From positions 1 through 64,000 of the forward strand of contig CATDIL010000003.1 in assembly GCA_949517355.1 (NCBI GenBank): 64,000 nt of DNA, given 5' to 3'. The notes beneath the pieces are model-generated. The model searched no databases. It saw only the letters and a list, made by a program, of their open reading frames with translations, and was not told the DNA's origin. The stretch's first letter is position 1. Each line of letters begins with the position of its first letter. The position numbers and the translations under genes were made by a program. Shown here one piece after another: positions 1-64,000 of this stretch. The stretch comes from an uncultured Mycoplasmatota bacterium (GTDB taxonomy: Bacteria; Bacillota_I; Bacilli_A; Mycoplasmatales; Mycoplasmoidaceae).

Positions 1-22
1 AGATTGAGAATACATGGAGAAG
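1..22 (+). repeat. Direct repeat, copy 1, in hsdS
   Basis: Twenty-two bases starting agattgagaatac and ending gagaag recur identically 507 bp downstream in the same frame and encode DWEYMEK. They flank one complete recognition domain and could serve as a homologous exchange point between hsdS genes. Confidence 0.75.
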
Positions 23-559
23 AGTGTCAAGGAGTTGGAGAAGAGTGTCAAGGAGAAATTAAAATTATCAATTCCACAATTAGATGAAATTGATACTAAT
101 GATTGAAAAGAATTTAAGATTAGTGATATTTTAACAAGAATAAAAATAAAATCTATTTCTAGTGTAATTAAAAAATTTAATCCTGGGGCTATAAATGTAA
201 TTGGAAATACTCAATTAAATAATGGAATTATTAAAAGTTTAAATGTAACAGAAGAAATTTATATACATGATAAAAATTCATTATCATATGGAGCAAAAGG
301 TGGAAAATTTTTTTATCAAAAAGAAAAATGAGCATCAACTGATCACGTACATATGTTTAAATGTAAATTCATAAATGAAATAAATGCACAATTTTTGTGC
401 ACAGTAATTAATAAACTAATTGAAGCTAAAGGTGGATGATCGACAAGTCTTGAATCTAATATTATTCATGAACACATTTTATTACCGGTTGACAAAAACG
501 GTAATCCAGATTGAGAATACATGGAGAAGTATATGAAACCAATTAATGAAATCAACTAG
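1..559 (+). CDS. hsdS: Type I restriction enzyme specificity subunit, 3' part
   Basis: C-terminal part of an HsdS subunit, which selects the DNA target of a type I restriction-modification complex; the 5' part lies outside the window. Frame 2 is open from the edge to a TAG when TGA is Trp. After DWEYMEK comes an in-frame heptad tandem repeat (EKSVKEL, EKSVKEK), matching the helical spacer between the two target-recognition domains; then one recognition domain of about 150 residues with typical HsdS wording (a glycine-rich FFYQKEKW stretch, then HILLPV), closing with a second DWEYMEK. The repeated peptide at both ends of the domain fits the pseudo-symmetric HsdS plan. No hsdM or hsdR is visible here. 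Confidence 0.8.
17..58 (+). repeat. 21-bp in-frame tandem repeat in hsdS spacer
   Basis: Two 21-bp units encode EKSVKEL and EKSVKEK; the first 18 bases of each unit are identical. A heptad at this position forms the coiled-coil spacer of HsdS. In the EcoR124 family, repeat number here changes the gap in the recognised DNA site; the same role here is inference. Confidence 0.7.
508..529 (+). repeat. Direct repeat, copy 2, at the hsdS 3' end
   Basis: Second copy of the 22-bp repeat, encoding DWEYMEK just before the HsdS C-terminus, in the same frame as copy 1. Confidence 0.75.
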
Positions 560-565
560 CTATAA

Positions 566-3223
566 TCACTCGTGGAAAGCTTTCTTGTAGAAAAGCTTGC
601 CTAATTGAGCAGTGCAACAATAACCAAAAGAAATAGCTAATGCGTAACCAATCATTTCTGGACAGTTGTGAGATAATGAAGAGAATCCTCCGAAGTTAAG
701 ATCAGGAATTACTACAAACATTATTCCAATTAATGTTAAACATGTAATTGATAATGTAATTGGTAAACTTGGTCTTGATTGAAATAGTGGAATCTTACTT
801 GTTCTTAATACTAGAACAACTCCCATTTGAGTTAGTAAACTTACTAAGAATCAACCTGTTTGGAACAAACTAAGCGTTTCTTCGCTGCTACCCCAATTTA
901 ATCCGTATCGCATAATAGCAAATGTAGATATATCAAAAATAGTACTAATAGGACCTATAAACAACATAAACTTTAAAATGCTTATAGCATTTCAGTTTTG
1001 TGGTTTTTCAAAGTATTCTTTATCTACATGATCTCATGGCAAAGCAAATTGACAGAAGTCAGAGATCATATTAAGAATTAAGATTTGGATTGATTGCATT
1101 GGTTCAAATCTTAATCAGATAGTAGCAATCAACATACTTAATACATTTCCAAAGTTACTTGAAACTGTCATCTTAATATATTTAATAATATTGGCAAATG
1201 TTTTTCTACCTTCAATGATTCCATTTTCAAGAACCATAAGGTTCTTTTCTAATAAAATAATGTCTGCACATTCTTTAGCGATATCAACTGCAGTATCAAC
1301 TGATATTGCAATATCAGCTGCTCTCATGGCTGGTGCATCATTAATACCATCTCCCATAAAACCAACTATATGTTTTTTAGATTTAATAGCTAATACTACA
1401 CGTTCTTTTTGTTCAGGAGATAATTTAGCAAAAACATTAACATCCATTACAACATCCTTCAATTCATCATCATTCATATTTTCAATATCTGAACCTAATA
1501 AGATCTTGTCAACTTTAATACCAACTTTTTTACAAATATACTTTGTAATTAATTCATTGTCACCAGTTAATACTTTAACTTTTGTACCTCTATTTTGCAT
1601 TGCTTTAATAGCGCCAGCTGCTGACATTTTAGGTGGGTCTAACAAAGCGATATAACCAATTAAACATAAGTTCTTTTCGTCACCTACATTAAAACCATCC
1701 ATTTTATTGAATTTATCATTGTTAATAGCAATTGCTATTACTCTCATACCTTCTTCAGATAAATCATTGATAGTTTCTTTAATCTTTATCTTTAATTTAT
1801 CATCCAACGGTTTACGTTCTCCATTAATTTCAGCATAAGAACATACTGAAACAATTTCTTCAATAGCACCTTTAGTTACTAATTGAGTTTCGCCTGCTTT
1901 GTCTTGTAAGACAACGCTCATTCTTCTTCTTTGGAAGTCAAATGGAATTTCGTCAATCTTTTTAAAGTTTAATACCTCTTCGTTTAAACCACATTCATTA
2001 GCCTTATCAATAATTGCTAAGTCTAATAAATTTTTTAAACCAGTTTGGTAATAGCTATTTAAAAAACCATAAACTAAAACTCTGTTGTCTTCTTTACCAT
2101 TTAAGTTAATATGACGTTCAAGAACAATTCTGTCTTCTGTTAATGTTCCTGTTTTATCAGTGCATAAAACATCCATTGCTCCAAATGATTGAATAGCATT
2201 TATTTTCTTTACAATAATTTTTTGTTTAGATAACTTAAACGATTCTTTAGCTAAGTTAACAGTGACAATCATTGGAAGCATTTCAGGAGTGATTCCGACT
2301 GCAACTGCTAATGTGAATTCAAGTGCTTCTATTCATCCATTTTTATTAACAATAGTACCACTTAAAATAAAAATTATTAATGCTAATACAAGCATTGTAC
2401 AAATCAGTAAGGTACTTACTGATCTAATACCTTTGTCAAAATTTGTTTTAGGCTTTTTATTTTGAATACTTTTAGCTACTTTACCAAAATATGTTCCTTG
2501 GCCAACCGAAATTACTATTCCTTTAGCAGTACCACTTGATACTGTTGTACCCATAAAACATAAATTGTTTCGATCTAAAGCTTGTTGAGAATCGGAATTA
2601 TTAGTAGCAAACTTTTCAATAGGTTCTGATTCACCTGTTAGTGCCCCTTGAGATACGAATAAATCTTTAGCATTAATAATCTTTAGATCTGCAGGAATCA
2701 TGTCTCCTGCTGCTAAATGGATAATGTCTCCTACACATACATCTGCAATTGGAATTTCTTTTTTAACACCTTCTCTTTCAACAGCAGTTGTAGTGGTAAT
2801 CATTTTTTTAAGTTTTTCAGACGAATTAAAACTTCTAATTTCTTGGAAGAATCTAATTCCAGAAGAAATTAATACCATTGCAATGATAATGCCAAAACAG
2901 ATTCAACTATCTCTACTGATTGAGTGATCTGGTCCTGGTATTACAATATTTAATACTGCAATAACCATTAAAACAATAGAGAATGGAGTAAAGATAGCAG
3001 AAGCTAACATTTTTATTTTTTGAAACTTTTGCTTAGCAACAACAGAGTTGCTACCCATCTTTTCTAAATTTTTTTCTACTTGTTTTTGAGTTAAACCAGT
3101 GTTGGTAGAATTTAATTGTTTTATAGTCTTATCTATTGGTTGACTAGAAAACTCTAACAACATCTTGTTGTAAGTTTGAGAGATTGTAGGTTTTTTAAAA
3201 CTTTTATTTCTTTGCTTTTTCAT
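566..3223 (-). CDS. mgtA: Magnesium-translocating P-type ATPase
   Basis: Membrane P3-type ATPase importing Mg2+ at the cost of ATP, 885 aa, normal for MgtA/MgtB. Continuous once TGA is read as Trp. The actuator TGES lies at residues 196-199, the phosphorylated Asp is D356 in DKTGT, and the hinge GDGINDAPA follows. The C-terminal half carries the family stretch around FEPMQSIQILILNMISDF and the PWDHVD loop. The ATG is preceded by AGAAAG, which is locked in a hairpin. It converges with hsdS, 6 bp between stops, and diverges from rpmG. Mg2+ control through the leader is inference. Confidence 0.95.
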
Positions 3224-3225
3224 AA

Positions 3226-3347
3226 TCTTTCTGTTTTATAGAAAGACCATGAGATTTACAATTTAAACTAATAGATAGAATTAATGAATGAACTATCTAC
3301 TAATATATAAATGCAACTCCACAGGTCCATACATTAATTCCTTTCTT
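3226..3347 (-). promoter_or_regulatory. Structured mgtA leader with sequestered ribosome binding site
   Basis: On the minus strand a perfect 7-bp hairpin (TCTTTCT, 7-nt loop, AGAAAGA; 3246-3226) covers the only Shine-Dalgarno-like bases, two bases before the ATG. A second inverted repeat (TAGATAG/CTATCTA) lies upstream. Near the predicted 5' end AAGAAAGG (3347-3340) can pair with the same CTTTCT and would free the binding site. This does not look like the M-box. Folding and ligand are untested. Confidence 0.45.
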
Positions 3348-3355
3348 ATGTGTCT

Positions 3356-3361
3356 ATTATA
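3356..3361 (-). promoter_or_regulatory. Probable mgtA -10 box
   Basis: TATAAT on the minus strand, predicting a start near 3349 and a leader of about 125 nt. The -35 is weak (TTTTAC). Confidence 0.5.
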
Positions 3362-3418
3362 TTAATAAAATATAAAATGTAAAATATGTTTATAATATTT
3401 TAAATAATAAAACAAATT

Positions 3419-3580
3419 ATGGCAGTTAAAAGACAAGTAAGACTTGAATGTACAGTATGCAAACATATTAATTATTTGACATACCGTAATCCTAAGTCTA
3501 CACCTGAAAAATTAGAACTTAAGAAATTTTGCAAACATTGCAGAAAAACTACTCTTCACAAGGAAACTAAGGCTAAGTAA
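3419..3580 (+). CDS. rpmG: 50S ribosomal protein L33
   Basis: Small zinc-ribbon protein of the large subunit, 53 aa, starting MAVKRQVRL. The zinc cysteines are present as C11/C14 and C38/C41. The stop TAA shares its last A with the ATG of the next gene, so the two are translationally coupled. A TATAAT at 3391-3396 is a plausible promoter. Too short for most ORF callers but unambiguous. Confidence 0.95.
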   Translation: MAVKRQVRLECTVCKHINYLTYRNPKSTPEKLELKKFCKHCRKTTLHKETKAK

Positions 3581-4638
3581 TGAATGCTAGTTCTCTTTCT
3601 TATAAAGAAACTAAAGTTTTAGAGTTATTAAATAAAAATAAAGCCGACGGTTTTATTTTTATTTCTACCTATAACAGATTTTGAATTACTGGAGTGAATA
3701 CTACTTTTGGTTATGCGATAGTAACTAAAAATAATGTTTATTATTTAATTGATGCTCGTGACTATGAATGTTGCAAGAGCCAATTAAAAAATATTAAATG
3801 TGTTTTATATAAAACACCATCTGACTTAAATAAATTAATTAAACAACTTAAAATTAAAACATTGATGTTTGAAAGAGACTATGTCTCTTACATTGATTTT
3901 AATGATGTATTAAAACCATTAAAAGTTAAATTGATTCCAGCTGACACAATGATTTTAAGAGCGCAAAAAACTAAAGAAGAAATTGCTCTTATAAAAAAGT
4001 CAATGGATATTGCTGTTAGAGCAATTAATTTTATTAAAAAAACCATTAAACCAGGAATGACAGAATTAATGGTAAAACAAGCATTAACTGTTAAGATGAT
4101 AGCAGAAGGAGCAACTGCCACTAGTTTTGATTTAATTGTTGCTTTTGGTGAAAACACTGCTAATCCACATCACCAATCAACCAATAGAATATTAAAGAAA
4201 AATGAATTTATCACATGTGATATTGGCTGTATTTACAAAGGATATTGCTCAGATATTACAAGAACATTTTGGCTAGGCAAACCCTCTAAGAAAATGTTAG
4301 AAATGTATAACCTTGTTTTACAAGCAAACAAAAAAGGTATTGCTGCAGCAAAAGTAGGTATTTTAGGGAGTAAACTAGATGCAGTTTGTAGAGATCATAT
4401 TTCTAAAAACAAAAAATATGCTAATTTATTTATTCATGGAACAGGGCACGGTGTTGGTATCGAAATTCATGAATTACCAAATGTTAAACCGACATATCAT
4501 CAACCTATTTTAGATAATTCAATAATTACTATTGAACCTGGAATATATGAACCAGGATTTGGAGGAGTCAGAATTGAAGACTCAATCCTAGTTACCAAAG
4601 AAGGTGTTGAAGTGTTAACAGCTAAAGCTAGTAAATAA
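3580..4638 (+). CDS. pepP: M24 family Xaa-Pro aminopeptidase
   Basis: Metallopeptidase removing N-terminal residues before proline, 352 aa. The C-terminal pita-bread domain holds all five metal ligands: D214 and D225 (in CDIGC...CSDITR), H290 (GTGHGVG), E319 (TIEPGIY) and E333 (RIEDS). The N-terminal 115 residues form the creatinase-type domain. The start is the ATG overlapping the rpmG stop; one TGA (Trp) near residue 36 otherwise hides the N-terminus. A terminator follows at once. It could be annotated pepQ (prolidase); substrate preference cannot be told from sequence. Confidence 0.92.
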
Positions 4639-4641
4639 AAA

Positions 4642-4673
4642 AATGCAAGAATGACTCTTGCATTTTGTTTTTT
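4642..4673 (+). terminator. Rho-independent terminator after pepP
   Basis: Perfect 9-bp stem (AATGCAAGA/TCTTGCATT) with a 5-nt loop followed by a T-rich tail. Confidence 0.85.
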
Positions 4674-4678
4674 ATAAA

Positions 4679-4767
4679 TGGCGGAGACGATGGGACTCGA
4701 ACCCATGCACCGTAGAACGATCTAACACCTTAGCAGGGTGTCCTCTTAACCACTTGAGTACGTCTCC
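4679..4767 (-). tRNA. tRNA-Ser (anticodon GCU)
   Basis: 89 nt with encoded CCA. Acceptor stem GGAGACG/CGTCTCC, anticodon stem ACACC/GGTGT with loop CTGCTAA giving GCU, a long serine-type variable arm and a T-loop with TTCGAGT. Reads AGC/AGU codons. Confidence 0.96.
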
Positions 4768-4801
4768 AAAAGTTAATATTATTATAAAAAAAATATGACC
4801 A

Positions 4802-4807
4802 TATAAT
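4802..4807 (+). promoter_or_regulatory. -10 box, short leader
   Basis: TATAAT ends 12 nt before the ATG of the methyltransferase gene; no Shine-Dalgarno lies between. Confidence 0.6.
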
Positions 4808-4819
4808 ATTATTGTTTAT

Positions 4820-5575
4820 ATGGGATTACCAATAGTTAGTGCTAAACTTGCAAAATTTGCTAAAAAATTAATTTCTGATAAGAAATATCGTGATAGTTCA
4901 AACATGTTTATTTGTGAATCAGTAAAAGTAATTAAAAACATTATGTCTCAAGAATATAAATTAGTTAATTTATTAATTACTTCTGATTCTAAATATTTAA
5001 ACGATTTTAAATCACTACCTAATACAGGATTAATTAGCAATCAAACATTAAAGTCTATTTCCTTATTGAAAAATTCAGATGGCACAATTGCTATCTTTGA
5101 AAAGAAAACAAACAAGATTCAAATTAAAACCAATGGTAAATATTTAGTTTTGAATAAAATTCAAAACCCTGGTAATTTAGGAACAATAATTAGAACGGCT
5201 TGTGCTTTTGATATTGATGGAATCTATATCACTAATGATTCAGTGGATTTGTACCATCCAGAAACAATTAGGAACACTATGGGATACATTGGTATTACTC
5301 CGATTGCTACTTATTACAATTACTTTGATGTAATTTCTTTGTTACAAAAAAATCACATTAAAGTGTATGCAACAGCATTAAGTCAAAAATCAACTGATGT
5401 TAATAAAGTTAAGTTAACAAAAGGAATAGCAATTGTTTTTGGTAATGAAGGGAATGGATTAAATCATAAAGAAATTAGAGTTTGTGATCAATCAATATAT
5501 ATTAATACAAACCCTAAAGTTGAATCTTTAAATGTAGCGATTGCTGCTGGAATAATCTTAAGTAAGATTAATTAA
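4820..5575 (+). CDS. SpoU/TrmH-family RNA 2'-O-methyltransferase
   Basis: Trefoil-knot methyltransferase using S-adenosylmethionine to 2'-O-methylate a ribose in 23S rRNA or tRNA, 251 aa. SpoU motifs are in order: NPGNLGTIIRTA (motif 1), FGNEGNGL (motif 2) and SLNVAIAAGI (motif 3). The N-terminal domain resembles the RNA-binding part of RlmB/TsnR-type enzymes. The stop is one base before the rluD-type ATG, suggesting a shared mRNA for RNA modification. The exact target nucleotide cannot be assigned from sequence. Confidence 0.88.
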   Translation: MGLPIVSAKLAKFAKKLISDKKYRDSSNMFICESVKVIKNIMSQEYKLVNLLITSDSKYLNDFKSLPNTGLISNQTLKSISLLKNSDGTIAIFEKKTNKIQIKTNGKYLVLNKIQNPGNLGTIIRTACAFDIDGIYITNDSVDLYHPETIRNTMGYIGITPIATYYNYFDVISLLQKNHIKVYATALSQKSTDVNKVKLTKGIAIVFGNEGNGLNHKEIRVCDQSIYINTNPKVESLNVAIAAGIILSKIN

Positions 5576-5576
5576 T

Positions 5577-6506
5577 ATGAAATCTGTTGTAGTTAATAAA
5601 AATGATGCTAACCAAAGAATAGATAATTTTATAAAGAAAGTTTTTCCTAAACTTTCGTTAACTCAAATTTATAAATACCTAAGAATTAAAAGAATTAAAG
5701 TTAATAACAAAAAAGTACCTATTAACTATCAGTTACAGCTTAATGACAAAATTGATTTATATATTAATGATGAACTATTGTCTAATGATAATAAAAAAGA
5801 TTTTTTATTAACTAATAAGCCAATCGATATTGTTTATGAAGATGATAATATTTTATTAGTTAATAAACCAATTGGCTTAGTTGTTCATGAAGATGAAACA
5901 AACAATCCAGATACACTATTGAATAGAATAAAAAATCACTTAATTAAAAAAGGTGAATGAGATTATCAAAATGAAAACTCCTTTGCTCCAAGTCTTGTAA
6001 ATAGAATTGACCGCAATACAACCGGAATTGTCATAGCTGCTAAGAATGCAGAGTCATTAAGAATTCTTAATGAAAAAATTAAAAATCATGAAATAAAAAA
6101 AACTTACTATGCAAGAGTTTGAGGGATTATTGATCCAAAGCAAGGTGAACTTACAGGTTTTTTAACAAAAAATTCTAAAACTAAAATGGTTAAAATTTCT
6201 AAGAAACCTATTAGTAAAGATTCAAAACAAATCATAACTAAATATAAAACTATTTCTCATGATAAAGAAACTAGTTTGTTGGATATTGAATTAATAACAG
6301 GTAAAACACATCAAATAAGAGCTCATATGGCCTTTATCGGCCATCCGTTAGTTGGCGAACAAAAATATTCTAATGATAGTGTTAAAAAAACAAAAGGCTT
6401 TCAACACTTATGTGCATATAAAATTAAATTTTGTTTTAAAACGAATGCTTCAATTTTGAACTATTTAAATAACAAAGAATTCAAATTAAAATCTATTAAT
6501 CTATAG
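5577..6506 (+). CDS. rluD: RluA/RluD-family pseudouridine synthase
   Basis: Converts uridines of 23S rRNA to pseudouridine, 309 aa. The N-terminal S4-like RNA-binding domain occupies roughly residues 1-60. The catalytic Asp is D145 in NRIDRNTTG, the RluA-family signature. The later GKTHQIRAH and GHPLVG stretches are also family hallmarks. Two TGA codons are Trp and the frame is otherwise intact. Starts one base after the methyltransferase stop. Assignment to RluD rather than RluC rests on general resemblance only. Confidence 0.88.
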
Positions 6507-6517
6507 ATTAATATTTT

Positions 6518-6523
6518 TATAAT
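6518..6523 (+). promoter_or_regulatory. -10 box, leaderless
   Basis: TATAAT ends 6 nt before the ATG, placing the expected transcription start on the A of the start codon. Confidence 0.6.
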
Positions 6524-6529
6524 ATTTAT

Positions 6530-6799
6530 ATGAATAAAGATAACGTTTTAAAAATTGTTAAAAACCCTGTGTTTAAAAATACCATGTATTTTGTTTATGT
6601 AGGACTAATAATTTTATTTTCTATATTAGGAATAGCTGATCAAATTTCAGGGTTTGTGCTAAGATCATCAAACCCAATCGGAGTAGGTACACTATCGATT
6701 TTCGGATTTATAGCAATGATCTTAATTCTTTTGTTCATTGTCTATAAGATTGCTCAATTAATTAAAAATAAAAAACCAGTTACTCCTACAAAAGAATAA
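6530..6799 (+). CDS. Hypothetical two-helix membrane protein
   Basis: 89 aa, not recognised. Two hydrophobic segments (about residues 20-40 and 53-76) joined by a short polar loop, with a Lys-rich C-terminus, predict a small hairpin membrane protein. It has its own TATAAT and is followed by a strong terminator, so it is a single-gene unit between the rRNA modification pair and the rpsP operon. Confidence 0.7.
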   Translation: MNKDNVLKIVKNPVFKNTMYFVYVGLIILFSILGIADQISGFVLRSSNPIGVGTLSIFGFIAMILILLFIVYKIAQLIKNKKPVTPTKE

Positions 6800-6821
6800 A
6801 TTAAATGAAATTTAATAAATT

Positions 6822-6862
6822 AGCATATAAAGTAAAAATACTTAATATGCTTTTTATTTTTT
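6822..6862 (+). terminator. Rho-independent terminator
   Basis: Stem AGCATAT/ATATGCT with an inner AGTA/TACT pairing, followed by a T-rich tail; separates the small membrane gene from rpsP. Confidence 0.85.
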
Positions 6863-6865
6863 GTA

Positions 6866-6871
6866 TATAAT
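6866..6871 (+). promoter_or_regulatory. rpsP operon -10 box
   Basis: TATAAT 32 nt before the start codon. Unlike the leaderless genes, a strong GGAGGA ribosome binding site follows at 6891-6896. Confidence 0.65.
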
Positions 6872-6903
6872 ACACTACACATAATAAATAGGAGGAAATA
6901 AAC

Positions 6904-7263
6904 TTGGTAAAGATTAGATTAACAAGACTTGGAAAACACAAAGATCCATTTTACCGTATAGTAGCTACTGACTCTAGAACAAAAAGAGATGGTGGTTTCA
7001 TTGCTATATTAGGTACATATGAACCGTTTTCAGGTAAGACTGTTATCAACAGTCAATTAACTTTAGATTTCTTATCTAAAGGTGCTCAACCTACTGATAC
7101 TATTCTTAATTTATTTAAGACAAATGGTATCTGAGCTGAATTTTTAAAAACTAAGAATTCTAAAAAGGCTAAGAAACACCGTAGACCAAAGAAAGCTAAA
7201 AAAGCTGCAACTAAAAAAGCTGCTGCTCCAAAAACCGCTGAAGTAAAAACTGAAGCTAAATAG
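6904..7263 (+). CDS. rpsP: 30S ribosomal protein S16
   Basis: Small-subunit assembly protein, 119 aa. The start is TTG, chosen because the protein begins [19 protein letters not shown] as in other S16 proteins and GGAGGA sits 7 nt upstream. One TGA is Trp. After the conserved core of about 80 residues comes a Lys/Ala-rich tail absent from typical S16. First gene of rpsP-trmD-rplS; stop and the trmD ATG are 2 nt apart. Confidence 0.95.
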
Positions 7264-7265
7264 TA

Positions 7266-7937
7266 ATGCGCATTACAGTTTTAACTTTGTTTCCTGAAAT
7301 GTTTAAAGGCATTATTGATGAATCAATAATAGCCCGTGCAATTCATGATAAAAAAGTTGAGATTAAAATTATTAACTTTAGAGATTTTTCTAAAGACAAA
7401 CATAAAAAAGTTGATGATTATCAATATGGTGGTGGTGCTGGAATGGTGCTTAAATTACAACCGATAGTTGATTGTTTGAAATCAATCAAGACAAAAAACT
7501 CACATGTTCTATTAATGTCGCCTCAAGGTAAACAATACAATCAAACTAAAGTAAAACAACTAGCAAAATATAAAGATTTAATAATTATTGCTGGTCATTA
7601 TGAAGGCTTTGATGAAAGAATTATTCATTATGTTGATGAAATAATTTCGATAGGTGATTATATTCTTACGGGAGGAGAAATTCCTGCAATGGTTCTAGTG
7701 GATTCAATCACAAGAACATTAAAAGGAGTAATCTCTAAAGATTCATTAGAATCTGAATCCTTTAATAATAATTTGTTAGATTATCCGATCTATACAAAAC
7801 CATTAAATTTTGAAGGACATAAAGTACCGAATATATTATTGTCAGGCAATCACAAACATATTAATGAATTTAGAAATAAACAAAGATTAATAAAAACAAA
7901 AAAGATGCGTAAAGACATTATGAAGAAAGGAAAATAA
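7266..7937 (+). CDS. trmD: tRNA (guanine-N1)-methyltransferase
   Basis: Methylates G37 of tRNAs with G36, preventing +1 frameshifting. 223 aa, normal length. Family motifs: the start MRITVLTLFPEMF, YGGGAGMVLK, AGHYEGFDERI and the knot region GDYILTGGEIPAMVL, then LSGNHKHI near the C-terminus. Lies between S16 and L19, the standard bacterial arrangement. Confidence 0.97.
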   Translation: MRITVLTLFPEMFKGIIDESIIARAIHDKKVEIKIINFRDFSKDKHKKVDDYQYGGGAGMVLKLQPIVDCLKSIKTKNSHVLLMSPQGKQYNQTKVKQLAKYKDLIIIAGHYEGFDERIIHYVDEIISIGDYILTGGEIPAMVLVDSITRTLKGVISKDSLESESFNNNLLDYPIYTKPLNFEGHKVPNILLSGNHKHINEFRNKQRLIKTKKMRKDIMKKGK

Positions 7938-7940
7938 TTC

Positions 7941-8303
7941 ATGAAAAAAATTAATAGTAAAAAAATTCTAAATCAATTAGAAAAAACTCAAATGAGAGAT
8001 GATTTACCTGAATTTCGTTCAGGAGACACAATTTCTGTACATGTTAAAGTTACTGAAGGTAACAAAACAAGAGTACAAAGATTCGATGGTATTGTTTTAA
8101 AAGTAACAGGTAAAGGATTATCTAAGTCATTTACTATTCGTAAAGAATCTTCTGGAATTGGTGTTGAAGAAACATTCTCTTACCATTCACCATTAATCGT
8201 TAAAATTGATGTTAACAGACGTGGTAAAGTTAGACGTGCATATATTTCATATATGAGAGAACGTTCAGGAAAATCTGCTCGTATTAAACAAGCTAAGAAA
8301 TAA
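7941..8303 (+). CDS. rplS: 50S ribosomal protein L19
   Basis: Large-subunit protein at the subunit interface, 120 aa. Family stretches FRSGDTISVHVKV and RRGKVRRAYISYMR are clear. Last of the rpsP-trmD-rplS trio; starts 3 nt after trmD. Confidence 0.96.
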   Translation: MKKINSKKILNQLEKTQMRDDLPEFRSGDTISVHVKVTEGNKTRVQRFDGIVLKVTGKGLSKSFTIRKESSGIGVEETFSYHSPLIVKIDVNRRGKVRRAYISYMRERSGKSARIKQAKK

Positions 8304-8316
8304 TTTCTAATTAGTC

Positions 8317-9507
8317 ATGGATAAAAATAACAAGAATCCAAAGACAAAAAATTTTAAAGTTGGTTCTTTTCATCACGTTAAAGTTAAAAATGGAAGTATA
8401 AAGTTTAAAAAACTTTATCAACTTTCTACTTGACAACGTTATCTAACTGCTATTCTTGTTGGAATATTTATGGCAGTTATAGTTCAATTTTTGATCAAAA
8501 ACACTGGACTATACAATACAGGTTTGTCAGCGATTATCCAAGGATTCTCTAGATTAGTTTATACCGTTATGAATCACAACGGTGTAAACAAGAGTACTGC
8601 TGAACTAACTTTCAATTTGTTATTCTGAATAACATACTTTATTTTAAATATCCCTTTATTTATTTTTTCTTATTTCAAAGTTGGTAAAACATTTACTAAA
8701 CTTACATTAGTTTATTTATTTTTTAATACATTATCAGGATTTGCATTATCTTCAATAAAAGGTGTTAATGATGTATTTATTTTTGGTAAAACAATCTCAG
8801 AGTCTAGTAATGTTTTAGCAAAAAATAAAGTATATGTAATGCCTTTTTATTTTAGTGGCGATCCAGATCTATTTGATACAGAACATGATCCAATTAAAAC
8901 TTTTTTCTTATTTTTAACAGCTAGTATTTATGGATTGTTGTCATCAACAGCTTTTTCAATTATTTACATAATTGGAAGTTGTTCTGCTGGATTAGATACT
9001 CTTTCAATTTACTATGCTACTAAAAAAGGAAAAAGCATTAGTAACATATTAGTAATTATTAATACTGTTTCAATGGTAATCGGATCTACAATGGGTTCGT
9101 ATCTGTCAGCTGGAATCATTGATAATAATTGCTACAGTTGGCAATTCTTCTTCTCAGCAAATTTATTTGCTTCTTATTTAAGTATTATTATTTTTGGTTT
9201 TACTTTAAATAAATATTTCCCTTTAAATAAAAACGTTAAAGTAGAAATTTTTTCAGATAGTCAAACTGAAATTCGTAATTATTTGTACCAAAATAATTAC
9301 ACCCATCCATTGTCTATTTTTGATAACACAGGTGGTTATAGTTTGAGACAACATAAAATGTTGATGACCATCTGTATGTATATTGAATTACCAAAATTAA
9401 TCAATAACATTAGAGATATTGATAAAAATTGTTTAATTGTTGCAACAATTATTGATGACATCGATGGAACTGTCAATGTTTGACAACAAGGATCAACAGA
9501 AGAATAA
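8317..9507 (+). CDS. YitT family membrane protein (DUF161/DUF2179)
   Basis: 396 aa. A cytoplasmic N-terminus rich in Lys/Asn is followed by five or so hydrophobic helices (from about residue 50, including GLYNTGLSAIIQG and a late SAGLDTLSIYYATKKGKS), then a soluble DUF2179-like domain of about 110 residues. The GLxxTGxSGI-type and GGxD-type loops mark the YitT family, whose transported molecule is unknown. Several TGA codons are Trp. The start is the first in-frame ATG after rplS, 13 nt beyond its stop. The extended N-terminus is longer than usual. Confidence 0.82.
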
Positions 9508-9510
9508 ACT

Positions 9511-10308
9511 ATGGGAAAAATTAATTGGTTTCCAGGGCATATGGCAAAAGCCATTGCTGATTTGCAAACCAAAAAGAAAAATTTTGATATGTTAATAGAA
9601 ATTGTGGATGCACGTTGCCCACATATTTCTAGTAATCATGAATTATTACAAAGTTTTAACTTACCAATATTAACAATTGCTGTTAAACAAGATCTTGCGG
9701 TTGTTGATAATAGTTTTTTGAACATTTCTACAAATGACAAGAAAGCAAGAAATCTTATTCTTAATAGAATTAAACAAGAATTAAAACCTAAGATTGATAA
9801 AGCTAAATCTAAAGGATTATTAAATCCTCAATTCAACATTTTAGTATTAGGCTTACCTAATATAGGTAAATCTTCATTTATTAATTTATTACTAAATAAA
9901 AATAATTTAATAGTTCAAAACTATCCAGGAGTAACAAGAAAACAAACATTAGTAAAAATAGACAATATGTTATTTTTAAATGATTCTCCTGGAATACTAT
10001 TTAAAAACATTGATGACGACACTACAGGATACATTTTATCTTTGATAGGATGTATTAAAAAAGAAGTAGTACCAATGTATGAAGTAATTAAATTTGCTTA
10101 TGAATTTTATTGCAATAAATATCCTAATCAAATTAAACAAAAATTTGAATTAAATGAATTAGGCAATTTTGAACAATTTTTAGAAAACGTATGTAAAAAA
10201 TACCAATTCATTTTAAATGGCAACACACTTGATAAAGATAGAGCATTAGAATATTTATATTCTATGTTTATGAACGGAAGGATTTGCAAGGTAAATTATG
10301 AAAACTAA
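9511..10308 (+). CDS. rbgA: Ribosome biogenesis GTPase RbgA (YlqF)
   Basis: Circularly permuted GTPase for late assembly of the 50S subunit, 265 aa. The G4-like VKQDLA (58-63) precedes the P-loop GLPNIGKSS (114-122) and the G3 DSPG (158-161), the permuted order diagnostic of the YlqF/YawG group. The start INWFPGHMAKA is the RbgA N-terminal signature. Starts 3 nt after the YitT gene; its 3' end overlaps rnhB by 11 nt. Confidence 0.95.
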   Translation: MGKINWFPGHMAKAIADLQTKKKNFDMLIEIVDARCPHISSNHELLQSFNLPILTIAVKQDLAVVDNSFLNISTNDKKARNLILNRIKQELKPKIDKAKSKGLLNPQFNILVLGLPNIGKSSFINLLLNKNNLIVQNYPGVTRKQTLVKIDNMLFLNDSPGILFKNIDDDTTGYILSLIGCIKKEVVPMYEVIKFAYEFYCNKYPNQIKQKFELNELGNFEQFLENVCKKYQFILNGNTLDKDRALEYLYSMFMNGRICKVNYEN

Positions 10309-10918
10309 CATGTACCTTTATGAAAATAAATTCTTTCTTAAAAATGCTAAACATATCGCTGGTGTAGATGAAGCTGGTCGTGGTTGTTGAGCCGGTCCGT
10401 TAGTAGTGGCTGCTTGCATTCTACCAACAAAATATAAAAATGATCACATTAGAGATTCAAAAACATTGTCTATTAAAAAAAGACAACAATTATTTGACAT
10501 CATCATTAAAGATGCATTAGATTACCAAATCATTTTTATTGATCCAGAAGAAGTTGATAAACTAAATCCTAAAGAGGCATCTATTGAAGGAATGCGTCGT
10601 GCCTTAACTATGTTAAAAGTTTCTCCAGATGTTGCTTTAATTGATTTTGAAAAAATTCCTAATTTAAAAATTAAACAACAATCAATTGTTAAAGGAGATG
10701 CTAAATCAATTAGTATTGCTGCAGCTTCTATTTTAGCTAAGGTAGCACGTGATAACTATATGATTAAGATTAACAAAAAATACTCTCAATATAACTTTAG
10801 CAAGCATAAAGGTTATGGAACACTTGAACATGTTAAAGAAATCAAGAAGTATGGTCCAATTAAAGGTTTTCATAGATTTTCTTATAAACCAATTAAAAAT
10901 ATAATAAACCATGTTTAA
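10298..10918 (+). CDS. rnhB: Ribonuclease HII
   Basis: Cleaves RNA in RNA-DNA hybrids and at single misincorporated ribonucleotides, 206 aa. Catalytic D24-E25 lie in GVDEAGRGCWAGP, whose Trp is TGA; AAASILAKVARD and KHKGYGT are further family blocks. ATG 10298 overlaps the rbgA end; a second in-frame ATG at 10310 would remove four residues. The rbgA-rnhB pairing is common in Firmicutes and Mollicutes. Confidence 0.95.
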
Positions 10919-10920
10919 TA

Positions 10921-10926
10921 TATAAT
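10921..10926 (+). promoter_or_regulatory. -10 box, short leader
   Basis: TATAAT ends 13 nt before the next ATG; no Shine-Dalgarno between. Confidence 0.6.
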
Positions 10927-10939
10927 TTATCTCATTACT

Positions 10940-11542
10940 ATGGAAAAATTATTATCAACAATTAAAAAAATTAAAGATTTAGACTATAACCAAAAATTTG
11001 AAATCAAGAAATTATTTGCTAATCCAGATACTCTTGAAGCTCAACGTAGCCAAATGAAGAGCATTAATCCAAAGGCCACTCCTGATGAAGTTGAAAAGAG
11101 AGTTTTTAACTTAGTTGTTAGAGACAATATTTTCAATGCAATCATGAATTATATTGTTACATGTTATGAATTTAACATTGACAAAAGTGAAATTGAAAAA
11201 TATTCTGAAAGAGTAAAAACTATTTACAAGAATGCTCCTGCAGAAAAGATTAATGAAATTACTGAAATTACTCTTAAGAAAACTTTAGTTTTCTCTGAAT
11301 TGGCAAAATTATGAGACATCAGAACTACTGATGAAGAAACTAAGAATTCATTACAAAATTATTACAAGATGACTAACAATCCTATTAGAGACATTTTAGA
11401 AAATAAGAATCAATTCGAAGGTTATAAACAAATGATTCAAGATCAAAAAATAACTGCAGAGATCATTATGAGATTTAGAAATGTTAAAATTGATCTACCA
11501 AAACCTGATACTAACAAACCCCAAGAACAAACTAGTAAATAA
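10940..11542 (+). CDS. Hypothetical protein, trigger-factor C-domain-like
   Basis: 200 aa, soluble, highly charged and helical, with no signal peptide. One TGA is Trp in the stretch LWDIRTTDEETKNSL. The run of helices with a T-D-E-E-T turn followed by IRDILENKNQFEGYKQMIQDQKI and a short Pro-rich tail resembles the C-terminal substrate-binding domain of trigger factor/SurA chaperones, without the peptidyl-prolyl isomerase domain. This is a resemblance only; the name stays open. Own promoter and own terminator. Confidence 0.6.
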
Positions 11543-11544
11543 AA

Positions 11545-11571
11545 AACAGGCCATAAGGCTTGTTTTTTTAT
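11545..11571 (+). terminator. Rho-independent terminator
   Basis: AACAGGCC/GGCTTGTT stem with one G-U pair, ATAA loop and a run of T. It also lies just beyond the 3' end of the reverse-strand gene. Confidence 0.85.
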
Positions 11572-11586
11572 TTGCATTTAACATTA

Positions 11587-11988
11587 TTATCAATGAGTTG
11601 AAATGATAAATGCAGCTATAACTGCCGCTGCTATGAATATTATTATTAATACAAATGATATTCATGTAAATGGTTTTTTATTAATTGACACTTGGAATGA
11701 TCAATATATAAATGATTCAACTATTAAACCGATCCATCCTATTGCACCGACAACTAAACCAATTCATCCAAAAATATTAGCTAATGCATTGTCACTTTCT
11801 AAACCATTTAAAGAGAAACCAAATAATACTCCAAAAAGAATTCCAACGAATGCACATAATGATGAAATCACTCCAAATCAAATTGATTTTTGTCTTTTAG
11901 TAGGATCTTTTTTAATTTGTTGAGCCTTTAAAGAACTTTTGTTTCATTAAAAAATTAAGTTTCAAAAATTATTTCCTGAGTTTGCCAT
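11587..11988 (-). pseudogene. Small membrane protein gene with in-frame TAA at codon 14
   Basis: Reading from ATG 11988 gives MANSGNNFWNLIF, then TAA (11949-11947), then in the same frame about 118 open residues beginning WNKSSLKAQQIKKDPTKRQ with three or four hydrophobic helices (SLCAFVGILFGVLFGF, NIFGWIGLVVGAIGWIGLIV, a C-terminal ISFVLIIIFIAAAVIAAFI). A TATAAT ends 8 nt before ATG 11988, supporting that start. No ATG, GTG or TTG lies between the TAA and the first helix. Either a nonsense mutation has silenced it, the TAA is a sequencing error, or a non-standard start is used. Confidence 0.6.
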
Positions 11989-11996
11989 ATAAAAGG

Positions 11997-12002
11997 ATTA
12001 TA
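11997..12002 (-). promoter_or_regulatory. -10 box, leaderless
   Basis: TATAAT on the minus strand ends 8 nt before ATG 11988. Confidence 0.55.
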
Positions 12003-12052
12003 GATGTAAAGCATCAAATATTTAATATAACTAAATAATAAAAGAGACTTTT

Positions 12053-12691
12053 ATGATTAAAAGAGATCCTGATCCAAATAAAATATATCCAGTTAAAAAT
12101 TGTAAAACTGTTGTGCATATTAAACCAACAATAAAAAATAAAAATATCATTGTTGGAGAATTTTCATATTTTAGTGATTTAGATTTTGAAAAACATGTCA
12201 CACATCATTATGACTTTATTGGTGACAAATTAATCATTGGAAAATTTTGTCAAATAGGCAAAGGTGTAGAATTTGTTATGAATGGAGCAAATCACAAAAT
12301 GGATTGTGTTTCTACTTATCCATTTTATATTATGGATTCTTGAAAACAAAATGCTCCTAAACTTTCAGAATTGCCAATTAAAGGTGACATAATTATTGGA
12401 AATGATGTTTGAATAGGGCAAAATTGTACAATTCTTCCAGGAGTCCACATAGGAGATGGCGCAATAATAGGTTTAAATAGTACAGTTGCTTCTGATATAC
12501 CTCCTTATTCAATAGCTGTTGGCAATCCTGCAAAAGTCATTAAAAAAAGATTTGATAACGAATTAATAAAGATTCTTTTAAAGTTTAAATGGTGAGATAA
12601 AAAAACTAAAGAAATTAATGCATTAATTCCTTTATTAACTTCTAACGATATATCTTTAATAAAAAGAGAATTAAAGGAAAAGATAAAATAA
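12053..12691 (+). CDS. Xenobiotic (CatB/Vat-type) acetyltransferase
   Basis: Trimeric left-handed beta-helix acetyltransferase, 212 aa, the length of the CatB/Vat group. The likely catalytic His is H81 in NGANHKMD; hexapeptide repeats run through [31 protein letters not shown] and [14 protein letters not shown]. Members acetylate chloramphenicol or streptogramin A, but many chromosomal homologues have unknown substrates, so resistance cannot be claimed. Two TGA codons in the C-terminal half are Trp. Divergent from the interrupted membrane gene. Confidence 0.87.
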
Positions 12692-12721
12692 ATAACTTAA
12701 TACCCTTAATATTTTTATTTT

Positions 12722-12727
12722 TATAAT
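12722..12727 (+). promoter_or_regulatory. lysS -10 box, leaderless
   Basis: TATAAT ends 9 nt before the lysS ATG; no Shine-Dalgarno. Confidence 0.6.
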
Positions 12728-12736
12728 ATTAACACT

Positions 12737-14215
12737 ATGGAAAACAATTTTACTGACCAAGAGCAAAGTAGAAGAAATAAACTAACTCAATTGGTTAATG
12801 AAGGGAATGATCCGTTCAAATACGAAAGATTTGAACGTAATTTTACTTCTTCTTCTTTTAAAGAAAAATATAAAAATAATTCTAAAGAAGAACTTCATGA
12901 ATGTACAGATGAAATTAAAATTGCTGGTAGAATTATGGCTATCAGACAAACTTTTGCTGTTTTAAAAGACTTTGATGGTACAGTTCAACTTTATATTAAT
13001 AAAAAAACTTGTGATCCAAAAATTTGACATTTATTTTCTAAAGTATTAGATATTGGTGATATTGTTGGTGTTCAAGGAACACCAATGAAAACTAACACTG
13101 GTGAATGTACAGTTAAAATTAATAATTTAGTAATCCTTTCTAAATCATTAAGACCGTTACCAGAAAAGTTTCATGGTTTACAAGACGAAGAAGTTAGGGC
13201 AAGAAAACGTTATGTTGATTTAATCATGAACAGTGAATCAATGAACACATTTGTTTTGCGTAGCAAAATAGTTTCATTAATTAGAGAATATTTAAATTCG
13301 TTAGGATATATTGAAGTAGAAACTCCAATTCTTCAATCAATTTTAGGTGGAGCAGCTGCTCGTCCGTTCGTTACTCATCATAACGCACTTGATCGTGAAT
13401 ATTATTTAAGAATAGCTACAGAATTAGCTCTTAAAAAATTAGTAGTTGGTGGTTTTGAAAAAGTTTATGAAATAGGTAGAAACTTTAGAAACGAAGGAAT
13501 GGATGCTACACACAATCCTGAGTTTACATCTATTGAGGCGTATACTGCATATTCTTCTATGGAAGATCAAATGAATTTGTTAGAAGAAATCATTAAGTAT
13601 GTTACAAAAAATATTGGAAAGCAAAATTTTGAATATAAAGGTGTAAATCTTGATTTTAATCAAAAATTTAAAAGAATCAATATGGTAGATGCTATTAAAG
13701 AAGCAACTAATATTGATTTTAATCAAATTGATTCTGATGCTAAGGCAATTGAAATAGCAAATGAGAAACACATTGAATTATTACCTCATGAAAAAAATAG
13801 AGGTCATATTATCAATAAGTTTTTTGAAACTTATTGTGAAGAACGTTGTGTCCAACCAACGTTTGTTTATGGGCATCCAATTGAAGTATCTCCATTAGCT
13901 AAAAAAGATTCAAAAGATCCGAGATATACTAAGAGATTTGAATTATTTATTTGTGGTAAAGAATATGCAAATGCATTTAGTGAACTAAATGATCCAATTG
14001 ACCAAAAACAACGTTTTGAAAATCAACTAAAAGAAAAAGATTTAGGAAATGATGAAGCTAATGAAATGGACAATGACTTCATTGAAGCTCTTGAGTATGG
14101 GTTGCCACCAACAGGTGGATTTGGATTAGGAATTGATCGTCTTGTTATGTTATTAACTAACAACACAACGATTCGTAATGTATTATTGTTTCCTCACATG
14201 CGTGATGAAAAATAA
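12737..14215 (+). CDS. lysS: Lysine--tRNA ligase (class II)
   Basis: Charges tRNA-Lys, 492 aa, normal size. An N-terminal OB-fold anticodon-binding domain (about residues 50-150) is followed by the class II catalytic domain: motif 2 [20 protein letters not shown] and motif 3 [14 protein letters not shown]. One TGA at about residue 97 is Trp. Three bases separate it from the AsnA-like gene, so both probably share an mRNA. No T-box leader: the promoter abuts the start codon. Confidence 0.97.
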
Positions 14216-14218
14216 TTT

Positions 14219-15163
14219 ATGATTAACAACATTAAAACATATTTTCCAATTAATTACAAGCCAAAATATGATTTAGATAAAACTATAAGTTTTATCAACG
14301 ATTTTAATCTTGCATTTATCAGCATGTTAGAAGAAAGATTCAATTCTATTCAAGTTGATTACCCTTTGATTTCTCATGTTGATGGTACAAATATGAATGA
14401 TTGTATTTATCGCAAGATATCTTTTGATAATGCATCATCAAAACTACCTTATATTGTAAATAGTGAAAACTTTGATTATTTTAAACAACTTGGAAGTAAA
14501 CTTAATATTTCTTCTGATAAATCACTTATTGCTAAAACAAAATTGATTAATAGAGATTCCAAATTGACAAATACAGATTCATTAATTAAAGACGTGTTGT
14601 ATTTATATACAACTCAACAAACAACTCATAATGAATTTAAAGATTCAGCCAAAAGTTTAATTGAATCTATTATGAATAGTTTCAAAATAATTTTTAATGA
14701 AGAATTATTAAAGAAATACAACATTACAGATAAAGATATTGAAAATATTAATGTTGCAAATATTAAAGATATTATTCCAAAAAGAATAAGACAAGAAGAA
14801 TATTCTCAATACATTGATATGTATTTAAGTTCTAAAGGCCCAACATTAATTTTAGGAATAGATGATGCTACATTAAATGAATTTAATGAATGCAATAACA
14901 AGGACTTAACTAAAAATAATGAAACTGCTTCTTTATATATTTACATTCCTAAAATTAAATCAAGAATTAGATTGTTAAAGTTTTACTCATTAAATATTTC
15001 TATACGTGAAGATATAGGAGAACATAGATTCTTAGTCACATTTGATTTGTCTAACTTTTATATGTATTTATTAGACAAGCTACATATAGCAGAAGTTGTA
15101 GCATCTGTTTGAGATGATGAATTTATCCAATTTACAAAAACAAATAATATAAAGATTTTGTAA
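14219..15163 (+). CDS. AsnA-like class II synthetase paralogue, degenerate
   Basis: 314 aa. Read against aspartate--ammonia ligase (AsnA) from memory, the order of conserved blocks fits: LEERFNSIQVDYPLISHVDG (37-56) with the AsnA block [31 protein letters not shown] with AVFLVGIGG; and the last block ending HIAEVVASVW with HIGQVQCGVW. The class II motif 3 (GGGIGQSRLTML) has become TFDLSNFYMYL, losing the ATP-binding Arg and glycines. It may be a non-catalytic paralogue or RNA/amino-acid sensor. Linked to lysS and followed 1 nt later by the DUF2779 gene. Family call moderate; loss of activity is inference. Confidence 0.55.
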
Positions 15164-15164
15164 T

Positions 15165-17171
15165 ATGGCAAAATATGTTACTAAATACTTTTATTTAAAT
15201 AGTTTTAATAGAACAGATGACCAACTGTTAGTTGGTAGTATTGCAATCAATGATTTTTTGCATAAAGAAATCGTTAAAGAAATAGAGCAAAGTAACAATC
15301 AATTTAATGAATTTGACGAAACAGATGATGAGTCTATAAAAGAAGAAGATGATTCATTTTCTTTATATAAGCAATATAAAGAAACTGTTTCTGAAAATCA
15401 ATTAAAGAATTTAGCTGATATAGACCCAAAGGTTTACGAAGGAAACATAATAGATGAAGAATCAAGAAAGTTTGTTACTAAACAATTCCCTGATTGTCAA
15501 GCAATCGACTTATCAAAAGATCATTTAACAAATGAAGATGCTTTTGAAAAAACAAAAGAATTATTAACTAATAATGATAACATCATTATTTTTCAAAGTG
15601 TATTCATTACTAAAAATAAAAAAGCAATTACTAAGCCTGATGCTATTGTTAAAAGAAATGGTAAAGTTTATATCATTGAAACAAAAGGGACTACTAGCAC
15701 AAAATTTGTTCACATACTTGATTTGTTTTATCAAGTTAATGTTATTGAAGATTCAATGGATATTGTTTTGGAAAATTATTATTTATGTATTGTTAAATAT
15801 GAATTATTACCTTTTGGCCAAGTTTCTTTTGTTTTAACTGATAAATGCCATGATGGTAAAGGGCCTAAAGGTATGGACACTTATACAAAAAAAGATGAAT
15901 ATAAAATTCTTTCTTTAGAAGCTAAATGTGTAAAGAAAGCTTATATTAAAGAACATTTAATATGAGAAGATTATGATGGATCAGAAGAAGCCCCGACAAT
16001 TAAAGAAAGAATACAAACAGGTAAAGGTAAAAGTGAGTTTTTATGTACAATATGTGGGGATGTTAAACAATTTTGGAACAAAATTGATTATTTATATGAT
16101 TTAACACAAAAACCAATTCCAGATGTTTCTAAAATAAGTTATGATCCGATTCAAATATATAAATCATCTTATAAAGATGTAGACTTTTGATTATTATTAA
16201 GAGACTATTATTATTTCTCTAATAATCCGGATTATTTACCTTTTCAATTTTCTGGAAAATTATGCAAGTTTGAAATCGCATGTCAAATATATAATATGAT
16301 TAAAGGAAAAAATGTTCCATTTCAAACAGTTGTAAACTTACTAGAGAATAAATTTACACTTGCTAGTGGCAAGACATGAAACAAACCTGTAGCATTAAAA
16401 GGATATTTATTTGGAATTGCTAAATCGCGCAATGCTCCATATTTTTCTGAACATGCTATTGAATTTATAAAAAGTATTAGAAACAAAAAAGTTTATTTTG
16501 ATTTTGAATCTTTAAATTTAGCAATTAGAGTTGTGGATAATTATCCACCATTTATGCAAACAGTAAATCAAGTGTCTGTGGTAATTGATCATGGAAAAGG
16601 ACTTGGGCATCTTAAAGAGATAGAACCTGTTGTTATTGATCCTATTAATGGAATTAATAAAAAAGATTTTAAAACAATTATTGATGCTTGTTTGCCTTCA
16701 CAAAATTTAGAAGAATGTAAGGAATATGACTACATTGTTTTTAATAAAAATTTTGAAACAGTTAGGCTTAAAGAAATGGCTGAATATATAAATGAACCAG
16801 AATACAATCAAAAAGTAAAAATTATTAATGACAACATTGTAGATATTGCTGAATCGTTTATCATAAACAAAGATAACAAGCATGTTGTCTTTAAAGAACT
16901 TAAAGGTTTTTATTCAATTAAAAAAGTTCTACCTTTGGTAGAAAAATATGCTAACCACATTTTTAAAGCCGCAGGTTGTGTAAACTACAAAACAGGTTTA
17001 GATGGAATCCATAATGGTACTGAAGCACAAAATGCCTCTACAAAAAGATTCTTTAATAAGTTATCAGATGAAGAATGAAAAAATAATGTAAAAAATTTAG
17101 GAAAATATTGCAATAACGATGTTCGTGCAATGATAGCTATTGAACATTATCTAAAATCATTAATTAACTAA
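15165..17171 (+). CDS. DUF2779 protein: PD-(D/E)XK nuclease plus DEDDy exonuclease
   Basis: 668 aa, soluble. A PD-(D/E)XK core is visible as D159 in KPDAIV and E172-T-K174 in YIIETKG, like RecB/Cas4-type nucleases. A CTIC pair follows near residue 290. The C-terminal half has D446-F-E448 in VYFDFESL and Y648xxxD652 in YCNNDV, the first and last exonuclease motifs of a DEDDy 3'-5' exonuclease. DUF2779 proteins have this layout and no established biological role. Several TGA codons are Trp. Probably co-transcribed with lysS. Confidence 0.72.
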
Positions 17172-17178
17172 TACTCTA

Positions 17179-17184
17179 TATAAT
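17179..17184 (+). promoter_or_regulatory. -10 box, leaderless
   Basis: TATAAT ends 9 nt before the ATG at 17194. Confidence 0.6.
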
Positions 17185-17193
17185 TTAATTAAT

Positions 17194-18336
17194 ATGAAAT
17201 TTTTATTATTAAAAGAAAAAAATAAAAACCAAAGAGTATTATTAGTTCCAAATGATATTAAAACATTAACTTCTAAAGGTGCAGAAATTTATATTGAACC
17301 TAATTATGGTAGTGGTTTAGGATATCCTGATCATGAATATGTATCTGCTGGTGCCACTATTAAGAAGAACTACATGTCTGATATTTCTTCTTATCATGTA
17401 ATTTGCAAAATCGGAAGCGTTTGCTCAAAGATTTTAAAAAAATTGACTCCTACACAAATAGTTTGAAACTATGCAAATCCAATAAATGAAAACAAATATC
17501 TTTACCAATTGCTTAAATACAATACCACTATGGTATCAATTAAATCTATTCAATATACAAAAGATGGATCCATCTTTAAAGTTACTGAACAATTAAAAGG
17601 GCAATTAGCTGCAAGTGTTATAGGTTTTTATTTATCTAGATACCAAAAGAAAGGGTTAGGAAAAGTTTTTGGTAAAGTCGAAGACTTTAGCTCAAACTTA
17701 TTTATTATCGGTGGTTCAAATGCTGCTGGAAAATCATTAATTAAATCAGCACTTGCTTTAGGAAGTAATGTAGTTGTATTTGATTACAACGACGCTGATT
17801 TAGAAAAAGTAAAAAACAATGATGATTACAAACAATTATGCAAGATTAATGATTGTACATTATCTGTATTTAAATATGATTATGAAAAATTATTTTCAAT
17901 GTTAAGACAAGCTGATGCTGTTGTTTGTGCAGCTAATGATCCAAACGAACCAACACACACAATTTTTAATGAAAAAATGATTACTTCAATAAACAAAGGT
18001 GTTGTATTTGTAGATTTAGCTAGTGATTATGGTTTTGCTAGTCAAACAGAATCTAAACAAACAAAATTATCAAAAGCTGTTTTTACAACAGCTGATGTTA
18101 TTCACTTTAATGTAGGTAATGTAAGTCATTATTATCCAAAAACATTCTCTGCCTTAATTTCTAAAATTAATACTGAGTTATTACAAGAAGTTTTAAAAAA
18201 CACATTTAATTTAGAAACCTCTCCTGTTTTAGCGAATGCAGTAATTACTTATAAAGGTAAAATCACTAATGCTACAATCGCAAATTCTCTTAAATTAGAA
18301 TACACTCCTTTAAAAAGAATCGTAAAGGATCAATAG
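17194..18336 (+). CDS. Alanine dehydrogenase/transhydrogenase-like protein
   Basis: 380 aa, AlaDH/PNT superfamily: N-terminal catalytic domain (LLKEKNKNQRVLLVP, then VICKIGS with the conserved Lys) and a Rossmann domain with a degenerate nucleotide motif (IIGGSNAAGKSLIKSALALGS, acidic end VVVFD) and VDLASDYGF. The AlaDH catalytic His (LxHLA region) is missing; the segment WNYANPINENKYLYQLL reads more like the FxNPAQN of transhydrogenase alpha subunits. No transhydrogenase beta gene is nearby. Enzyme activity therefore uncertain. One TGA is Trp. Confidence 0.65.
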
Positions 18337-18392
18337 CAAACTTGCTCTTAGCAACATAAAACAATATTTGGAAAAATTCTGAAAAATAATTA

Positions 18393-18471
18393 GACAAATC
18401 TTAAACAAATTCCAAACATTTTTTTCGTATTTTCTTATTATGATTTTTATCAAAGATAAATATAAGAAAAT
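18393..18471 (+). promoter_or_regulatory. Hairpin leader of first coiled-coil gene
   Basis: ATTTTCTTAT (18429-18438) and ATAAGAAAAT (18462-18471) are a perfect 10-bp inverted repeat whose second arm touches the ATG. Inside it lies TTTATC AAA GATAAA. The region is duplicated before the second paralogue. It starts with a fragment (ACAAATCTTAA) matching the 3' end of the first paralogue, a trace of unequal duplication. Confidence 0.55.
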
Positions 18472-18822
18472 ATGTCAAATAAAAAATTAGTTAAAATAGG
18501 AAAACCTAGGAGTTTCAAAATTCTAGAAAAAATTGATGATATAATAAAATTGCAACAAATGAAAGAAATCTCAGGCAAAACTGTCAATCCTAAAAAGAAC
18601 AAAATATCATTAAAAGATATTGTGTTTGAAATGCGCGAAGAAATGCGTAATGGGTTTGCACAAATTAATAAGCGATTAGATAATCATCAACAATCCATTG
18701 ATGAATTAAAATCTGATGTTAACATATTAAAAACAGATGTTGCTAATATAAAGGATGTTATAGTTGATTTAATTCAAACAAATAATTTGAAATTAACTAA
18801 AACAAAATTAAACAAATCTTAA
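18472..18822 (+). CDS. Coiled-coil hypothetical protein, paralogue 1
   Basis: 116 aa. N-terminal domain MSNKKLVKIGKPRSFKILEK with IDDIIKLQQMKEISGKTVNP, then a C-terminal heptad region (FAQINKRLDNHQQSIDELKS, DVNILKTDVANIKDVIVDLI) predicted to oligomerise as a parallel coiled coil. This is reminiscent of the DUF16/UPF0134 coiled-coil families of Mycoplasma pneumoniae, but the N-terminus is not recognised. Tandemly duplicated with its leader; the unit length is 420 bp from ATG to ATG. Confidence 0.7.
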   Translation: MSNKKLVKIGKPRSFKILEKIDDIIKLQQMKEISGKTVNPKKNKISLKDIVFEMREEMRNGFAQINKRLDNHQQSIDELKSDVNILKTDVANIKDVIVDLIQTNNLKLTKTKLNKS

Positions 18823-18891
18823 ACAAATTCCAAACATTTTTTTCGTATTTTCCTATTATGATCTTTTATGAAAAGATAAATATAAGAAAAT
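18813..18891 (+). promoter_or_regulatory. Hairpin leader of second coiled-coil gene
   Basis: Second copy of the leader. The outer repeat (18847-18856 with 18882-18891) has one mismatch. The inner hairpin is rebuilt with different bases as ATCTTTT ATG AAAAGAT (18861-18877), so an inner stem is kept although the sequence changed. Confidence 0.55.
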
Positions 18892-19194
18892 ATGTCAAAT
18901 AAAAAATTAGTTAAAATAGGAAATCCTAAGAGTTTCAAAATCCTAGAAAAAGTTGATGATATAATTAAATTACAACAAATGAAAGAAATCTCAGGTAGAA
19001 CAGTTAATCCTACTAAAAAGAAACAGTTATTAAGAGAAATAGTGGTTGAAGGATTTGCTCAAATTAATAAAAGATTAGATAATCATCAAGAATCTATTGA
19101 TGAATTGAAAACAGATGTTAACAACATAAAAGTCGTTATGATTGATTTAATTGAAACAAACAGTTTGAAATTAACCAAAGCAAAATTAAACTAA
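18892..19194 (+). CDS. Coiled-coil hypothetical protein, paralogue 2
   Basis: 100 aa, close copy of the preceding protein: the same first ten residues and the same QLQQMKEISG-like core, but with a 16-residue or so deletion before the heptads, which keep FAQINKRLDNHQESIDELKT. The shorter coiled coil could alter or permit mixed oligomers. Function unknown; a regulator acting on its own leader is speculation. Confidence 0.7.
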   Translation: MSNKKLVKIGNPKSFKILEKVDDIIKLQQMKEISGRTVNPTKKKQLLREIVVEGFAQINKRLDNHQESIDELKTDVNNIKVVMIDLIETNSLKLTKAKLN

Positions 19195-19227
19195 ATAAAA
19201 TAATTTATAGATTATTTCTAAAATCAA

Positions 19228-19233
19228 TATAAT
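19228..19233 (+). promoter_or_regulatory. rpsD -10 box
   Basis: TATAAT predicting a start near 19240 and a leader of about 154 nt. Confidence 0.55.
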
Positions 19234-19240
19234 AACTTTT

Positions 19241-19393
19241 GCACATATCAGCAATTTAATATAGTTGTTAAATAAATTGATAGGTAAGCTGTTACAAGTA
19301 AGTATGCTGAAATGCCGAAAGTATTAGTATCAATTTACCCAACTAGGATTAAAATCAGTCTCTTATGTGCACTACACATAAGGAGTTATATAA
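19241..19393 (+). promoter_or_regulatory. Structured rpsD leader, candidate S4 autoregulatory RNA
   Basis: Stems visible by eye: TAGTTG (19262-19267)/CAACTA (19340-19345), enclosing AAATTGATA (19274-19282)/TATCAATTT (19328-19336), with a small AATGC CGAAA GTATT hairpin inside; then CTTATGTG/CACATAAG (19362-19382) overlapping the AAGGAG ribosome binding site. GCACATA at the predicted 5' end (19241-19247) is exactly complementary to TATGTGC (19364-19370) and would release that site. S4 controls its own mRNA in other bacteria; binding here is inference. Confidence 0.6.
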
Positions 19394-19996
19394 ATGTCAA
19401 GATATACAAAAAGTATTTTTAAGAAATCTAGAAGATTAGGTTTTTCTATTTTAGAAGATAACAAGGAATTCTTAAAGGGAAAGAAAAGAACATATGCCCC
19501 TGGTCAACATGGTGCAGATAAACACAAAATTTCAGGTTATGGTCAACAATTACAAGAAAAGCAAAAACTTGCTTTAATGTATGGAATGAATGACCGTCAA
19601 TTTAGAAGATTATTCCAAATTGCTAAGAAAATGAAAGGTTCTACAAGTATGAACTTATTAATTGTATTGGAATCTAGATTAGACAATCTAGTTTACCGAA
19701 TGGGTTTTGCTAAAACAAGACGTGCAGCAAGACAAATGGTAAGCCATGGTCACATTTTATTAAATAGTAAAAAATGTTCAATTCCTTCAGCAATTGTTCC
19801 TTTAAATTCAACAATTGAAGTTAAAGAAGCTTCTAAAAAAATGGCTGCATTAGGCGAAAACGAAACAAGAGGTACTCTTCCATTCGTTAAAACTGATTTT
19901 GCCAAACTTTCTGGTCAATATGTAAGATATCCAGAAAGAAAAGAACTTAACCAAGAAATCAACGAAACATACGTAGTTGAATGATTCAACCGTTAG
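19394..19996 (+). CDS. rpsD: 30S ribosomal protein S4
   Basis: Primary 16S rRNA-binding and fidelity protein, 200 aa, also a known translational repressor in other bacteria. The zinc-free form begins MSRYTKSIFKKSRRLG; the S4 RNA-binding domain is around LESRLDNLVYRMGFAKTRRAARQMVSHGH. The last codons are W(TGA)-F-N-R before TAG. Monocistronic, between a structured leader and a strong terminator. Confidence 0.97.
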
Positions 19997-20020
19997 TTAA
20001 ATTTTCTTAAAAATTACCTT

Positions 20021-20053
20021 AAAGATAGATCTGTTTCAGGTCTATCTTTTTTG
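20021..20053 (+). terminator. Rho-independent terminator after rpsD
   Basis: AGATAGATCT/AGGTCTATCT stem with one G-T pair, GTTTC loop and a T-run. Confidence 0.88.
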
Positions 20054-20093
20054 TTGGTAAATGGGAAATGCTGTAGTGTGTATGGAATGAGTT

Positions 20094-20774
20094 TTATTGT
20101 TTATTCTTATTCTTGATCGTTGTTTTAGGTATTTCATCCATCATAGTTACTATTAATTTATATGCTGGATGATCATAAAATTTGTCCATTTTTATTGATC
20201 TTGTTTTTACTGCATTGTCAATTTTTTTGAATTCTTTAAGAATTTCTTCCATTTCATTTTTAATTTCTTCTAATGTAAATTTATTTAGGCAATCATATAA
20301 TAAATCTTTTCAATATTTATCGTTTTTATAAAAATTTTCAGGTTTTGTAGAAGTAATATAACTTGAGTTGTGTAAAAGCTGAGAAAAAGCAAAATATGCT
20401 TTTTGACATATTATTCTTTTTAAGAAACTGCAATTTTTTATTTTGTCAAATATAGGTTTATACTGTTGTTTCTTAGAAAGAATATACATATAGTCATTAA
20501 ATTCTCTAATAGAAATAGCCATAGATTTAAAAATTAAAAAAATAAGTTCGTTAAAATCGTTCAATATCAATTTATTGTTGAAATCAGGTCTATTAAGGGC
20601 ATTTATATAGTGCGGAAACAACTGGTTAATTTGTTGTAAATTATATACATCATTTAATATCTCAAAAGAAACTATATCTAATTTATTTTTTGTAACAATA
20701 GAAAAATCTTTTTCTTGATGAAGTTTACCAAAACTCTTATACCTTTCTATTGTTTCTTCTCGTTTTTTATACAT
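20094..20774 (-). CDS. Hypothetical helical protein beside type III RM (A)
   Basis: 226 aa, soluble, mostly alpha-helical by composition; not recognised. One TGA is Trp near residue 155, extending the protein by about 70 residues to TAA. The block FLKRIICQKAYFAFSQLLHN (117-136) aligns without gaps with a block in the reverse-strand gene at the other end of the island (25145-25795), sharing F, L, K, A, Y, S, H and N plus a following S. Divergent from mod. Position suggests an accessory or independent defence gene; role unknown. Confidence 0.65.
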
Positions 20775-20882
20775 TTTAATAATAAATTTATTTAATGTTA
20801 ATTCTAATATTTATTTGCTAATAACTCGTTTTATCTTTATATTATTATAAATAATCATAAATTAAAGAATTAATAATACACT

Positions 20883-20888
20883 TATAAT
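20883..20888 (+). promoter_or_regulatory. mod -10 box, short leader
   Basis: TATAAT ends 11 nt before the mod ATG; no Shine-Dalgarno. Confidence 0.6.
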
Positions 20889-20899
20889 ATATAGTATTT

Positions 20900-22759
20900 A
20901 TGGATTTACAAGATATAAAAAATAAAACCATTGAAATGATTAAAGATTTAAGTAATAGAGGTTTATTGATCGAAAAGCAAACCGAAGTTGCTACTAATGG
21001 TCGTAACTTAATTGATATATATATATATATAATTAATCAAGCAAGAAACGAACAAGAAGTTAATGTAATAGCTAATTTAATTAAAGGATTACAAGAGGGT
21101 TTCAATTTTCAAAGAGTACCAACAATTACAACAAATACTTTAACAATATTAAAGCCTTCAAAATATCAAAATGGCGAAATCTCTCCTACTCATAATAAAG
21201 TTATCATTTGTGATAATACAACGGAGAAAGAACATTGAGAAAACATTAATATTAGAATCAATAAACTAAATGAAACCAAACCTGAAAATCACAAAGAACA
21301 GATTGAAAAATTAAAAAAAGAAGAATTTATTTTAGCCCCTGATAATTTAGATGTTTTAAATAATTTGCTTTGTGATAAAACCATTCAAGATAATGGAGGA
21401 GTTGACATAATTTACATTGACCCTCCATATAACACAGGCAACACTTCTCTTGGTTATAGAGATTTAAGAGAACAAAACGAATGGTTGAATTTTATGAAAG
21501 CAAGACTTGAACGAGCATATGATCTATTGTCTGATAATGGTGTAATTTTTATATCAATTGATGATAATATGCACTCATATTTAAAGATAGTTTGTGATGA
21601 AGTGTTTGGACGAAATAAATTTGTTGGCAATATTGTTTGAAATAAAATGAATTTCCAACAAGGTGCTCACAACATCCAAAGAAATCATGAATATATATTA
21701 GTTTATTCAAAAAATGATATATCTAATAAAAAAATATTATTTAATGTTGACTCACAGAAACTAAAATTTTACACGGATAAATTTGGTACATATTATAGAG
21801 AATATTCATTTGATACTTCATTTGGTAATGATAAATTAATTGACAGACCAAGTATGGGATATATTTTTTACTATAATCCAACGACAAATGAAAAAATTAT
21901 TTCTGATGATTACATAAAAGATAAGGATGTAATTAGAGAAAATGATATTAGTAAAGTTTATAAATTTGATAAAAAACTAATAGATAAAGGATTTATTCCG
22001 ATTTATCCCCCTTTAAGGAAAGGTAATATATTAGGGTGTTGATCAAGAGGAATAATTGATGCTAAAAATTTTCTTGAAAATGATTTATTGGATTTTGTTA
22101 AAAATAAAACAAATAATTCATATAAAATTTATCCAAAAAAATATGTGGAAAACGGATATTCTAAATTTAATGATCATCCACTTGAGTCAATAATTGAATA
22201 CTCTTCAAGTGATGGTACAAAAACATTAGGCCAAATTCTAGATAATAAAAAATTTGGAAATCCAAAAAATGTAGAAATGATTAAATATTTAATTTCTTCA
22301 TATAAATTTAAAAAAAATCCAATTATTCTTGATTTTTTTGCTGGTTCTGGAACAACCGCTCAAGCGGTTATTGAATTAAATAAAGAGGATAAGCAAAATA
22401 GGAAATTTATACTTGCAACTAAAAAATTTGATTTTATGTCATCACTTAATAGTTGAGAAAATGTTGGAGAAAATATAATGATGGAGCGTGTTTTTAGAAT
22501 TGCTGACGGAACAAATAAAGATAACAAAAAGCTTTCAAAAAAAGAATGTCCTTGACTACTAAACAACTCTCCATTTGATATAGAATTTGATTGCTTAGAG
22601 ACTAAACAATATGATATTTCATTAACTTCAAAAATAAATCCTTATGAAGTAATTGACTTAGAGATTTATGGATATACAACAAAAATCCCTTTTGAAGAAA
22701 AGAAAAAAATAATTAATAAAAAATTTAATATTCTACTAAACCATTTAAATAAAAACTAA
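20900..22759 (+). CDS. mod: Type III restriction-modification methyltransferase
   Basis: Adenine-N6 DNA methyltransferase and recognition subunit of a type III system, 619 aa. The catalytic motif D174-P-P-Y177 (IYIDPPYNTG) precedes the SAM-binding F480-AGSG (DFFAGSGTT), the beta-class order. The variable middle between them is the likely target recognition domain. Four TGA codons are Trp. Near the N-terminus an (AT)8 tract encodes alternating Ile/Tyr and could switch the gene on and off. The res gene starts 2 nt after the stop. Confidence 0.93.
21015..21030 (+). repeat. (AT)8 tract inside mod
   Basis: Eight AT units starting at codon 39. With eight units the frame is open; with seven or nine the next codons contain TAA within about 20 bases, ending translation at roughly 45 residues. 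Confidence 0.85.
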
Positions 22760-22761
22760 CA

Positions 22762-25158
22762 ATGTTATTAGAAATTCAAGAAGAAAAAGTTAATCAAGTA
22801 GTTCAATTACTTTCTACCGAATCATTCGATAAAGATCATCCTTTATATTTCCAATCACCAACCGGCAGTGGAAAGACTTTAATGCTCGCAAGAATTATTG
22901 AGGAATTTAAAAAAAACAACCCAAATGAAAATTTTTTATTTTTGGTTGGATCTATATCAACCGGAGGAATAGAAAAACAAAATTATGATTCTCTTTATAA
23001 ATCTCAACTTAATGGAGCTAATTTTCAAGTAGAACATATATCAAGCGGTTTGACTACTCCATTGCGTCCAAGATATTTTACCGATGTATTAACAATAGGT
23101 GAAGCATCTTTTAAAAACAAATCAAATTTGTTTAAATTCAAATTATTAGAATCTTACCTTGAAAAAATTAGCAATTATAAAAAAATTATTTTTATAAGGG
23201 ATGAAGCACATATTGGGACAAAAACTAATAAAATCGATACTGCACAAAATCTTTCAAAATTAAAAAGATATTTTTACAAACAACTTTGATTATCTGCAAC
23301 ACTAGAAAATGGTAAAGAGCAAATTACCCCTCATGTGTGTATGTCATTAACTGAAGCTCAAGATGCAGGTCTCATTAAAAATAATATAAGTTTATTTGAT
23401 GGTGATATTCAAGATAATGAAAATGAAGAGCATCTTTTTGAACTAGCATGCAAGAAACTAAAAAAATTGTGAGGAACCAAAGAGGAGCCAGGAATATATA
23501 GAAAAATAAGTGATATTAAATGTCAAATTATTAAACCCGCTCTATTGGTTCAAATTTCATCGAAAACTAAAGGTGAAAAAGAAATTGAACAAATAATCAA
23601 AATTTGCAATAAATATAGTCTTAATTATGCATATACTTTATCAGGAAATAAAGAAGCATTCCAATCATCAGGCACACTTAAAATTAGAAAAATTACACGA
23701 GAAGAATTGCAAAAAAATGATTCAGATATTGATGTTATTATTTTTAAATTTGCAATAGCAATAGGATGAAACATTCCTAGAGCTTGCATTTTAAGCCAAT
23801 ATAGAAATGTTGAATCTGATAATTTAAAGATACAAACACTTGGTAGAGTGCTTAGAAATTTATTTGTTGCAGATGAATTGAATTTCAATAAATTAAGTGA
23901 AGAAGACCAAAAAGAAGTGTTAACTTGTTATTTGTATTCAGCACATCAATCTGCAAAACAATATGAAACATCTGTTTTAAAATTAAAAGATATTTTTATT
24001 AATGAAAAAGTGAAAAAAACTTTCCAGTCACAAACTTCAAAAGATGAAGAAGGAATAGGCTATGTAAAAAAATATCAAAAAGAACTTGTAAATGATTACA
24101 TTAACTTGTTCGATAAAAAAGTTAAAAATATAAACATTGATTCTATATTAAATTCTGATTCTAATCTTGACATTAAAACATCAAAGACTTTTTTTTCTGG
24201 AGATTTAAGTGTTGAAAAAATTAGTGAATCTCTTGATAGGCAGGGTCAAATTGGCAAACACACAACTGTTTGATTGGATAAAACAATTTCTAATAAATTC
24301 GAATTAGAAAAAGAATTTTTAAATTGAATTCAACATAATTCCCCGCTGTTGAAATATGTATTTAGTAAGGTGTTTGATAGAATGGACTATATTGATTCCG
24401 TATTATTTAAATGTAAAATTCTTCAAGATGTAATTTTCGCTAAAGAAATAATTGCAATTAAACGAAAATATCAAACAAAATCCGAACAAGACAAGACTCA
24501 AACAACTTACGACTTAATAACGAAAGAAATCACCCTTCCAGCAGTACAATTTTCAAACAATCCAAAAGAAAATATATTGGTAAGGGAAATTAGACATTTA
24601 TCAAAAGTGTTAACGACAACTATTAATGGGGAAAATAAACTTTTTTATAATTCTGATCTGAATTCTATATCAAATAATTCTCCTGAAAAGAATTTTTTGG
24701 AAGATTTGGATAGATATGTTGAAGAAAATCCAAACTTCTTAAGATTTATACACAGAAATGAAAGATCAAAAGAAAGTATATCTTATATATATTATGATGA
24801 GAATGAACAAAAGCATTTACAACACCCAGACTACATTTTGAGAACAAAAAATGGCACAACATTAATATGTGAAATTAAAACAGCTGGTGGTGGATTTGAG
24901 TACATTAACTCAGTAAAAAATATAGAAAAAGGATATTTGATAAACTCAAAAAAAATTAAAGATTATTTTTTTGGAATAATTAAGCATGCTAATTTTAAAT
25001 ATCAACTAGTGTATTATAAAGAAGGCAAAAGAGTGCCAATGGATTTTTTAGATTTAAGAGATAAATTTAAAGATTTTGATTTTAACGGTTTAAGCGAATT
25101 AGATATACTTTTTGACATAATTAAATGTTATGAAAATAATCATATTAACACAAAGTAA
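22762..25158 (+). CDS. res: Type III restriction enzyme Res subunit
   Basis: ATP-dependent helicase-nuclease that works with Mod, 798 aa. Walker A is SPTGSGKT near residues 32-39, motif II IRDEAH follows, and a C-terminal PD-(D/E)XK nuclease is visible as D690 (HPDYIL) and E704-I-K706 (CEIKT). Four or more TGA codons are Trp, splitting it in a standard-code reading; the frame is intact. Length is at the short end for Res. The 3' end overlaps the reverse-strand gene by 14 bp. Confidence 0.92.
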
Positions 25159-25795
25159 TTTTCTCAAAATTTAAAAAACTCGCATTTTCCTTAACATAAT
25201 TTATAAAATTTCAAATATTTGTTCCTTTGTATTCTTTTAATGATTCAAATTTTTTCTTTGTTTTATTGTCGTTAGAAATAATGGAAGCTAGATTAAAAAA
25301 GATAGTTTTTATTTCGGATATATCTTTATTTAATTCATTTTCAATTTCAGTTTGATATTTTTCTAAGATTTTGTTTGAGTGATTCTTGCTAAATGACAAA
25401 GTACTTCAATTGTGAATAAAAAACGAAAGTTCTTCGTAGGCATCGTTATTTAATGTTTTCTTTAAAAAAGCAGTTTTGTTGAAAAAATTATTAATAGCAA
25501 TATTCAATTCATTATTTCTACTTTTTATTGCATCAATGCAATCAATAAAGTCTCTTAACAAAACAACAAAATGCATTCAATTTAAATATGTAATTTCACT
25601 TGTTGTTTTTTTGATTAACTCTTTTTCTTGCAATGAAAGAATCTTTAGTGATGGTTTAGAATATTGAAACAAATATGCTTTTGATAAGTTAATACATACA
25701 ATAGCATTTATTAAACCGTTAATTAGTAAAAATGTCCATTGAATTAAATCTTCATACTTTATTTTCTTTGTTTTGTATCTGTTATTCTTTCTCAC
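25145..25795 (-). CDS. Hypothetical helical protein beside type III RM (B)
   Basis: 216 aa from a GTG start (no ATG available in frame upstream). Not recognised. Helical and Asn/Lys-rich with a hydrophobic patch at residues 20-35 that might be buried rather than membrane. Contains FLKKTLNNDAYEELSFFIHN (110-129), matching gene A ungapped. Two to three TGA codons are Trp. Convergent with and overlapping res, so it belongs to the same island; HEPN-type ribonuclease motifs (R-x4-6-H) are not clear. Confidence 0.65.
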
Positions 25796-25826
25796 AATTA
25801 TTCTTAATTTATTTTTTTTGTTAAAA

Positions 25827-25862
25827 AGAGCAATAATTACTTATTATTTTAGTTATTGCTTT
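25827..25862. repeat. Inverted repeat between gene B and the S10 promoter
   Basis: AGCAATAA (25829-25836) and TTATTGCT (25853-25860) with AA/TT extensions around a 16-nt spacer. It may act as a weak terminator or a binding site; no other sign of function. The remainder of 25796-25970 is plain AT-rich DNA. Confidence 0.35.
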
Positions 25863-25971
25863 TAAATTACTATAAACTACGATAATATTATATATTTACA
25901 AAAATATAAATTTTGCTAGTTTAGATTTTAATCACAAAAAATATTTTTTTACATTTCTACCAAATTTATGG

Positions 25972-25977
25972 TATTAT
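25972..25977 (+). promoter_or_regulatory. S10 operon extended -10 box
   Basis: TGG then TATTAT; predicts a start near 25984, exactly where the leader structure begins. Confidence 0.5.
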
Positions 25978-25983
25978 ATATAT

Positions 25984-26092
25984 ACGCTTTCTATTGAGAT
26001 TGCTGATACACCAAAGTGTGTTGTCAAGTATTAGGGAACTCAATAAGTATAAAAAGCGTTGAAAATAAATATCAGAAAGGCAACAAAAAAGT
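25984..26092 (+). promoter_or_regulatory. Structured leader of the S10 ribosomal operon
   Basis: ACGCTTT (25984-25990) pairs with AAAGCGT (26053-26059); next TATTGAG (25992-25998) with CTCAATA (26039-26045); inside is ACAC CAAA GTGT. The two nested 7-bp stems start at the predicted 5' end of the mRNA. In other bacteria S10 leaders bind L4; whether this one does is untested. Confidence 0.55.
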
Positions 26093-26398
26093 ATGAATCA
26101 AGAATTAAGAATTAAATTATTTTCTTATGATCATGAACTATTAGACAAATCAGTTAAGAAAATAATTGAAATCGCGGTTAATACAAGCTGTGAAGTTAAA
26201 GGTCCAATTCCTCTTCCAACAAAGAAGGAAATTTTTACAGTTTGTAGATCACCACACGTATACAAACCAGCAATGGAACAATTTGAACGTAGAACCCACA
26301 AACGTTTAATTGTTCTTAAAAAAGCATCTATTCAAACAATTGATGCTCTTAAGAGATTAGTTATCCCATCAGGAGTTGAAATTCAAATTACTTTATAG
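26093..26398 (+). CDS. rpsJ: 30S ribosomal protein S10
   Basis: Small-subunit head protein, 101 aa; family block [19 protein letters not shown] and the C-terminal [12 protein letters not shown]. First gene of the ribosomal supercluster. The ribosome binding site is weak, with AAAGG about 14 nt from the ATG, consistent with control through the leader. Confidence 0.97.
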
Positions 26399-26421
26399 TA
26401 ATTTAGAAGATAGGAGAAGTT

Positions 26422-27282
26422 ATGAAAAACATAATCGGAACTAAAGTGGGAATGATGCAAGTATTTGATGTTAATGGTAAACAATTAGCAGCAACAGTTG
26501 TAAGTTGTGAACCAAACCAAGTGCTTGAAGTTAAAAAGAATGGCAACATCAAAGTGGGATATTTAGATGTTGAAAAAGCTCAAAGAAAATCAAAAGCTTA
26601 TATTGGTATTTTTAAGAAAAATGGATACACTCCAAAAGAATTCGTTAAAGAATTTAAAAATACTGAAAACTACAAAGTTGGAGATTTTATTACAGTTGAT
26701 GCTTTTGAAAAAGGTCAATATGTTGATGTTCAAGGAACTACAAAAGGACATGGATTTACAGGTGCAATTAAACGTTGAAACTTTAAAGTTGGTCCTTTAG
26801 CACATGGTGCTGGATATCCCCATAGATATCAAGGTTCTGTTGCATTTGGTCGTGGTGGTAGTCAAGCTCAAAGAGTACCTAAAGGTAAAAAGATGTCAGG
26901 ACATTACGGACATGAAACAGTTACTATCCAAAACTTAATTGTTTTAGAAGTAATGAAAGCACGTAATTTAATCTTATTATTAGGTGCTATTCCAGGACCA
27001 GCAGGAAGTGTAGTAACAATTAAAACTTCAGTTAAATTCCCAACAAAGAAAACTGAATACAAAATTATTACTAAGGAAATCAAGGAAGAAATTTTAAAAG
27101 AAAACGAAAACCTTGAAGACAAAGAAGCATTACACAAAGCAAACGAGCAAGCAGAAGCTGCAGCTGCAGAAGCTGCTAAAAAAGAAGCTGCTGCTAAACA
27201 AGCAGAAGCAGCTGCTCGTGCTAAAGAAAAAGAAGCCGCTGAAAAAGCTGCTGCTAGCGAAGCTAAAACAGCTAACAAATAG
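26422..27282 (+). CDS. rplC: 50S ribosomal protein L3 with long C-terminal tail
   Basis: Early-assembly 23S rRNA-binding protein, 286 aa against about 210 usually. The core has [15 protein letters not shown] (Trp is TGA), [20 protein letters not shown] and IPGPAGSVV. From about residue 213 a Glu/Lys/Ala-rich tail follows (runs such as [19 protein letters not shown]), predicted as a single helix or coiled coil. AGGAG precedes the ATG. Confidence 0.96.
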
Positions 27283-27290
27283 GAGGAAAT

Positions 27291-27923
27291 ATGGAAAAGA
27301 TCAAGTTATATGATATTACTGGTAAATCAGTTAAAGAAATTCAATTTAGTCTTCCTAATACAACTAAAGTTTACGAACAAGCAATGTTCGATCAAGTTTT
27401 AGCTGAAAACGCAGGTAAAAGACAAGGTACTCACTCAACTTTAACTAAAGGTGAAGTTAGAGGTGGTGGTAAGAAACCTTTACAACAAAAACATTCAGGT
27501 AATGCAAGACAAGGTTCTATTCGTAACCCTCATTGAGTAGGTGGTGGTGTTGTTTTTGGACCAAAACCAAATAGAAACTACAAACTTGCTGTTAATAAAC
27601 AAGTTTCAAGAAAAGCATTTGATTCTGCTTTATTGTTAAAAATTCAAGCAAACAACATATTCATTATTGATGATTTAAAAGCAGCAAAACCTTCTACTAA
27701 AAAAGCTGTTTCTTTATTTAAAGCATTAAAAATTAATGATCAAAAAAACTTGTTTGTTGCTGCTGATTCTAAAAACGTAATTAATGCAATTAAAACATTT
27801 AGCAACATTAAAAAAACTGTAGCTAAGAAAGTTAATCAAGTTTCTACTAGAGATATTTTAAATGCTAAAAACTTAGTAGTTGAACTTTCAGCTGCTAAAA
27901 AATTAGGAAAGGTTGGTGCATAA
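27291..27923 (+). CDS. rplD: 50S ribosomal protein L4
   Basis: 210 aa, normal length. Exit-tunnel loop region [26 protein letters not shown] and [21 protein letters not shown], with Trp as TGA. In other bacteria L4 represses its own operon through the leader. GGAGGA at the start; 1 nt before rplW. Confidence 0.96.
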
Positions 27924-27924
27924 T

Positions 27925-28317
27925 ATGGAATTCTCAAGAATTATTATTAAACCAGTTCATACTGAAAAATCATACGCTCAACAATCTGCTGAACCAAAAA
28001 AGCATGCTTTTATTGTTGATTTAAATGCTACTAAGAACGATATTAAATTAGCTTTTGAATCAATTTATGGATTTGCTCCTGCAAAAGTAGCAACTCAAAT
28101 TAGAAAGCCTGTTAAGTTCCGTACTGGAACTGCTAACCCAGGTTACACAAAGAAATTCAAAATTGCTTATGTAACTTTACCAATTGGTAAATCAATCTCT
28201 GCTGAAGAACAACAAGTTGAAAACAAAGAAGCTAAAAATGTAAAAGCTTCTGAAAAACCGATAGTTGATTCTTCGTTAAAAGAAGTTGAACCAACTTCTA
28301 AGGAAGAAAAGAAGTAA
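27925..28317 (+). CDS. rplW: 50S ribosomal protein L23
   Basis: Tunnel-exit protein that docks trigger factor and SRP, 130 aa. Core IIIKPVHTEKSY and the KPVKFRTGTANPGYTKKFKIAYVTL loop are typical; a Glu/Lys/Ser-rich tail of about 35 residues is added. The start at 27925 (MEFSR) is preferred over upstream codons that overlap rplD. Confidence 0.93.
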   Translation: MEFSRIIIKPVHTEKSYAQQSAEPKKHAFIVDLNATKNDIKLAFESIYGFAPAKVATQIRKPVKFRTGTANPGYTKKFKIAYVTLPIGKSISAEEQQVENKEAKNVKASEKPIVDSSLKEVEPTSKEEKK

Positions 28318-28327
28318 GGAGTAATTT

Positions 28328-29176
28328 ATGGCTATAAAATCAATTAAAACTCGTTCAAAAGGTAAACGTACATCAATTCTTATTGATTACAAGAAGGTAT
28401 TATCATCTAATACTAACAAACCTCATAAAGCATTAACTAAATCAATTCAAAATCAATCTGGTAGAAACAACCGTGGTATTATTACAACTAGACACCAAGG
28501 TGGTGGACACAAGAGAAAATTCCGTGAAATTGATTTCAAAAGAAATAAAGACGGTATTAAAGCGACAATTCAAACAATTGAATATGATCCAAACAGAACA
28601 GCATTTATTTCTTTAGTTTGCTATGAAGATGGAACTAAGAAATATATCTTAGCTCCAAGAGATATTAAAGTAGGAGATAAAATTATTTCTGGAAACAAAT
28701 GCGATATCAAAACAGGTAACTGTATGTTATTAGCTAATATTCCTGATGGTGCTTTTGTTCACAACGTTGAATTAGTTCCAGGACATGGTGGTCAAATTGC
28801 AAGAAGTGCTGGTAGTTTTGCTCAAGTTTCAGGTAAAGATGAAACTGGTGCATACAAAATCTTAAGATTATCTTCTGGTGAATTTAGAAAGATTCCAAAC
28901 GAATGCCGTGCAACAATTGGTATTGTATCTAACGAAGATCACAACTTAGTTAACTTAGGAAAAGCAGGACGTAGTCGTCATATGGGTATCAGACCTACAG
29001 TTCGTGGTACAGTTATGAACCCTAATGATCACCCACACGGTGGTGGTGAAGGTAGACAATCTATTGGATACGATGCACCACGTACACCATGAGGTAAACG
29101 TCACATGGGTGTTAAGACTAGAAGACAAAAGAAAGCTTCTAGTGCATTAATAATTAGACGTAGAAATGATAAATAG
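28328..29176 (+). CDS. rplB: 50S ribosomal protein L2
   Basis: 282 aa, normal length; near the peptidyl transferase centre. Blocks [33 protein letters not shown]-like [15 protein letters not shown] and [19 protein letters not shown] with the conserved His. One TGA (Trp) near the C-terminus in TPWGKR. Confidence 0.97.
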
Positions 29177-29187
29177 GAGAAACAAAC

Positions 29188-29493
29188 ATGAGTAGAAGTA
29201 ATAAAAAAGGTGCATTTGTTGACACTAGCTTACTTAAAAAAGTACAAGCTGCTAAAGCAGATCCAAAACACAAAGCAATTAAAACTTGATCAAGAAGAAG
29301 CACAATCTTCCCTGAATTTGTAGGTCTAAACTTCCAAGTTCATAATGGTAAAAGTTTTATCAATGTCTTTGTTACAGAAGATATGGTTGGGCACAAATTA
29401 GGTGAATTTGTTCCTACAAGAACATTTAAACAACACTCTTCTAACAATAAGGCAGAAGATGCTAAAGCGGCAGCCGCTACAGGAGCTAAATAG
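29188..29493 (+). CDS. rpsS: 30S ribosomal protein S19
   Basis: 101 aa; missed by simple ORF calls because of a TGA Trp at residue 33 or so ([16 protein letters not shown]). Block [23 protein letters not shown] is typical. A short Ala-rich tail follows. AGGAG before the ATG. Confidence 0.95.
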
Positions 29494-29504
29494 GAGAATA
29501 AAAT

Positions 29505-29918
29505 ATGAAAGCAACTGCAATTCAAAGAAATATACGTATTTCATCATCTAAAGCAAAATTAGTGTGTGACTTAATTAGAAATAAAAAAGTCACTGAAGCT
29601 TTAGTAATTCTTGATAACACTGAAAAGAAAATTGCTCCAATTATCAAGAAATTATTAAACTCAGCAATCGCTAATGCTACAAATACTAAAGGTTTTTCTT
29701 CTTTAGAAAACTTGTATGTTTATCAAATCTATGCTAACCAAGGGCCGACAATGAAACGTGCTTTACCACGTGCTAAAGGTTCTTCTAATATGATTAGAAA
29801 ACGTTCTTCTCATATTGAAATTGTTTTGAGTGATGATCCAAAACAAAAATCTAAAGATTTATTAGCTATCAAAGCTAAACAAGCTAAGAAAGTTAATAAA
29901 AAGGGAGGTAAGAAATAA
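29505..29918 (+). CDS. rplV: 50S ribosomal protein L22
   Basis: 137 aa; tunnel-wall protein. Blocks RISSSKAKLVCDLIRNKKV, ANQGPTMKRALPRAKGSS and RSSHIEIVL. C-terminal Lys-rich extension of about 20 residues. The stop overlaps the rpsC ATG by one base. Confidence 0.96.
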   Translation: MKATAIQRNIRISSSKAKLVCDLIRNKKVTEALVILDNTEKKIAPIIKKLLNSAIANATNTKGFSSLENLYVYQIYANQGPTMKRALPRAKGSSNMIRKRSSHIEIVLSDDPKQKSKDLLAIKAKQAKKVNKKGGKK

Positions 29919-30703
29919 TGGCTCAAAAAATTAATCCAAATGGTCTTCGTTATGGTATCAACAAGAATTGAAATTCTCGTTGAATCACTTCTGATCCGGA
30001 ACTAACTGCTAAATGAATTGTTGAAGATGAAAAGATTCGTAAATTCTTTGCTAAGAATTACAAACAAGCTCAATTAGTAAATGTTGAAATTGAACGTACA
30101 TTAAAAAATGTTGATGTATTTGTTAACTGTGGTCAACCAGGTATCATCATCGGTAAAGAAGGCACTAACATTCCATTAGTCACAAAAGAAATCAACAAGA
30201 TTGTTGGTCGTAAAATTAAAGTTAATGTAAATGTTATAGCTCACCAAAATCCAGCAACATGTGCAAGAGTTATTGCTCGTGAAATCGCAGATGCTATTGA
30301 AAACCGTGTACCATTTAGAATGGCTCAAAAAAACGGAATTAAAAAAGCATTAGGAGCAGGTGCTATTGGAATTAAAACAACAGTATCTGGTAGATTAGGT
30401 GGAGCTGAAATGGCTAGAGAAGAAGGTTACTCTAAAGGTGTTATTCCATTAACAACATTAAGAGCTGATATTGATTATGCTATTGAACAAGCTTTAACAA
30501 CTTATGGAATCATTGGTGTTAAAGTATGAATTAACCGTGGTGAAATTTTTGCTAAAGGTTTAAACAACCAAGTTGTTATTAAACAAAAAGAACGTTCAAA
30601 TGATTTTGGTAAAAAGAAACCTTTCAAAAGAAATAGCAACTTCAAACCAAAAACTCAACAAGCTAAACCACAACAAAATACTCAACCAAAGGAGGCTAAA
30701 TAA
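29918..30703 (+). CDS. rpsC: 30S ribosomal protein S3
   Basis: 261 aa. mRNA-entry protein: KH domain with [12 protein letters not shown], then the C-terminal domain [20 protein letters not shown] and VWINRGEIF. Five TGA codons are Trp, four within the first 35 residues. A Gln/Lys/Pro-rich tail of about 40 residues is longer than usual. Overlaps rplV by one base. Confidence 0.96.
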
Positions 30704-30705
30704 TT

Positions 30706-31128
30706 ATGATGCAACCTAAAAGAACAAAATATCGTAAACCACATCGTACAAGATACGATGGAAAAGCTAAAGGAAACAAATATGTTGCCTTTGGTGAATA
30801 TGGTTTAATGGCAACAACTGGTAATTGAATTACAGACAAGCAAATCGAAGCTGCCCGTGTTGTTTTATCTAAATCTTTAGGTAAAACAGGAAAAATGTGA
30901 ATTCGTATTTTCCCTCAATTATCTCTTACTAAGAAACCATTAGAAGTACGTATGGGTTCAGGAAAAGGTAACCCTGAACAATGAGTAGCAGTTGTTAAAA
31001 AAGGAACAGTAATGTTTGAATTAGCTGGTATTCCTGAAGACTTAATGAAAGAAACATTAAGAAAAGCTGGAAACAAACTAAACGTTTTAACAAAAGTTGT
31101 TAAGAAAGGAGAATTAAAAAATGATTAA
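30706..31128 (+). CDS. rplP: 50S ribosomal protein L16
   Basis: 140 aa (or 139 from the adjacent second ATG at 30709). Blocks [35 protein letters not shown] and [19 protein letters not shown]; Trp residues are TGA. The last 8 bases overlap rpmC. A GGAGG lies in the rpsC tail upstream. Confidence 0.95.
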
Positions 31129-31609
31129 GGAACTAAATCAAAAAACAAATGAAGAATTATGTAATTTAATCGTTAGATTAAAATTACAACTTCTTGAATC
31201 AAGATTCAAGATGGCTTCTGGTGAATTAGAAAAAACTCACAAAATTAGAGAAATAAGACGTACAATTGCTCAAGCTTTTACAGTTCTTAATTCTCGTGGT
31301 ATTGATTTAACAGTAGGTACTCATGGAATTACCATGTATGATCGCAAGAACAATACAGTTAAATCAATTAATGATGTAGTTTCAGATTCTCTTGATGCTA
31401 AAGATGAAACAGCAAAATCTAAAAAATCAACAAAGACTGTTGGTCAAGGTGTTGCTGAGTCAACTGTGGCTGCAAGCAAGTTAGATAAAACTAACGATTC
31501 TGCTCAAGCCACAAATTTTGCGAAATCAAACGCTAATGTATCAAACCAAAAGTTAGTTCAAAAAAAGAAAACTAACGTTGAAACAAAGAGAAAGGTAATT
31601 GGAGCTTAA
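31121..31609 (+). CDS. rpmC: 50S ribosomal protein L29 with about 95-residue C-terminal extension
   Basis: 162 aa against about 65 in most bacteria. Residues 1-66 are standard L29 (ELNQKTNEELCNLIVRLKLQ, then KIREIRRTIAQAFTVL). The rest is low-complexity Ser/Thr/Lys/Ala sequence ending QKKKTNVETKRKVIGA. Overlaps rplP by 8 bases and is 1 nt from rpsQ. Extended L29 occurs in other mycoplasmas; purpose unknown. Confidence 0.92.
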   Translation: MIKELNQKTNEELCNLIVRLKLQLLESRFKMASGELEKTHKIREIRRTIAQAFTVLNSRGIDLTVGTHGITMYDRKNNTVKSINDVVSDSLDAKDETAKSKKSTKTVGQGVAESTVAASKLDKTNDSAQATNFAKSNANVSNQKLVQKKKTNVETKRKVIGA

Positions 31610-31610
31610 T

Positions 31611-31865
31611 ATGGAAAGAAACACACGTAAAGTATTTAGTGGAATTGTAGTTTCTACAAAAATGAACAAGACAATTGTTGTTAATGTAGAAAGAAAATAC
31701 TTACATCCTTTATACAAGAAACAAGTTATTTCTCACAAGAAATACCACGTTCACGATGAAAAACAAGAAGCTAAAGTAGGCGATTTTGTAAGAATTATTG
31801 AAACTCGTCCAATTAGTAAAACAAAGTTTTACCGTTTACAAAAAATTGTAACTAAGGCAAAATAA
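31611..31865 (+). CDS. rpsQ: 30S ribosomal protein S17
   Basis: 84 aa; blocks [20 protein letters not shown] and [28 protein letters not shown] 31611 chosen as it gives the family N-terminus MERNTRK. Confidence 0.96.
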
Positions 31866-31875
31866 GGAGGTAAAT

Positions 31876-32244
31876 ATGATTCAAGTAATGACAAGAATGA
31901 ATGTTGCAGACAACTCAGGTGCAAGAAAAGTAGGGGTTATTAAAATCTTAGGTAACTCAAGACAAAGATATGCATCTGTTGGTGATATAGTAAAAGTATC
32001 AGTTAAAGACTGTATTCCAGAATCTGGTGTTAAAAAAGGTCAAATGTTTAAAGCTGTTATTGTTCGTACTAAGAAAGGTGTAAAACGTGAAAACGGTAAC
32101 AAAGTAGCATTTGATGATAATGCATGTGTCATCATTAAAGATGATAACACTCCAAGAGGTACACGTATCTTTGGACCAGTTGCAAAGGAATTAAGAGATA
32201 AAGGGTTCAATAAGATCATCTCTTTAGCTCCAGAGGTGTTATAG
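31876..32244 (+). CDS. rplN: 50S ribosomal protein L14
   Basis: 122 aa, normal. Starts [18 protein letters not shown]; contains [21 protein letters not shown] and [23 protein letters not shown] before the ATG. Confidence 0.97.
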
Positions 32245-32252
32245 GAGGCAAT

Positions 32253-32576
32253 ATGAACAGAATTAAAAAAGGTGATAAAGTTAGAGTAATATCTGGAAAA
32301 AATTCAACAAAAGAAGGAATCGTACTTCAAGTTTTTCCTAAGAAAAACTTAGCAATCGTTGAAGGTATTAATGTAGCTAAAAGACACACTAAACCTTCTG
32401 CTAACCAAGACAAAGGTGGAATCTTAGATAAAGAACTTCCAATTCATTTATCTAAGTTAGCATTAGTTGCACCTAAGTCTCCACGTGGTGTTTCAAAAAT
32501 TTCTTATTCAAAAGACAAAGAAGGCAAGAAAGTAAGAATTGCTAAAAAAACAAATAGTGTAATTGGAGGTAAATAA
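32253..32576 (+). CDS. rplX: 50S ribosomal protein L24
   Basis: 107 aa; KOW motif in [19 protein letters not shown]. First protein in 50S assembly. GGAGGCA before the ATG; 2 nt before rplE. Confidence 0.96.
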
Positions 32577-32578
32577 TT

Positions 32579-33136
32579 ATGGAAAAAACATTAAGTAAAA
32601 AATACCAAGAACAAGTTAAAAACACTTTAATGACTGATGGCGCATATAAATCAATTATGCAATTACCTCGTCTTGAAAAGATTGTCATCAATTCAGGTGT
32701 AGGAGACGCTACTACTGATGCTAAATTATTGGAATCTGTTGTTCAAGAATTAACGGCTATTACAGGTCAAAAACCAGTAATTACACGTTCAAAGAAAGCA
32801 ATCGCTACTTTCAAATTACGTGAAAACCAAGGAATTGGTGCTAAGGTAACTCTTCGTGGTGAAAAAATGTGAAACTTCATTGAAAATTTAATTAACGTTG
32901 CTTTACCACGTGTTAGAGACTTTAAAGGAATTCCAAACAGCTCATTTGATGGGCATGGTAATTACACACTTGGTATCAAGGAACAAATTATCTTTACAGA
33001 AATTAACTATGACCAAGTAAAGAAAATCCGTGGGTTTGATGTTACCTTTGTAACTTCATCAAAAGATGATGAACAAGCAAGAAAACTATTAGAAGCAATT
33101 GGTTTACCATTTGCTAAATCAAAAAGAAATAAATAA
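32579..33136 (+). CDS. rplE: 50S ribosomal protein L5
   Basis: 185 aa; 5S rRNA-binding. Blocks [36 protein letters not shown] and, after one TGA Trp (KMWNFIENL), [14 protein letters not shown]. Ends with the Lys-rich KSKRNK. Confidence 0.96.
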
Positions 33137-33145
33137 GGGGAAAAC

Positions 33146-33331
33146 ATGGCAAAAAAATCATTAATAGCAAAACAAAAAAGAGCACCAAAATACTCAACAA
33201 GAAAATATACTCGTTGTGTAAGATGTGGTCGTGTACATGGTGTGTACAAAAAATTTGGCTTATGCCGTATTTGTATTAGAGAACTAGCTCACAAGGGTGA
33301 ATTACCTGGAGTAAAGAAGGCATCTTGATAG
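33146..33331 (+). CDS. rpsN: 30S ribosomal protein S14 type Z
   Basis: 61 aa zinc form: C24/C27 and C40/C43 with the family end [13 protein letters not shown], whose final Trp is TGA directly before TAG. Confidence 0.97.
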
Positions 33332-33341
33332 GAGAATAAAT

Positions 33342-33740
33342 ATGTATATAGATCCAATTTCAGATTTAATAACTAAAATTAATAATGCTAGAAAAGCAAA
33401 GTTACAAACTGTAACTATTCAAACTTCAAATTTAACTACATCAATTCTTGATGTATTAAAAGTAGAAGGTTACATTGCAGATTTTTCTATAGCTAAAGCT
33501 AACAAAAGTTCTAATAAAGTAACTAATATTACTTTAAAATACAAAAACCACACATCAAGTATTACAGGTATGAAACAAATCTCTAAACCAGGGTTAAGAG
33601 TTTACCAAGAATCTAAAAAGATTCCTAAGGTATTAAACGGTTTAGGAATTGCTATCATTTCAACAAGCCAAGGAGTTGTTACGGACAAAATTGCTCGTAA
33701 AAACAACTTAGGCGGTGAAATTATTGCTTATGTTTGATAG
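33342..33740 (+). CDS. rpsH: 30S ribosomal protein S8
   Basis: 132 aa; begins MYIDPISDLITKINNARKAK and ends GGEIIAYVW, the last Trp being TGA before TAG. Binds the central domain of 16S rRNA; in E. coli it represses this spc operon. Confidence 0.96.
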
Positions 33741-33748
33741 GAGAGATT

Positions 33749-34303
33749 ATGAGTAGAAAAGGAAATAAATTAATTGCTATCCCCCAAGGTGTTAATGTAA
33801 ACGTTGCACCAAACAATGTTACAGTTTCTGGTCAAACTGGAACATTAGTCGTTGATTATCCAGCAAATTTAATTACTGTTGAAATCATTGAAAACAACAA
33901 AATAAAAGTATCACGTAAGAATGATGAAAAACAAGCTAGAATCTTCCATGGTACTATAAATTCAAATATTGCTAATGCTGTATTTGGTATTGCAAACGGA
34001 TACACAAAGAAATTAAAAATTGTTGGTGTTGGTTACAAAGCATCAGTTAGTGGAAACAAACTAACACTTGCTATTGGATTTAGCCACCCTGTAGTTTTTG
34101 ATATTCCAGAGGGTCTTAAAGTAGTTTGCCCAACTCCAACTGAAATTCACATTTCAGGAATTAATAAATTCCTAGTTGGTGAGTTAGCAGCAAACGTTCG
34201 TGCAACTCGTAAACCAGAACCATACAATGGTAAGGGTATTATGTACTTTGATGAACACATTATTCGTAAGGTTGGTAAAACAGCTGAAGGAGCTAAGAAA
34301 TAG
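33749..34303 (+). CDS. rplF: 50S ribosomal protein L6
   Basis: 184 aa; start MSRKGNKLIAIPQGV at 33749 after an AGGAGA site (a TTG 15 nt upstream is in frame but lacks support). C-terminal EPYNGKGIMYFDEHIIRKVGK is diagnostic. Confidence 0.96.
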   Translation: MSRKGNKLIAIPQGVNVNVAPNNVTVSGQTGTLVVDYPANLITVEIIENNKIKVSRKNDEKQARIFHGTINSNIANAVFGIANGYTKKLKIVGVGYKASVSGNKLTLAIGFSHPVVFDIPEGLKVVCPTPTEIHISGINKFLVGELAANVRATRKPEPYNGKGIMYFDEHIIRKVGKTAEGAKK

Positions 34304-34312
34304 GAGTAGAAT

Positions 34313-34672
34313 ATGAAACAACAAAATTTTAATCGTAAAGCTCAAAGAGCACTTCGTCACAAAAGAACTACTAATTATCTAAAGGCTAATAGTAATAAAA
34401 AGCCTAGATTAGTAGTTACTAAAACTAACACAAACATCATTGCTCAAATTATTGATGATCAAACAGGTAAAACATTATTTAGTTCATCAATTAGCCAATT
34501 AAAATTAAAAGGCTGTAATATTAAAAACGCCACTTTAGTAGGTGAAGATATTGCAAAAAAAGCAGCAGCTAATAACACTACAATAGTAGTGTTTGACCGT
34601 GGTGGAAACAAATACCACGGTAAAGTAAAAGCAGTAGCAGAAGCTGCACGTGCAAACGGACTTAAATTCTAA
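34313..34672 (+). CDS. rplR: 50S ribosomal protein L18
   Basis: 119 aa; 5S rRNA-binding. Blocks [18 protein letters not shown]-like [17 protein letters not shown] and the C-terminal [20 protein letters not shown]. Confidence 0.96.
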
Positions 34673-34686
34673 TTATGGAGGTAAAC

Positions 34687-35370
34687 ATGGAAAAAGAAGT
34701 AATACAACAAGAAGTTAAACAAGAAACAAAAACTGAACAAAAACCAGCAGTAGTTGCATCTGAACAAAAAACAGCTGTAGTTGCATTTGAACAAAAACCT
34801 ACACCAAAAACTTTTGAACACAAAGGTGATAAAAACACTAAGAAGAAAGAATCTTCTAAACATTTCTCTAAAAAATCATTTGGAAAATTTAACAACAGTG
34901 GTTTTGAAAGTCAAACTGTAGAAATAAAAAGAATTTCTAAAACAACAAAAGGTGGACGTAGAATGCGTTTCTCTGCATTAGTTGTTATTGGTGATAAAAA
35001 TGGTAAAGTAGGTTACGGAATTGGTAAAGCTACTGAAGTTCCAAATGCAATTAAAAAAGCAACTAAAAATGCTAGAAACTCAGTGCGTAAAGTAATTATT
35101 AACAAGAAAGGTACATTGTACCATGAAGTTATTGGTTATGCAGCTGCTAGTAAAGTATTAATTAAACCTGCTAAACCAGGTACAGGTATTGTTGCAGGTG
35201 GTGCTATTCGTTCAGTTATTGAATATGCTGGATTTAAAGATGTTTACACAAAGAATTTAGGATCAAATACTAAGACCAACATGGTTCAAGCTACTCTTAA
35301 TGCTTTATTAAACCAAAAACATCCATCAACAATTGCAAACTTACGTGATAAAAACGTGAAGGAATTGTAA
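34687..35370 (+). CDS. rpsE: 30S ribosomal protein S5 with repeat-bearing N-terminal extension
   Basis: 227 aa. Fidelity protein; the core starts around residue 75 ([20 protein letters not shown]) and includes [17 protein letters not shown] and [15 protein letters not shown]. The roughly 75-residue extension holds a 9-residue imperfect repeat ([18 protein letters not shown]). ATG 34687 is preferred because GGAGGT ends 4 nt before it; an in-frame ATG at 34675 would place the binding site inside the gene. No rpmD (L30) gene follows; rplO is next. Confidence 0.94.
34747..34800 (+). repeat. 27-bp tandem repeat in the rpsE 5' end
   Basis: Two 27-bp units, differing at a few positions, encode AVVASEQKT and AVVAFEQKP. 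In frame, so copy number could vary without loss of S5. Confidence 0.75.
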
Positions 35371-35385
35371 TCATAGGAGGAAATC

Positions 35386-35838
35386 ATGGAATTAAATAAT
35401 TTAAAATATACAAAAGGTTCAAGAAATCACAAAACTAAGACTTATGGTCGTGGTTTTGGTAGTGGTATCGGTAAAACTTCAGGTAAAGGTACTAAAGGTC
35501 AAAAATCTCGTAAATCTGGTAAAGTAAGATTAGGTTTCGAAGGTGGACAAACTCCTTTATACCGTAAGATCCCAAAAGTTGGTTTCAATAACTACAACTT
35601 CCAAGAAAATTACGAAATAGTTACTTTAACACAACTAACTAAATTAGGTGAAGAAGTTAATAAAGAAACTTTAGTAAAAGCTGGATTGATTTCTTCTGCA
35701 AAAGCAAAAGTCAAATTAATTGGTGGTAAAAAATCAATTACTTTATCTAAACCATTAAACATTACAGTAGACAAAGTTTCTGCTAATGTAGAAAAAGTTA
35801 TCTCAGCAGCTGGAGGAAAAGTAAACTACTCTAAATAA
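35386..35838 (+). CDS. rplO: 50S ribosomal protein L15
   Basis: 150 aa; glycine-rich start GRGFGSGIGKTSGKGTKGQK and FEGGQTPLYRKIPKVGF. GGAGGA before ATG; the stop overlaps the secY ATG by one base. Confidence 0.97.
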   Translation: MELNNLKYTKGSRNHKTKTYGRGFGSGIGKTSGKGTKGQKSRKSGKVRLGFEGGQTPLYRKIPKVGFNNYNFQENYEIVTLTQLTKLGEEVNKETLVKAGLISSAKAKVKLIGGKKSITLSKPLNITVDKVSANVEKVISAAGGKVNYSK

Positions 35839-37256
35839 TGGAAAATAAAAAGAATAAAAGTTACTGAGTAACTTTTAAAGAAATCTTTACTAATATTAAT
35901 GTAATCTCAGCGCTTGCGATTACTGCTTTATTATTAGTTTTCTTTCATTTTATTAGTACATTAACATTACCTTTTATTAAATTACCAAGTAATTACCGTT
36001 CAAGCGGTTCATTTGCAGATATGATGAACTTGCTAGCGGGTGGTGGTTTAGCAAAGATGTCATGATTTGCAGTAGGAGTAGGTCCTTATATTACTGCACA
36101 AATTCTTGTGCAATTGTTATCAAGTGATCTAATTCCTCCAATGGCAAGAATGGCTAAACAAGGTGAACGTGGAAGAAGAAAACTAGAAATTATTACTAGA
36201 ATTACCACTCTTCCTTTTTGTTTATTGCAAGCATACGCTGTAGTTGCGATGATTTTGCAATCTGGTTCTTCATCAGGAACAACTGAAGGAATTACTATTT
36301 TTGGTCATTCTTCAATTAGTGAATTTTCAGCAGGTGAAATCGCTTCACTATTATTAATCTTTACTGGCGGAACATATGTTTGTGTTTTTATTGGAGACAT
36401 TATTACAAAGCGTGGTGTAGGTAACGGAGTTACCTTATTAATCTTGAGTGGTATCGTTGGTTCAATTATTCCTGACTTTACATATGCATTCCATTTTATT
36501 CAATCAAAGATTAATATGTCTGCAGCTACTTATCAATTAACAGTGGCTTTGTCTTACATTTTATATTTAGCATTCTTTGTAATAGTTTTAATGTTTGCTA
36601 TTTTCATTAACGGTGTTACAAGAAAAATCCCAGTTCAACAAGTAGGGCAAGGTTTAAGTTTTAAAACTAAAGATTTAGCTTATTTACCAATTAAGCTTAA
36701 CCCTGCAGGTGTTATTCCCGTCATTTTTGCTTCATCAATTATTACGATTCCTGGTACTATTGCTCAATTCTTACCAGAAGACAATGCAAAGTGAATATTA
36801 CAAGATTACTTTACATTGAATTCATGAGTAGGAATGGCTTTATACTTTGTATTTATTATTCTTTTCTCTTTCTTTTATTCATATGTTCAAATTAATCCAG
36901 CTCAGTTAGCTGAGAATTTTGAAAAATCAGGTAAGTTTATTCCTGGTGTTAAAAACGGAGAGGACACTGAAAAACAAATCACTAAAGTATTAGCAAGAAT
37001 TAACTGAATAGGTGCACCATTCTTAGCAATTATTGCTATTTCTCCATATTTACTATCAAAAGTAACTGGTATTCCTTCTGGTTTATCATTAGGAGGAACA
37101 GGTATCATTATTATTGTTTCTGGTACATTAGAATTATGAAACTCAATTAAATCTGCTTCTACAACAAGTGGATATAACGTTACAAGAACAAAAATCATTA
37201 GTACTTTTGAACAAGAACCTAACTCTACAAAAGGAGGTACGACAAGATTATGATAA
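35838..37256 (+). CDS. secY: Protein translocase subunit SecY
   Basis: Channel of the Sec translocon, 472 aa with ten predicted membrane helices. Recognisable: the plug region after [27 protein letters not shown], the [13 protein letters not shown] loop, [12 protein letters not shown], and [36 protein letters not shown]. Many TGA codons are Trp, the last just before TAA. Overlaps rplO by one base and adk by seven. Confidence 0.97.
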
Positions 37257-37867
37257 TTGTATTATTAGGAGCACCAGGAAGTGGCAAAGGAACATTATCT
37301 TCTAGATTAAAAAATGAACTAGGTTATGTTCATTTATCAACTGGTGACATGTTTAGAAAAATTCTAAAATCAGGTACTGAATTAGGCAATAAAATTAATG
37401 CTATTATTCAATCAGGAAAATTAGTATCTGATGACTTAACTAATGAATTAGTTAAACAAGAATTATCAAATGTTCATGCTGATAAAATTGTTTTAGATGG
37501 TTATCCTAGAACTGTAGAACAAGCTCAATTTTTAGACTCAATTGCAAAAGTAGATAAGGTTGTTCTAATTGATATTAAAAACGATGTTGTAATTAAACGT
37601 ATTTCAGGACGTAGAATGTGTCCTAAGTGTAATTCAATTTATAACATTTATTTCAACCAACCAAAAGTAGAAAATAAATGTGATTTGGATGGTGAAACAT
37701 TAATTACTAGAAAAGATGATAATGAAGAATCAGTAATCAAAAGATTAGCGGTTTATGATTCTCAAACTAAACCATTAATTGATTACTATGACCGCCGTCA
37801 TATCTTGGTCAAATATGACGGTAACAAATCAATTGACCCAATTTTTGAGGCAATAAAAAAATTCTAA
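37250..37867 (+). CDS. adk: Adenylate kinase
   Basis: Interconverts AMP, ADP and ATP, 205 aa long-lid form. P-loop GAPGSGKGT (7-15), VLDGYPRT, and a zinc-binding lid with CPKC and a later C...D. GGAGGT for this gene lies inside the secY end; the stop overlaps map by one base. Confidence 0.97.
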   Translation: MIIVLLGAPGSGKGTLSSRLKNELGYVHLSTGDMFRKILKSGTELGNKINAIIQSGKLVSDDLTNELVKQELSNVHADKIVLDGYPRTVEQAQFLDSIAKVDKVVLIDIKNDVVIKRISGRRMCPKCNSIYNIYFNQPKVENKCDLDGETLITRKDDNEESVIKRLAVYDSQTKPLIDYYDRRHILVKYDGNKSIDPIFEAIKKF

Positions 37868-38616
37868 TGATTTATCTAAAGTCACAAGAAGATATTGCCA
37901 AGATTAAGCAAGCTGCTGAGATTTGAAAAAAAACTAAAGCAGTGTTAATTGAAGCCACTAAACCTGGAGTCAGCTTAATCACCCTTGATAGATTAGCAGA
38001 CGAAACTATTCGTTCATATAATGCGACTTGTAGTTTCTATCAATATGAAGAATTTCCCAAACACATTTGTATTTCGGTAAATGAACAGCTAATCCATGGT
38101 ATTCCTGGTAAATATGTTATTAAACCAAATGATTTAATAACATTTGATATCGGGGTAACCTATCAAGGCCACGTTTGCGATGCAGCATTCAGTTTGGTAG
38201 TTGCTCCTTCGAACAACGAAGAAGCTAATAGAATTAACAAAGTTACTTTGTTAGCTCTAGACGAATCTTTAAAACTAATAAAACCAGGTAACACTATTGG
38301 TGATATTGGTGCCAAAATTAGCGAAATCGCCACAACCCATGGTTATGAAGTGATAAAGGATTTTACTGGTCACGGATGTGGAAATCACGTCCACGAAGAC
38401 CCTCTTATCCCTTGTTATGGAAAACCTCATTCTGGTCTTACAATCAGAAAAAACATGGTGTTGTGCATAGAACCAATGTTATTGACAGACACCGATCAAT
38501 ATATTATTGATCCAAAAAATGGTTGAACAGTGATTTCAAAAAACAAGAAACTTACCTGTCATTGAGAACATATGGTTCTAGTAACTGAAGAAGGATGTGA
38601 AATCCTTACAAAATAA
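37867..38616 (+). CDS. map: Methionine aminopeptidase type I
   Basis: Removes N-terminal Met, 249 aa. Metal ligands sit in [17 protein letters not shown] (two Asp), [14 protein letters not shown] (His), IEPML (Glu) and the terminal [12 protein letters not shown] (Glu). The first residues are recovered only by reading TGA as Trp. Second M24 peptidase in this window. Confidence 0.96.
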
Positions 38617-38639
38617 AAGAAAGGAAATTAATTAAATTA

Positions 38640-38852
38640 ATGGCAAATGATGCAATAAAAATGGATGGAACTGTTAAGGAAGTAGTGAATGCTAATTCCT
38701 ATAAAGTTCTATTACAAAATGGAATTGAAGTAATGGCTAGCGTGTCGGGTAAAATGAGGATGCACAAAATTCAGATTTTACCAGGCGATATTGTCCAAGT
38801 TGAGTTAAGTCCATATGATTTAACACGCGGAAGAATTACTTACCGCCGTTAA
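38640..38852 (+). CDS. infA: Translation initiation factor IF-1
   Basis: 70 aa OB-fold protein that blocks the A site during initiation; ends [14 protein letters not shown] as usual. AAAGGA lies about 16 nt upstream, a long spacing. Confidence 0.96.
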
Positions 38853-38859
38853 TTTTATA

Positions 38860-38865
38860 TATAAT
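38860..38865 (+). promoter_or_regulatory. Internal -10 box before rpmJ, leaderless
   Basis: TATAAT ends 9 nt before the rpmJ ATG, inside the ribosomal cluster; may give extra transcription of rpmJ-rplQ. Confidence 0.55.
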
Positions 38866-38874
38866 ATATAAACT

Positions 38875-38988
38875 ATGAAAGTTAGAGCATCTGTAAAACC
38901 AATCTGCAAAGATTGTAAAGTTATAAAAAGAAAAGGTCGTGTAATGGTAATTTGCAAAAACCCAAAACACAAACAAAGACAAGGATAA
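38875..38988 (+). CDS. rpmJ: 50S ribosomal protein L36
   Basis: 37 aa zinc protein [20 protein letters not shown] with C11, C14, C27 and H32. Complete and of normal length. Confidence 0.97.
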
Positions 38989-39007
38989 AAAGGAGAATTA
39001 ATAATAA

Positions 39008-39382
39008 ATGGCACGTATATTAGGTGTAGATATTCCTAACAATAAAAAAGTTCCTTATGCCCTTGCTAGTATCTATGGTATTGGCATCTCATTAGGAAAG
39101 AAAATTTGTGCTGAAGCACAAATCGATCCAGAAAAAAGAGTTAGCGAATTATCTGAAAAAGAAATAGCTGCTATCCGTGAAGTTGCTCTTAAATTAACAA
39201 TTGAAGGTGACTTAAGAAGAGAAGTAGCAATGAACATCAAGAGATTGATGGAAATTAATTGTTATCGTGGTATTAGACACCGTAGAGGTTTACCAACTCG
39301 TGGTCAACGTACAAAGACTAATGCTCGTACTCGTAAGGGTCCACGTAAAACAATTGCTAATAAGAAAGTGGAAACTAAATAG
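39008..39382 (+). CDS. rpsM: 30S ribosomal protein S13
   Basis: 124 aa; head protein contacting P-site tRNA. Starts [15 protein letters not shown] and ends with [28 protein letters not shown]-type sequence, here [20 protein letters not shown]. Confidence 0.97.
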
Positions 39383-39394
39383 TAAAGGAGAGTT

Positions 39395-39808
39395 ATGGCA
39401 ACAGTTAAACAATCAAACAAAAAAACTGCTACTAAAGCAAAAGCTAAGAAAAAAAGAAAACTTCCTAGCGTTAATGGAATTGCTCATATTCATTCAACAG
39501 TTAACAATACAATTGTTACTATTACAGATGAACAAGGAAATGCGATTTCATGATCATCAAGTGGAGTAATTGGTTATAAAGGTTCTAAAAAATCTACTCC
39601 ATATGCAGCAGGTATTGCTGCTACAGCTGCTGCAAAAGCAGCAATGGCTATGGGTTTGAAATCTATTAAAGTTGTAGTCAATGGAACAGGTCAAGGTAAG
39701 GATACTGCAATTAGAAGCCTTGCAGCAACAGGATTAGTAATTACAGAATTATCTGATGCAACACCATTACCACATAATGGTTGCAGACCACCTAAAAAAC
39801 CACGTTAA
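39395..39808 (+). CDS. rpsK: 30S ribosomal protein S11
   Basis: 137 aa. [20 protein letters not shown], then W(TGA)[19 protein letters not shown] and the end [10 protein letters not shown]. Binds the platform and faces the Shine-Dalgarno helix. AAGGAG before ATG. Confidence 0.97.
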
Positions 39809-39825
39809 TTAAAAGGAGAATCACA

Positions 39826-40809
39826 ATGGAAAAATTTTTAAAATACACAATTAAACCAATTATCAATAATAAAGACTCTAAAGAAACTTCATTTGTTTTA
39901 CAACCATTAGAAAAAGGTTTTGGAACAACAATCGGAAATGCTTTAAGAAGAACTTTATTATCAAACATCCCAGGAGCATCAATCTTTGCAATTAAAATCC
40001 CTGGAATTACTCATGAATTCCAAGCAATTAAAGGCATTAAAGAAGATGTTACTCAAATTGTTCTAAATTTAAAGAATTTAGTTCTTAAAATTTCTGAATC
40101 TGCATTCAGTGATGAAGAATTAGCTTCAACTAAACTTGAACAATGACCAACTCTTCACATTTCTAAGAAAAAAGCTGGTGTAGTAACAGCAGCTGACATT
40201 GAAGTTCCAGTAGGAATGGAAGTTGTAAACAAAAACTTATACATCTGTACTATTACAGATGACAAAGCTTCACTTGATATGGAAATTTATGCAACAAGAG
40301 GAAGAGGGTTTAAAACATTTGCTGAAAACCGTGAAATTGTTAACTCACTTTCAGTAATTGCAACTGATTCAAACTTCTCTCCAATTATCCAAGTTGGATA
40401 CCATGTTGAAGATTACAAGATTTCAAAAACTGTAACTGGTGATTCATTAACTATGAATGTAGTGACTAACGGTTCTATTGAAGCTACAAACGCAGTAGCA
40501 CTTGCTGCTAAAATCTTATCTGAACACTTCATTCCATTAATTGACTTAGACGCTAAAGTTAAAGAAGTTGAAATTATTAACCAACAAATTGAAGAACAAA
40601 AAGCAAACACTTTATCTATTGCTATTGAAGAACTTGATTTATCAGTTAGAAGTTACAATTGTTTAAAAAACTACGGTATTCACACAATTCAAGAATTAAC
40701 TAACATGACTAAATCTCAAGTTGCTAAAATTAACAATTTAGGTAATAAGTCACTTCGTGAAATCCAAAAGAAATTAACAGATTACGGATTAACATTCAAA
40801 ACTGAATAG
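39826..40809 (+). CDS. rpoA: RNA polymerase subunit alpha
   Basis: 327 aa. N-terminal dimerisation domain with [18 protein letters not shown] and [14 protein letters not shown]-terminal domain [29 protein letters not shown] and [14 protein letters not shown]. One TGA is Trp. AAAGGAG before the ATG. Confidence 0.97.
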
Positions 40810-40828
40810 GCACAAATAAGGAGTAAAT

Positions 40829-41188
40829 ATGTCTTTTATAAATAAAAAAGGAAAAACTTCTGCTTGAAGACAAATGGTAATTAGACAACAAGTAAGTGAT
40901 GTATTCGCTTATGGTCAAATTACTACTACAATCACTAAAGCAAAAGAAACTCAAAAACATGTTGACCGTTGTGTCACATTAGGCAAGAAAAACACATTAG
41001 CATCAAAACGTGAGTTAAGAAGTATCTTACTTCCTAACAAAGAAAAGTCTGTTGATCAATTAGTTAAAATCATCGAAGACTATGCTAAGAAACAAGCTAA
41101 TCGTAATGGTGGATACACTCGTGTTCTTAAATTAGGTAAAAGAGCAGGAGACAACACTGAAGAAGCAATTCTTGCTTTGGTAAAATAG
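40829..41188 (+). CDS. rplQ: 50S ribosomal protein L17
   Basis: 119 aa; the first 15 residues are recovered with TGA as Trp (GKTSAWRQMVIRQQ). Ends NRNGGYTRVLKLGKRAGDNTEEAILALVK. Last gene of the supercluster. Confidence 0.96.
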
Positions 41189-41207
41189 TTTCACAAACTA
41201 AAAAAAG

Positions 41208-41239
41208 AAAGTTCATAAGAATCTATGAACTTTTTTAAT
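41208..41239. terminator. Bidirectional terminator
   Basis: AAAGTTCATA/TATGAACTTT 10-bp stem with T-runs on both sides; ends rplQ and, on the other strand, the surface protein gene. Confidence 0.88.
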
Positions 41240-43520
41240 AAGAACTACGTTTCATACAATCTTTACGGTAGCAATATAAACCTAAGAATAAAATTAAGAC
41301 ACCTATGCCTACAATGGTTAACAATCAATATTTATTTAATGATTCTGACGAATTGAATTTGTATTCAAAGTTAAGTGCAACATCTTGTTCTGAGAAATGA
41401 TCAGTATAGTAAATTTGAGCCTTTAATATATTTTTTGAATCATTAGGAGTTAGTTTTATATCTAATTTATTAAGACTAGTAAAGTCTATAGAAGTATTTA
41501 TAAAATTATTAATGAATATATCTTTAGTAATACTACTTGGTTTATATTTACTTAATGATTTAGATAGTTTATTATTTTGTTTAATATAGTATGGTTCTAA
41601 ATTTTTTATTTCAAAATTAATATCTTTTAATGAATCATAAAAATCAGGATTATCACTTTTGCACAATTTAATATTAGCAATTCCTTTCTCTTCATTTTTG
41701 TAATCAATTGAGAAATTTGAGCAATTCACAATGTTAGGATCGAAGTTATTAGCATCAAGAATATGCTTTATTTTGCTTTCATCTAGTTGAGGAGTATAAA
41801 TCATTGACTCAAACAAATTCGCGTCAAATTGAACGTGTTTAATGTTAGGCTTTTTCATACCACCATAAATAATTTGTTTATTGTTATCGTTAATATTTAA
41901 ATCAATCATGATCCTTCCGTTTATCTCATCACGCGTAATCTTATACATTGATGAATCTAAAACACTTCCCTTTAATTTATCATTGTAATTGTCAGTGACA
42001 TTTACAAATTTGTCCAAGACTTCATTGTCAGTTAAATCATACGGATAGTCTTTTGCTAACTCTTCTGGATAATAAGAAATAAATGAAGCATCTTTAATGA
42101 ATGGTTTTGACAATATATAAGAGTTATTTTTATTTTCAATAAAACTACTACAAACGCTAATAGTGTCTTTTTGATCTGGACCTACATAATTGTTAACATC
42201 TGAATATTCATTTTCAATTAGTTTATCTAATTTGAATTCATAATTTCCATCAATATTTTTTATTAAATTAATTTTCTTTCCTTCTTTTAATTCTTTGTTT
42301 GAAATATTTGTTATTTCTTTTTTATATTTTTGTGGATTTTCTTTGGTAGGAATTTCATATTCTAATTTAATAGAAGTAAAGTCTTGCAAATACTTGCAAG
42401 TTTCATATGGGTTGGAATCAACATCAAGATGATATTTTTCTAATAAATCATATTCATTAGAAACATGTTTATTAATATATGTTTGCATTTGTTCAATGTT
42501 ATCACAGTTAATTACGTTAGTGAATATATCTTTAAAATTGTCATAACCAATTTTGTATTGATTGATTCCATCAATCATAGCTTGTTTAACATTACCAGAA
42601 TATTGAGTTCAATCAATTTGATTGAATCATTTATTTCTAATTTCTAGTTTCTTAGATATATCAATAAACTCATTATTTAATTTAATAGTAATTGTTCCAT
42701 TACTATAGTTTGGTTCACAAATACAAATTAGATCAGAGATATCATATCTATTTATCTTAGGGGTATCATTCTGAGCGTTTAACAAAGATAAATTATCTTT
42801 AGTTTTTTGTCCAGTTAATGATCATAAAAACCTTGTGACATAATTATGAAAAACATAAATATATTGACATTCTTTTAATTTACTATATGGAATTCCAAAG
42901 AAATCAAAATTTTTATTATTAAAATTTTTATTAAATCCAACGTTAAGATTAACATCTTTTGCACTTTGAAATTCATATGCTTTATTGCTTCCGTATTGGA
43001 AAACAACTTTACCGTTAATAGAATGATATCCTACATTGTGAGGCCAAACTTCTGTATTTTTTAAATACAGATTTGTGTCATCAACACCTCATTTAATGTT
43101 GTTGACAGATTTAACTTCTAAATAATCTTTGTATGGAAGTGACCAGTCTTGAACTCTTTTATCTTTATCATAATTTAAATTACCAAATTTAAATGAACCA
43201 GTATTTTCTGATAAATCTGGTTTAGTTGTTTGAGTTATTGACTTTATAACATAATCTCCATTTAATTCATCTAAATAGTCAGATGCAAACATTCTTTTAA
43301 ATGTTTGTTTAAATTCAATATTATGATCAATCACTCCATATACTCCTACATCTCAACCGATCCCATGTCATGCATTAATTTGTGTAGCAGAACTATGACA
43401 TATTTGATCAGTAGGGTTTTGTTCATCTTGATTCAAGACTAAACTAGTATTGTTATTTAAAACTGGTTGTGGTATCGAACCTATAAGTGGTAAAACAGAA
43501 AAAAGTGCTTTTATTTTCAT
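41235..43520 (-). CDS. Large single-pass surface protein, unknown
   Basis: 761 aa, continuous with TGA as Trp. Starts MKIKALFSVLPLIGS, a short signal-peptide-like stretch without a lipobox Cys, followed by a long Asn/Asp/Tyr-rich extracellular region, then one helix WLLTIVGIGVLILFLGLYCY and a basic tail RKDCMKRSSY. This predicts a type I membrane protein with a large exposed domain. AAAGGA sits 6-7 nt before ATG 43520; an in-frame ATG at 43535 overlaps that site. No family recognised. Monocistronic, divergent from tRNA-Arg. Confidence 0.78.
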
Positions 43521-43705
43521 TATTTGTCCTTTCATATATATACCTATGCTTTAAAGAGGCTATTTTTGTAAAAAATTTTTTTGACTTGTTCAAAAACTCT
43601 TGTATTTCCAAGCAAATATGAATAAAAAAATTTTTTGGAATTTTCTAATTTAAAATTAAAATTATTAAATTTTAAGGTGTTAAGTTTTCAATACGGTTTC
43701 TACAC

Positions 43706-43711
43706 TATAAT
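43706..43711 (+). promoter_or_regulatory. tRNA-Arg -10 box
   Basis: TATAAT ends 10 nt before the mature tRNA 5' end. Confidence 0.55.
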
Positions 43712-43721
43712 TAATTTACTT

Positions 43722-43798
43722 GCACCTATAGCTCAGCTGGATAGAGCACAAGTTTCCTAAACCTGGGGTCGAAGGTTCGAATCCCTCTAGGTGCGCCA
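43722..43798 (+). tRNA. tRNA-Arg (anticodon CCU)
   Basis: 77 nt with encoded CCA; acceptor GCACCTA/TAGGTGC, anticodon loop TTCCTAA. Both the anticodon stem (CAAGT/ACCTG) and the T stem (GAAGG/CCCTC) contain an A-C mismatch at the third pair. Reads AGG. Confidence 0.92.
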
Positions 43799-43814
43799 TA
43801 TAAAATTAATTAGA

Positions 43815-43843
43815 AGTCTTTATCAAATGATAAAGGCTTTTTT
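43815..43843 (+). terminator. Rho-independent terminator after tRNA-Arg
   Basis: AGTCTTTATC/GATAAAGGCT stem with one T-G pair, AAAT loop and a T-run. Confidence 0.82.
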
Positions 43844-43848
43844 ATTAC

Positions 43849-43854
43849 TATAAT
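43849..43854 (+). promoter_or_regulatory. -10 box, leaderless
   Basis: TATAAT ends 8 nt before the ATG at 43863. Confidence 0.6.
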
Positions 43855-43862
43855 TTTTATAT

Positions 43863-44411
43863 ATGAGCAAGAAGTTTGTTGAAAACAAGAAATATGGTTA
43901 TATAGCAGGAGCAATGTTTAGTGAAGCTGAAATTGCACAACGTAAAAAAGAAGGTAAACAATTGAATACAAAGACTGATATCAATTGGTATAACCCAATT
44001 GAAGCACCTTTTAATGATAAATCTACTTTGCCTTCTGCATCAGATATTTTCTGAGGAGACACTAAAGAAGTATTAAAAAGTGAGTATGTTATTGCTGATT
44101 TAAGCAATATGGATCCAGGATTATGTTATGAATTAGGGATTGCTTGAGCTGTTAACTATATTAGAGATATTCTTAAAAGAAACAATAAACAAGCTGCAGA
44201 TTTATTAGAAAAATATAGAATTAGAAGTAAAAAAATAATTGCTGTTGCAAGTGACATTAGACAAAAAACAGCTAATAAATATGAAGACTATTTAGTTCCT
44301 TATGGACTAAACCAATATGTTGTTGGTGGAATATTAGACCAAGGGAAAATTGTTCATTCATTTAAAGAAGCATTAGAAATACTAATGAATGAAAAACCAG
44401 CTAAAAAATAA
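43863..44411 (+). CDS. ntd: Nucleoside 2-deoxyribosyltransferase
   Basis: Exchanges bases between deoxynucleosides in nucleotide salvage, 182 aa. GYIAGAMFSEAE forms the substrate loop and the nucleophile is E90 in DPGLCYELGIAW, preceded by VIADLSNMD. One TGA is Trp (IFWGDT). The 3' end overlaps prmC on the other strand by 11 bp. Confidence 0.88.
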
Positions 44412-45261
44412 TTTCTTTATTTGAATTTCAAATAAATAAGCTTCTTCATTTGCTAGAATAATCTTTTAGGAACTGGTAATGGAGATTTTTATTTTTTAAA
44501 TAAGACTCTAATATATCTTTTTGAGTAGAAGAAATTTCAAAAGCCATTAAGAAATTATTTTTATTATTTATTAATTTCTCATAGTTATCTATTACTTTGT
44601 AATAGAATTCGTTAGGATCATCAGAGTTGATGAAACTAATTCTATTTTCATATTTAGTCATAGTCTCATCTAATTCATTTAATGCTACATAAGGCGGATT
44701 CATGACGATGACATCAAACTTTAATTTATTATTAATGATCGAGTCATAGTAATCTCCATTAATAACATTAATGGATAGATTATGTTTTTGAGAATTATGT
44801 AATGTATTCACACATGCTATTTCATTAATATCAACCGCAAAAACATTTGCATTATTAAATTTTGATTTTAAATAAACTGCTATATTACCAGTTCCGCAAC
44901 ATAAATCGACCAAATTAAACTTGTCTTGTTTAGAAAATATTTGGTTAATTATTTTTTCTGTATTGATACACAATAGTTCTGTTTCATTTCTAGGAACTAA
45001 TATTCCGTCATATATGTCTAGATCTAAATTAATAAATTTAGTTTTTTTGATAATATGACCTAATGGTTTTTTATCTACAAAATATTGATTTGTAAACAAA
45101 ATTAATGTTGCAAAATCAAAATCAATTTCATCGTTTCTTTTATTTATAAAATCTTCTTTAGATTTTACAGATTTTGATAAATAAAAAACAAGTTCATAAA
45201 TAACTAAATCATTATTAGAATATTTACTTTTAATTTCATTAAAAGCCTGAAAGAATGTCAT
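44401..45261 (-). CDS. prmC: Release factor glutamine methyltransferase
   Basis: Methylates the GGQ glutamine of RF1, 286 aa. NPPY is at 188-191 and the SAM loop is VDLCCGTGNIA. Reading TGA 44448-44446 as Trp extends the protein to TAG with KDYSSKWRSLFIWN, which matches the usual C-terminal KDL-G-R-R-V block, so the shorter version is wrong. Starts 1 nt after prfA, the classic prfA-prmC pair. Confidence 0.93.
44416..44436. repeat. Inverted repeat in the ntd/prmC convergent overlap
   Basis: TTTATTTG/CAAATAAA with a 5-nt loop, inside the prmC 3' end and just past ntd. It could weakly terminate ntd; there is no T-run. Confidence 0.35.
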
Positions 45262-45262
45262 C

Positions 45263-46342
45263 TTAGATTTTTAATTCTGTCATTAGACGAGTTTGTTCAT
45301 CTGCAATTAATTGATCAATAATTTCATCTAAGTTACCTTGCATGATTTGATCTAACTTATTTAAAGTTAATCCAATTCTATGATCGGTAATTCTGTTTTG
45401 TGGATAATTGTATGTTCTAATTTTTTCAGAACGATCTCCAGTTCCTACTTGAGATTTTCTCATAGAAGAAATTTTTTCATTTCTTTCATCTTCTTGTTTT
45501 TGTCATAATTTAGCATATAACATTTTCATGCAAGTATCTCTATTTTCAAATTGAGATTTACCTTCTTGACAACTTACTACAACACCTGTTGGAATGTGTG
45601 TAATTCTAACTGCGGATTCAGTCCTGTTAACGTGTTGACCACCAGCTCCTGAAGCACGATAAGTGTCAATTCTTAAATCTGTAGGATTTATCTTAACATC
45701 TACTGCGTCAAATTCTGGCAAGACAGCAACAGTTATTGTAGAAGTATGAACTCTACCTTTTGATTCTGTAGTTGGTACACGTTGCACACGGTGCACGCCA
45801 GATTCAAATTTCATTTTTGAATAAACTTCTTCACCTGAAATGTTAAAGAAAATATAGTCATAACCACAAGAGTTTTGTGAAATATCCATGATCTTAACTT
45901 TTCATCCTTGTTTATCAGCATACCTTTTATACATATCAAAAACATCTGCTACAAAGATACCTGCTTCATCTCCACCAGCTCCTGGTCTCATTTCAACAAT
46001 AACATTCTTTTCATTGTTAGGATCAACTGGAAGTAATAAAATTTTTATTTCTTCTTCAAGTGTTGGTATTTTAGACTTGATTTCATCAAGTTCTAATTTA
46101 GCTAATTCTACTAAATCTTTATCTGTTTCAGATGAAACTATTTTTTCATCTTGAATACCATTGTCAATTAATCTTTTGTATTCGTTAAACTTTTCATAAA
46201 TAGGAGTAGTGTGTTTAATTTGACGGTTAATGTCAGTTAATTGACTAACAGGAAGATTTGCAGATTCTAACTTTTGGTTTAGTTCTACAAATTTTTTAGC
46301 TATTGATTCTAGTGATTCAAATAATCGTTTGTTATATTCCAT
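45263..46342 (-). CDS. prfA: Peptide chain release factor 1
   Basis: Ends translation at UAA and UAG, 359 aa. GGQ motif in [19 protein letters not shown] and the anticodon-like region [18 protein letters not shown]. Two TGA codons are Trp. With UGA reassigned, RF1 alone is enough. AGAGGA precedes the ATG by 14 nt. Confidence 0.97.
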
Positions 46343-46370
46343 AATAAAATAAAAAATCCTCTAACACTAT

Positions 46371-46390
46371 ACAAATAGATAAATATCTAT
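46371..46390 (-). repeat. Hairpin in the rpmE-prfA gap
   Basis: AAATAGATA TT TATCTATTT perfect inverted repeat in the 80-bp space; could be an attenuator or RNA-processing stem between the two genes. Confidence 0.4.
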
Positions 46391-46422
46391 TTAATAATAG
46401 AGATAGAAGATTGCTAAAGGTG

Positions 46423-46734
46423 TTATTTTTCTACTGAGTTTAATTGGTCAAGCGAAATTGCATTTTTCTTGTTAGATGTTTTTCTAACTTTTGCTGCTTT
46501 AGTTTTCTTTGTTGTACTTGTAACTTTTCCAGCTTCAAATTTCTTAGAAAGTTTTTCAGCACGACCTTTAACTTTTTGATCAGACAATCCACCTTTATAA
46601 AAAGGGTGGCAATTAGAACAAACATCAAGAGTTACTAAGTCAGCTTTGTTAGTTGACAAAATAACAAACTCAGCTCCGCATGAAGCACATTTGAACTTAG
46701 TTGGCTTTAAATTTGGTTGAATCTTTTTGTTCAT
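46423..46734 (-). CDS. rpmE: 50S ribosomal protein L31
   Basis: 103 aa, zinc form with C16/C19 and C39/C42 (FKCASCGAEF, VCSNCHPFYKG). A Lys/Thr-rich tail of about 35 residues is added. Upstream of prfA, so possibly co-transcribed. Confidence 0.94.
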   Translation of the reverse strand: MNKKIQPNLKPTKFKCASCGAEFVILSTNKADLVTLDVCSNCHPFYKGGLSDQKVKGRAEKLSKKFEAGKVTSTTKKTKAAKVRKTSNKKNAISLDQLNSVEK

Positions 46735-46744
46735 ATAGAAATAT

Positions 46745-46750
46745 ATTATA
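46745..46750 (-). promoter_or_regulatory. rpmE -10 box, short leader
   Basis: TATAAT on the minus strand ends 10 nt before the rpmE ATG. Confidence 0.55.
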
Positions 46751-46768
46751 TTAAATATTGGAAATGTG

Positions 46769-46774
46769 TATAAT
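46769..46774 (+). promoter_or_regulatory. def -10 box
   Basis: TATAAT with an upstream TG (extended -10), 41 nt before the def ATG. Confidence 0.45.
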
Positions 46775-46815
46775 ATTTATGCAATTATCTTAATATTTAA
46801 TTTTAATATTAATAC

Positions 46816-47364
46816 ATGGAACCTAAACAATCTTGAATATTACCTGATTCAAATAAAGTTTTAAGAAGTATTTGTTCAAATTTAGAGTTACCTCTAAAAG
46901 AACACGATCTTTCTTATGTTAACAAGATGACAGATTACATTGATGCTTGCTACAATAACGATGAAGAAAAGTATTGTATTCGTCCAGGTATTGCAATAGC
47001 TGGACCACAAGTTGGATTAACAAAAAGAGTCATATATGTTAATTTTGATTTTGGTAATGAACATTATCAATATTTATTGGCTAATCCTCAAATTGTTTCG
47101 CGTTCATTAGGAATTGTATATTTATCAAATGGTGAAGGATGTTTAAGTGTAGAACAAGAACACGAAGGAATTGTTCCAAGAAATAAAAAGATAGTTGTTA
47201 AAGCATATGATTTATTAAATAATAAACCAATCATTATTAATGCAGATGGAGTGTTGTCAATTTGTTTACAACATGAAATTGACCATCTTGATGGTGTGTT
47301 ATATTATGATCATATAAATAAAAACGATAAATATCACGTTGAACCAAACTGAATTAAAATATAG
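46816..47364 (+). CDS. def: Peptide deformylase
   Basis: Removes the formyl group from new proteins, 182 aa. Motif 1 GIAIAGPQVGL, motif 2 EGCLS with C109 and motif 3 HEIDH with H153, E154 and H157. ATG 46816 adds 37 residues before the first in-frame Met seen without Trp-TGA and supplies the usual N-terminal helix. Both TGA codons are Trp. Confidence 0.95.
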
Positions 47365-47373
47365 GAGAACAAT

Positions 47374-49056
47374 ATGGAAAATAAAAAATCACCCACATAT
47401 ATATTTGCATTAGGTGGAGTAGAAGAAATCGGTAAAAATATGTACGTAGTTGAACATGAAGATGAAATCTTCATTATTGATTGCGGTATCAAGTTTGCTG
47501 ATAGTAATAGTTTATTAGGAGTGGATTCAATTATTTGTCCTTTTGACTATTTAGTAAAAAATAAAAATAAAGTAAAAGGTCTAATTGTGACTCATGCTCA
47601 CGAAGACCACATTGGTGGTATTCCTTATTTATTGAAGTCAATTAGCATTCCTAAAATTTATGCTGCTAAGTTAACTGCAGGAATTATCAAGAAGAAATTA
47701 AAAGAACATAAAGATCTTCAAAATTTTGCTTTTGAAAATATTGATGACTTTAAAGTATTAAAAACTAAACATTTTTTAATCGAGTTTTTTAGAGTGTGTC
47801 ACTCTATCCCTGATGCTTTTGGTATTTATTTTGAAACACCAAATGGCAAAATAGTTTCTACTGGTGACTTTAGATTTGATTTTTCTACCCAAGGAGATGA
47901 ATCGGATATTACTAAGATGGCTGACTTAGGTAGAAGAGGAATTGATGTTTTATTGTGTGAATCTACTAACGCGGAAACTCAAGGTTTTTCTACAAGTGAA
48001 CGATACATTATTAATGAAATTAAAAAAATTATTGATAATGCAAAAGGAAGAGTATTTGTTTCTACATTTGCTTCTAACTTAGGAAGAATTGAAGAAATTA
48101 TTGAAATTGCTATTAAAAATAATAGAAAAATTTGTTTAATAGGAAGAAGTATGGTGACTAATATTTCAACTTCAATTGAAGTTGGTTTCTTAAATGTTAG
48201 TGATGATTGATTTATTGAAACTCGTGAAATTAATGAATATCCAGATAATGAAGTTTTGGTTTTATGTACAGGTAGTCAAGGAGAAGAAATGGCTGCATTA
48301 AACCAAATGGCTATGGGTAAACATGCTTGAATTACATTCAAACCAACTGATTTGCTAATCATGTCATCTAATCCAATTCCTGGTAACTATGAAAGTGTAG
48401 AAAGATTGTTAAACAAACTTTCTAGAAAGAACATTACTATTATTACAAATAGAGCTGAAACTAAGTTGCATGCTTCAGGACACGCCACAGAAACTGAACA
48501 ACAATTAATGTTTAAATTAATTAACCCATTGTATTTAATTCCAATTCATGGTGAATATAAGATGCTAAAAGCATTAAGAAAAAACGCAGCAGCTGCTGGT
48601 ATTAAACCAGACAATGTAATTCAGGTAGTAAATGGTCAAAAAATTGAGTTGCTTGATCATGTAGCAACTGCTACTGAAGAATTTATAGATATTTATGATG
48701 TCTATGTTGATGGTAATAATGTCAACAGCGATTCTGATGGGTTGTTAAAATGTAGAAAAACATTATCACAATATGGTGTTTTTAATATTACACTATTAAT
48801 TGATAAGAAAAACAAAAAGATTATTGAAAATCCAGTTGTTTCTACACGAGGATGTATATATGCAAAAGCACACTATGGTTTAATGACTAAGATTTCTTAT
48901 TCAATTAAATCAAGTATTGAAGAAGCAATGCAAAAATCAAATAATCCAATTGAAAATGCAGAGATTAGGAAGATTTGTGAAGTTGTAGCTTCAAGTTTTA
49001 TTTGAAAACATAAACGTAAAAAACCGTTAATTAGAACTACTATTTTTGAAAGATAA
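47374..49056 (+). CDS. rnjA: Ribonuclease J
   Basis: Metallo-beta-lactamase/beta-CASP nuclease with 5'-3' exo- and endonuclease activity on RNA, 560 aa. Zinc ligands H74, H76, D78 and H79 in [10 protein letters not shown], later STGDFRFDF, and the beta-CASP GxSH-like HASGHA. TGA codons are Trp. AGGAG before ATG, 9 nt after def. Confidence 0.95.
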
Positions 49057-49113
49057 TTTTTGTCTTATAAATAAAAATGTAAAGCATTCTTTTTTATTGT
49101 TTGTTAAAAAAAA

Positions 49114-49119
49114 TATAAT
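49114..49119 (+). promoter_or_regulatory. -10 box of frameshifted lipoprotein gene
   Basis: TATAAT ends 17 nt before ATG 49137, so the promoter seems intact. Confidence 0.5.
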
Positions 49120-49136
49120 TATTAATATAAAAAAAT

Positions 49137-50475
49137 ATGAACTCTAAAATAATTAAATTAATTACATTAATTTCTCTTGGGGGGGGTTATTAGTATCTCT
49201 TCCATTAGCCACTACAAGTTGTAGTTCTTCTGACAATTACCAACTAAGTTATTAATTGATAAAAGTTTAAATCCAATTAATGCTAATTTGGATAACGAGA
49301 TTACTCCAACAATTGATATATCAAGATTAATCAAAACAGATACAGGAGAATCTGTAAGTGGTGTAACTTTCATTTGCGAAGGGTTACCAAACGGATTATC
49401 AATTAATGAATCTACAGGGGTGATTTTAGGAACTCCAACACGTATTCAAGAATCAACTTCACATGAAATTAAATTTAGTTGTACATTAAAAGAAATACCA
49501 TTAGAAGGTTCAACAGAAATTAATATTCAAATTAATGGTCCACAATCTATTGTGTGTTCACAAATTGAAGACAAATCAATAGTTGTTAACGAATCTTTTT
49601 CTTTAGGTGTTGCTAATGTTAAAATGGTGTTTGATGGAGGGGTTGAAAAATCTATTTCTTCTGATGATGTTACATATGAACTATTGGATTCTGATGGACA
49701 ATCAGCAGCAAGTACATTGCCACAAGGTTTGTCATTTAATACAACTCAAGGGAAAATTTCTGGTACTGTAACTAGTTTAAATTATTATGCTCCTAAGACT
49801 TATAAAATAAAAATCATAGGATCAACACGTATTGGAAGTAAAGTCGGTTATTCAAATACTTTCACATTATCAATGGAAAATAATCCATTGCCTGACACCG
49901 TTTATGACATAGATGAAAATAATGTTTTATTAGGTTTTAAAGAAGGTGTTGATTTGTTTCAGTATGATGGTATATGTAATACAATGCAAATTCCTGTAAG
50001 AGTAACAAGTGTTGATCATAGTGCTTTTGAAAAAGATTTAGTATCATTAATTCCATCATTTATTACAAATTTAATTTTTGCTAATGGCTCTAATTGCTCT
50101 ACTATAGGACAGCTATCTTTTGCATACAATTCATCATTAACTTCTATCGATCTTTCACAAGCAACTAAATTAACTTTTATTGGTTCAACACCTGGTGGTG
50201 GTACTTTCAGCTGTTGTACTAAACTTATTTCTGTTAAGTTTCCAAGCAGTTTAAATAAAATCAATCAATATTGTTTTGCTCAATCTTCTAATTTAAGTAG
50301 TATTACATGAGATGCTTGAAAAGGGAATACTGAATTTGGTGTAGATCCATTTGATAGACTTCCTACTACAGGAATAGTTATAGTAACTAATCCAATAGAT
50401 GATGCACATAATAGTGCAGCATTACTTGCATATTTAAAAACTAAAGGTTTACCAACAGGTTGAACTATTGGTTAA
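49137..50475 (+). pseudogene. LRR/Ig-like lipoprotein gene with frameshifts in the signal region
   Basis: ATG 49137 opens MNSKIIKLITLISLGGG and hits TAG after a G8 tract. With nine G the frame continues LLVSLPLATTSCSSSDNYQ, a good lipoprotein signal with lipid-attachment Cys, but stops at TAA 49253. The remaining 400 residues are open in a third frame from 49225 to 50475: two putative-Ig modules (GLPNGLSINESTGVILGTPT, LPQGLSFNTTQGKISGTV) and BspA-type leucine-rich repeats (LTSIDLSQATKLTFIGS, LISVKFPSSLNKI). Two single-base changes would restore it. Likely surface adhesin, now off or broken. Confidence 0.72.
49179..49186 (+). repeat. G8 homopolymer in lipoprotein signal sequence
   Basis: Eight G in very AT-rich DNA, inside the signal peptide. 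The longest G-run I noticed in the window. Confidence 0.85.
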
Positions 50476-50486
50476 TTAAAATGTTA

Positions 50487-50504
50487 GTAAAAGTTTTATG
50501 CTCT
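50487..50504 (+). repeat. Short leuS-matching repeat
   Basis: AAAAGTTTTATGCTCTT just upstream of leuS matches 17 bases within leuS (50654-50670, encoding KFYAL). The other 70 bases before leuS hold only AT-rich DNA and its promoter. Confidence 0.6.
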
Positions 50505-50552
50505 TAATAGATTTTTCACTTTAAAATTTAATAGTTATTTCAATATTTAATT

Positions 50553-50558
50553 TATAAT
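50553..50558 (+). promoter_or_regulatory. leuS -10 box, short leader
   Basis: TATAAT ends 11 nt before the leuS ATG; leaves no room for a T-box. Confidence 0.6.
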
Positions 50559-50569
50559 TTTTAATTAAT

Positions 50570-52972
50570 ATGTATAACCATAACCTAATAGAGAAAAAAT
50601 GACAAAAATATTGGTTAGAACATAAGACTTTTCAATTTAAAGATAATGCTGATAAAAAGTTTTATGCTCTTGACATGTTTCCTTACCCATCTGGTCAAGG
50701 TTTACACGTTGGGCATCCAAAAGGTTATACTGCAACTGATGTAGTTTCTAGATTTAAAGTTCATCAAGGATTCAATGTTCTTCATCCTATTGGATGAGAT
50801 GCTTTTGGATTGCCAGCTGAACAATATGCATTACAAACTGGTAATCATCCAAGAGAGTTTACCACTAAAAACATTAATCACTTTAGAGAACAATTAATGT
50901 CTTTAGGTTTTTGTTTTGACTATGGTAAAGAAGTTAATACTACTGATCCTAAATACTTTAAATGAACCCAATGAATATTTTCAAAGTTATTTGAAAATAA
51001 TTTAGCAGAAATCCAAGATATTGATGTTAACTGATGTGAAGGTTTAGGAACAGTTCTTTCAAACGAAGAAGTTTTGATTGTTGATGGGAAGATGGTCTCT
51101 GAACGTGGAAGTTTTCCAGTGATTAAACGCCCAATGAGACAATGGGTTTTAAAGATCACAAAATATGCTGATAAATTGCTTGATGGCCTTAATGAAGTAG
51201 ATTGGCCAGAATCTTTAAAATCAATTCAAAGAAAATGAATTGGTAAATCTGTTGGAGCATTAATTAAATTTAAAGCTAATGATTTATCATTAGATGTTTT
51301 CACGACTAGACCAGATACTATTTATGGAGTTAGTTATTTAGCGATTGCACCTGAATCTTTATTATTAGACAAATTAACTTCTTCTCAACAAAAGACAGAT
51401 GTAGAAAAATATGTTGCAATAGCTAAATCTAAGACAGATGTTTTAAGAAAACAAGAAAAAGATAAAACAGGTGTGTTTATTGGAACATATGCAATTAATC
51501 CAATTACTAATAAACAAATACCTATTTATGTATCTGACTATGTTTTAAAAGATCATGGTACAGGAATTGTGATGGGTGTTCCGGCACACGATGAAAGAGA
51601 TTACCAATTTGCTAAAAAATATAATTTACCAATTACATTTGTAATTGAATGTGAAAATCATAATGAAGCATTTACAAAAGATGGTATTCATATTAATTCA
51701 CAATTAATTAATGGACTAAACAATAAAGATGCATCAAAAACAATTATTGATTATTTGACTAAAAATAACTTAGGCAAACAACATACAACATATAAATTAA
51801 AAGATTGAATTTTTAGTCGTCAAAGATATTGAGGTGAACCATTTCCAATTGTTTTTGATGAAAACAATAAGCCAATATTGGTAAAAGAATTACCAATTGA
51901 ACTACCTTATATTAAAAATTTAAAGTTATCAAAAACTGGAGAATCACCATTAGTTAATGATCAAGAATGAATGAATGTTAATATTGACGGTAAACGTTAT
52001 GCTAGAGAATCTAACACAATGCCTCAATGAGCTGGTTCTTGTTGATACTATTTAGGTTATATTCTAAAACAAGCTGATGGTTCGTATATTGATTTAAATT
52101 CGAAAGAAGCTTTTGAGTTACTTAAAAAATGATTGCCAGTAGATTTGTATATTGGAGGACAGGAGCACGCAGTTCTTCACCTTTTATATGCAAGATTCTG
52201 ACATCGTTTCTTATATGATATCAAAGTAGTTCCTACAAAGGAACCATTTCAAAAAATTATTAATCAAGGAATGATTTTAGGAGAAAACGGTGAAAAGATG
52301 TCTAAATCTAGGGGTAATGTAATTAATCCTGATGACATTGTTAAAACTCACGGAGCAGATGCATTAAGGTTATATGAAATGTTTATGGGTCCATTAACTG
52401 CATCTTTACCATGAACCGAATCAGGATTAAATGGTATTAGAAAATGATTAGATAGAGTTTATGCAATTTTTAATAATGAAAATATTAAGATTTGTAAAGA
52501 TGCAAAACCTAATAAAGATTTAGAATTTGCATACAACAACTTTGTTAAAAAAGTAACTAATTGTATTGATAAATACAATTTTAATGTTGGAATATCAGAA
52601 ATGATGATCTTTATTAATGAATGTTATAAAAATACAACTCTTCCATTAGACTACATGATAAACTTCCTAGTTGTGTTATCGTGTTATGCTCCTCATTTAG
52701 CTGAAGAACTATATTCTTCATTTAATAATAAATCAATTTTTACTGCTAAATGACCAACATTCTCTGATGCAGCATTAGTTAAGTCAACTGTTAGTTTACC
52801 AATTTCTCAAAATGGTAAATTGAGAGATGTAATGGAGATTGATGTTAATACACCAAAAGATCAAGTTATTCAAATGGCAAAATCTCGTGATAAGGTTAAA
52901 AACTTTATTGATGGTAAACAAATCAAAAAAATTATTTATGTTCCCGGAAAAATTTTAAACTTTATTTTGTAA
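50570..52972 (+). CDS. leuS: Leucine--tRNA ligase
   Basis: Class I synthetase, 800 aa. HIGH-type H46-V-G-H49 in [15 protein letters not shown], the CP1 editing domain with [12 protein letters not shown] and [10 protein letters not shown], and KMSKS at 576-580. About 20 TGA codons are Trp, so it is almost invisible under the standard code. Stop and next ATG are 1 nt apart. Confidence 0.97.
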
Positions 52973-52973
52973 T

Positions 52974-54317
52974 ATGCACTTCACTGAATTAAATTTTAAA
53001 AATTGAATAATTGATGAATTAAATGAATTAAAAATTACAAGACTAACTGAAATTCAAGAAAAAACAATTCCATTAGTCTTAAGAAATAATTCACTAATTA
53101 TTTCTAGTCAAACAGGAAGTGGTAAAACATATTGCTATTTATTACCAATTTTAAATAAAATAGACTTTTCATTAAACAAAACTCAAGCATTAATTGTTTT
53201 ACCTACTAAAGAATTAGCGAGACAAGTTAATTCAAAAATTAATGATTTTAAAAAAGTTAACAATCAAATTAAAAATATTAATCTTATCGAAAATAAACCA
53301 ATCAATATTAATAATTTACCACATATCATTGTTGGAACGCCTGTTAAAACAAAAGAATTTGTAGACAAATACAAAATTAAAGATTTAACATATTTTGTTT
53401 TAGATGAAGCAGACATGTTGTTTGACTTAGGTTTTACAAATGTCATAGATGAAATATTTAAAAGAATTGATACTCAATCTTTAATTAAGATTGCTTGCTC
53501 TGCAACTCTTCATGAATCTTTATCTAATAAATTAAGAAAGTATTTAAAAAATACAAAAGTTATTCTTAATTCAAAATCAATATGAGTTAATCCTAACATT
53601 ACTCACAACATTGTATATTCATCAAATTTTGATGATCACCAAGGAACGCTATTGAAACTAGTAAACATTATTAATCCTTTTTTTGGAATTATCTTTTGTA
53701 ACACAAAAAATGAAGTTAATGATTTATATAAATTATTAAAAACACAAAACATTGATGTAGTAAAACTTCATAAAGATTTGTCAATCAATGAACGTAAGAA
53801 AATTTTTAAAGATGTTAGCAATCTTAAATATAAATATTTAATTGCTACAGATTTAGCCAGTCGTGGATTAGATATTAAAGGTGCTGATGTTGTTATTTCT
53901 TATTCAATGCCTGTTGATGACACATGATATATTCATAGAACTGGAAGAGCTGGAAGAAATAATACAAAAGGTACAAGCTATCTTATTTATAGTCCAAAGA
54001 ATGATAATCAAATTAACAGATTAATTAAGAAATCAATTAAATGAAATTTTTTATTCATTGATAAACAAAATAAATTAGTAAATAAAAATTTAAAGTTAAG
54101 AATAAAATCTAAACCAAAATTTGATTCAATAACAAATGCTGAAATTCAAAAGATAATTAGAGTAAACTCTAAAAAGGTAAAACCTGGTTACAAAAAAAAG
54201 ATCAAACAACAAATCAACAAGATTAAACAAAAAAAGAAACATGAATATATTGAAAAACAAGTAAAGCAAAGACTGTTAAATAATAGTATTAGAAGAACTA
54301 AATATAATAAAAAGTAA
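52974..54317 (+). CDS. DEAD-box RNA helicase
   Basis: 447 aa. Motif I SQTGSGKT, Ib-region PTKELARQ, motif II VLDEADMLFD, III SAT, V ATDLASRGLDI and VI HRTGRAGR. The C-terminal 100 residues are very Lys-rich (RNA-binding tail). Probably acts in ribosome assembly or RNA decay. The stop overlaps the MATE ATG. Confidence 0.93.
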
Positions 54318-55999
54318 TGAACAATAAATTTGTAGAAAATAAAAGAGCTTATGAGTTGTATGTAAAAACTCCTCTATTAAAAGCTCTATTAAAAATTATT
54401 ATCCCCGGATTATTAATTTCATTAATGATGGGAGTTTATTGATTTATTGACCAAATCATGTTAGCTAGATTAGTTCCACATGATAATATTCATACTTGTG
54501 AACATTTGTTTGGTTTTGATGAAAACACAATTAGAACATGAATTAGTGAAAACGGTAATAATCTAGTATTCTATGGACCTGGTGAAGTAATTAAATCAGC
54601 AATTACCATTTCTTCACCTATTTCATTATTGATTTTGTGTCTTTCGTTCTTTATTTCTACTGGAACAGCAATTATTTTTACACAAGCAATTGGTAAAAAT
54701 AATCGTGAAAAAGCACAAGAAGCTTACAAAATTGGTTTTTATGCAACTGCAACGCTAGGATTAATGTGAACATTTGTTTTTGGGTGTTTCTGTGAGCAAA
54801 TCTTAACATCAATGGCTGGTAATAAGGTTATTGTTACTAGTGGTGCTCATGTGGCTGAACTTCAAAAATATTATGATACAGTTCACCAATTACAAATTAA
54901 ATATGCACATGATTTTATTTTTATATTGTCACTTGGACCTGTAATTCCATGTTTAATTAACTTGTTCTCAGTTTTAATTAGATCAGAAGGTAGATTAATA
55001 GTTCCGACAGTTGTTGCAATAGCGGCAAACATTATTAATGTTTTGTTGGACTTTGTATTAATTTGATATGCAAAATTAGGTATGATGTCTGGAGGTATTG
55101 CAACATTTTCAGGATGAATAATTAATTTATTTTCTTTATTAGTTTATGTTTGATATTTAAATCATAAAAATAAATTTACATGAATTAACTTTAGAGCCTT
55201 ATTTGTTAAAGTTAAAATGAACTTTAAATTGTTATTACCAATCATATTGTTGGGTTTATCAGGAGTTTTGGTTGACTTTACATATTCGATTGCAATGATG
55301 GTATACTTACCAATTTTATCTAAGACATCAACTATTATTGGAGTATCGGGTGGTGGAGAATATTTTATGACAATATCAGCAGGAGTGCTACCGGTTTTAA
55401 ACTTATTGTTTTCAACTATGTGAGGTATAGTTGATGGTAGTCGTCCAATTAACTCATATAACTATTCAATTTGTAATTTTAAAAGAATCAGAAAAACTTA
55501 TTTATACACTGTTTTAATTTCATTAGAATTTGCTTTAATATGTTTTAATATATTAGTTTGATCAAGTGAATATGTTTTAAAATTTTTTGAAATTCAAGAT
55601 GCAATGTTAGCAGATGGTAAAAAATACATCATAATTGATGCGTTGATGTTAATCTTTTTTTCATTCCAAGTACCAACGATTTTAACTTTCCAAGGAACAA
55701 ATAATATATTAAGAGCTAATATTGCATCTATTACTCAAGATGCTCTTGTATTTTACCCAGTGCTATTCACAACACAACAAATTGCAATAAAAACAAATGT
55801 TATTTGAGTGTTGATCTCTACTTTCTCAATAAGCGCTTTAATTTCCTCTATATTATTAACAATATACTGTGCTTGATATTTAACAAGAAGGTTAGGATTT
55901 ATTAAGATTAAAACTCCAATAAATGGTGAACTTAAAAAATTTATTGTTCCTGCAAATTTACAAAAAATGTCTTTAGCTGAAAAAGCTTTAGACTACTAA
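54317..55999 (+). CDS. MATE family efflux transporter
   Basis: 560 aa, about twelve membrane helices in two MatE repeats (first repeat begins KIIIPGLLISLMMGVYWFID; second begins LLLPIILLGLSGVLVDFTYS). Exports drugs or metabolites using an ion gradient; substrate unknown. An insert of about 60 residues (LVPHDNIHTCEHLFGFDENT onward) after helix 1 is longer than usual. Many TGA are Trp. Converges with miaB, 12-bp overlap. Confidence 0.88.
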
Positions 56000-57427
56000 T
56001 TCTCCATTAAGTGAAAATCTTGATGCAGAAGTAATTTTTACATTAACAATGTCACCAACTTTACATTTACCTGAAAAGTTAACAACTTTTCAATTTGGTG
56101 AATAACCAGTAAAAATTTTATTGTTTGTTTTTGAAGTTCCTTCCACTAAAATTTTTAATGTTCTACCAACATATTTTTCATTATTTTCTTTAGAATATTT
56201 TTTAACTAATTCATTTAGTTTTGTTAATCTGTTTCATTTAGTTTCTGAAGAAATTTTATCTTCCATTCTAGCAGCTGGCGTACCACTACGTGGAGAGAAG
56301 ATGAAAGTATATGCATTATCAAATTTTATTTTTTTATAAAGCTTTAACGTGTTATTAAATGCTTTGTCTGATTCATTTGGGAATCCAACAATAATGTCTG
56401 TAGAAATTGCAACATCTGGAATGTTCTTTTTAATGTAATCAATTTTTTTAAGATATTCATTAATTGGAACCTTACGATTCATTTTTTTAAGAATTTCTTC
56501 ATCACCTGATTGAACAGGTAAATGAATATAGGGCATGATGTTAGGATATTTTTTCATAACATCAACAATTTTAAGATCAAAGTTTCAAGGATTAGATGTA
56601 ACAAATCTAACTCTTGGGATATTTGTTTTAGCAACTTCTTCTAATAAATCTCAGAATTTATAAGATTCATCATACAAATCAATTCCATAGGAATTGACAT
56701 TTTGTCCTAATAATGTGACTTCTTTATAACCTTGTTTAATCAAATCATTTACTTCTTTTAAGATATCTTCTTTAGTTCTTGAGTGCATTTGTCCTCTAAC
56801 ATAAGGAACAATGCAATAAGTGCAAAAATTATCACAACCTTGCATGATGTTAACAAACGATTTAATTTTAGAGTTAATAACTGTAGGGATACTTTCAATT
56901 ATTGATTTTGGTTGAGATAAAACTTTAATCACTCTTTTCTTGTTTTTAACTACATCATAGATGACTTCCGGTAGTTCATCAATATTATGAACGCCAACAA
57001 TGAAGTTAATATTGTTATTAGTATTCATTATTTTCTTAATAACATGCTCTTCTTGACTCATGCAACCACAAATACCAAAAAGTAAATTTGGATTTGTTTT
57101 TTTAAGTTTACTTAAGAAACCAATTTCACCAAAAACTTTCTTTTCAGCATTTTCTCTAATAGCACAAGTATTAAGAATGATTAAATTTGCTTTTAAGATC
57201 TCTGGTTCATACTTGTATCCTAACTTTGTTAGGATACCGATAATGTGTTCAGAATCTTTAAAATTTGATTGACATCCATAAGTTCTGACACAAAAAGTTA
57301 AACCCTTACCAAGGTTTTGGTACTTTTTATTTAATTTAAAATTTTGAATAGTTAAAGATTTTTTTGATCTTTTAGCAGATTCCTTATAACTAGGAATATT
57401 TTTAATATCGAACTTATTAGAGGTCAT
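55988..57427 (-). CDS. miaB: tRNA-2-methylthio-N6-dimethylallyladenosine synthase
   Basis: Radical-SAM methylthiotransferase, 479 aa. N-terminal cluster ligands C52, C88 and C122; radical-SAM C198xxxC202xxC205 in GCDNFCTYCIVPYVRG; C-terminal TRAM domain (KCKVGDIVNVKITSAS). Modifies A37 of tRNAs reading UNN codons. Requires Fe-S clusters and prior prenylation by MiaA, which is not in this window. Confidence 0.93.
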
Positions 57428-57455
57428 TAATGCTTATATAATATTTTGTATAAGA

Positions 57456-57473
57456 TATTATTATTATTATTAT
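57456..57473 (+). repeat. (TAT)6 tract overlapping a lipoprotein promoter
   Basis: Six TAT units run directly into and overlap the -10 box at 57471-57476, in the -35/-10 spacer. Confidence 0.8.
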
Positions 57474-57476
57474 AAT
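57471..57476 (+). promoter_or_regulatory. Lipoprotein gene -10 box, short leader
   Basis: TATAAT ends 11 nt before ATG 57488; overlaps the (TAT)6 tract. Confidence 0.6.
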
Positions 57477-57487
57477 TAGTAAAAACT

Positions 57488-58327
57488 ATGAAAATGAAAA
57501 TCAAAGTTATATCATTAGTACTAGCAACAGTTGCCTTGTCTCCGGTTGCTATTAGTTTGTCTTCTTGTGCTCCACAAGTGTCTAATAATTTCAAGTACAT
57601 TGATTATTCAATGATTGAAGATGCATCTAATGATGTTACTTGAGGTGAATTAAAAACTCCAAATGTTTCATTAGATGACTTATTATTTGGAACAAATAAA
57701 TTCAACGAAGGTAATTATGTTGTGATGTTTAGCACAATATCTTATTCGGCATCTGGCAATATTGGAAGTTATGCTTATGACCTTATCTTTAATAATGACT
57801 CATCAACATACAATATTAATGATTGAGCGGTTGAAAAAAACTCATCATTAGCAGAAATTTATAGACAATCACTTCGAAATGATAAAGATGCTAAATGAGG
57901 AACAGAAGCTTCTGGATTAGCGTTTGTTTCTGTAAATGACATAGCAGGTAAAAACGATACTGTTTTAAGTCCTTTTTCAAAATGAACAGAAGATGATAAA
58001 AACATTAAAGATCCAGATGGTAAAAGTTTAATTACTAAAAATCAAGTTGGTAAATATATTAGAAATGATGCAGCGGCTAAAAATTTTAGAGCTGTTATTG
58101 ATAAAATTAAAGTTTTATTCTCTAATGCTGATACTACTTATTCAGTTCCTACACAATCAGATTCTGAACCATGATACAGTAGATGTAGAGATGTTGCACC
58201 TTATTTTATTTGTTGAAAAAAAGGTAAACCAATAGGTTTTCTAACAGCTTCTAATACTGATGATAAAGATAGCATTATGGACAAATTTGATGACATTTAT
58301 AAAGATGAAGATTCATCAAGTAACTAA
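57488..58327 (+). CDS. Lipoprotein, unknown
   Basis: 279 aa. Basic N-terminus, hydrophobic core and lipobox ending in C27 (AISLSSCAPQ) predict a diacylglyceryl-anchored exported protein processed by Lgt and LspA. The mature part is Asp/Asn/Ser-rich with several TGA Trp residues and no recognised domain. Single-gene unit before tRNA-Thr. Confidence 0.82.
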
Positions 58328-58333
58328 TCATTA

Positions 58334-58407
58334 GCTGAATTAGTTTAGTGGTAAAATAAGTGAATGGTAATCACTCGCCCCGAGTTCGATTCTCGGATTC
58401 AGCACCA
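58334..58407 (+). tRNA. tRNA-Thr (anticodon GGU)
   Basis: 74 nt with encoded CCA; acceptor GCTGAAT/ATTCAGC, anticodon stem AGTGA/TCACT with loop ATGGTAA, T stem CCGAG/CTCGG. Reads ACC/ACU. Confidence 0.93.
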
Positions 58408-58424
58408 TTAACTTATAGCATTAA

Positions 58425-58452
58425 AAAATAAGGTTTATACCTTATTTTTATT
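58425..58452 (+). terminator. Rho-independent terminator after tRNA-Thr
   Basis: AAAATAAGG/CCTTATTTT stem, TTTATA loop and a T-rich tail. Confidence 0.82.
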
Positions 58453-58465
58453 TTGTTAATTTTGC

Positions 58466-58471
58466 TATAAT
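58466..58471 (+). promoter_or_regulatory. fhs -10 box, leaderless
   Basis: TATAAT ends 6 nt before the ATG, so transcription should start at the A of the codon. Confidence 0.6.
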
Positions 58472-58477
58472 ATAACT

Positions 58478-60052
58478 ATGAAAAATCTTGTTAATATATT
58501 AAAAAAATATAGAGTTGATGTAGACTCTGCTATCACATACGGAAAATACATTGCTAAAATTAAACCAATTTTTAAAAAACCAGCTACTAATAAAAAATTA
58601 ATTCTAGTAACTGCTACTTCACCAACACCTGCTGGAGAAGGTAAAACAACAGTATCAATCGGATTAAACGACGGGCTAAATAAAATTGGCAAATCATCAA
58701 TAGTTGCTATTCGTGAACCATCTATGGGTCCGGTTTTTGGTGCAAAAGGTGGAGCGAATGGTGGTGGTAAATCACAAGTTATCCCTAAAGAAGATATAGA
58801 TTTTCATTTCACTGGAGATATGCATGCAATTACTGCTGCTAACAACTTAATTGCAGCGTGCGTTGACAACGAAGTTTATTGAAATTCTTCACTTAATATT
58901 GATCCAAATAAAATTATTTGAAAAAGAGTTGTTGACATGAATGATCGTGGTTTAAGACAAATCACAGTCACAATTGATCCTAAAAAAAATATTACATATA
59001 AAACAGGATTTGATATTACAGCAGCATCTGAACTAATGGCTATTTTTTGTTTATCAAAAAATATTGATGAATTGGCAAATAAGATTAATAACATTGTTGT
59101 TGCTTATACCAAAGATAATAAACGAGTATATGTAAAACAATTAGGTATTACTAATGCAATCTTAAAAATTTTACATACTGCATTTTATCCAAATGCCGTT
59201 CAATCGCTAGAAGGTAATTTAGCGTTAATTCATGGTGGTCCTTTTGCAAATATTGCTCATGGTTGCAATACGATTATTACAACTAACACAGCAATGAATA
59301 TTGCTGATTACACAGTAACTGAAGCAGGATTTGCTAGTGAATTAGGCGCTGAAAAGTTTATTGATATTGTTACAAATGAATTAGGAAAATTCCCTAATGT
59401 TGTTGTTCTAGTAACATCATTAAGATCATTAAAACTTCATGGAGGTCAAACAGGTGATTTATCTATTGAAAATATTGAAGCCCTTAAAAATGGTTTTGAT
59501 AACCTTCAAAGACATATTAATAACATTAAAAATTTCAATATACCATTTGTTGTTGCTATCAACCAATTCCATACAGATACTAAAAATGAAATTAATACTA
59601 TTCAAAAATTCTTAACTCAACAAAAAATTCCATTCTCATTATGCACAAACTTTGCTAATGGTTCTAAAGGAACAACTGATTTGGCAAAGAAAGTTGTTAC
59701 ATTATGTAACAAACGTTCTAATCCTAAAAGAATTTATGAACTAGTAGATCCTTTAAAGACTAAAGTTGAGAAGATTTGTAAAAAATGTTATGGTGCTAGA
59801 AAGGTTGTTTATTCAGATTTAGCTCAAACGAAACTTAAAGAGTTTTCTAAACTAAAAGGTTATTATGTGTGTATGGCTAAAGTTCCTGGAAGTTTAACAG
59901 ACGACCCTACTATTTCTGTTATTGACAAACCTTTTGACATTCATGTTAAAGATATAGTTTTAGCAAATGGCGCTAAATTTATCATTTTATTAACAGGAAG
60001 TATTTTTAGAATGCCTGGTTTATCAAAAGAACCACAAGCTAAAAAAATGTAA
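58478..60052 (+). CDS. fhs: Formate--tetrahydrofolate ligase
   Basis: Makes 10-formyl-THF from formate, THF and ATP, feeding purine synthesis and Met-tRNA formylation. 524 aa, slightly short of the usual 555. ATP loop TPAGEGKTT (50-58), [18 protein letters not shown] and [18 protein letters not shown]. Two TGA codons are Trp. Begins a run of closely spaced genes with tilS and hprK. Confidence 0.95.
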
Positions 60053-60054
60053 TT

Positions 60055-60936
60055 ATGAAAGAGTATCTAGCAGCGGTGTCAGGCGGGCCAGACTCAATGG
60101 CTCTGCTTGATATTTATAAAGATAAAATATATGCTGCTTGCCATGTTAATTACAACAAAAGAGAAACAGCAGTTCGTGATAAAAATATTGTTAGACAATA
60201 TTGCAAGAAGCATAATATTAAATTTTATTGTTTAGATGTCACAAAACAAATGTATGCTTCATACAAGCAGCATAATTTTCAAACAATTGCTAGAATTATT
60301 CGTTATGAATTCTTTTTAAAGGTTGCTCATAAAACTAATAAGAAAAAAATTTTGATTGCTCACAACTTAGATGATTTTGCAGAAACTGCATACATGCAAC
60401 AAGTTCGTTCTTCTAATTCGTTATTCTATGGTATTGCTAAAAATAATTATTACAATGACTTATTAATTAAAAGACCATTAATTAGTAAAAGAAAACAAAC
60501 ATTAGAAGATTATTGTATTAAACATAAAATTCCTTATGGTATTGACGAAACTAATTTAATGGATATTTATGAAAGAAATAAAATCCGAAAATTAATTTCA
60601 TCTTGATCTTCATTAATGTTTGAAAAATATATTAAACAGATTAATATATTTAACAAAAAGAATGCTAGTAAATTAAAAACCACTAATAAATGATTTAATA
60701 AATGATCTGAATCAAAATATCAAAATAATGTTTTTATCAAGATTCCTAATAACGTTAAAATTCATGTAATATACGTTTTTTTATCAAAAAACGAGATTCA
60801 TGGATGCTCATCTAAGAAATTAGATGCTATTGCAAAGTTTATTTGTTCTGATAATCTAAATGTGGATTATAGATTAGCTGAAAAAACACTTTTGCATAAA
60901 AATAAAAACAACATATCAATTATTAAATTAAAATAA
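60055..60936 (+). CDS. tilS: tRNA(Ile)-lysidine synthase
   Basis: Converts C34 of tRNA-Ile(CAU) to lysidine, 293 aa. PP-loop AAVSGGPDSMALLD at the N-terminus. It lacks most of the C-terminal domain of longer TilS, as in other mollicutes. TGA codons are Trp. Starts 2 nt after fhs and ends 4 nt before hprK. Confidence 0.93.
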
Positions 60937-60940
60937 TAGT

Positions 60941-61876
60941 ATGAAGAATAATAAAAAAAGTATTACTGTTCAAAGTTTAATTGATCAATTTGATTTTGAA
61001 GTTTTATATAAAGGTAATGTTAGAAATAAGATTTCTATTCCAAGCTTGAATAGAACTGGTATTGAATTAGCTTCACAACTTATTTTTAATAAATTATTAA
61101 CAACAGTTCTATGAAGTACTAACGAGAGTAAATTCTTAGATTCATTAAGCAAATCTGAAGTTAAAAAAAGATTTAAATTTGTTTTATCATTAAATCCACC
61201 TGTAATTATTGTCACAAAACACTTTTCTTATACCCAAGAGTTATTATCAATAGCTAAAGATTTCTCTACAGTAATTATTAGAAGTTCAATGAGCTCATCT
61301 GAGTTGTATCTAACAGTTGCTTCATGGATTAATGAAAAACTAGCAAAATACACAATGGTTCATGGAACATTGATTAGTGTCTTCGGATTAGGTGTATTAA
61401 TTCAAGGAGAATCAGGTGTAGGTAAATCAGAAGTTGCTATGGAATTGATTAAAAAAGGTCACTTATTCGTAGCGGATGATGCTGTTGATGTTACAAACAT
61501 TGGTGGTAAATTACACGGTAAAACAAATGCTGTAAGCAGTTCTTTTATTGAGGTACGTGGTATTGGCATTCTTAATGTTGCTAAAATGTTTGGTGTAGAA
61601 AAAGTAGAAAAATCAGCAAGCATTGATTTAGTAGTTGAAATGAAAAAAGTTGATAGCAATGTAACACTTCAAAGACAAGACTTTGAAAGAGTTGGTAAGC
61701 AAACTAAATATAAAACTATTAATGGAGTTAAAGTTCCTTTATATGTGTTACCAATTACACCAGGTCGTAAAATGTCTGATTTAGTTGAAACAGCTGTTAC
61801 CGACTATAAATTAAAACAAGAAGGATACAGTTCAGCTAATGAATACATTCAAAATTATAGAAAGGTAATGAAGTAA
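60941..61876 (+). CDS. hprK: HPr kinase/phosphorylase
   Basis: Phosphorylates Ser46 of the PTS carrier HPr, 311 aa. Walker A GESGVGKS (156-163), the capping ADDAVDV and the signature EVRGIGILNV. One TGA is Trp in the N-terminal domain. The stop overlaps the lgt ATG by one base; hprK-lgt-trxB is a conserved Gram-positive cluster. Confidence 0.96.
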
Positions 61877-62976
61877 TGTTGTTAGATGTGCCTACACCAA
61901 ACATTCCAGAAGATGTTGATGTAGCATTTAGGATTGGGTCTATAGAGATCCAATGATATGGTGTTTTTGTTTTCTTGGGTTTTTGTACAGCTATTTTATT
62001 AGCATGTTTAAAACTTTGAAAACAATATAAAATTTCTGTTGAACCATTTTATTGATTTTGTTTAATGGGTATTCCAGCAGCAATATTAGGAGCAAGATTC
62101 TGATCTTGTTGCTTAGGTGATGCTAAATGACCTATTTTTTGAAATTTTAAAGGGGGCGGGTTAGCAATAGAAGGTGGAGTTGTTTTAACTGTTATTGTTG
62201 CTTGTATATGGTTCCCGTATATATTGAAAAAACCAAAATATCAGATTAGAGACTTACAAGTTAAACCGGAAGTGGTGAGACAAGTGTCAATGTGATGTTA
62301 CGTTGATGCAATTATTCCTTGTATTTTAGTTGGTCAGTTTTTAGGAAGATGAGGAAACTATTTTAATCAAGAATTGTATGGACCAGTTGTTACAAACGAA
62401 TCTTTTCAATGGTTTTTGTATCGTTGTTTACCTTATATGTATATAAACAATTCTTGACATGTGCCGCTTTTCTTATATGAAGGCTTATCTAACTTGATTT
62501 TCTTTTTCATACTTTATTTTGGAATAGAAAGAATATCTAAGAGAAAGTGTGGAGATTTAGGTTTAATTTATTTCTTGTGATATGGAATTCTTAGAACTAT
62601 TATGGAACCGTTTAGGTCTGAGAAGTTCACATTTAAAGCAACATATATAATGTCAGCTATTTGAATTGCAATAGCTGTTTGTTTATTACTATTAAACCGA
62701 TTTGTATTTCCTAAATTAAGAAAATATAGATTTTCATATATTCCGTGTGAAGGAATAAGACACTTTAGTGTAAAAACATACTTAAAAACAAATTTGTCAT
62801 TTAAAAAGTTTTCACTTTCTCATTATCCATCAAAAAAGCCAGAGGTTAATGCTCAAAAAAACGCAAAAATTAATTATTTACAAGATAAACTTAATTTTGA
62901 ACAAAAAAAACATGATATCAATACTAAAAATTTTGTGAGAAAACCAGAAGAAATGTTTTATTATTTAAATAAATAA
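61876..62976 (+). CDS. lgt: Prolipoprotein diacylglyceryl transferase
   Basis: Membrane enzyme attaching diacylglycerol to lipobox Cys, 366 aa with about seven helices. Signature GRWGNYFNQELYG contains the catalytic Arg and the invariant N and E. Some 15 TGA codons are Trp, leaving only the tail open in the standard code. A Lys-rich cytoplasmic C-terminus of about 85 residues is extra. It would modify the lipoproteins encoded at 49137 and 57488. Confidence 0.94.
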
Positions 62977-62984
62977 TTAAATTT

Positions 62985-63935
62985 ATGCCAGTTTACAAAG
63001 ATACTTCTAATGATTCAAATACTTATGATGCTCTAATAATTGGAGCAGGACCTGCTGGTTTAACGGCAGCTATTTATTTATGCCGCGCTCAATATAAAGT
63101 AGGATTTATCGAAAAAGATGTACCGGGTGGAAAGATAGTTAATACTCCACGTGTTGAAAATTACCCGGGTGCTGGTAAAACAGACGGTGCTGATTTAGCA
63201 TTAAAAATGTATCAGCAAGCTGTTGATCTTGGAGCACAATACATTTATGGTAATGTTTCTAATTTTGATTCTAATGGACGTTATTTTAGAGTTTATACAG
63301 AAGATGGTGTTACAAGATATTGTAAAACATTGCTAATAGCTTCTGGAACTACTGAAAATAAATTAGATTTACCTAATGAAAAAGAATTGGAAGGTAAAGG
63401 TATTTCTCATTGTGCAATTTGCGATGGATCATTTACTCAAGATAAAAATGTAGCAATTGTAGGAAGTGGAGCAGGGGCGTTAGGGAATGCTTTATATTTA
63501 TCATCAATTGCAAAGCATGTATACATGCTTAATAGATCTGAACAATATAAAGACAAACAAGATTTCTTAAAACAAATTGCTACAAAAGAAAATGTTTCAA
63601 TTTCTTACAATACAAAAGTTACTAAATTAATAGGTCAAAATAAACTTGAAGCAGTTGAGGTTACTGATTCTAAAACAAACGAAACTAAGAAATTAGATGT
63701 TTCATATTTATTTGTTTATGTAGGAAGCAATGCTTCAACAGATTTTATTACTGATAAATCAATCATCAGAGAAAACGGAACAATTGCAGTCAATGAAAAC
63801 ATGCAAACATCAATTCCTGGTTTATATGCAATAGGTGATGTTAATAAAATTAAAGTAAGACAAATAACAGTCGCATGCGCTGATGGAACGATAGCTGCAC
63901 TAAATGCTGTTAATTATTTAGAAAAATGGAAGTAA
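62985..63935 (+). CDS. trxB: Thioredoxin-disulfide reductase
   Basis: FAD enzyme reducing thioredoxin with NADPH, 316 aa. FAD loop IIGAGPAGLTAA (18-29), redox C143-A-I-C146, NADPH loop GSGAGALGNAL and GLYAIGDV. Ends EKWK with a TGG Trp. whiA starts within its last codons. Confidence 0.96.
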   Translation: MPVYKDTSNDSNTYDALIIGAGPAGLTAAIYLCRAQYKVGFIEKDVPGGKIVNTPRVENYPGAGKTDGADLALKMYQQAVDLGAQYIYGNVSNFDSNGRYFRVYTEDGVTRYCKTLLIASGTTENKLDLPNEKELEGKGISHCAICDGSFTQDKNVAIVGSGAGALGNALYLSSIAKHVYMLNRSEQYKDKQDFLKQIATKENVSISYNTKVTKLIGQNKLEAVEVTDSKTNETKKLDVSYLFVYVGSNASTDFITDKSIIRENGTIAVNENMQTSIPGLYAIGDVNKIKVRQITVACADGTIAALNAVNYLEKWK

Positions 63936-64000
63936 AACAAACTTTCAGTGAAAAGCTAAAGAGTGAGCTGTGTAGTAATGTTTATAGTAATCAAGCACAA
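63926..64000 (+). CDS. whiA: WhiA-like DNA-binding protein, 5' part
   Basis: 25 residues (MEVKQTFSEKLKSELCSNVY then SNQAQ) before the edge. The S-F-S-x-x-x-K-x-E-L pattern and location right after trxB match WhiA, a LAGLIDADG-related regulator/chromosome segregation factor. Overlaps trxB by 10 bp. Confidence 0.68.
   Translation, partial: MEVKQTFSEKLKSELCSNVYSNQAQ

What the first reader, a model, noticed from the sequence alone, without database searches (positions are those of the whole stretch)
21015..21030. (AT)8 in type III mod is a two-way off switch
The tract starts at codon 39. Losing one unit gives ...TAT AAT TAA and gaining one gives ...ATA TAA, so both neighbours of the present state stop at once while the present state is open. 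Phase-variable mod genes elsewhere use similar repeats to flip whole methylation patterns (phasevarions).
Basis: partly seen in the sequence, partly recalled or inferred. Interest (0 to 1): 0.68.

Follow-up and report, generated by a model that had tools for sequence, protein, structure and literature searches.

The report
Slippage switch in mycoplasma DNA methylase
A run of eight AT repeats near the front of a DNA-methylation gene in an uncultured mycoplasma almost certainly acts as a random on/off switch: the same gene in a close relative has nine repeats and is broken at exactly the predicted spot. This is a new example of a known kind of switch, and the other DNA-methylation genes found in this genome carry similar repeats.

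Summary
Confirmed. (AT)8 lies at 21015-21030, from codon 39 of an intact type III mod (20900-22759, TGA=Trp) followed by an intact res. By frame arithmetic only 5, 8 or 11 units read through; 7 and 9 both stop at 44 codons. Chance does not explain it: about 0.0005 such runs are expected in the window.

Length variation is supported. The G033 ortholog at the same locus has (AT)9 and is frame-shifted off, yet the rest of the gene is open and under purifying selection (dN/dS 0.12). A second methyltransferase gene about 23 kb away is identical between the two genomes over 933 + 1756 bp except (AT)8 (off, this genome) versus (AT)9 (on, G033).

All four DNA-methyltransferase loci detected here carry an 8-10 unit dinucleotide tract. 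AT tracts recur in the genus on R-M, Cas9 and BspA-like genes.

Closest precedents: M. mycoides MmyCI (AG repeats) and Ca. M. girerdii, where such repeats vary within a population. So this is a new member of a known kind. Switching of this tract within a population, and any regulon ('phasevarion'), remain untested. In passing: several R-M operons carry the repeat in a leader ORF ahead of a hairpin, resembling the pil1 attenuator.

The parts
20900..22759 (+). type III mod (DNA adenine methyltransferase), 619 aa with TGA=Trp; intact in this assembly
   Evidence: PF01555 E 5.9e-38; PADLOC MTase_III E 1.2e-62; relatives with solved structures Mbo45V, a Mod subunit and EcoP15I Mod
21015..21030 (+). 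(AT)8 slippage tract, from the second base of codon 39, read as ...DIYIYII
21030..21032 (+). TAA met at once if one unit is gained (44-aa product)
21034..21036 (+). TAA met if one unit is lost (44-aa product)
21012..21014 (+). TTG that is in frame with the main ORF only when one unit is lost: possible weak alternative start
   Evidence: function not tested
21419..21430 (+). catalytic motif IV DPPY (residues 174-177); the next in-frame ATG after the tract is codon 199, beyond it
22331..22351 (+). SAM-binding motif I DFFAGSG, after motif IV (beta-class order)
   Evidence: Sequence read
22762..25158 (+). type III res, 798 aa, starting just after the mod stop codon; ResIII motor and a C-terminal PD...EIK nuclease-like motif
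   Evidence: PF04851 E 8.1e-16; PADLOC REase_III E 3.1e-37
20884..20889 (+). approximate place of a TATAAT about 10 bases before the mod ATG, in a stretch nearly identical to G033; implies a leaderless or very short-leader mRNA
   Evidence: Read by eye; not reported by the promoter scan

Best explanation
The (AT)8 tract is a slipped-strand on/off switch in the N-terminal coding part of a complete type III R-M operon of a mollicute. During replication the tract gains or loses AT units. With 5, 8 or 11 units Mod is made and, with Res encoded just downstream, the whole R-M system; with any other length translation ends after 42-46 codons, before the DPPY motif, so neither modification nor restriction is expected. 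This genome is caught ON and its near relative G033 OFF. Shown here: reading frames, inter-genome length difference with the predicted outcome, conservation of the switched-off gene, and a one-unit difference as the only change in a second R-M locus. Inferred: that slippage is frequent within a population, that Res falls with Mod, and that switching changes the methylome and possibly gene expression.
For: The run is far beyond chance. The frame table gives ON only at 5, 8 and 11 units. The G033 ortholog, in the same place after rpsD, has (AT)9 and stops at codon 44, while the rest is open and constrained (dN 0.113, dS 0.925, ratio 0.12). A second AT-tract R-M gene is the reciprocal case: G000 (AT)8 gives 146 aa (OFF), G033 (AT)9 gives 567 aa (ON), with 933 bp upstream and 1756 bp downstream identical, so the tract changes faster than anything around it. 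Of seven coding-tract R-M genes in the genus, two are assembled ON and five OFF. In G000, three of the four AT runs of 8 or more units sit on R-M loci and one at a BspA-like gene; the remaining MTase locus has (GA)8. Mod homologs elsewhere in the family carry AG/GA, CA or AT repeats of 8-18 units upstream of DPPY. Precedents: MmyCI AG12 off and AG10 on (PMC3498834); dinucleotide repeats varying within a Ca. M. girerdii population, affecting type III mod, HsdS and BspA-like genes (PMC5476646).
Against: No reads were available, so variation of this tract within one population is not shown. G000 and G033 are multi-contig assemblies and one-unit assembly errors cannot be fully excluded. G033 is a relative, not a strain, and its mod is 79-80% identical, so the 8-to-9 change at mod itself is not isolated from other changes; the isolated case is the second R-M gene. 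A phasevarion effect is untested.
Confidence: 0.88

Rival explanations
1. The tract switches the whole type III R-M barrier (restriction and modification together), and the selective benefit is DNA uptake or phage-defence bet-hedging; there is no regulatory phasevarion.
For: res is intact and follows mod directly with ResIII and a nuclease-like motif. AT tracts in this genus also sit in GmrSD and directly before Cas9, as expected if defence itself is the target.
Against: BspA-like surface genes are tracted too, so switching is not limited to defence. Both benefits can coexist.
Confidence: 0.45
2. The out-of-frame copies are ordinary pseudogenes or assembly errors at a simple repeat, and the ON state is stable.
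For: All data are multi-contig assemblies; AT dinucleotide tracts are error-prone in principle.
Against: The off gene in G033 keeps a 579-aa open frame with dN/dS 0.12. All coding-tract differences are whole AT units, and a full ORF is one or two units away. The second locus is otherwise identical over 2.7 kb. The girerdii study found only whole-dinucleotide variants, above error rates.
Confidence: 0.07
3. The tract tunes rather than switches: the TTG at 21012 allows a shortened Mod (lacking 37 residues) in the minus-one phase, so the three phases are full, weak and none.
For: TTG 21012 is in frame with the main ORF at 7 (or 10) units, and no stop lies between.
Against: No Shine-Dalgarno-like sequence precedes it, and the mRNA appears to start just before the normal ATG; TTG starts are weak in general (established knowledge).
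Confidence: 0.12

Closest known systems
MmyCI type III R-M of Mycoplasma mycoides subsp. capri (PMC3498834)
   Same: Mollicute mod-res operon; dinucleotide tract in the 5' part of mod with stops in both other frames right after it; shown to be on at AG10 and off at AG12 by Western blot and protection of DNA
   Different: Repeat is AG, not AT, and begins at nucleotide 320 of mod rather than nucleotide 116; here no activity data exist
Dinucleotide-repeat phase variation in Candidatus Mycoplasma (Malacoplasma) girerdii UC-B3 (PMC5476646)
   Same: Small PFOR-bearing mollicute genome with dinucleotide tracts of 5-12 units on type III mod, type I R-M and BspA-like genes; length variants measured in a natural population
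   Different: The window genome is not shown to be that species; its tract and gene are not described in that paper's main text (supplementary tables not readable here)
Haemophilus/Neisseria/Moraxella mod phasevarions
   Same: Repeat-switched type III mod
   Different: Known from established knowledge only; usually tetra- or pentanucleotide repeats; regulon effects demonstrated there, not here
Streptococcus gallolyticus pil1 leader-peptide attenuator (PMC3894217)
   Same: Resembles the leader-ORF tracts seen at other R-M loci in this genome and G034 (repeat in a short leader ORF, hairpin with T-run before the gene)
   Different: Not the mechanism of the window's mod, whose tract is in the gene itself; there GCAGA repeats control a pilus operon

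Membership tests
Type III restriction-modification system (mod-res) | Mod: beta-class N6-adenine methyltransferase with DPPY (IV) before FxGxG (I) | tested here: met
   PF01555, MTase_III, motif order in the sequence, PDB relatives Mbo45V and EcoP15I Mod
Type III restriction-modification system (mod-res) | Res: SF2 motor plus C-terminal nuclease, adjacent to mod | tested here: met
   PF04851, REase_III over residues 7-700; PD...EIK motif read by eye; starts right after mod
Type III restriction-modification system (mod-res) | Methylation and ATP-dependent cleavage at a short asymmetric site | not testable with these tools
   Needs protein or methylome data
Slipped-strand phase-variable gene | Simple repeat in the gene, of a length not expected by chance | tested here: met
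Slipped-strand phase-variable gene | Unit gain or loss turns the ORF off, reversible by frame | tested here: met
Slipped-strand phase-variable gene | Repeat number differs between related genomes with both states found | tested here: met
   G033 (AT)9 OFF versus G000 (AT)8 ON; reciprocal second locus
Slipped-strand phase-variable gene | Length variants within one clonal population | not testable with these tools
   No reads available
Phasevarion | ON and OFF cells differ in methylome and in expression of a set of genes | not testable with these tools
   Needs SMRT or nanopore methylomes and RNA-seq

The most novel reading that the evidence does not exclude
Every DNA methyltransferase locus in this 636-kb genome is on its own dinucleotide slippage switch (type III mod, IIG/IIB-like M, AlwI-like operon, DpnII-like M pair), two through the coding frame and two through a short leader ORF that can end in a hairpin just before the gene. 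A clone would then be a mixture of up to 16 methylation/restriction states with no constant methylation pattern, and the leader-ORF type would extend the pil1-type repeat-driven attenuator to R-M control.
Probability: 0.4. Interest if true: 0.65.

Novelty: new member of a known kind. Interest (0 to 1): 0.52.

Why it matters
It adds an AT-repeat case, with both states caught in two closely related assemblies, to the mycoplasma type III mod switches known mainly with AG repeats. It suggests that a very small genome has placed all its detected DNA-modification loci, and in relatives also Cas9 and type IV restriction, behind the same kind of random switch. Because res is intact, the locus is a good place to ask whether switching serves defence or gene regulation.

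Tried and rejected
The genome-contig scan with the Mod protein returned only the G033 record. NCBIfam gave no specific type III model. PF00145 and PF02086 found no further DNA methyltransferases in G000, G033 or G034 above cut-off; the second PF02384 hit in G000, at window 44680, follows a prfA-like ORF and is probably PrmC, not a DNA methyltransferase. Considered and dropped: that the two immediate stops are themselves a special design, since alternative frames here stop every 9-14 codons anyway and one of the two stops is not conserved in G033. Considered and not settled: whether the organism is Ca. M. girerdii itself; PFOR is present in G000 and over the cut-off in 25 of 36 genus genomes, so the lineage is similar, but species identity could not be tested. 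Paper searches for AT repeats with phase-variable methyltransferases gave no earlier AT-repeat mod; the library lacks most subscription journals. The genus survey took places from capped hit lists; not all runs were fetched and about 50 linked proteins were scanned, so class counts are a sample.

Full report
What was checked. The window belongs to a mollicute genome, G000, of 636,194 bases in 9 contigs, in which TGA is read as tryptophan. (AT)8 is present at 21015-21030, followed by one more A. With code 4 it lies in one 619-aa ORF, 20900-22759, immediately followed by a 798-aa ORF, 22762-25158. With table 11 both look broken by TGA, which is not a real defect.

Chance. The 16-base pattern occurs once in the window and in none of 100 dinucleotide-preserving shuffles. 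A first-order Markov estimate expects 0.0005 runs of at least 16 nt in 64 kb and 0.005 in the genome; one and four are seen. In the window plus contig C7 the next longest alternating AT run is 10 nt.

The gene. Mod matches PF01555 and PADLOC type III methyltransferases (E 1.2e-62), with solved relatives Mbo45V, another Mod subunit and EcoP15I Mod. DPPY is at residues 174-177 and DFFAGSG about 300 residues later, the beta-class order. Res matches PF04851 and PADLOC REase_III. The next in-frame ATG after the tract is codon 199, past DPPY, so restarting there would not be expected to give a working enzyme.

Switch logic. Only 5, 8 or 11 units keep the frame; the others end at 42-46 codons. One exception is a TTG at 21012 that is in frame in the minus-one phase and could allow leakage; the plus-one phase has no ATG, GTG or TTG.

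The ortholog in G033. The nearest relative that carries this mod, G033 (CASPLF01, titled 'MAG: uncultured Mycoplasmatales bacterium'), has it in the same place after rpsD. Its tract is (AT)9 and its frame stops at codon 44, exactly as predicted for one unit gained, while the remaining 579 codons are open. Between the two, the part after the tract has dN 0.113 and dS 0.925 (ratio 0.12): the gene that is off in the G033 assembly has been kept functional. DNA just upstream of the ATG is nearly identical. The mod-res cassette is 71-89% identical in 500-bp bins while several flanking bins exceed 93%, so the cassette has diverged or been exchanged.

The reciprocal case. Contig C7 of G000 ends where the window begins: its end and the window's start map next to each other in G033. 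It holds a second R-M gene: an N-terminal part, an N6_Mtase domain (PF02384; PADLOC IIG and type I MTase) and, downstream, a specificity-type protein. In G000 its tract is (AT)8 and the ORF breaks at 146 aa; in G033 it is (AT)9 and the ORF is 567 aa. The two copies are identical for 933 bases before and 1756 bases after the tract. One AT unit is thus the only change in about 2.7 kb, and it flips the predicted state. This tract is about 23 kb from the mod tract.

Genome and genus context. In G000 the four AT runs of at least 8 units lie in mod, in the C7 gene, ahead of a methyltransferase-AlwI-like endonuclease operon (C1), and at the 5' end of a BspA-like LRR gene. The remaining MTase locus detected, a DpnII-like pair on C5, has (GA)8 upstream. 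PF00145 and PF02086 found nothing more above cut-off. Across the 36 genus genomes, AT runs were sampled at 65 places; linked genes include type III mods, N6_Mtase and HsdM genes, a D12 methyltransferase, GmrSD, two Cas9 genes and at least seven BspA-type LRR genes, besides transporters, enzymes and unassigned proteins. Of seven coding-tract R-M genes examined, two are assembled ON and five OFF. Many mod homologs in the wider family carry AG/GA, CA or homopolymer tracts upstream of DPPY; some have none.

Comparison with what is known. MmyCI of M. mycoides has AG repeats in mod with stop codons in both other frames; AG10 makes Mod and protects DNA, AG12 does not (PMC3498834). In Ca. M. girerdii, another small mollicute with PFOR, 13 of 20 dinucleotide tracts varied within one natural population; affected genes included type III methyltransferase and BspA-like genes (PMC5476646). 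PFOR is also present in G000. The finding is therefore a new member of a known kind, with AT as the unit.

A related pattern seen in passing. Five R-M loci in G000 and G034 share a leader: a short ORF running through (GA)n, then GTAACTNCTCTYTAAT...GGAGG, a strong hairpin and a T-run just before the methyltransferase ATG. In four of them the three phases could be compared (three by script; G034 C7 read by eye from the same output): in one phase only, the leader stop falls inside the hairpin's 5' arm, 47 bases after the tract. The fifth, G034 C1, begins at the contig edge. The C1 operon of G000, with (AT)10, has the same layout with the stop at +45. L112 and L113 in G016 have leader ORFs whose long phase ends overlapping or next to the methyltransferase ATG (junctions read by eye). 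This resembles the pil1 attenuator of S. gallolyticus, where repeats lengthen a leader peptide and ribosomes disturb a terminator (PMC3894217). Direction and mechanism here are untested; the hairpin could instead bring the Shine-Dalgarno sequence close to the ATG.

Limits. No reads, methylomes or transcriptomes were available. G000 and G033 are multi-contig assemblies. The phasevarion claim is an extrapolation from other bacteria.

Noticed in passing
L172 (G000:C5 ~8192-8231, minus), L171/L173/L174/L175 (G034 C1, C4, C7, C16); L006:4800-4915 (G000:C1): R-M operons share a leader: short ORF through (GA)7-10, conserved GTAACTNCTCTYTAAT...GGAGG, then hairpin plus T-run before the methyltransferase ATG; in one of three phases the leader stop falls in the hairpin's 5' arm (+47; +45 for the (AT)10 operon). 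Looks like a repeat-driven attenuator or coupling switch, cf. pil1 (PMC3894217).
   Followed up: partly
L112:2461-2540 and L113:2477-2540 (G016:C18): AT tracts in leader ORFs ahead of HsdM/N6_Mtase genes; in one phase the leader stop overlaps or abuts the methyltransferase ATG, suggesting phase-variable translational coupling.
   Followed up: partly
L061:2521-2541 (G034:C3) and L111:2498-2525 (G024:C36), minus strand: AT tracts of 21 and 28 nt lie directly before, or run into, the start codon of Cas9 genes: possible phase-variable CRISPR-Cas9. A paper search found no described case.
   Followed up: partly
L109:2498-2516 (G024:C28), minus strand: (AT)9 inside the N-terminal coding part of a GmrSD-type restriction gene; the assembled phase is open from an upstream ATG.
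   Followed up: partly
window 15-55: 21-bp tandem repeat (LEKSVKE heptads) in a specificity-type subunit at the window's start; the assembly breaks here between C7 and the window. Repeat number in such subunits can change the spacing of the recognition site.
   Followed up: no
window 18472-18822 and 18892-19194: Two tandem paralogous small ORFs (MSNKKLVKIG...) in a region with many gaps against G033; no PADLOC match for the first.
   Followed up: no
window 20094-20774 (-) and 25145-25795 (-): Two unassigned ORFs on the opposite strand flank the mod-res cassette; no NCBIfam or PADLOC match.
   Followed up: partly
L005:881-898 (G000:C1): (AT)9 at the 5' end of a BspA-like LRR surface gene near a contig end; start codon and phase could not be settled.
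   Followed up: partly
G000:C1:146790-149056 (L006): The AlwI-like R-M operon is absent from G033 and G034, whose sequences match only its upstream flank; a ~60-bp stretch is repeated at its far end, suggesting a recent insertion.
   Followed up: no
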